From a virus: DNA of 24,166 bases. A model generated the notes under the pieces. It searched no databases. It was not told the origin of the DNA and saw only the letters and a list, made by a program, of their open reading frames with translations. A program made the position numbers and the translations under genes. This document shows, one piece after another, positions 1 through 24,166 of this stretch (within the stretch, counting starts at the first letter, position 1; each line of letters begins with the position of its first letter). The DNA lies in IMG/VR virus record IMGVR_UViG_3300043570_000913, positions 1 through 24,166 of that record. One strand, written 5' to 3'.

Positions 1-110
1 ATGCAAGCATAGGACCCGCGCATTTTTGAGGTGTGGGGTGGGAGTTCCCCCATCTCCATTACACCACATCACTTAACACAGCATACACTAAGAGTATACT
101 ACATCCATCG

Positions 111-338
111 TAATATTGCGATAAAGCGAAATGTTTCTCTTATCTCAGCTAAGGTTGGGTGTTTAGTTGGGGTATAGCCATTAGCTTGATGCTGGCTGAC
201 TGCTATCTTCTCGCCTAAGGTAGTTTTTAGCGATTCTAAGAGACTTTCTCCCCTTGGTTGGTATATGGACATACCTAATTGCAGATAGTTGCTTAGAGAG
301 AGCTTTATCCGATTGCCTTCGGGATTTTCTTTTTTTTT
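111..338 (+). ncRNA. Candidate structured non-coding RNA
   Basis: No ORF of useful size covers this stretch. The + strand shows nested complementary segments: GATAAAGC at 120-127 pairs perfectly with GCTTTATC at 302-309, and inside it TCTCTTA at 136-142 pairs with TAAGAGA at 237-243. Two local hairpins lie within: GCC..AGC/GCTGGC (about 178-197, with a bulge) and GGTAT/ATACC (260-275, six-base loop). A short hairpin and long T-tract follow at 309-338. A -7-like box TAATATTG (111-118, one mismatch to TAnnTTTG) would start transcription close to the outer helix. The pairings were found by eye and some could be chance. The RNA could also be the leader of a longer transcript. I do not recognise a known RNA family. 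Confidence 0.3.
309..338 (+). terminator. Possible intrinsic terminator
   Basis: A short stem CCGA (309-312) / TCGG (319-322) with a six-base loop is followed by TTTT, C and nine T (330-338). The stem is weak but the T-tract is long. It would end a transcript coming from the structured region upstream. Confidence 0.4.
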
Positions 339-361
339 AGTTTTTTTCTTTTTATTAACTA

Positions 362-399
362 AGTTATAACTGATAATAAGTATATAACATTATAATGTT
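362..399. repeat. Two perfect palindromes in AT-rich DNA
   Basis: AGTTATAACT at 362-371 and AACATTATAATGTT at 386-399 are perfect 10-bp and 14-bp palindromes. They sit in very AT-rich DNA just after a pyrimidine tract (325-355). Such sites fit dimeric regulator binding or an unwinding element. The function is not known from sequence. Confidence 0.5.
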
Positions 400-529
400 C
401 AATATAGGAGGTGGAAACAACTTTCCAAACTTTTTCTTTAGTAGTTTTCCGCAGAAATAGGGATTGTACAAGTAGGATATAGTGATTAGAGGCTATTTAT
501 AATCTGCATAGAGTATAAGTTTTTTAAGG

Positions 530-561
530 TTTACACGAAGTTTACACGGATTTTACACGGA
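530..561. repeat. Three direct repeats TTTACACG, 11-bp period
   Basis: TTTACACG occurs at 530-537, 541-548 and 552-559, so starts are exactly 11 bp apart, about one helical turn. The last two copies extend to TTTACACGGA. This is the arrangement of iterons or of an operator array bound on one face of the helix. A weaker GATTTACAG follows at about 571. Confidence 0.6.
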
Positions 562-602
562 CAACGTATTGATTTACAGAGGCTATGGAGGGGTCAGCGC
601 AC

Positions 603-624
603 AATGCGCATCCAATGCGTATCC
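603..624. repeat. Tandem 11-bp repeat AATGCGYATCC x2
   Basis: AATGCGCATCC (603-613) is followed directly by AATGCGTATCC (614-624), with one difference. The 11-bp unit matches the period of the TTTACACG array 40 bp upstream. It is a candidate protein-binding site upstream of the small-gene cluster. Confidence 0.55.
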
Positions 625-640
625 AGTCATAGTACTACAT

Positions 641-648
641 TAGCTTTG
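641..648 (+). promoter_or_regulatory. Possible -7 promoter box (TAGCTTTG)
   Basis: TAGCTTTG matches the Bacteroidetes -7 consensus TAnnTTTG. No TTTG is found at the expected -33 position. If used, the leader to the first small gene at 768 would be about 115 nt. Confidence 0.25.
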
Positions 649-767
649 TTGATAAGAAATGCTTTTTTCTAAAAGTAGGGCATACCCCATATTTTTTTTT
701 AAGTGACTAACTCAACTTTTATGGAAAGTTTGTACCTTGCGCCTTCAAACCACTAACAACCAATAAG

Positions 768-935
768 ATGTCAGATCAGGAAAAGCAACCTATCCGCATT
801 ACCATGCGAGCAAACGGCATAAGAGTCTCTGTCGAGCTTCCTGCCGAAACCGCTAATGAAGAGATAGTAGAATCTATTAAGAAGATTGTTTCCGAGACAA
901 TCGATGTTCCATGCCCACAACCTTTCGAGCTATGA
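768..935 (+). CDS. Small conserved-type phage protein (55 aa), paralogue of CDS 1307-1513
   Basis: A 55-residue ORF starting MSDQEKQPIRITMRANGI and ending PCPQPFEL. The next gene starts inside its stop codon (ATGA at 932-935), which supports both genes. It has a predicted beta-hairpin (RITM...IRVSVELP) followed by a helix. An ungapped alignment with residues 9-40 of the 1307-1513 product keeps the pattern [RK]-I-[TS]-[ML]-x4-I-x2-S-x-E-[LM]-P-A, so the two look like paralogues. No function is recognised. It is first in a run of seven small genes, which suggests an early or accessory role. Confidence 0.6.
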   Translation: MSDQEKQPIRITMRANGIRVSVELPAETANEEIVESIKKIVSETIDVPCPQPFEL

Positions 936-1114
936 GCGAAATGGAACGCTTAGAGACCGAGCTACTCGGATACAAGGAGGTAGCCAACAAACTGCACGAT
1001 GCCTTAGTGATTGCCATCCAAAAGCTGGGTAGCTACGGCAAGCATGATGACATAGATAGAATAGTCCAGGCAGCAGGACTCGAATACCTTAACACCGTAA
1101 ATGACGAAAAATGA
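932..1114 (+). CDS. Small helical protein (60 aa), function unknown
   Basis: I choose the ATG at 932 because it overlaps the upstream stop as ATGA; the in-frame ATG at 911 would bury 25 nt of the previous gene for no gain. The protein (MSEMERLETELLGYKEV...) is rich in Leu, Glu and Lys and looks wholly helical, perhaps a short coiled coil. Its own stop overlaps the next start (ATGA at 1111). No family is recognised. Confidence 0.6.
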   Translation: MSEMERLETELLGYKEVANKLHDALVIAIQKLGSYGKHDDIDRIVQAAGLEYLNTVNDEK

Positions 1115-1329
1115 GCGAAGAGATGGACGAGCAGGGTTACTACCCCACTCAGATAACAGAGCCTATTAAGAAGGGCAAGAAGCAGCTTGAGCAAGAGCTT
1201 GAGATAGCTACCAAGATGATTGGGCAGCTAAGGGCAGAGATGGTCTCTATGAGGCTACAAGTATCGAATTATAAGAAGTACATATCAGAACTTAAAAGTA
1301 AAGAAGATGTTCAAGAATCAGAAGACTAA
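1111..1329 (+). CDS. Small coiled-coil protein (72 aa)
   Basis: It starts in an ATGA overlap with the previous gene. After a short polar N-terminus (MSEEMDEQGYYPTQ) the protein is one long charged helix (about residues 18-65) with heptad-like Leu, Ile and Met spacing, followed by an acidic tail. The last 23 nt overlap the next gene in another frame. It may be a small DNA-metabolism or regulatory accessory protein, but nothing in the sequence fixes the role. Confidence 0.6.
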   Translation: MSEEMDEQGYYPTQITEPIKKGKKQLEQELEIATKMIGQLRAEMVSMRLQVSNYKKYISELKSKEDVQESED

Positions 1330-1513
1330 GATATCCTTAGAACACTACGACATAACGCTATCTGCAGAAATGCCAGCATCATCCGACTATACGCAAGTGA
1401 TGGATGCTTTTAACGGATTAATGATTTCAGCCGGGTACAGCAAGGAATGGCTGCTCGAATTTTGTAAGGAGTATGTAGAAGCTAACGAGTACCAAACTAA
1501 AGAGAATGACTGA
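1307..1513 (+). CDS. Small phage protein (68 aa), paralogue of CDS 768-935
   Basis: It begins MFKNQKTKISLEHYDITLSA. The segment KISLEHYDITLSAEMPASS aligns without gaps to RITMRANGIRVSVELPAET of the 55-residue protein at 768, sharing Ile, Ser, Glu, Pro and Ala positions. The C-terminal half is helical (LLEFCKEYVEA). The start overlaps the upstream gene by 23 nt and the stop overlaps the next gene by 8 nt. I recall small proteins of this look in other Bacteroidetes phages but cannot assign a function. Confidence 0.6.
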   Translation: MFKNQKTKISLEHYDITLSAEMPASSDYTQVMDAFNGLMISAGYSKEWLLEFCKEYVEANEYQTKEND

Positions 1514-1658
1514 AGAGAAGAAGAAACCCGAGAAGGCTGATCTTAACAAGAACCCCGACAAATACAAGGTCCGCAAGTTCAATCCATCCGATTACGAACT
1601 CGTAAAGACTCAGTTTCCTAACGGTAGCTATGGATATGTAGAGAGGAAGAAGTCATGA
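1506..1658 (+). CDS. Small basic protein (50 aa), function unknown
   Basis: The ORF starts MTEEKKKPEKADLNKNPDKY and ends SYGYVERKKS. It is very rich in Lys and Glu, with a charged, probably disordered N-terminus and a short Tyr-rich C-terminal part. It overlaps the previous gene by 8 nt, and its stop sits in an ATGA (1655-1658) that would start a further reading frame (see CDS 1677-1898). Tight packing supports it as real despite the small size. Confidence 0.5.
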   Translation: MTEEKKKPEKADLNKNPDKYKVRKFNPSDYELVKTQFPNGSYGYVERKKS

Positions 1659-1676
1659 CCGATAAAAAAAGAAATT

Positions 1677-1898
1677 ATGACCGATAGAATCGTGCAGGTA
1701 GTTACTGAGAAATTCAAGAGTCGCTCCCGAGTTGGCATTGAAAAGTATGGCACTACCCTATGTCGCAATGAAGCAGAAATCCTTGAACGCCTTACTCACC
1801 TCGAAGAAGAACTTATGGATGGACTGCTCTACCTACAATGGATAAAGGAGAAGCTTGTGCCTACTATCGACCACACTACTGATACATCTAATTTTTAA
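1677..1898 (+). CDS. Small phage protein with MazG-like helical motif (73 aa)
   Basis: The protein has the motif RSRVGIEKYGTTLCR (residues 17-31) followed by a helix with EILERL and HLEEELMDGLLYLQW (residues 42-56). The first motif resembles small phage proteins of the form RSxxGxxKYGxxL. The E-x-x-x-E-E-L-x-D pattern recalls the metal-binding helix of all-alpha NTP pyrophosphatases (MazG type). A role in nucleotide clean-up is inference. The start is odd: the sequence ATGACCGATA occurs at 1655-1664 and again at 1677-1686, separated by an A7 run. The first copy forms ATGA with the upstream stop but reads only 10 codons. Loss of one A would join it in frame to this gene. Confidence 0.6.
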   Translation: MTDRIVQVVTEKFKSRSRVGIEKYGTTLCRNEAEILERLTHLEEELMDGLLYLQWIKEKLVPTIDHTTDTSNF

Positions 1899-1901
1899 GC
1901 T

Positions 1902-2075
1902 ATGGAAGTACTAATATTTTTTCTGAAGGTCTATTCCGTAATTCAGACTAATGCATTCGCCTGGAAAGTCTACTATGTATTTAGCAGAGGTAGGTCTATA
2001 TGGATTGATTTTAAGTTTAAGAATATAGCAATAGCTTCCCTATACTTAACCGCCCTATACTCTTGGATAATGTAA
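1902..2075 (+). CDS. Small two-helix membrane protein (57 aa)
   Basis: The ORF starts 3 nt after the previous stop and reads MEVLIFFLKVYSVIQ at the N-terminus. It contains two hydrophobic stretches (about residues 2-15 and 41-57) separated by a basic, aromatic loop (WKVYYVFSRGRSIWIDFKFK). This is the layout of a small inner-membrane protein. It is last in the small-gene run and is followed by a hairpin. Possible roles include host-membrane interference or an accessory lysis function, but no family is recognised. Confidence 0.5.
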   Translation: MEVLIFFLKVYSVIQTNAFAWKVYYVFSRGRSIWIDFKFKNIAIASLYLTALYSWIM

Positions 2076-2076
2076 A

Positions 2077-2104
2077 AACCCCGAGCTATCACAGCCCAGG
2101 GTTT
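2077..2104. terminator. Hairpin after the small-gene cluster
   Basis: AAACCC (2077-2082) pairs with GGGTTT (2099-2104), with an inner GCT/AGC helix and two mismatches. The + strand lacks a T-tract, but on the - strand the stem is followed by TTTTT. It could act as a terminator from either side, or better from the right. Confidence 0.4.
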
Positions 2105-2146
2105 CAAAACAACAAGAAACATCACACCAAAACGATGGATAAGAAG

Positions 2147-2189
2147 TTGTAAATCTACGAATATGATTCATTTTTTACAATTATATTTG
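2147..2189. promoter_or_regulatory. Inverted repeat next to a -7-like box
   Basis: TTGTAAA (2147-2153) and TTTACAA (2174-2180) form a 7-bp inverted repeat. The right arm abuts TATATTTG (2182-2189), a perfect TAnnTTTG match on the + strand. The expected -33 position is not TTTG. This could be an operator-controlled promoter. Confidence 0.3.
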
Positions 2190-2231
2190 TTTGCCGATTT
2201 GGTTTTTAGTGGTTTAATTGGTTGTTTTGTG

Positions 2232-2262
2232 AATAGGGCTTCTGAGAGGGAGTCCTATTTTT
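2232..2262 (+). terminator. Intrinsic terminator upstream of the terminase promoter
   Basis: AATAGGGCT (2232-2240) pairs with AGTCCTATT (2251-2259) in a 9-bp stem (one G-T) around a 10-base loop, followed by five T. It would stop early transcription just before the structural operon. Its T-tract overlaps the -33 element of the next promoter. Confidence 0.55.
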
Positions 2263-2291
2263 GCATTCTAAGGGCAAAACCAATAAATTTG
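2260..2291 (+). promoter_or_regulatory. Strong Bacteroidetes-type promoter for the terminase operon
   Basis: TTTG at 2260-2263 and TAAATTTG at 2284-2291 are separated by 20 nt, so their centres are 26 bp apart as expected for -33 and -7 elements. The predicted start of transcription falls within a base or two of the ATG at 2296, which implies a leaderless mRNA. Confidence 0.75.
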
Positions 2292-2295
2292 CACC

Positions 2296-2706
2296 ATGTC
2301 TGAAGAGGAAAAGATAAAGCTTCAAAATATTGAGAAGCGCAGGTCACAGATAAAGCCTATTACCGGCCCAAGCGACCCACGCATCTTACTGCGTAAGCAA
2401 ATAGCTGAAACCAAGAAGAAGGACTTGAAGAATATGCTTGAGAGGGAACTCAACAAAAGCATTAACGGAGTCACTCGTATGGAAGGCTTAATTGCGAGAA
2501 TGGTCTCCGAAGGCATTAGAGGCAACATGAGAGCCATAGAGCTTATCCTTGCCTACATCTATGGAAAGCCACAGAACGCTGTACAGCCTAATAACGACAA
2601 GCCATTCGTGCTTGAACTTAGCGATGGAGAAGATAAAGCAGTAGTAAAGGGAGACGCTATGCCTAATATTATTGAGATAGAGGCAGAAGAAGATGAAACT
2701 GACTAA
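2296..2706 (+). CDS. Probable terminase small subunit
   Basis: This 136-residue protein has a basic, helical N-terminus and, at residues 75-93, RGNMRAIELILAYIYGKPQ. That resembles the G-[DN]-x-[KR]-A-x-E-L-I-L-x-x-x-Y-G-K-P segment of phage proteins that often precede the large terminase. The C-terminus is acidic (IEIEAEEDETD). It overlaps the large terminase gene by 14 nt. By position and motif it should recognise phage DNA and hand it to the large subunit. Small subunits diverge strongly, so the call rests on position plus one motif. Translation probably starts on a leaderless transcript. Confidence 0.65.
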   Translation: MSEEEKIKLQNIEKRRSQIKPITGPSDPRILLRKQIAETKKKDLKNMLERELNKSINGVTRMEGLIARMVSEGIRGNMRAIELILAYIYGKPQNAVQPNNDKPFVLELSDGEDKAVVKGDAMPNIIEIEAEEDETD

Positions 2707-4030
2707 GAGACAAACCGAAGCCTATCGGATGGCTATTGCTGGAGAGAAACAGTTCATTCTCTTTGGGGGAGCTATCCGTGGTGGAAAAACTTATTGGCTG
2801 CTTCTAACCTTCATCTCCCTATGCTCTAAATTCCCTAAGAGCCGATGGGTGATTATCCGTGCGAATATGCCAACCCTTGAGCGCACTACCCTTGTTACTT
2901 TCAATTCTATACTGAACGAAGGTCTCTCGCAGTATATCTCTACCTGGGACAAGAAGACTCAGACTGTCACATTCACTAACGGCAGCGAGATACTCTTCAT
3001 GGGTGAGAACTACGAAACCGACAAAGACCTTGACCGCTTTAAAGGCCTTGAGATAAATGGTGGTGGCATTGACGAGATTAACGAGTGCCAAGAACAAACG
3101 CTCTACAAACTCCTTGAACGATCAGGCTCTTGGAACAACTCTGTCGGCAGACCTCCAATCGTAGTACTTGCTACTTGCAACCCTGCCAATAACTGGGTGA
3201 AGGAAGAAATCTACGACAAGTGGGTAAAGAAAACTCTACCCGAGACTTGGGCCTACATCCCATCCAAGATTACAGACAACCCTTACATCCCTGCCGACTA
3301 TCTCAAGTCGCTTCAAGCCAATATGCCCGAGTATGAATACCTCCGATTCGTTGAGGGTGATTGGGAAGTTAATGAGAAGCCTGAGAACCCATTTTTTATC
3401 GCCTTTGACGGACGAACTCATGAGAGCATGGACATTTCCTTCAACCCAAATATTCCGTTGCTTATATCGCTTGATTTTAACTTGCAGCCATTCGCAGGAA
3501 TAGTTGCTCAGAAATGGAGCGACAACATGGGGGACCACTTCCACATTATTGATGAGTTCAATGTGGTGGATGGTAGCATACCTAAGATGATAGATGTGAT
3601 TAGGGACAGATACGAACCTTACCTGCCGATGTGCCTAATTACCGGTGATGCCATGGGTAAGCGTGGAGATTTGTCTCAGAGAGATAACGCCAACTACTAC
3701 GAACAGCTCGCAAGGGGATTGAACCTCCGCACGAATCAGATAAGAGTGCAGCCAAACCCTAAGCACGAGAATAGCCGAGCGCAATGTAATTACATCCTTC
3801 GCAACCACCCCGACTTTAAGGTGAATGCTAAGAAATGCCCTAATACGGCAAGGGACTTCAAACAGCTTAGTTGTGATGCAGCAGGCAATATCATAAAGAA
3901 GAATCGTAATATTATAACGCAACTCGCTGACCATGGTGATGCTGTACGATATGCATTCAACACGTTTTTAGGTGATTGGTATATTACCCACCTTAAAAAA
4001 AGTAAATACAAAACTTTACCTTTACAATAA
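2693..4030 (+). CDS. terL: Terminase large subunit (packaging ATPase/nuclease)
   Basis: The 445-residue protein shows the full terminase layout. Walker A is GGAIRGGKT (residues 25-33), Walker B ends in GGGIDE (residues 123-128), and the coupling motif is LATCNP (159-164). The C-terminal RNase H-like nuclease domain has the acidic residues D261 (LLISLDFN), D319 (LITGDAMG) and D413/D416 (ADHGDAVRY). It drives DNA into the prohead through the portal and cuts it at the end of packaging. Length is typical of the family. The gene begins inside the preceding terminase gene, consistent with translational coupling. Confidence 0.95.
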   Translation: MKLTKRQTEAYRMAIAGEKQFILFGGAIRGGKTYWLLLTFISLCSKFPKSRWVIIRANMPTLERTTLVTFNSILNEGLSQYISTWDKKTQTVTFTNGSEILFMGENYETDKDLDRFKGLEINGGGIDEINECQEQTLYKLLERSGSWNNSVGRPPIVVLATCNPANNWVKEEIYDKWVKKTLPETWAYIPSKITDNPYIPADYLKSLQANMPEYEYLRFVEGDWEVNEKPENPFFIAFDGRTHESMDISFNPNIPLLISLDFNLQPFAGIVAQKWSDNMGDHFHIIDEFNVVDGSIPKMIDVIRDRYEPYLPMCLITGDAMGKRGDLSQRDNANYYEQLARGLNLRTNQIRVQPNPKHENSRAQCNYILRNHPDFKVNAKKCPNTARDFKQLSCDAAGNIIKKNRNIITQLADHGDAVRYAFNTFLGDWYITHLKKSKYKTLPLQ

Positions 4031-4042
4031 AATAGTAAAGTT
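4012..4042. repeat. Inverted repeat abutting the start of CDS 4043
   Basis: AACTTTAC (4012-4019) and GTAAAGTT (4035-4042) are perfect 8-bp complements with a 15-nt loop. The right arm ends at the base before the ATG at 4043, and the left arm lies in the end of terL. In RNA this hairpin could control initiation at 4043; in DNA it could be an operator. Confidence 0.5.
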
Positions 4043-4381
4043 ATGAGCTGCCTTGAATGTACCGATTGTCTTGATTTGGGAACTTACGATATCTGCTGTG
4101 AAGAAGTCTTTATCGGAAGGATGCCCGAAGAAGAAACCGAGTATTTGTTACTGATTAAAGATTTGTCTCTTAATTCAATTATTAGGCAGGTGTATGAGTC
4201 TTCCGATCAAGGAGACGTTTACCTCATCCCTAACCAAACTAAATTTGCTGTAAATAGAACATATGAAGTCAGAATTTACCCTGCTGATGCTTGCAATTTT
4301 GACGATCCCCTTGATATTGATACGGATATCTCTGAGGACCCTCAAAGCTGTGTTTCGTTGGATTTTTTCTATTCCGAATGA
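4043..4381 (+). CDS. Cys-rich structural-type protein (112 aa), function unknown
   Basis: The N-terminus is cysteine-rich: MSCLECTDCLDLGTYDICC, with C3, C6, C9, C18 and C19. The rest looks like a beta-sandwich (YLLLIKDL, VYLIPNQTKF, TYEVRIYP). It lies between terminase and tail genes and forms ATGA with the next gene. Small proteins with this CxxCxDCIDLG-like N-terminus occur, as I recall, in other Bacteroidetes phages near tail genes, so a minor virion role is plausible. The cysteines could bind metal or form disulfides. Confidence 0.6.
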   Translation: MSCLECTDCLDLGTYDICCEEVFIGRMPEEETEYLLLIKDLSLNSIIRQVYESSDQGDVYLIPNQTKFAVNRTYEVRIYPADACNFDDPLDIDTDISEDPQSCVSLDFFYSE

Positions 4382-4668
4382 TAGAACGAGCAATAATAGT
4401 TAGCCTGCTGATAGTTGCGACAAGCATCTCATTTGAACCCGAGATGATTTTGCACAAGTTCGCTAAAACGCTGTCTAAGCTATTCCCTGAGGGACATATC
4501 CTTAATAAGCCTACACACTCTTGCGTAGGATGCATGGCTTCCATATGGGGGTCTATTTATTATTCAGCAACTTCTTTGCTGCCATATTTTGATTTTAGCT
4601 TAATAGAGATGATATTTGTGTGCATAGTATGCATACCACTAAATTTCATTTTCACTAAGCTTGCCTGA
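4378..4668 (+). CDS. Small membrane protein with CxxCMAS motif (96 aa)
   Basis: It starts in ATGA overlap with the previous gene. There are hydrophobic segments at about residues 4-18 (AIIVSLLIVATSISF), 53-69 and 75-95 (EMIFVCIVCIPLNFIF). Between the first and second lies SCVGCMASIWGS (48-59). A C-x-x-C followed by a membrane helix starting with W/G resembles DUF1360-like small membrane proteins. An integral membrane protein inside a tail operon is unusual. It may act on the host membrane during infection, but this is not shown by the sequence. Confidence 0.6.
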   Translation: MIERAIIVSLLIVATSISFEPEMILHKFAKTLSKLFPEGHILNKPTHSCVGCMASIWGSIYYSATSLLPYFDFSLIEMIFVCIVCIPLNFIFTKLA

Positions 4669-5282
4669 TGTACAAATTACTTTATAAGCTTTTCAAGAAA
4701 GAGCTAACCCAATTGGTTTGGGATGAAACCTACAAGCCCGACACCATGCGTGGCTTAAAGTTCGCCATGGTCTGCGAAGGACACCGCTTCTACGTTTACA
4801 GCAATTTGTTCGATGTGCCTATTGAAAGAATGGGTAGAGTTCAAGACTTTATCATCCAACTTAACCGAGTTGTTAGCAATGGTGAGTTAGAGAACTTTGT
4901 GGACCAAATGGAGAAGGCTCTATTCGCTGCTACGGCAGGAGACAAAGTAAAAGACCTTGCGAAGATTGGCTTCCTTATTGGCGAACTAAAGGCAAGAAAA
5001 GAAATGCTCCTGCATCCCGAGATTATGATGGAGCTTGCTGGTGCGCTTTACATCCGTGAAGACCAAAACCCTGCTGAGTGGAACGATGAGTTCGAGCATA
5101 AGAAGGTAGAAATGTTCCGCAACAACTACAATAGCGGTCAGTTGTACGATTTTTTCGTTACAGCCGGGTTGAGTCAATTCTTTCCCAACTTCGAGTCTTT
5201 AGAAAAAGACTGGATGATATTGTGGGAGCAATCGACAGCCCGGCTTCAGGCGATGCAGGAGATGTTGAAATCCTCTCTTTAG
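4668..5282 (+). CDS. Probable tail assembly chaperone (gpG-like, 0 frame)
   Basis: The gene starts at TGATG overlap with the membrane protein and encodes 204 mostly helical residues. It lies directly upstream of the tape measure, where tail assembly chaperones are found. A second frame overlaps its 3' end in the -1 register and runs to the tape measure start, matching the G / G-T arrangement of phage lambda. A slippery heptamer and a stem are present at 5150-5245. By family analogy, the protein coats the tape measure and recruits tail tube subunits, and is absent from the finished virion. Homology to known chaperones is not visible by eye, so the call depends on context. Confidence 0.6.
   Translation: MYKLLYKLFKKELTQLVWDETYKPDTMRGLKFAMVCEGHRFYVYSNLFDVPIERMGRVQDFIIQLNRVVSNGELENFVDQMEKALFAATAGDKVKDLAKIGFLIGELKARKEMLLHPEIMMELAGALYIREDQNPAEWNDEFEHKKVEMFRNNYNSGQLYDFFVTAGLSQFFPNFESLEKDWMILWEQSTARLQAMQEMLKSSL
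5150..5245 (+). other. Candidate programmed -1 ribosomal frameshift signal
   Basis: In the 0 frame the codons are GAT-TTT-TTC, giving the canonical heptamer T TTT TTC at 5150-5156. After a 5-nt spacer, AGCCGGGTT (5162-5170) pairs with AGCCCGGCT (5237-5245) in a 9-bp, mostly G-C helix with one G-T. Inside its loop is a perfect 7-bp hairpin, AGTCTTT (5194-5200) / AAAGACT (5205-5211), with loop AGAA. The -1 frame is open from 5135 to 5446. Slippage would give a 259-residue fusion. Confidence 0.6.
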
Positions 5283-5446
5283 GGGCAGAACTATACATGA
5301 ACGATGTCAATTGGAGAGAACTATTCGTCTCCATGGCTAAGGGCGATATACTTGCGTACAACGAGTACATGAAATCTTCATTGGAGAAAGCCTTAACTTT
5401 GTTTGCATACAATGTAAAAAAGAAATCTAAGGATGGCTCAAGTTAA
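5156..5446 (+). CDS. -1 frame extension of the tail chaperone (gpT-like part)
   Basis: This frame is open from 5135 and would be joined to the first 163 codons of the 4668 gene by -1 slippage, adding 96 residues. The later part reads as a good protein (ILSLGAELYMNDVNWRELF, then SSLEKALTLFAYNVKKKSK). It overlaps the tape measure start by 14 nt. In lambda the equivalent T domain binds the tail tube subunit while G coats the tape measure. Alternatives are independent initiation at GTG 5222 (74 aa) or ATG 5297 (49 aa) by coupling, which the sequence cannot exclude. Confidence 0.5.
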   Translation, partial: RYSRVESILSQLRVFRKRLDDIVGAIDSPASGDAGDVEILSLGAELYMNDVNWRELFVSMAKGDILAYNEYMKSSLEKALTLFAYNVKKKSKDGSS

Positions 5447-7988
5447 TATTCAGTATACCGCAGATATATCTAATTTAAACAATGGTTTATCTGAGATAAT
5501 TAAAAAGCAAGAACAAGCCTCCTCCTCTGCCAAAAAGCTTGGGGATGATTTGTCTGATGCTGCCAAAAAAGCCAAATCCGAAACAGATAAGCTTGATTCT
5601 GGAATAGCAAGGCTAACCGCAGCAATCACTTCTGCATTTGCGGCATCTAAGGTTATAGAGTTTACAAAAACCTTAATCGAAGCAGAGAGAAAGATAGAAC
5701 TACTTCAAAACAGATTAAATTTTCTTGCTGGGTCTGCCTCCTCGGGGGAACAGATGTTTACAAGGCTTGAGGCAATTAGCAGAAGGCTTGGATTGAGCTT
5801 AGAGGATACTGCTGAAGGATTGGCTTCTTTCGGTATCGCTGCACAGCAAGCTGGGTTCTCCGCTCAAAAATCAGAAAAAATATTCGTTCAAGTAGCATCG
5901 GGTTTACGAGCCGCTGGTGCTTCTTCATTACAGACCCAAAGAGCCTTCTACGCATTACAGCAGATGATGTCTAAGGGGGTGGTTGCTGCGGAAGAATTAA
6001 GAAGGCAGTTGGGTGAATCTTTGCCTGGCGCATCTGACTTAATGACTAAGGCTTACAATAGACTGCATCCTGCCGCTAATTTAACAAGCCTTGAGTTTAC
6101 CAAGCTTCTTGAAAGCGGTAAAATAATTTCTAAAGACATATTGCCTGAGTTTGCGATGGTTATTGAAGAGACATTTGCTCCTGCTCTATCAGGAAAGTCA
6201 AACTCTTTAGACGCTTCATTAAATAGGGTTAATAACGAGATTCTAAAGCTGAAGCTAAACATAGGTAATGCCGATTGGTTTAAGGCTGCCGCAAAAGTTA
6301 TATCAGACTCTTTATATGAATTAAATGCAGTACTCTCTTCTGAAAGCCTTAGCACGTTAGATAAGATATATGCATCTCTATTTGTGGGTGACCCCGAAAA
6401 AACAAAAAGAGCGGTTGGTGCTTTTGATATGATTAATACTGCTATTAATGAGCAGAATAAAAATACAGAACAAGCAATAATTACAAACAATGTCTTTGGC
6501 AAGCAATTAGACAAACAAACAGATAAGTATAAAAAAATGTCAGAAAATCAAAGAAGTCTGACAAAACAACAACTTGAATCTGAATTTGACAAAAACAAAA
6601 AACTAATTAAAGAGGCAGACAAAATGAATGTCTCTGAGCGAATTAGAAGGAATAAAGAAATAACTGATGCAAAATCAAGAAATGAATTTCTTTCTGCCCT
6701 TAGGATGGAATATTATAATCTTGACGAAGAAAGAGCAAACGCATCTTCCAAGGCTACAAAAATAGAAAACCAAGGGCTACGAGACTTTATTGCTTTGCAA
6801 AAAATAAGATTAGCAGAGGCAGTAAAAGGCAGCGAGGAAGAGTTGTCTATAAAGCAAACCCTTATAGTTGCTGAAGCACAATTGAGGGCTGAGGGAGAAA
6901 AATTAACCGCCAAAGAGAGAAAAGCTATAATGGAGCAGTCTTATAGAGAGGCTGAGGAATTAACTAAAGGATACAACGATAGAATATTCAAAGAATATCA
7001 AAATGCTATAAAATCAGGAGAAAAGTTTGCTAAAGACTTAAGGAAGACCTTTAGAGAGGGGCTGTATGCTACCATAACTGACCCAATGCAATTAGAGATT
7101 GAAAAGACGATAGATTACTATAATGACCTTATAGACGAAGCTGAAAAGATTGGGGGGGATACAGTTGCATTAGAAAAAGCAAAATATGCTGCAATAGATG
7201 CTATAAGGAAAAAATCTGCGGATAAAGAGAAGGCTGAAAGAAGAGATTTATTTCAAGAACAGGTGAGAGAAGTGCAGATAATTACAAATGCATTTTCTGA
7301 GTTTTTTAGCTCAAGACTTGAATTGGAATCTGAAACTGCTAAGTCTGCATTAGACAATCTTGAGCAAAGATTTAATAAAGGGCTTATATCAGAAAAGCAA
7401 TATGAAGAGCAAAAGCTTAAATTACAAAAAGAAGCTTTTGAAAGAGAGAAGAGCCTTCAGATAGCAAGGGCTATTATGTCGGGAGCTAATGCTATTTTAT
7501 CTATTATAGGCAATCCAACAACCGCTGCTCTTGCTCCAGTATTAATTCCATTGGCTTTAGGCACAACGGCTACCCAGCTTTCCATTATTGAATCACAAAC
7601 TCCAGGATTTAAGGAGGGCGTTATTGGACTAAATGGCCCAGGAACTGAAACTTCGGATAGTATATTGGCAAGATTGTCTAAAGGAGAGTCTGTAATGACT
7701 GCTGCTGAAACAAGGAAGCACAAGGATGTGCTTGAGGCAATTAGACATGATAGGCTTCCAAGCCTAATAGCAGAAAAGTATATTATACCTGCATATAAAG
7801 ATTCTATGGATAAGCCAAGAAAGGCTGCTTCTGATGCCACAAGCATGGAGGCTGCTTTTCAAACAGCAGAGCTTGTTCAAGCTATAAAGGGTAATAAGAA
7901 AATAAAAATAGCGAATGTTGACGAGTTTTCTCGTGCAATTAATTCAAAAAGCACATCTGAATATATGGCAAGAAGGAGGAAGTGGTAA
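5433..7988 (+). CDS. Tail tape measure protein
   Basis: This is the longest gene (851 aa) and mostly helical. Residues about 80-275 match the N-terminal tape measure domain, with the signature GVVAAEELRRQLGESLPGA at 182-200. The middle is Lys/Glu-rich coiled coil. Near the C-terminus is a hydrophobic stretch (about 672-715, with AIMSGANAILSIIG and ALAPVLIPLALG), then GPGTETSDSILARLSKGES, typical of tape measure tails. It sets tail length; at about 0.15 nm per residue the tail would be roughly 130 nm. Codon choice (AGA, ATA, AAT) is more A+T-rich than in terminase or capsid genes. Confidence 0.92.
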   Translation: MAQVNIQYTADISNLNNGLSEIIKKQEQASSSAKKLGDDLSDAAKKAKSETDKLDSGIARLTAAITSAFAASKVIEFTKTLIEAERKIELLQNRLNFLAGSASSGEQMFTRLEAISRRLGLSLEDTAEGLASFGIAAQQAGFSAQKSEKIFVQVASGLRAAGASSLQTQRAFYALQQMMSKGVVAAEELRRQLGESLPGASDLMTKAYNRLHPAANLTSLEFTKLLESGKIISKDILPEFAMVIEETFAPALSGKSNSLDASLNRVNNEILKLKLNIGNADWFKAAAKVISDSLYELNAVLSSESLSTLDKIYASLFVGDPEKTKRAVGAFDMINTAINEQNKNTEQAIITNNVFGKQLDKQTDKYKKMSENQRSLTKQQLESEFDKNKKLIKEADKMNVSERIRRNKEITDAKSRNEFLSALRMEYYNLDEERANASSKATKIENQGLRDFIALQKIRLAEAVKGSEEELSIKQTLIVAEAQLRAEGEKLTAKERKAIMEQSYREAEELTKGYNDRIFKEYQNAIKSGEKFAKDLRKTFREGLYATITDPMQLEIEKTIDYYNDLIDEAEKIGGDTVALEKAKYAAIDAIRKKSADKEKAERRDLFQEQVREVQIITNAFSEFFSSRLELESETAKSALDNLEQRFNKGLISEKQYEEQKLKLQKEAFEREKSLQIARAIMSGANAILSIIGNPTTAALAPVLIPLALGTTATQLSIIESQTPGFKEGVIGLNGPGTETSDSILARLSKGESVMTAAETRKHKDVLEAIRHDRLPSLIAEKYIIPAYKDSMDKPRKAASDATSMEAAFQTAELVQAIKGNKKIKIANVDEFSRAINSKSTSEYMARRRKW

Positions 7989-9664
7989 TGGGATACATAG
8001 TATCTATTAACAGCATACAGATAAATGACGAGCCTATGGGACTCGTTGATGCTTCCGTAGAGATGTCGAGAGACCAAGATATGAAAATGGTTTTCAGTAA
8101 GTTCATATCTGATTTAGTTTTTTGGGGAGATGGCTATTCTGTTCTAAAGTCACAAATAGCATTATTAAGCAATATTTGCGATGCAGTTCCAATAAGCATA
8201 GTGGAAGATTGCGCAAATGGCTTTGAGTTTAATGGCGTTATATTTCCTTCTGATATAGAAGAGAATCTTACTAAATGCACAATAAAGGCTACCATAGAAG
8301 ATGATGATCTTGAGTCTCGAATAGTTAGGTTAAAAGACTTGTCCGTTACGATAAATGGCGGAAAGACTTTAAATGGATTGGCTCTTGCAAATCTAACGAC
8401 AACAACTCTTGCTGGAAGGCAGTATTGGTATTTAAAAGACGTGCTTCAGTATATAGTAAGCTACATTACAGACTCATCTGTATCTATTGACTCTTCTTTA
8501 ATAAACACAAATGTTTTTAGGCAACAGGTCTTAATTATTGCTATATCGGGAGCAATCCCAACTGCTGGGCAGACATTGGTTATTTCTTATGTGGACATTT
8601 ATGGTAAGCTGCAAACAATTAATTTTACATACACCGCAACTCTTACATTAGAGCAAGAGCTTCGAATAGCTTTAAATCAAAACGTAGTATCATTAAGCAA
8701 TCTTGGTGGTATAGACTTTACTTTCCCTATCTCAACAGAGTTTAATTTACCTACTGGATTAAGGTTAGAATTTTGGAATACATCTAATTTTTCTATAAAC
8801 TCTTCGGGAATGCCGGGGGTTGTGTTCACCATAACTCAGCAGCAGTCTTATTCTTATGGATTGGCTAACGTGCTGATTTCGCCCGATATAATTTATAGAG
8901 CAGTATCTCCAGCTACTCCAGCCACAAATACAACCGGACTTTCTTTCTTGGATGTATTTACTCCTATAAATTCAATGGCAAATGTGGCTATGAAATTTTA
9001 TAGGTCAGGAAGCTCAAGTTTTCTTAAAATAGAGCCTGAGGAAGACTTTTTTAATTCTTCTTCTCTTTCTATATCTGTAAGAGAAGTAAAGGATTTAATT
9101 AAAAGACCATACGACCAATGGGGTATATCTGAATTAGAGGTGTCTTCTTCTGCGAGTGATATATGGAATATATTCAATAGCAATGGATATGTTGGTGAGA
9201 TATGCGGAAACTCAGACTATACTGCAAATTTTGGAAGATTTAACCAAGCTGGCTCAGGTTCTTCAGAAGATTATGTTTATGTAACAAATTTTTTCTCTTC
9301 CACTCCTTTTGACGGAACATATACAATTTCTTGGAGAGCAGGAGGGTCTGTTTCAAGTGCGCTTATAGGTGGCGTTATTCAAATGTCTCACTATTTAGTA
9401 GCAAGACAATGGGCGTTTAGGGCAAATACTCTTACTTACAGAGGTAATGAAATGAAAAATCCAAATGCTCTTTTGTTAAATAATGAACTAAGCTTTAGTC
9501 ATCCGTTAACGATATCTGAATACAATACGCTTTCTTCTAATCTTGAAGGGTACTTAAAGGTTAATGCTTTTAGCAACGTATCTTTGGACATTGATGCATA
9601 CGTCCTAAATGTTCAATATAAAATAAAGAACGGCATGACAACCTTTCAACTTATATCAGAATGA
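7988..9664 (+). CDS. Probable distal tail / baseplate protein (558 aa)
   Basis: I choose the ATG at 7988, which shares one base with the tape measure stop (TAATG); GTG at 7982 is possible but less likely. The protein is rich in beta-strand and in Ser, Thr and Asn. The N-terminus (MGYIVSINSIQINDEPMGL) looks like a tail-hub or distal-tail strand pattern. The middle has repeated NTSNF/SSS-type loops. Its place directly after the tape measure is where distal tail and hub proteins are coded. No catalytic motif is seen. Codon use is A+T-rich like the tape measure, so the two probably moved together. Confidence 0.6.
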   Translation: MGYIVSINSIQINDEPMGLVDASVEMSRDQDMKMVFSKFISDLVFWGDGYSVLKSQIALLSNICDAVPISIVEDCANGFEFNGVIFPSDIEENLTKCTIKATIEDDDLESRIVRLKDLSVTINGGKTLNGLALANLTTTTLAGRQYWYLKDVLQYIVSYITDSSVSIDSSLINTNVFRQQVLIIAISGAIPTAGQTLVISYVDIYGKLQTINFTYTATLTLEQELRIALNQNVVSLSNLGGIDFTFPISTEFNLPTGLRLEFWNTSNFSINSSGMPGVVFTITQQQSYSYGLANVLISPDIIYRAVSPATPATNTTGLSFLDVFTPINSMANVAMKFYRSGSSSFLKIEPEEDFFNSSSLSISVREVKDLIKRPYDQWGISELEVSSSASDIWNIFNSNGYVGEICGNSDYTANFGRFNQAGSGSSEDYVYVTNFFSSTPFDGTYTISWRAGGSVSSALIGGVIQMSHYLVARQWAFRANTLTYRGNEMKNPNALLLNNELSFSHPLTISEYNTLSSNLEGYLKVNAFSNVSLDIDAYVLNVQYKIKNGMTTFQLISE

Positions 9665-11079
9665 GTACATACACCATAGTCCCTAACCAGCCTCTCGGAT
9701 GGAGCGCTACAATTCCTACTGACGAATGCGGATGTGATAAGCACGAATACTGCGCTCCACTTTTGTTCGAGTTTAGCAACGCTGTATATGATGCCTACAC
9801 GGCTCGTGCGGTTGCTGATGGGGCATTGCCAAGCGATATCCCCGAGGCTTGTATGGAAGAGATAATGGATGCCTTCTACGAGCTTTCAAGGTCTGTAAGG
9901 TATGTGTCTGAAAACATATCTTTTCTTTATGAAAAAGACGGAGAGGAGCAGGCTTGCGATAACTTAGGAGTAATACTTGAGGATGAGAGGGCAGTTGTAC
10001 TAACTGACGAAACAACTCTTTTAGAGCCTGAGGATAGAGGCTATGTCGCTGGAGCAATAGGATTCAATACACAAGGCGGAGGTCCCGAACCGATCCCTCA
10101 GAGTATGGACTTTACGGCTTACGACTTTCTTGCTCAAGATTGCGTAAACACCTTCGGCTTTACCATTACCCCTGACGATGACTTAGAGTTCCCATGGACT
10201 ATATCAATAACCAATGAATATGGGGATGTTTACGAAATATCAAGCGGAGATGACCCTGCTGCTGCTTTCTCGGTTACTTTTGATATGATTATAGGTCCAA
10301 ATGGATTTACAATTGACGTGCCAGCAGATGGAGAAGCTATATTTGATGGAATAATAAGTCTTCGTGCTATGTTTGTGCCATGTACTTTTGAGCCATTGGG
10401 ACTTGTAACTTCCGAAAGCTCCGAGGTCATTGGAGAGCTTTTTGAATCAGAAGTAAGCCTTGAGACTTTTAACGGCATTGATTATGGAATATTCAATGGC
10501 AAAATAGGTGTATATGAAATTACTCCTGAGTTAAAATGTGCTTACATTAAGTTTGGTTCAGCGTGTTGTTGCACAGAGGTTTTTTACAGCAAGTGCATAA
10601 AGCCGATTACAGACCCTTGCCATACTGTTAAGATAGAATATTGGCAGACACCTACTACAACAGATGGTGCTTTAGGATTTGGTTTCTACTACCCTGCTGC
10701 TACTGTTGGAAATGAGTTCAAGCAATTCATGCGTGTATGGGGCGAGGTTCGCAATCCGCAGTATGATGGCGAAATGGAGATGTATCAAGATAGCTTTGGT
10801 AGAAAGAAAGTAGTGTATGCTGAGAGCAGAGAGTTCCGTAGCTTCATTATAAACTACTCTCCCGAGTACATCCATAATGCTTTGCGCCTTGCTTGCAGAC
10901 ATGATAATTTTGCCCTTACAGACACTAACTATGGCTTGAATGCTGTAAACTTCTTTACTCGCTCGGAGGCTTACTCTCCTTCATGGATAAGGATTAGCAA
11001 GCTTGCTCCAGTTACTTTAGAGGTAGAAAAGCAAGACCAAAACTTAGTTGGTGGTGGCGCAAAAACATTCTGTTCTTAA
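9661..11079 (+). CDS. Probable baseplate/tail structural protein (472 aa) with Cys-rich N-terminus
   Basis: It starts by ATGA overlap with the previous gene. The N-terminus has DECGCDKHEYC (21-31), followed at 43-72 by the YDAYTARAVADG...C segment that recurs in two other proteins of this window (CDS 21789 and 23121). The centre looks like beta-sandwich repeats (TITPDDDLEFPWTISI, VTFDMIIGPNGFTIDVP). The C-terminal third contains CCC (about 302-304) and aromatic-rich strands. It is likely a virion protein, perhaps at the tail tip. No enzyme motif is evident. Confidence 0.5.
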   Translation: MSTYTIVPNQPLGWSATIPTDECGCDKHEYCAPLLFEFSNAVYDAYTARAVADGALPSDIPEACMEEIMDAFYELSRSVRYVSENISFLYEKDGEEQACDNLGVILEDERAVVLTDETTLLEPEDRGYVAGAIGFNTQGGGPEPIPQSMDFTAYDFLAQDCVNTFGFTITPDDDLEFPWTISITNEYGDVYEISSGDDPAAAFSVTFDMIIGPNGFTIDVPADGEAIFDGIISLRAMFVPCTFEPLGLVTSESSEVIGELFESEVSLETFNGIDYGIFNGKIGVYEITPELKCAYIKFGSACCCTEVFYSKCIKPITDPCHTVKIEYWQTPTTTDGALGFGFYYPAATVGNEFKQFMRVWGEVRNPQYDGEMEMYQDSFGRKKVVYAESREFRSFIINYSPEYIHNALRLACRHDNFALTDTNYGLNAVNFFTRSEAYSPSWIRISKLAPVTLEVEKQDQNLVGGGAKTFCS

Positions 11080-11082
11080 TTG

Positions 11083-11160
11083 TATCTTTGTGCTGTCGTG
11101 CGTTGTGGCCTTGACTTGCCATAGAAATGTCAAATAAAAAATTTCCAAAATCTTTTCACA
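11083..11160 (+). promoter_or_regulatory. Promoter box and leader of the tail tube gene
   Basis: TATCTTTG at 11083-11090 matches TAnnTTTG; no TTTG is found at the -33 distance. The implied leader to the ATG at 11161 is about 67 nt, unlike the leaderless promoters elsewhere. It includes TTGAC (11111-11115) / GTCAA (11129-11133), a small inverted repeat, and ends in an AT-rich stretch before CACAATG. Confidence 0.45.
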
Positions 11161-11706
11161 ATGGCATATTTTGAATATGGCTGTGGCGTACTTCCGAACC
11201 ATGAATTGGTTGCGTGTGGTGTGTATGACAGAGGAGGCATTTCGGCAGTTGGCATCTTGGAATCTGACCATACCATTACTGACTTTTCGAATGCTTCACA
11301 ATATACCGCTAACATTGCAGCAGGTAACTTAAAAGTTATCAAAAACATTCGTGGTACAGTACCCGATGCCTCTCCGGTAGAGGGCGATAATCCAGTAGGA
11401 TGTGGCCCCGATACAATCTTGAATGGTTTTAACTGGACTGCTACATGGCAGGACGCTAACACCACAAGCAATACGATTGACTTTTACTCTGCATTGAACA
11501 CTCGTACTACTGAGTTAGTATTGTTCTTATGTGGCAGTAACGAAGTTCTTGTAGTAGACAACAAAGTGAATTATGTTTGCAACCCAGTAATGGTCCCTGC
11601 TAACAATAAGGAACTTCAGATGTTCAATTGTACTGCTCGTGCTTCAATCGGTCCAAGCGAATTGCCTCAGAAGTACACAGCACCTGCTGGAATCTTCGAG
11701 CTTTAG
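11161..11706 (+). CDS. Putative major tail tube protein (181 aa)
   Basis: The 181-residue protein is beta-rich, with strands such as AVGILESDHTITDF, FNWTATWQDANTTS, TELVLFLCGSNEVLVVDNK and KELQMFNCTARASIG. This pattern and size fit siphophage tail tube proteins, which stack as hexamers around the tape measure. It has its own promoter, an untranslated leader and a strong terminator. It also prefers C-ending codons for Asn, Phe and Tyr and CGT for Arg, as expected of an abundant product. Its place after the baseplate genes is unusual. It could instead be another abundant virion protein. Confidence 0.5.
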   Translation: MAYFEYGCGVLPNHELVACGVYDRGGISAVGILESDHTITDFSNASQYTANIAAGNLKVIKNIRGTVPDASPVEGDNPVGCGPDTILNGFNWTATWQDANTTSNTIDFYSALNTRTTELVLFLCGSNEVLVVDNKVNYVCNPVMVPANNKELQMFNCTARASIGPSELPQKYTAPAGIFEL

Positions 11707-11729
11707 TAACTGCATTGCTGATCGCAGCG

Positions 11730-11766
11730 AACCCCAGTCTTTAAGTAGGCTGGGGTTTATTTTTGT
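11730..11766 (+). terminator. Intrinsic terminator after the tail tube gene
   Basis: AACCCCAG (11730-11737) pairs perfectly with CTGGGGTT (11750-11757) around a 12-base loop, followed by TATTTTTG. This isolates the tail tube transcript from the glycan cassette. Confidence 0.8.
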
Positions 11767-11826
11767 CCCATGTTTACAATATGAAAGGGACGAGTCAGCT
11801 TATACCCTTATTTTGCAGACAGAATT

Positions 11827-11844
11827 ATAAGGTTATGACCTTAT
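11827..11844. repeat. Inverted repeat upstream of the cassette promoter
   Basis: ATAAGGT (11827-11833) and ACCTTAT (11838-11844) are perfect 7-bp complements around TATG. The site lies 12 bp upstream of the -33 element at 11857. It is a good candidate operator or activator site. Confidence 0.45.
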
Positions 11845-11856
11845 GCAAATAATGAT

Positions 11857-11888
11857 TTTGTTGATTGACAATTAATTACTTAAATTTG
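11857..11888 (+). promoter_or_regulatory. Strong promoter for the glycan cassette
   Basis: TTTG (11857-11860) and TAAATTTG (11881-11888) are separated by 20 nt, the same geometry as the terminase promoter. The ATG follows 3 nt after the -7 box, so the transcript is probably leaderless. This also places the true gene start at 11892. Confidence 0.75.
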
Positions 11889-11891
11889 GGC

Positions 11892-12815
11892 ATGACTACT
11901 GGAATTATTATGATGGCTTTTGGAAAGCCCTCATATTACCAAATGGCTTACAACCTTGCGTTGTCCATTAGGTTCTTCGACAAGGACATCCCTATTCAGT
12001 TAGTACACGATGACCAATGGGGCATTGTAGATGACGAGAAGTGGGTTTTCACTCATTTAACAAAGGTTGATAAAGAAGACTTGTTCGCTGATGGCAAGTT
12101 CTCTCCCGGTAAGGCAAAGACCCGAATAGACAAGTATCTGATGTTTGATAACAACATCTATCTTGATGTGGACGGCATTTGCTTGAAGCCTATCGCTCCT
12201 TTGATTGAGCAGCTATCTAAGCTTGATGGCTACTTCTACTCACAGACTGCTGCGTGGATGACCCCTGATGGTAAGACTCCAAAGGCTAATTTGAAGCGTG
12301 ATGGCAACAACTTCCCCGAGATGCAATGGGCAACCTTGGAAACCATTTGGGAATTCCATAAGCTAAAGGATGATGCAGAGGTTGTTGCTATTAACAGCTC
12401 ATTCATGTACTTGAAGAGGGGAGCAAAGCTTACTAAGTTCTACGATCAGGTAAGGGACAACATTGATAATGGCATTCCGATAGATAGGCTTGCTATGCCT
12501 TGGGGCAACACATACCCTGATGAGCTTGCATATAATATTGCTTGCGCTCAGTTTAAGGTTGACCCATTTGCAGGAGTTAACCCAGTCATGTTTCAATACC
12601 TTAATCCACTTAGGGACATTCCTGGTATGCACGAAAAGTATTACTTTTTAGGATTGTATGGCGGTATTGGATTTACCCATGTATCTGCTTGGGAGTATTC
12701 AGACAGATTACTACGAGTGTATCACAAAGAGCTTGGGTTGCTTCACAAATACAAGTGGCACTACTTAGTAAAAGACAAACACGCAGGTAAATCTAAACTA
12801 TTAGTTAAGCGATGA
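11892..12815 (+). CDS. Glycosyltransferase with DxD motif (GT-A type)
   Basis: The start is ATG 11892, not the in-frame TTG 11865, because the -7 promoter box occupies 11881-11888. The protein (307 aa) begins MTTGIIMMAFGKPSYYQMAY, a nucleotide-sugar-binding first strand, and has the metal-binding DxD motif in YLDVDG (D92-V-D94). This is the GT-A fold pattern, nearest to GT8-like enzymes by eye. It should transfer a sugar from a UDP- or similar donor; donor and acceptor are unknown. It heads a cassette of three glycosyltransferases and a methyltransferase and overlaps the next gene by ATGA. The C-terminus is basic. Confidence 0.75.
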   Translation: MTTGIIMMAFGKPSYYQMAYNLALSIRFFDKDIPIQLVHDDQWGIVDDEKWVFTHLTKVDKEDLFADGKFSPGKAKTRIDKYLMFDNNIYLDVDGICLKPIAPLIEQLSKLDGYFYSQTAAWMTPDGKTPKANLKRDGNNFPEMQWATLETIWEFHKLKDDAEVVAINSSFMYLKRGAKLTKFYDQVRDNIDNGIPIDRLAMPWGNTYPDELAYNIACAQFKVDPFAGVNPVMFQYLNPLRDIPGMHEKYYFLGLYGGIGFTHVSAWEYSDRLLRVYHKELGLLHKYKWHYLVKDKHAGKSKLLVKR

Positions 12816-13450
12816 AAGTAAGTATTATAACTACCTGCAAGGGCAGGCTAAGCCATCTGAAAGAAACTCTACCAACTTGGCTTGAGCAGCAAGGAAAGAC
12901 TACCTACGAGATAATTGTAGTAGACTACGCTGACCCCGATGGCAGCTACGACTATGTTGCCTCTTTGGGCAATTCTAAAGTTAAGGCTATAAAGGCTACG
13001 GATTGTGGCGATTACTTTAACTTGAGCAGAGCAAGGAATATTGGCGCATTAGAGGCTCGTGGAGACGTCCTTTTCTTCTTGGATGCAGATGCGTACCTTG
13101 AGCCAAAGTTCTTGCATTACCACGTCTCTAAAGTGCTTGTAGATGGAAGCTACGTTACTGGCTGGGGCTATGGAGATGGAACTGGCTGCTGCTTGGTTTG
13201 GAAGAGAGACTTCTTGGCTGTAAGAGGCTACAATGAAGTAGTGGATGGCTGGGGATTTGATGATATTGATTTCTACTACCGATTAGACCAAAAGTTTAGC
13301 ATTGACCATAAAAAGTTTTCTTTTGGCTTGACTACAATTAAACATAGCGATGATGAGCGTGTTTCTTTTTATAGAAACGGCAATCTCTCTCGAACTAATT
13401 TATTGAACGAGCAGAAGACTAAAAGAAGGTTTGTTAGCTGTATTCAATGA
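12812..13450 (+). CDS. Glycosyltransferase family 2
   Basis: The 212-residue protein opens with the GT2 strand MKVSIITTCKGRLSHLKETL and has EIIVVDYADPDG (33-44), NLSRARNIGALEARGDVLFF (70-89) and the metal-binding motif DAD (D91-A-D93). Further on GWGFDDIDFYYRL (146-158) matches the W-G-x-[ED]-D-x-D acceptor motif found in galactosyltransferase-type GT2/GT7 enzymes. It overlaps both neighbours by ATGA. It probably adds the second sugar of a short glycan built by this cassette; linkage is not predictable. The size is that of a compact catalytic domain with no membrane helix, so it is cytoplasmic. Confidence 0.85.
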   Translation: MKVSIITTCKGRLSHLKETLPTWLEQQGKTTYEIIVVDYADPDGSYDYVASLGNSKVKAIKATDCGDYFNLSRARNIGALEARGDVLFFLDADAYLEPKFLHYHVSKVLVDGSYVTGWGYGDGTGCCLVWKRDFLAVRGYNEVVDGWGFDDIDFYYRLDQKFSIDHKKFSFGLTTIKHSDDERVSFYRNGNLSRTNLLNEQKTKRRFVSCIQ

Positions 13451-14331
13451 ATGAACATCCTATTATTTTGAGCAAGCCTACTAAAATAAGAGTTATAACG
13501 AATTGGTGTGATAGCTTTTCTATCCATGATAGGATTATCGACCAATTTGTAAGCACTAAGCAGCTAAAGGATAACATACACTTTGTTACCGATGACTCTT
13601 ACGAGTGGCTTATTGTCTTTAACGACAAGAAGGACTTTGATGTTAAAGTGCCTAAAGAAAATGTTATAGGCTTTATACAAGAGCCACCTAACCACGATTT
13701 CTTCGATAGGAATATCGGAAGCTATTGCGGAGTTGTTTATACCTGCACAGAGCCTTCTGCTTACGGCATAGAGGGAAATATTGTAGGCTTCCCTGCTGGT
13801 ATGTTCTATCATATGGATGGAGATGTAGAGGAGTTCTTAGAGCCGATAGAGAAGAGTAAAACCCTATCTATGATTACCTCGGGTATCCGTGGTGGATTCT
13901 ATGAGCATAGGCACAACCTGGCGAGAGCTTTGGCTTCTTCTAACTTCTGCGATGTGTATGGCAGAGGATTGGCTTATAGAGGCGTAAAGGGAGAGTTAAG
14001 GAATAAGGCTAATGGACTACTGCCTTATAAGTTCTCTGTCTGCATGGAGAATGGCATTTGGGATGACTACATTTCTGACAAGATTATAGATGCTGTGCTA
14101 TGCTCCACTATCCCTATTTATGTAGGAGCAAGGAACATAAAGAAGCACATTCCCTTCGCTATCCAACTACAATCCTTCGAATCCCCGAGACACGCACTAA
14201 ACGAAATAAACGAAATCATTCAATCGGTAAATTACGATGAATACATTTCGGACCTTAATAAGTGGAAGAGAAAGTACCTAAAGCATTACAATATTTATGA
14301 AAGAATCAAAAAAACAATCCAGCAAGCTTGA
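13447..14331 (+). CDS. Glycosyltransferase family 10 (fucosyltransferase-like)
   Basis: The 294-residue protein has the GT10 signature in its C-terminal half: YKFSVCMENG (194-203), DDYISDKIIDAVLCSTIPIY (206-225) then VGARNIKKHIPF. These match the family pattern Y-x-F-x-x-x-x-E-N-x(n)-D-Y-[VI]-[TS]-[ED]-K-x(n)-P-[VI]-x-x-G. The N-terminal half has GFIQEPP (75-81), also typical. Family members transfer fucose from GDP-fucose, but some phage and bacterial relatives use other donors. It starts at ATGA. The end overlaps the next gene by 35 nt through an A7 run. Confidence 0.85.
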   Translation: MNEHPIILSKPTKIRVITNWCDSFSIHDRIIDQFVSTKQLKDNIHFVTDDSYEWLIVFNDKKDFDVKVPKENVIGFIQEPPNHDFFDRNIGSYCGVVYTCTEPSAYGIEGNIVGFPAGMFYHMDGDVEEFLEPIEKSKTLSMITSGIRGGFYEHRHNLARALASSNFCDVYGRGLAYRGVKGELRNKANGLLPYKFSVCMENGIWDDYISDKIIDAVLCSTIPIYVGARNIKKHIPFAIQLQSFESPRHALNEINEIIQSVNYDEYISDLNKWKRKYLKHYNIYERIKKTIQQA

Positions 14332-14605
14332 TGTTAAGGATGGCTTTCTTTTCTGTGAGATAGCTCATTACACCAGCTCCAGCGTTCCTAAGATAGACTA
14401 CGATGCTTTGGGTATTCGTCCTCCCGAAGAGGATAGCGATGGAGACTTTATATTCAGAGATGCTGCTTTTGCTTTGAGTCAGATAGATGCCTTACTACAA
14501 ATCTCTGACGATTCTGAGGGATTCCCGAGGATGATGATTCTTATGGTTGAAGACAAGTTTATAGCAAAGGGATTGGTAGCAGACATTAAAAGCAAGCTAA
14601 TATGA
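14297..14605 (+). CDS. Small protein of the glycan cassette (102 aa), function unknown
   Basis: The protein starts MKESKKQSSKLDVKDGFLFC and overlaps the GT10 gene by 35 nt in another frame. There is no later in-frame Met before residue 79, so the start seems right. It has an acidic mid-section (RPPEEDSDGDFIFRD) and a C-terminal helix. It forms ATGA with the methyltransferase gene. It may be a partner of one of the enzymes. A one-base slip in the A7 run (14308-14314) would fuse it to the GT10 protein. No family is recognised. Confidence 0.55.
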   Translation: MKESKKQSSKLDVKDGFLFCEIAHYTSSSVPKIDYDALGIRPPEEDSDGDFIFRDAAFALSQIDALLQISDDSEGFPRMMILMVEDKFIAKGLVADIKSKLI

Positions 14606-15213
14606 AAGAGATACATAGAATCATATCGAAGGTTTTAAGAGGGATAGAATCCCCTATCATTGTTGAAATAGGAGCGCATAAGGGAGAGGATACTATGCTT
14701 CTTGCTACTGTGCCTAATAGCTATGTACACGCCTTTGAATGCGACCCACGCAATCAGATAACGAGAATCCCTTTCAATGTTAAGGTGAACTACAAGGCTG
14801 TATCTGATAAAGATGGCATGATGGACTTTTGGCTTAGTGAGAGAGCTGGCTCTCAATGGAGTTGCTCTTCGAGCCTTATGCAGCCTAAGAGTCATTTAGA
14901 TCAGCATCCCGATATTCGCTTCGACCAAAGGGTGCAAGTTAAGTCTACGAAGCTTACCACCTACTGCAAGGATAACAACATTCCTCACATTGACTTTTTG
15001 TGGATGGATGCACAAGGTGCTGAGGCTATCATTATAGAGGCTTCCATAGAGGCAATACAAAGAACCTCTTGGATTTACACCGAGTATAGTAATAAGGAAG
15101 ATTTCCTTGGTCAAAAATCCTTAGATGAAATTATGTTAATTTTGGGGGAGGATTGGGAAGTAGAAAAAATGTGGGATTGGGATGTCCTTTTAAAAAATAA
15201 ACGCTATGTGTAA
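14602..15213 (+). CDS. FkbM-family methyltransferase
   Basis: The 203-residue protein has the SAM-binding motif I IVEIGAHKGEDT (residues 20-31), motif II HAFECDPRN (43-51) and the FkbM signature IDFLWMDAQGAE (130-141). FkbM enzymes O-methylate sugars or other small acceptors. As the last gene of the cassette, it probably methylates a sugar added by the three glycosyltransferases, capping the glycan. It is soluble and of normal length. It begins by ATGA overlap and ends 24 nt before the portal gene, with a tiny ORF bridging the two. Confidence 0.88.
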   Translation: MKEIHRIISKVLRGIESPIIVEIGAHKGEDTMLLATVPNSYVHAFECDPRNQITRIPFNVKVNYKAVSDKDGMMDFWLSERAGSQWSCSSSLMQPKSHLDQHPDIRFDQRVQVKSTKLTTYCKDNNIPHIDFLWMDAQGAEAIIIEASIEAIQRTSWIYTEYSNKEDFLGQKSLDEIMLILGEDWEVEKMWDWDVLLKNKRYV

Positions 15214-15241
15214 GTGTGGTAAAAGAGGAGGAAAGCGATGA
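15206..15241 (+). CDS. Possible micro-ORF MCKCGKRGGKR bridging FkbM and portal genes
   Basis: An 11-codon ORF starts in the last codons of the FkbM gene and ends in an ATGA overlap with the portal start (15238). It encodes a basic peptide with C-x-C. Its GGA-GGA codons also create AGGAGG, a perfect SD core placed 6 nt before the portal ATG, rare in this genome. It could be a coupling device or simply the SD region read as protein. Confidence 0.3.
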   Translation: MCKCGKRGGKR

Positions 15242-17025
15242 CTATCGAACAAGCAACAGAATTGCTTGCGAACATCGCTAAAGAATACGCTGTTTACGAG
15301 CAGAAGAAGAAGTCTAATAAGGACTACGTTCCAAACTTCTATCCCACCTATCGTGAATGCGTAGAGATGGCTGAACGGCTTCGCATCCATTCGGACTACG
15401 ATGCCTTCCCTGAGAAGCTATTCCGTGAGAAAGCACCCAATGAATTGCCTCATGAGTTTAACTATCGTAAGGCTATTTATAGACCCGTTACTGTTCCTTA
15501 TTTCCATAAGGCTATTAACATTGCTGGTAGGGTTTGGAATAGGCAGAACTACGAGTTGAGATTCGACAATGCCAACCAAGAGCGGTATTTCAATGAGGAA
15601 TACCCAAGATTTGGAAGCCTTGACAACTATTTCCAACAGATTGTAAGCTTTGAAACGCTAACAGACCCTAATGCTGTAATGGCTATTATGCCTATTAACT
15701 TGCAGTACTACGAGAATGGCGATTTCAATGATTCGATAGAAGTTACGCCAGTATCATATTGCTTTAAGAGCAAGCGTGTATGGGCATGGAAAGATGAGGA
15801 ATTTGCCATTATTAAGTCTGACCAAAAGAGTTTGGTTAAGGTTTCTACCAATGGCAGAGAAGAGGAAGAGGGATTGGTTTTGTTTATCTTCGATAAGAAC
15901 GAAATTCAGATAGCCAAGCAGGTTGGTAATAAGGCAGACTTCATCTTCGAGATTGAGCTGTACTACCGACATGAATTAGGCTACCTTCCATGCAGAAGAC
16001 TTGGTGGCATTTCCGTGCAAGAGTCGGGAGACTACTACTATCAATCTTTCTATACTCCAGCTATTCCTGCTCTTGACCAAGCGGTGAGTGATTTCTCTAC
16101 CTTGCAGATTTCTAAATTCAGCCATGCGTTCTTGCAGAAGTGGGAATACGTTGATGAGTGCGATACTTGTAATGGCTCAGGAGAAGTAGAGGGTGCTATC
16201 GGCTTTGAAGAAAAGGTAGCTATTGCTTGTAGCAGTTGTGGTGGCTCAGGCACTAAGCGTATGTTTGGTCCCATGAATGTCTACCAAGTACAAGCTCCTA
16301 ACCGCTTTACCTCCGAGGTAGAGACTAAGGTAAACATTCCTCCTGCTGGCTTTATTGATGTGAAGCATGACATCCTTGAGTTCTTGAATAAGCAGGTTAT
16401 TACCAACATTCAGATGGCTTTCGAGCTATTGAGTATTGACGTAATGAACAACGAGAAGATTTCGGGCAGAGAGACCGCTACTGGTAAGGCTATCGACAGA
16501 GAGGAGTTGTATTCTTTCTTGCTTCGCTTTGCTAATACTGTATTCGATGACTTCGAGTTTGCCATAGATACTATTGGCTCTATGCGCTATCGTAACGAGT
16601 GGAGTATGCCAGCAGTTCGCTATCCGCAGAACTTTGAGATGCGTACTGACGCAGAGCTTACCGAAGAGATTAAGAATGCTCCTAACTTCTCTCGTGCTAT
16701 GCTTGCACAGCAGTACTTAGAAACTCGCTTCCCTATCCAAGAGATTAAGAGTGCTATCATGAAGCTTTCCGTTCAAATCGACCCATACTTCAACCTTGAT
16801 GCTAAAGATGTGATGGCATTGGTTGCTTCGGGTATTGCTGAGAAATGGAAGGCTGTAATGCACTTCGAGATTGAGGCTATTGTGAAGGCTCTTGTTGAAG
16901 AGGACCAAGCATTCTTGGATAAGCCTATGCTTGAGCAGAAGGCTATGATAGAAGCTAAAGCTAAGGAGATGACTCCAGCAGTACAGAATGGACTTAATGT
17001 AGATGCTATTATTGGCGCACAATGA
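15238..17025 (+). CDS. Portal protein with embedded zinc finger
   Basis: This 595-residue protein precedes a MuF-type head protein, scaffold candidate and capsid gene. Its size, alpha/beta content and position fit a dodecameric portal that sits at the head vertex and conducts DNA. The N-terminal region has the long helices common in portals. Residues 308-338 hold two DnaJ-like motifs, C308-D-T-C311-N-G-S-G and C331-S-S-C334-G-G-S-G, which should bind one zinc ion. That insertion is uncommon for portals in general. Translation is helped by an AGGAGG 6 nt before the ATG. It overlaps the next gene by ATGA. A direct portal signature is not visible by eye, so context carries weight. Confidence 0.8.
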   Translation: MTIEQATELLANIAKEYAVYEQKKKSNKDYVPNFYPTYRECVEMAERLRIHSDYDAFPEKLFREKAPNELPHEFNYRKAIYRPVTVPYFHKAINIAGRVWNRQNYELRFDNANQERYFNEEYPRFGSLDNYFQQIVSFETLTDPNAVMAIMPINLQYYENGDFNDSIEVTPVSYCFKSKRVWAWKDEEFAIIKSDQKSLVKVSTNGREEEEGLVLFIFDKNEIQIAKQVGNKADFIFEIELYYRHELGYLPCRRLGGISVQESGDYYYQSFYTPAIPALDQAVSDFSTLQISKFSHAFLQKWEYVDECDTCNGSGEVEGAIGFEEKVAIACSSCGGSGTKRMFGPMNVYQVQAPNRFTSEVETKVNIPPAGFIDVKHDILEFLNKQVITNIQMAFELLSIDVMNNEKISGRETATGKAIDREELYSFLLRFANTVFDDFEFAIDTIGSMRYRNEWSMPAVRYPQNFEMRTDAELTEEIKNAPNFSRAMLAQQYLETRFPIQEIKSAIMKLSVQIDPYFNLDAKDVMALVASGIAEKWKAVMHFEIEAIVKALVEEDQAFLDKPMLEQKAMIEAKAKEMTPAVQNGLNVDAIIGAQ

Positions 17026-17840
17026 CCGCAGAGCAGATAGAGAGATTGCTTCAAGATAACTACGATTCGGTTAATGATGAGTTCATGACTTACGTTGATC
17101 GTTCGCAGGAGGAAGCACTTGTCTTTCTTCTTGCTGCTTTAAATAGGCTGAAGTACGATGGACAAGAGGTGTCAGATAACGAAGAGAACTTTGCTATCAT
17201 CTCTGCCCTTTTACTTCAGCTTTCTGCCTTTATGGGCAGGAGTTCTTACGCTGAGGGACTAAGGTATTTCAGTGATAAGATTAAGGAGCAATTTCAGCTC
17301 ACAAGAGACTATTTCGATGCTTCTGATGCCATCGTATCACCTGAGCAACTTGAGTCCGTTACAGCGCAGGAAAACAACCTTCAGCGGTCTTCTATTGAGT
17401 CTCTCACCAAGATAGACGCATCCTTCTACGATACTATTCGTAATGCTTTAATTTTAGCTGTGATAGGTCGTTCTACTCGGGATACCTTAGAGGCTTCTAT
17501 TAAAGAGATAGTAGTAGGCAATGCCAATCGTAAGGGCAGGCTATATGTCTTTGCCAATACACTTTCAGATACCTTATTTGCTTCTGTTGGGAGGGCTGTT
17601 ACGATGTCTTTCGCTCGCTTTGCTGGATTTACTAAGTTTAGATATGCTGGTGGATTGATTCAAGATTCGAGAGACTTCTGCGTTGCTCGTAATGGCAATG
17701 TTTACGATGAGAACACTATTCGCTCATGGGCGAGCATCCCTACTTGGCAGGGCAAGATTCCAAATACAACAGCCACAACTATCTTCTACTACCTTGGAGG
17801 ATACAGATGTAGGCATTGGCTTATCCCGGTTAAGGGATAG
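17022..17840 (+). CDS. Minor head protein, phage Mu F-like
   Basis: The N-terminal 200 residues are helical. The C-terminal domain carries D215-S-R217-D-F-C220 and, later, GGYRCRHWLIPV (259-270), the D-x-R-x-x-C ... G-x-x-C-R-H pattern of the phage Mu gpF head morphogenesis family. Such proteins lie next to the portal in many phages and are needed for head assembly, sometimes being ejected with DNA. It starts by ATGA in the portal stop. A 63-nt AT-rich gap follows. Confidence 0.88.
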   Translation: MTAEQIERLLQDNYDSVNDEFMTYVDRSQEEALVFLLAALNRLKYDGQEVSDNEENFAIISALLLQLSAFMGRSSYAEGLRYFSDKIKEQFQLTRDYFDASDAIVSPEQLESVTAQENNLQRSSIESLTKIDASFYDTIRNALILAVIGRSTRDTLEASIKEIVVGNANRKGRLYVFANTLSDTLFASVGRAVTMSFARFAGFTKFRYAGGLIQDSRDFCVARNGNVYDENTIRSWASIPTWQGKIPNTTATTIFYYLGGYRCRHWLIPVKG

Positions 17841-17903
17841 ATTTTAAAGCGAAATGATTGATTTTCAATTGTTCTTACTTAACTTTATCAAAAAATAACT
17901 TTT

Positions 17904-18137
17904 ATGGACAGAAAGATTAGGGCCGTTGGTCCTCGTGGAGTAATTTTTATTTCAGAGGCAACCGCAAGAAATGCTAAGTTTTTAGCTAAGTATGGTATTA
18001 TGGTGGATGACGAAAAATTTGGGAAAGCCGAATTATCTCCCACTAAAATTGGTAAGGTAGTTATTGCTGCTGAACCTATTGAAATTGCAGAACCACCGAA
18101 AAAAAAGTTCCCAAAAGTAGAACCTAAACAAGATTAA
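17904..18137 (+). CDS. Small head-module protein (77 aa), function unknown
   Basis: The protein starts MDRKIRAVGPRGVIFISEAT. The first half looks folded; the C-terminus is Pro- and Lys-rich (EPPKKKFPKVEPKQD) and probably disordered. TAACTTTT, one base off the TAnnTTTG box, lies directly before the ATG at 17896-17903. The gene lies between the MuF gene and the scaffold gene, so a role in head assembly is likely. The size is too small for a protease. No family is recognised. Confidence 0.6.
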   Translation: MDRKIRAVGPRGVIFISEATARNAKFLAKYGIMVDDEKFGKAELSPTKIGKVVIAAEPIEIAEPPKKKFPKVEPKQD

Positions 18138-18152
18138 CCAAATAAATTAATT

Positions 18153-18992
18153 ATGGCTATTGACCACAAAGAAATCAGCAAATGGCTGTTCGACAAAGAG
18201 GTAGAGTTTGAAGACCTCGACACATTTAAGTCAGAACTTGCAAAGAAGTATGTATCAAGAGAGATTGCAGCAGATGACGAAGACATCCGCAACAAAGTAA
18301 CCGGCAAGACTCTCGGGACTCTTGAGACTAAGTTCAAACGCCAGTTTGGATTGACTGAAGAAGAAGTGAAAGGCAAGAAGCTTAGTGATCTTTTCGAACT
18401 TGCTGAAGGAAAGCAGAAAGGCTTGATTGAAGACTTGCAAGCACAGATTAAAGAGCCAGGTCAGACTCCCGAGGAGATTAAGGCATTGAGAGCCGAATTA
18501 GAAGACGCTCGTAAGCGCAGCAAAGAGCAGGAGCAGCTTGCTTCAGAACTCAATGTGAAGCTACAAGAGAGCGAAGGTGAGTTTAATACTCGCATCCATA
18601 AGTACATGGCAGAGATGGAACTGAACAAGATTAAAACATCTATTCAATGGGCTGATTCCGCTAACAGCTACGCTCGCAAGGGTTTTGAAATTGATATTGC
18701 AGAAAAGTTTAACTTTGCACTATCTGAAGGAAAGTTGATTGTTACAGACAAAGAAGGCAATCAGATTAAGAATGATAAAGGTACTGGATACCTTAGTCCT
18801 GATGAGTTAATGAAGACAGAGGCAGAAAAGGCAGGGCTTTTGAAGAAAGCTGGCGATGCTGGAAATAAGTCTACAACAACTCAAGTTTCTCTTCAGCAGA
18901 CAACTGGCTCAAAAGACGGCCAAGTAAGGCGTTATATGCACCCTCGGGCAGCAGGACACGCTGATACTTTAAACCGCTCTACTGGTCGGTAA
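18153..18992 (+). CDS. Probable capsid scaffold protein
   Basis: The 279-residue protein is highly charged, with a long coiled coil (about residues 85-140, including KALRAELEDARKRSKEQEQL). The C-terminus is basic and polar (SKDGQVRRYMHPRAAGHADT). It lies directly upstream of the major capsid gene, the normal place for a scaffold. It should form an inner core that shapes the prohead. No protease catalytic triad is obvious, and no separate head protease gene is seen in the window. Confidence 0.72.
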   Translation: MAIDHKEISKWLFDKEVEFEDLDTFKSELAKKYVSREIAADDEDIRNKVTGKTLGTLETKFKRQFGLTEEEVKGKKLSDLFELAEGKQKGLIEDLQAQIKEPGQTPEEIKALRAELEDARKRSKEQEQLASELNVKLQESEGEFNTRIHKYMAEMELNKIKTSIQWADSANSYARKGFEIDIAEKFNFALSEGKLIVTDKEGNQIKNDKGTGYLSPDELMKTEAEKAGLLKKAGDAGNKSTTTQVSLQQTTGSKDGQVRRYMHPRAAGHADTLNRSTGR

Positions 18993-19088
18993 TCGCACGA
19001 CAAAGCTGTGTCACGATGGACATTAAACATCGAATGTGTGCCTCGGCTGGGCAATTAACAGCCATAAACCCATTTTGATTTTTTAACA
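18993..19088 (+). promoter_or_regulatory. Leader region of the major capsid gene
   Basis: This 96-nt gap has no TAnnTTTG box. It includes a hairpin GGCTG (19045-19049) / CAGCC (19059-19063), followed by a T-rich stretch and TTTTTTAACAATG. The end resembles the tail tube leader (TCTTTTCACAATG). It may be a stabilising or translation-enhancing leader. Confidence 0.4.
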
Positions 19089-20123
19089 ATGTCTTACGCA
19101 TTTTCTTCTTTCGTTTCTTGCCCTGATTTGCAGGGCCGCATTGATGAGGGTTACTTTAAAGCAGACCCTACAATGTTCCCAGGCCATATCAACACACTCC
19201 GTGCCGTTACATCTCCGATGAACGAAGCTGGTGTATTGCAAAGCCAAATTGATTCTAAGAACGGTCACTATCGTGCCGTTGAGGTAGTTTACCAGCCTCG
19301 TATGTCTGACGCAGATACTTCAAGCTCTGCTGAACTTACTTGTGCTGCTGGCCCTACTTTTGGTGAAACTTCTAAGTTGTACACCATCGACCCTACCGAG
19401 GGTGCTTCACGCAATTGGAGCATTTCTTTGGATGCTCTTGCTCCACGTTGTGAGAGCGATGAGAACTACGTTGCTCGCCAATTGGCTATGCATATGCAAG
19501 CTATCAAGCGTTCAATCAACTCTGAGGCTGTAAGCTTCATCTCTACCAACTTTGGTAAGTTAGAGGGTGGTGCTGCTTTGTTGACTACCAAGACTAAGAA
19601 CACTACTACTGGTGTTTACTTGGATGACTTCTTGAGCGATGTTACTTACGCTTACCAGGTTGCTGAAGGTTGGGATCGCCCTATCATCGTAGGTGGTGAG
19701 TTGACCCACAAGTACATGACCGCATTGAAGAGCCATTGCTGCGCTACTGTAAACGTAGACTTAGAGGCAATGATGCAGAGCGATGCTCAGTCATACTTCT
19801 TCTTCGAGCCTAAGGCTGACAGCGTGTTTGGTGCTGGTGAATTTGCTTTCATGGCCCCAGGTGCTATTCAGATGCTTCGCTACAACGCTTTCAAAGGCGC
19901 ACAAGGCATCCGTGTAATTGATGATGAGGCTATCAAGAAGGGTACTATCGTAGACCCTGAGACTGGCTTAGAGTTCGATTACTATGCACAGCTTGATTGT
20001 AACACTTGGAAGTTTTGGATGGGACTTAGCTATAAGTTCGTTACCTTGCCTGAGGATATCTTCTTGGCAACTGACGAGTTAGCTGATGTTAACTACATCT
20101 TCAACGGAAAAGTATCTAACTAA
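19089..20123 (+). CDS. Major capsid protein
   Basis: The 344-residue protein lies after the scaffold candidate and before a strong terminator. It has the mix of a long helix (QLAMHMQAIKRSINSEAVSF, 137-156), a beta-rich domain with VYLDDFLSDVTYAYQVAEGW and the loop PIIVGGELTHKYMTALK expected of an HK97-fold capsid protein. Codons are strongly biased (TTG for Leu, CGC/CGT for Arg, C-ending for Asn, Phe and Tyr), in contrast to the tape measure, which fits very high expression. An HK97 signature was not verified by search. The N-terminus lacks an obvious long delta domain, consistent with a separate scaffold. Confidence 0.85.
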   Translation: MSYAFSSFVSCPDLQGRIDEGYFKADPTMFPGHINTLRAVTSPMNEAGVLQSQIDSKNGHYRAVEVVYQPRMSDADTSSSAELTCAAGPTFGETSKLYTIDPTEGASRNWSISLDALAPRCESDENYVARQLAMHMQAIKRSINSEAVSFISTNFGKLEGGAALLTTKTKNTTTGVYLDDFLSDVTYAYQVAEGWDRPIIVGGELTHKYMTALKSHCCATVNVDLEAMMQSDAQSYFFFEPKADSVFGAGEFAFMAPGAIQMLRYNAFKGAQGIRVIDDEAIKKGTIVDPETGLEFDYYAQLDCNTWKFWMGLSYKFVTLPEDIFLATDELADVNYIFNGKVSN

Positions 20124-20145
20124 TCCTTTTGATGTGATTGTTAAG

Positions 20146-20174
20146 GGGGGTGCTGAAAAGCATCCCCTTTTTTT
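20146..20174 (+). terminator. Strong intrinsic terminator after the capsid gene
   Basis: GGGGGTGCT (20146-20154) pairs with AGCATCCCC (20159-20167): nine pairs with one G-T, closed by a GAAA tetraloop, then seven T. This is a textbook terminator. Confidence 0.92.
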
Positions 20175-20178
20175 GTAT

Positions 20179-20186
20179 TAACTTTG
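20179..20186 (+). promoter_or_regulatory. -7 promoter box, leaderless layout (TAACTTTG)
   Basis: A perfect TAnnTTTG match ends 4 nt before the ATG at 20191. It restarts transcription right after the capsid terminator. The -33 position is not TTTG. Confidence 0.55.
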
Positions 20187-20190
20187 GCAT

Positions 20191-21192
20191 ATGAGTTGCT
20201 GGGACAATGTAATAGGTATTAGGGGGTTGTGCGAGGCACAGACTCCTTCGAGCGGTCTTTATATTAATGACCTTACGGGTATATCCATTAAGGATTTAAA
20301 CGCAGGTGTTAACGAGGAGGATGCGACAGCATTTACGCTCATTCAGAGGAAGGTAGATCAGGCTGCTACTATGATGCAAGCCGAGGCTTTATCTTACCTC
20401 TATAATAGGTGGAACTACACTACGAGCGCATGGGATGGCGTTGTTGGCTATTTCCCTGAGTCGCTACGATCACTTGCTGCTGCTCCCGTTTATCGAGGCA
20501 TCGGAATGCGTTACAGACAAGCTGACTACATCTCTGTTTCGGTGAATGCTGTTACGTTGTTGCTCCCGGTATCTACTACGGTTAACGTACTTGTGGTAGA
20601 CTTGATTACAGGCACTACCTTAGACACTATCCCTATTACTACGATTGCCAATACTCCCGTTCGTGTTGTTGCCAATAAGAAGTACACGAGCAATGGGCAG
20701 ATGTTGAATCTTGCCTTTGTTTACAATGCTACTTCTATTGCTTCTTTTCAGACTGGGTTATATCCTACTTATAGCTGTGGTGGCTGTGGTAGAGCGCAGC
20801 GTTGGTATGAGAATATGCTTGAGCGGACCATTGAAATCCCTACTGGAGGCAGCATCTTAGAGCAGAATATTAATGGTGGTAGCTGGACTGGTGGCTTGAG
20901 TGTAGACTACCAAGTAGCTTGCAGTTTTGAGAGTCTACTGTGCGCTCATATCGGACAGTTGGGTTATCCTTTGCTCTACAAGGCAGGGATGCTTATCCTA
21001 AAGGAATTAGAGTTCTCTAAGAGGCTTAATGGCATCGTGGTGTTTAATAGAGAGCGCAACCAAGAGTTGGCTACCTATTACCAAGAGCAGTACGATAATT
21101 ATATGCAGCGTTACTTTGATGCAGCGCAATTGCCTAATACTGGCTGCTTTGCTTGTAAGCAGAGAGTGCGCCAGGTAAGCCGAATCCCATGA
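20191..21192 (+). CDS. Connector-region structural protein (333 aa), function unknown
   Basis: The N-terminus (MSCWDNVIGIRGLCEAQTPS, then SGLYINDLTGISI) is a type I recall from other Bacteroidetes phage head-tail regions. A helix follows (AFTLIQRKVDQAATMMQAEA). The middle is beta-rich, and two C-x-x-C pairs lie at C196-G-G-C199 and C319-F-A-C322, which might bind zinc together. The C-terminus is helical with many Tyr and Gln. Its position after the capsid gene suggests a head completion or adaptor role. No enzyme motif is present. Confidence 0.55.
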   Translation: MSCWDNVIGIRGLCEAQTPSSGLYINDLTGISIKDLNAGVNEEDATAFTLIQRKVDQAATMMQAEALSYLYNRWNYTTSAWDGVVGYFPESLRSLAAAPVYRGIGMRYRQADYISVSVNAVTLLLPVSTTVNVLVVDLITGTTLDTIPITTIANTPVRVVANKKYTSNGQMLNLAFVYNATSIASFQTGLYPTYSCGGCGRAQRWYENMLERTIEIPTGGSILEQNINGGSWTGGLSVDYQVACSFESLLCAHIGQLGYPLLYKAGMLILKELEFSKRLNGIVVFNRERNQELATYYQEQYDNYMQRYFDAAQLPNTGCFACKQRVRQVSRIP

Positions 21193-21779
21193 CCCCTGAG
21201 CAGTTTATAGCGCAGTTAAGGAGACAGAAGAGTACCTTGCAAGTTGCAGCAGAGCAAGCTTTGGAAGAGGCTGCTAAGGCTACGCACATGAAGGTTACTG
21301 GAAGGATTTTTACTGCTGGTAAGGCTGCTGATGATAGCAAGATAGGCAACTACTCTACTAAGGAGTTAGTTGTTTCTAAGAAGGCATTCCATAACAAGGC
21401 AGCATTCAAGCAGAGTACAAGAGCTAATAAAAGTGGTGGTACGAGACCGATGTACATTAAGTTTCCCAATGCTAAGAAGGCTACGCCAGTAATGGTATTA
21501 CCGGGAGGTTATAAGCAGCTCAAGCAAATTCAAGGCATGAGAAGTGGCTATGTAGACTTAGTGTATTCGGGACGCACACAGAGGGCATTTTTAGGCTCTC
21601 TAAGGAAGTTTGGCAGATATGGATGGGCAGCAATCATGCGAGGCACTAAAACCGCTGAGAAGGCTGTATTGAATGAAAATAAGTTTGGCAAGAAGATATT
21701 TGCTCTCACTAAAGAGGAGGAAGTTTTCTTTTCAAGGAGGTTTGTAAGCACCTTTAATAAGAAGGCTCAAATAGATTAA
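21189..21779 (+). CDS. Probable tail/head completion protein (HK97 gp10-like)
   Basis: The 196-residue protein begins in ATGA overlap. It has a basic helical N-terminus (EEAAKATHMKVTGRIFTAGK) and the segment GYKQLKQIQGMRSGYVDLVY followed by SGRTQRAF. Phage virion morphogenesis / gp10-type proteins share a similar R-x-x-x-G-[YR]-V-D-L-x-x-[ST]-G motif. Such proteins join the tail to the head. The call is by motif and context, not by search. Confidence 0.55.
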   Translation: MTPEQFIAQLRRQKSTLQVAAEQALEEAAKATHMKVTGRIFTAGKAADDSKIGNYSTKELVVSKKAFHNKAAFKQSTRANKSGGTRPMYIKFPNAKKATPVMVLPGGYKQLKQIQGMRSGYVDLVYSGRTQRAFLGSLRKFGRYGWAAIMRGTKTAEKAVLNENKFGKKIFALTKEEEVFFSRRFVSTFNKKAQID

Positions 21780-21784
21780 CTTTG
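21777..21784 (+). promoter_or_regulatory. -7 promoter box, leaderless layout (TAACTTTG)
   Basis: TAACTTTG overlaps the upstream stop codon and ends 4 nt before the ATG at 21789. TTTA, one base off TTTG, lies at the expected -33 position (21753-21756). Confidence 0.5.
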
Positions 21785-21788
21785 TGAT

Positions 21789-22538
21789 ATGATAGTAACG
21801 GACATTACATCTGAGATATTTGCTCGACTGAAGGATTACCAGCTTGTAAGGCATTATGGCTTTGCTGAGATGCTTCCTGATGGGGAGGCTACTATCCCTG
21901 CTGTATATTGTTCTAATGGCGATTATAAGCACGTTATAAACGACTATGAGTGGTCTGAAGGCATTGCTTACATCCGTTACAATGGCACAGAGACTACTAC
22001 TTTTAGCGATGCTGAGTTCATTGGCTGCCAAGACCTCTTGAATGTGATTTTCCCTATGCGCTTAGTGATTATAGGCAAGCGTAAAGGGCAGAAGCCATAC
22101 GAGGTAGCATCGTTGATTAGAAGCAAGATTACGGGTATGTACGAGGGTATTGCTCGTGCCTATGGAGCTGTCTATGTAGATGTGACTTCTTCTGCTATCC
22201 AATATGATATTCGTACTAACTTAAACAGCGAGTTTGATGGTGCTGATGTAGCCTGGGATACCGAGAACTATATTATCTCTGTTGACTTGAATATAGAGGT
22301 TCGTGGCGATGCTTCTTGCTTGGATGATACGCCTCCATGCGAGGGATATGAAATAGGTGTAAATGACTTAGAGTTATGGGCAGCTATCTATCCTGCATAC
22401 GAAGCTCGATGTGATGCCGATGGCGCACCTGCTGATAGCGTTACTGCTTCTGCTTGTGCATTGGATGCATTTGAAGAAATACCTTACCCTCAGGAGGACT
22501 TAGCCTCTGACTCTGATACAACCTTAATTTATATTTGA
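21789..22538 (+). CDS. Connector-region protein (249 aa), possible tail terminator, with YxAYxxRxxADG segment
   Basis: Residues 1-175 look like one alpha/beta domain ending in IISVDLNIEVRGDAS, similar in outline to tail terminator or tail-completion proteins. The C-terminal part carries YPAYEARCDADGAPADSV and C223 (201-227), a segment also found in CDS 9661 and CDS 23121. It ends in an acidic tail (YPQEDLASDSDTT). It lies between the gp10-like gene and fibre genes, fitting the neck or tail top. The family is not certain. Confidence 0.5.
   Translation: MIVTDITSEIFARLKDYQLVRHYGFAEMLPDGEATIPAVYCSNGDYKHVINDYEWSEGIAYIRYNGTETTTFSDAEFIGCQDLLNVIFPMRLVIIGKRKGQKPYEVASLIRSKITGMYEGIARAYGAVYVDVTSSAIQYDIRTNLNSEFDGADVAWDTENYIISVDLNIEVRGDASCLDDTPPCEGYEIGVNDLELWAAIYPAYEARCDADGAPADSVTASACALDAFEEIPYPQEDLASDSDTTLIYI
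22530..22537 (+). promoter_or_regulatory. -7 promoter box, leaderless layout (TATATTTG)
   Basis: TATATTTG overlaps the end of the upstream gene and ends 2 nt before the ATG at 22540. TCTG, one base off TTTG, lies at 22506-22509, the -33 position. Confidence 0.45.
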
Positions 22539-22539
22539 T

Positions 22540-23103
22540 ATGTCTCGTAAAAGAATTATACAGCTACCACCCTCCCAAGGAGGCTTAGATAGCCAATACC
22601 TTGCTGTTGATCGTGAGGGAACTCTAAGCGCAGAGAAGATTGCTATGTCGCAGGTTAAGGACTATGTTCTTAGCACAATACAGCCTCCTTCTGCTTTAAA
22701 CTTCTTTGACTTCAGTAGCTCAAGCGTAACGAGCGGTAGCCAGGATGTGTGGACTCCCTTAGTTGCGAGTGTGACTCAAGGCTTTCAGCGTAATGGTGTT
22801 TCTGTTGCTTCTAATGGATTGATTAGCTATAACGGCACTCCTAAGCAGTTTCAGTTTAGCTTTATTGTGTCTTTGATTGGCTCTTCAAACAGAAAGATAC
22901 ACGCTGCGATGTTTAAGAATGGCTCTCTTTGGCCTTGCTCTGAGTTTGTGCAAGTGCTTCCTTCGGGAGCGGAAACAAGCATTCCTTCGCAATGTACTAT
23001 TCCTTTGGCTGCTGGAGATACTTTAGAGGTTAGGGTTAAGTGCAGCAACAATACATTGAGCCTTACCCTTGACAATCTCAATGTGATTATCAAAGAATTT
23101 TAA
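22540..23103 (+). CDS. Fibre-like / receptor-binding candidate (187 aa)
   Basis: The N-terminus (RIIQLPPSQGGLDSQYLAVD, then AEKIAMSQVKDYVLS) looks like a virion-anchoring segment as in phage fibres. The C-terminal part is beta-rich and of jelly-roll (C1q/TNF-like) pattern: FQFSFIVSLIGSSN, KIHAAMFKNGSLWPCS, CTIPLAAGDTLEVRVKC and LTLDNLNVIIKEF. Such trimeric heads bind surface sugars. It is followed by a small gene and a long fibre gene, so this is probably the host-recognition end of the structural module. Confidence 0.55.
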   Translation: MSRKRIIQLPPSQGGLDSQYLAVDREGTLSAEKIAMSQVKDYVLSTIQPPSALNFFDFSSSSVTSGSQDVWTPLVASVTQGFQRNGVSVASNGLISYNGTPKQFQFSFIVSLIGSSNRKIHAAMFKNGSLWPCSEFVQVLPSGAETSIPSQCTIPLAAGDTLEVRVKCSNNTLSLTLDNLNVIIKEF

Positions 23104-23108
23104 TTGAT

Positions 23109-23116
23109 TAAATTTG
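23109..23116 (+). promoter_or_regulatory. -7 promoter box, leaderless layout (TAAATTTG)
   Basis: TAAATTTG, identical to the boxes at 2284 and 11881, ends 4 nt before the ATG at 23121. No TTTG is found at -33. Confidence 0.55.
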
Positions 23117-23120
23117 CAAC

Positions 23121-23489
23121 ATGGCATTAGGAAATTTAACTTCATTTGACATCTCTAATAGAATAATCTATTTGGCTTATTCTGATGGCAGGGAGTGGTA
23201 TGTTCCTTATAAAGCCGTTATAGCCACTCAGATAGACCCTACAAGCGGTGTATATGAGGGGTATATTTACGAGAAAGGTCTTGTTGGAGAGAGTCTAAAA
23301 GCCACCCAGCCTGATTTAGTTGCCTTAGGCAGCAGCGTAGTTGGATTTATTTCTTCTATCAATAACGGCATAGGCATCTTACTTGATTATGAGGCTTATG
23401 AGCTTCGTGCTGATGCTGATGGCTCTACTGCTGATAGTAAGCTTGCCTCTGATTGTGGTTTATCAGCAATGTTACAAATATTAATTTAA
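23121..23489 (+). CDS. Small virion-type protein with YxAYxxRxxADG segment (122 aa)
   Basis: The N-terminal half is beta-like (SNRIIYLAYSDGREWYVPYK). The C-terminus carries YEAYELRADADGSTADSK and C112 (90-117), the segment shared with CDS 9661 and CDS 21789, here at the very end of the protein. The gene lies between two fibre-like genes. Function is unknown; it may be a fibre partner or adaptor. Confidence 0.55.
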   Translation: MALGNLTSFDISNRIIYLAYSDGREWYVPYKAVIATQIDPTSGVYEGYIYEKGLVGESLKATQPDLVALGSSVVGFISSINNGIGILLDYEAYELRADADGSTADSKLASDCGLSAMLQILI

Positions 23490-23503
23490 GCAAAACAAAT
23501 ATA

Positions 23504-24166
23504 ATGGCTACACCATCGTTATTACTAATACCCGACCGCTACAAAGCTGCTAAGTTATATTCCCAAATCCCCGACAGCGGTGCTGGCGATTTGACCTTTG
23601 CAAGAAACTCAAACGCCACACGGGTAAACTCCGCAGGGTTGATAGAGAAGGTGCGGACTAATTTAATTTTGCAGAGCGAAACGTTTTCAAACAATACTGC
23701 TTGGCCTAAATTAAATAGCGCAACAATTACCGCAAACACCTCAGTTGCGCCCGATGGTACAACAACCGCAGATACTTTGACATTGACTACAAATGCATCA
23801 AGTTCAATATATCAAGCAATAACAACAGTATCAGAATTGACCTTTAGTGTTTACGCTAAAGTAGCCAGCGGAACAAAAAACTTTAGATTGCGTGTTGATA
23901 GGATATCACCGATTGAATCTGCGGATTTTACTGCTACTACAACTTGGCAGAGGTTTACATTTACAGCAACTACTACCACAAGTGGTAACGTATATATAAT
24001 TAACGATTCAACTGGTACGGCTGGAGATTTAATTATCTGGGGCGCACAACTCGAAACTGGCGACATAGCAACCCCCTACATCCCTACGACTACCGCAGCT
24101 GTATCAGTAGGCATTACAGCTAACATCCCCCGATTAGACTACACGGGCGGTGGCTGTCCGAGTTTG
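23504..24166 (+). CDS. Tail-fibre / head-fibre protein, 3' end beyond the window
   Basis: The frame is open from ATG 23504 to the last base of the window (221 codons, no stop). It begins MATPSLLLIPDRYKAAKLYS, followed by IPDSGAGDLTFARNSNATRV and then NLILQSETFSNNTAWPK. This order is typical of large Bacteroidetes phage fibre proteins. Residues about 55-195 form a carbohydrate-binding-like beta-sandwich (YAKVASGTKNFRLRV, TWQRFTFTATT, WGAQLETGDIATPYIPT). The sequence then repeats the entry pattern (IPRLDYTGGGCPSL), suggesting a second such domain. It probably binds host surface glycans. Its codon use differs from neighbours, as often in exchanged fibre genes. Confidence 0.75.
   Translation, partial: MATPSLLLIPDRYKAAKLYSQIPDSGAGDLTFARNSNATRVNSAGLIEKVRTNLILQSETFSNNTAWPKLNSATITANTSVAPDGTTTADTLTLTTNASSSIYQAITTVSELTFSVYAKVASGTKNFRLRVDRISPIESADFTATTTWQRFTFTATTTTSGNVYIINDSTGTAGDLIIWGAQLETGDIATPYIPTTTAAVSVGITANIPRLDYTGGGCPSL

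Follow-up and report, generated by a model that had tools for sequence, protein, structure and literature searches.

A hypervariable glycan-gene cassette in the morphogenesis region of a lineage of uncultivated tailed phages

Why should a tailed phage carry a set of sugar-transfer genes in the middle of its structural genes, and what would their product decorate? The question is raised by the virus record IMGVR_UViG_3300043570_000913 (hereafter the window), 24,166 bases from the genome of a tailed phage that has not been cultivated. Its genes run in the order terminase, tail (tape-measure, two tail proteins and a tube-like protein), cassette, portal and head genes. A preliminary description had placed a tightly overlapped five-gene cassette at 11892–15213, between tail and head genes, and had recognised in it three glycosyltransferases (a GT-A type with a DxD motif, a GT2 and a GT10) and an FkbM methyltransferase. 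All of this is borne out. The five ORFs overlap successively by 4, 4, 35 and 4 nt and encode, in order, a glycosyltransferase of GT8-like type, GT2 and GT10 enzymes, a small protein that evolves fast and an FkbM methyltransferase, the families being recognised with Pfam or, for ORF1, from its DxD motif and a GT-A model; the tape-measure and tail-tube-like genes lie before them and the portal, scaffold-like and presumed major capsid genes after. The features referred to below are as follows.

11161..11706, + strand: tail-tube-like virion gene, left flank and candidate glycan acceptor (alignment, AF2 model, structural matches)
11729..11758, + strand: intrinsic terminator stem with T-rich tail, after the tube-like gene (12 pairs, 6 GC)
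11827..11844, no strand: 7-bp inverted repeat ATAAGGT-TATG-ACCTTAT, read from the sequence
11856..11888, + strand: predicted Bacteroidota-type promoter, TTTTG and then the -7 box TAAATTTG at 11881-11888
11892..12815, + strand: ORF1, GT8-like GT-A glycosyltransferase, the invariant cassette gene
12812..13450, + strand: ORF2, GT2 glycosyltransferase (PF00535, 4.6e-15)
13447..14331, + strand: ORF3, GT10 (fucosyltransferase-type) glycosyltransferase (PF00852, 5.5e-14)
14297..14605, + strand: ORF4, fast-evolving 102-aa protein with no family match
14602..15213, + strand: ORF5, FkbM-family class I methyltransferase (PF05050, 1.9e-14; TIGR01444, 2.9e-14)
15206..15241, + strand: conserved micro-ORF MCKCGKRGGKR, its TGA overlapping the portal ATG, at the right edge of cassette exchange
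15238..17025, + strand: portal protein, right flank and basis of the phylogeny (phrog_7376, 5.6e-15)

Enzymes and expression signals of the cassette

Three of the cassette products score well above the curated cut-offs of their families and belong to them: ORF2 to GT2 (56.4 bits against 23.3 for PF00535), ORF3 to GT10 (52.7 against 23.9 for PF00852) and ORF5 to FkbM (54.6 against 22.7 for PF05050, 53.7 against 37.7 for TIGR01444). ORF3 also aligns with the solved alpha-1,3-fucosyltransferases 5zoi/2nzw at 2e-7, over an EKIIDA-type motif, and GDP-fucose is its putative donor; ORF5 would presumably O-methylate the glycan. ORF4 has no match in Pfam, PHROGs or NCBIfam and is confined to the window's own clade (7 loci).

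We refer to ORF1 as GT8-like, on the basis of a predicted structure, and do not place it as a member of GT8. In Pfam it has no match to the GT8 sequence family at E 0.1, the sole match being a weak one to PF11051 (14.3 bits, cut-off 22), and since a PDB sequence search with its profile found nothing, it was compared by fold. The AlphaFold model, built from an alignment of 22 relatives, has a GT-A fold at high confidence (pLDDT 87.5) and matches LARGE1 (Z 17.6), glycogenin (Z 16.9; 16.5 for 1LL2), GlyE (Z 16.6) and UGGT (Z 16.4), as well as Skp1 galactosyltransferase (Z range of the set 16–17.6). The DxD residues, D92 and D94, are invariant in the alignment of homologues, so that ORF1 combines the two features of the GT8 fold, namely a GT-A domain like that of glycogenin, LARGE and LgtC and a DxD motif. 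The Foldseek list includes LgtC- and WbbM-type enzymes as well, while many other matches act on proteins; the fold alone is thus no proof of protein priming. The start of ORF1 at ATG 11892 is backed by homologues. Among cultured phages a search with ORF1 gave a single match, an unannotated 484-kb metagenomic phage, and the cassette region has zero blastn matches in INPHARED.

The cassette had also been described as isolated by an upstream terminator and as having a strong promoter of its own with an adjacent inverted repeat. The terminator is confirmed, a stem at 11729–11758 being followed by a T run, and relatives have a comparable hairpin and T run directly 5' of the GT8-like gene. The promoter needs restating, as the match to the E. 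coli type is poor but a Bacteroidota-type -7 box is present. Only 3 nt separate this box from the ATG of ORF1, and the transcript is therefore predicted to be leaderless. Sites of the form TAnnTTTG followed by ATG occur 12 times on the + strand of the window and not at all on the - strand (2.25 expected), and -7-like boxes directly precede the GT8-like start in relatives and several structural genes of the window. The 7-bp repeat does exist, but it is missing from the upstream sequence of the nearest relatives, L003 and L004, and is therefore probably unimportant. Expression of the cassette may be late; as an analogy only, bS21 Bacteroidetes phages of lakes had, at the late stage, an FkbM-domain gene among those most transcribed (PMC9723584).

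Conservation and exchange among relatives

A portal search of IMG/VR identified 77 relatives. In dozens of relatives from freshwater the first enzyme stays in place while the other genes change. We counted the 45 loci, window included, in which the tube-like gene and the start of the portal gene are both present. Between these two flanks ORF1 is present in 45/45, GT10 in 42/45 and GT2 in 39/45. The preliminary description had suggested looking for the cassette at the same site in relatives, and it is found there in every two-flank locus and in two distant groups besides. At the right flank, all clade-1 loci whose portal start is intact encode the peptide MCKC[RG].., and its codons vary synonymously. 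At the left flank, the product of 11161..11706 appears to be tail-tube-like: its AF2 model is of low confidence (pLDDT 60) and its structural matches reach Z of about 6 at best, almost all of the top rows being tube proteins of phage tails or baseplates, with weak Z.

The two distant groups have portals about 25–34% identical to that of the window. One (L155, L164–L168) is represented by L155, whose portal is 25% and capsid gene 20% identical to the window's; its order is tube-like gene (35% identical to the nearest clade-1 homologue), ORF1 homologue (33%), methyltransferase, portal. The other is L169, a 353-kb contig of a Bacteroidetes MAG, with a tube-like gene in the same place (33%), an ORF1 homologue within a 766-aa protein, three variable genes and then the portal. 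This depth, including the MAG contig, and the Bacteroidota-type promoter boxes point to Bacteroidota hosts for the lineage, and probably for the phage of the window too. Among cultured phages the closest portal is that of Polaribacter phage P12002L (23%), and no cassette lies 5' of it.

Four of the five cassette genes are under strong purifying selection. Measured against L003, from the nearest clade, dN/dS is 0.05 for ORF1, 0.08 for both GT2 and GT10, 0.14 for FkbM and 0.44 for the small ORF4, compared with control values of 0.07 for the portal and 0.08 for the presumed capsid gene. The constraint on ORF1 is thus on a par with that on the portal, and the low values indicate that these are not chance ORFs.

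The main feature of the locus is modular exchange of its distal genes. ORFs were called on the plus strand with a caller that places some ORF1 and tube starts too far upstream (382–384 aa, clusters C12 and C0), and with the tube-like gene and the mis-called variant left out there are 13 cassette architectures. The distal genes of relatives include four FkbM-type clusters, other class I methyltransferases, several further glycosyltransferases, a DegT/PseC-kind aminotransferase fragment and PglD- and hexapeptide-type acyltransferases. Every locus has at least one recognisable methyltransferase (a weak match, below Pfam cut-offs, in three loci) except L040, which has a PglD-type acyltransferase instead; the three loci without GT10 (L023, L035 and L040) are those that carry amino-sugar-type genes. 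On the portal-gene tree at least 20 changes of architecture are needed, where 12 would suffice if each had arisen once, and portals that are 97–98% identical at the nucleotide level can be preceded by different cassette gene sets. Pairs with portals at least 95% identical and different architectures share a median of 32% of the cassette at ≥80% identity, yet share the portal-to-capsid control stretch entirely; this blastn coverage understates shared proximal genes, as long HSPs may fall below the 80% cut, and is used only as a contrast to the control. Homology returns sharply about 60–75 nt 5' of the portal, while on the left it breaks off within ORF1, GT2 or GT10 or past one of them (between L073 and L015 the break falls inside ORF1, just past the DxD region). 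As judged from gene content and sequence comparison, this is the exchange pattern of bacterial surface-polysaccharide loci.

Proposed function and its alternatives

Since the distal genes are swapped in the way that bacteria swap surface-sugar genes, we propose that a changeable glycan probably covers the phage's own particle. The predicted enzymes (GT8-like GT-A, GT2, GT10 and FkbM) lend good support to the earlier suggestion that a short, capped glycan is built, and we lean towards cytoplasmic decoration of a virion protein as its candidate function. The cassette would be a self-contained, soluble pathway by which a structural protein is glycosylated in the host cytoplasm during assembly. 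ORF1, with its glycogenin/LARGE/GlyE-like fold, would place the first sugar on the acceptor; GT2 and GT10 would lengthen the glycan with host nucleotide sugars, GT10 using a 6-deoxyhexose such as fucose; and FkbM would add a methyl cap. The best candidate acceptor is the product of the tail-tube-like gene that precedes ORF1, though another virion protein might serve instead. The tube-like protein leads because it is adjacent, because its matches, though weak, are nearly all tubes, and because in mycobacteriophages both capsid and tail-tube subunits are reported to bear glycans (Freeman et al. 2023, as cited in PMC12619734). The distal genes would be traded among phages by recombination in conserved flanks, so that near-identical phages may display different glycans, like serotypes. 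Gene content, the constant site, constraint, exchange, solubility and the folds or families are seen in the sequences; the acceptor, the order and identity of the sugars, the late timing and selection for variety are parts of a model that we infer.

No transmembrane segment lies inside the predicted coding regions of the cassette products, the lone high hydropathy value for ORF1 (2.04) reflecting over-extension upstream of its real ATG, and the products would therefore act in the cytoplasm. Twelve relatives were searched for genes that would indicate other pathways. GtrA (PF04138), tyrosine integrase (PF00589), TET/JBP (PF12851) and thymidylate-synthase/ThyA-type genes (PF00303) were each found in 0/12, although most of these records are fragments and each absence is weaker than it appears. 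One of them, G001 (44.4 kb), is probably complete, given its terminal repeat of 99 bp. An epimerase-family gene was likewise found in 0/12, and sugar donors would therefore come from the host.

Together, the lack of membrane segments in the products, and of GtrA, tyrosine integrase, TET/JBP and ThyA-like genes in these 12 relatives, favours cytoplasmic virion decoration over seroconversion or DNA modification. Seroconversion operons (gtrABC) need GtrA and membrane enzymes and are usually carried by temperate phages; with GtrA and tyrosine integrase both at 0/12 and no membrane segments in the cassette products, an operon of this type is disfavoured. Remodelling of the host surface could nevertheless take other forms, in which LPS core, a capsule precursor or host glycoproteins are altered and superinfection, or adsorption of progeny to debris, is blocked. 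Soluble glycosyltransferases are able to build lipid-linked glycans on the cytoplasmic face of the membrane, and those of the cassette could act on host glycolipids from that side; GT2, GT10 and FkbM families are common in surface-polysaccharide loci, and diverse, methyl-capped glycans would also suit an O-antigen-type change. Against this, the cassette lacks the hallmarks of seroconverting temperate phages, the locus keeps its place between the tube and portal genes even in highly divergent phages, and ORF1 is as constrained as the portal, and we regard host-surface remodelling as unlikely. The preference in the preliminary description for virion decoration is thus favoured by solubility, the missing GtrA and integrase, linkage to the tube gene and the constraint on ORF1, but it is not proven.

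GT8-like folds also modify cytoplasmic proteins that are not part of any virion (glycogenin itself, Skp1 galactosyltransferase), and the cassette might serve takeover or evasion of defence by glycosylating a target outside the virion, be it a host protein or a molecule that is small or secreted. Its constant linkage to structural genes argues otherwise, and fast exchange of the outermost steps would be expected of an antigen-like structure on the surface, not of a target inside the cell; we consider a non-virion target quite improbable. Glycosylation of modified bases in the phage genome seems more improbable still. Glycosyltransferases of other phages do this (Pyle et al. 2024, as cited in PMC12619734), and the single near-complete relative whose genes were inspected individually encodes a C5-cytosine DNA methylase. 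Among the 12 relatives, though, there is no TET/JBP and no ThyA/dCMP-hydroxymethylase-type gene, and the position among morphogenesis genes, the FkbM capping and the amino-sugar genes are atypical of DNA hypermodification. That route requires TET/JBP or a hydroxymethylase.

A bolder version of virion decoration can be put forward tentatively, though we find it rather doubtful. ORF1 would be an obligate protein-priming glycosyltransferase and a core morphogenesis gene, glycosylating the tube along its length, and exchange of the cassette would switch the outer glycan, giving true serotypes under frequency-dependent selection.

Relation to known glycan systems

Viral self-glycosylation is already known, and among tailed phages virion glycosylation is known mainly from mycobacteriophages. 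There, as here, the phage encodes glycosyltransferases, and glycans are reported on its capsid and tail tube. The host phylum differs, and in the present lineage a GT8-like core enzyme is fixed between tube-like and portal genes and followed by an exchangeable module of glycosyltransferase, methyltransferase and amino-sugar genes. We did not find such an arrangement in the literature searched, the coverage of which was incomplete.

Chlorovirus PBCV-1 (A064R, A061L; PMC9614988) likewise encodes cytoplasmic, soluble glycosyltransferases and O-methyltransferases. A064R, with two glycosyltransferase domains and a methyltransferase, finishes the capsid glycan, and its mutants are antigenic variants (PMC9614988); its first domain is tabulated in that review with glycogenin 1LL2, a fold also common to ORF1. 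PBCV-1 differs in that it infects eukaryotic algae, has a genome of hundreds of kb and carries an N-linked glycan on its capsid. Its variation has been studied through mutants, whereas in the present lineage wild phages differ by the replacement of entire genes. Bacterial O-antigen and capsule loci resemble the present locus in their conserved flanks and proximal genes and their exchangeable distal glycosyltransferase, methyltransferase, aminotransferase and acyltransferase genes, but no flippase, polymerase or lipid-carrier priming enzyme was recognised here and the cassette lies inside a phage structural region. The gtrABC operons of temperate phages share with it the carriage of glycan variation by a phage, and differ from it in their membrane segments, of which the cassette products have none, and in GtrA and integrase, with neither GtrA nor a tyrosine integrase found in the 12 relatives.

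We therefore describe the locus as a hypervariable, O-antigen-like glycan locus built into the morphogenesis region of a tailed phage, and probably a variant of viral self-glycosylation. In a widespread uncultivated lineage, one glycan enzyme equals the portal in fixity and constraint, while genes for the outer glycan are replaced more quickly than the backbone changes. This makes the lineage one in which the purpose of phage surface glycans, and what selects their diversity, can be tested. Lake phages may perhaps exist in interchangeable glycotypes that taxonomy based on backbone genes misses, a question that is now testable.

Start and insert of the portal gene

Two features lie at the start of the portal gene and within it:
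15206-15241, + strand: micro-ORF encoding MCKCGKRGGKR, its stop codon overlapping the portal ATG
portal residues 307-339 (gene 15238-17025): DnaJ-type CxxCxGxG zinc-ribbon-like insert with a sub-threshold match to PF00684

A peptide of the pattern MCKC[RG].. is found at the micro-ORF position in all loci of clade 1 (the window and its nearer relatives) with an intact portal start, where it is encoded by nine DNA versions, several of them synonymous. Two loci of the distant clade 2 (L155 and L164) carry a longer Cys/Gly/Lys-rich ORF with the same type of terminal overlap. The micro-ORF may be a coupling leader or encode a micropeptide. The match of the portal insert to PF00684 scored 6e-4 in the profile search, under the cut-off, and similar Cys-Gly motifs occur in the portal of L155.

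Boxes close to start codons

Promoter-like boxes precede six genes:
2284, 11881, 20179, 21777, 22530 and 23109, + strand: TAnnTTTG, 2-4 nt 5' of predicted start codons

Near-start sites of this kind number 12 on the + strand of the window and none on the - strand, compared to an expectation of 2.25. Such close spacing to the predicted starts suggests, from sequence, that these six genes have leaderless mRNAs.

Variation in the cassette and the upstream tail gene

ORF1, the GT8-like first gene of the glycan cassette, is chimeric among relatives: L013 and L073 are near-identical to L015 until approximately residue 105, past the DxD motif, beyond which ORF1 has been replaced jointly with the downstream module. 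The cassettes of three loci lacking GT10 (L023, L035 and L040) encode a 208-aa protein (cluster C16) whose similarity to DegT/PseC aminotransferases is confined to their N-terminal region; it may be active or may be a truncated sugar enzyme. In the distant L169 (QQVM01000017.1, a contig of a Bacteroidetes MAG), which may be a prophage or a large phage, a 766-aa protein begins with an ORF1 homologue and continues into an additional C-terminal part.

Variation also affects a gene upstream of the cassette:
9661-11079, + strand: variable tail gene, 5' of the tube-like gene

This gene varies between near-identical phages, apparently independently of the cassette, with conservation limited to its C-terminal part; its product is possibly a receptor-binding or host-range protein.
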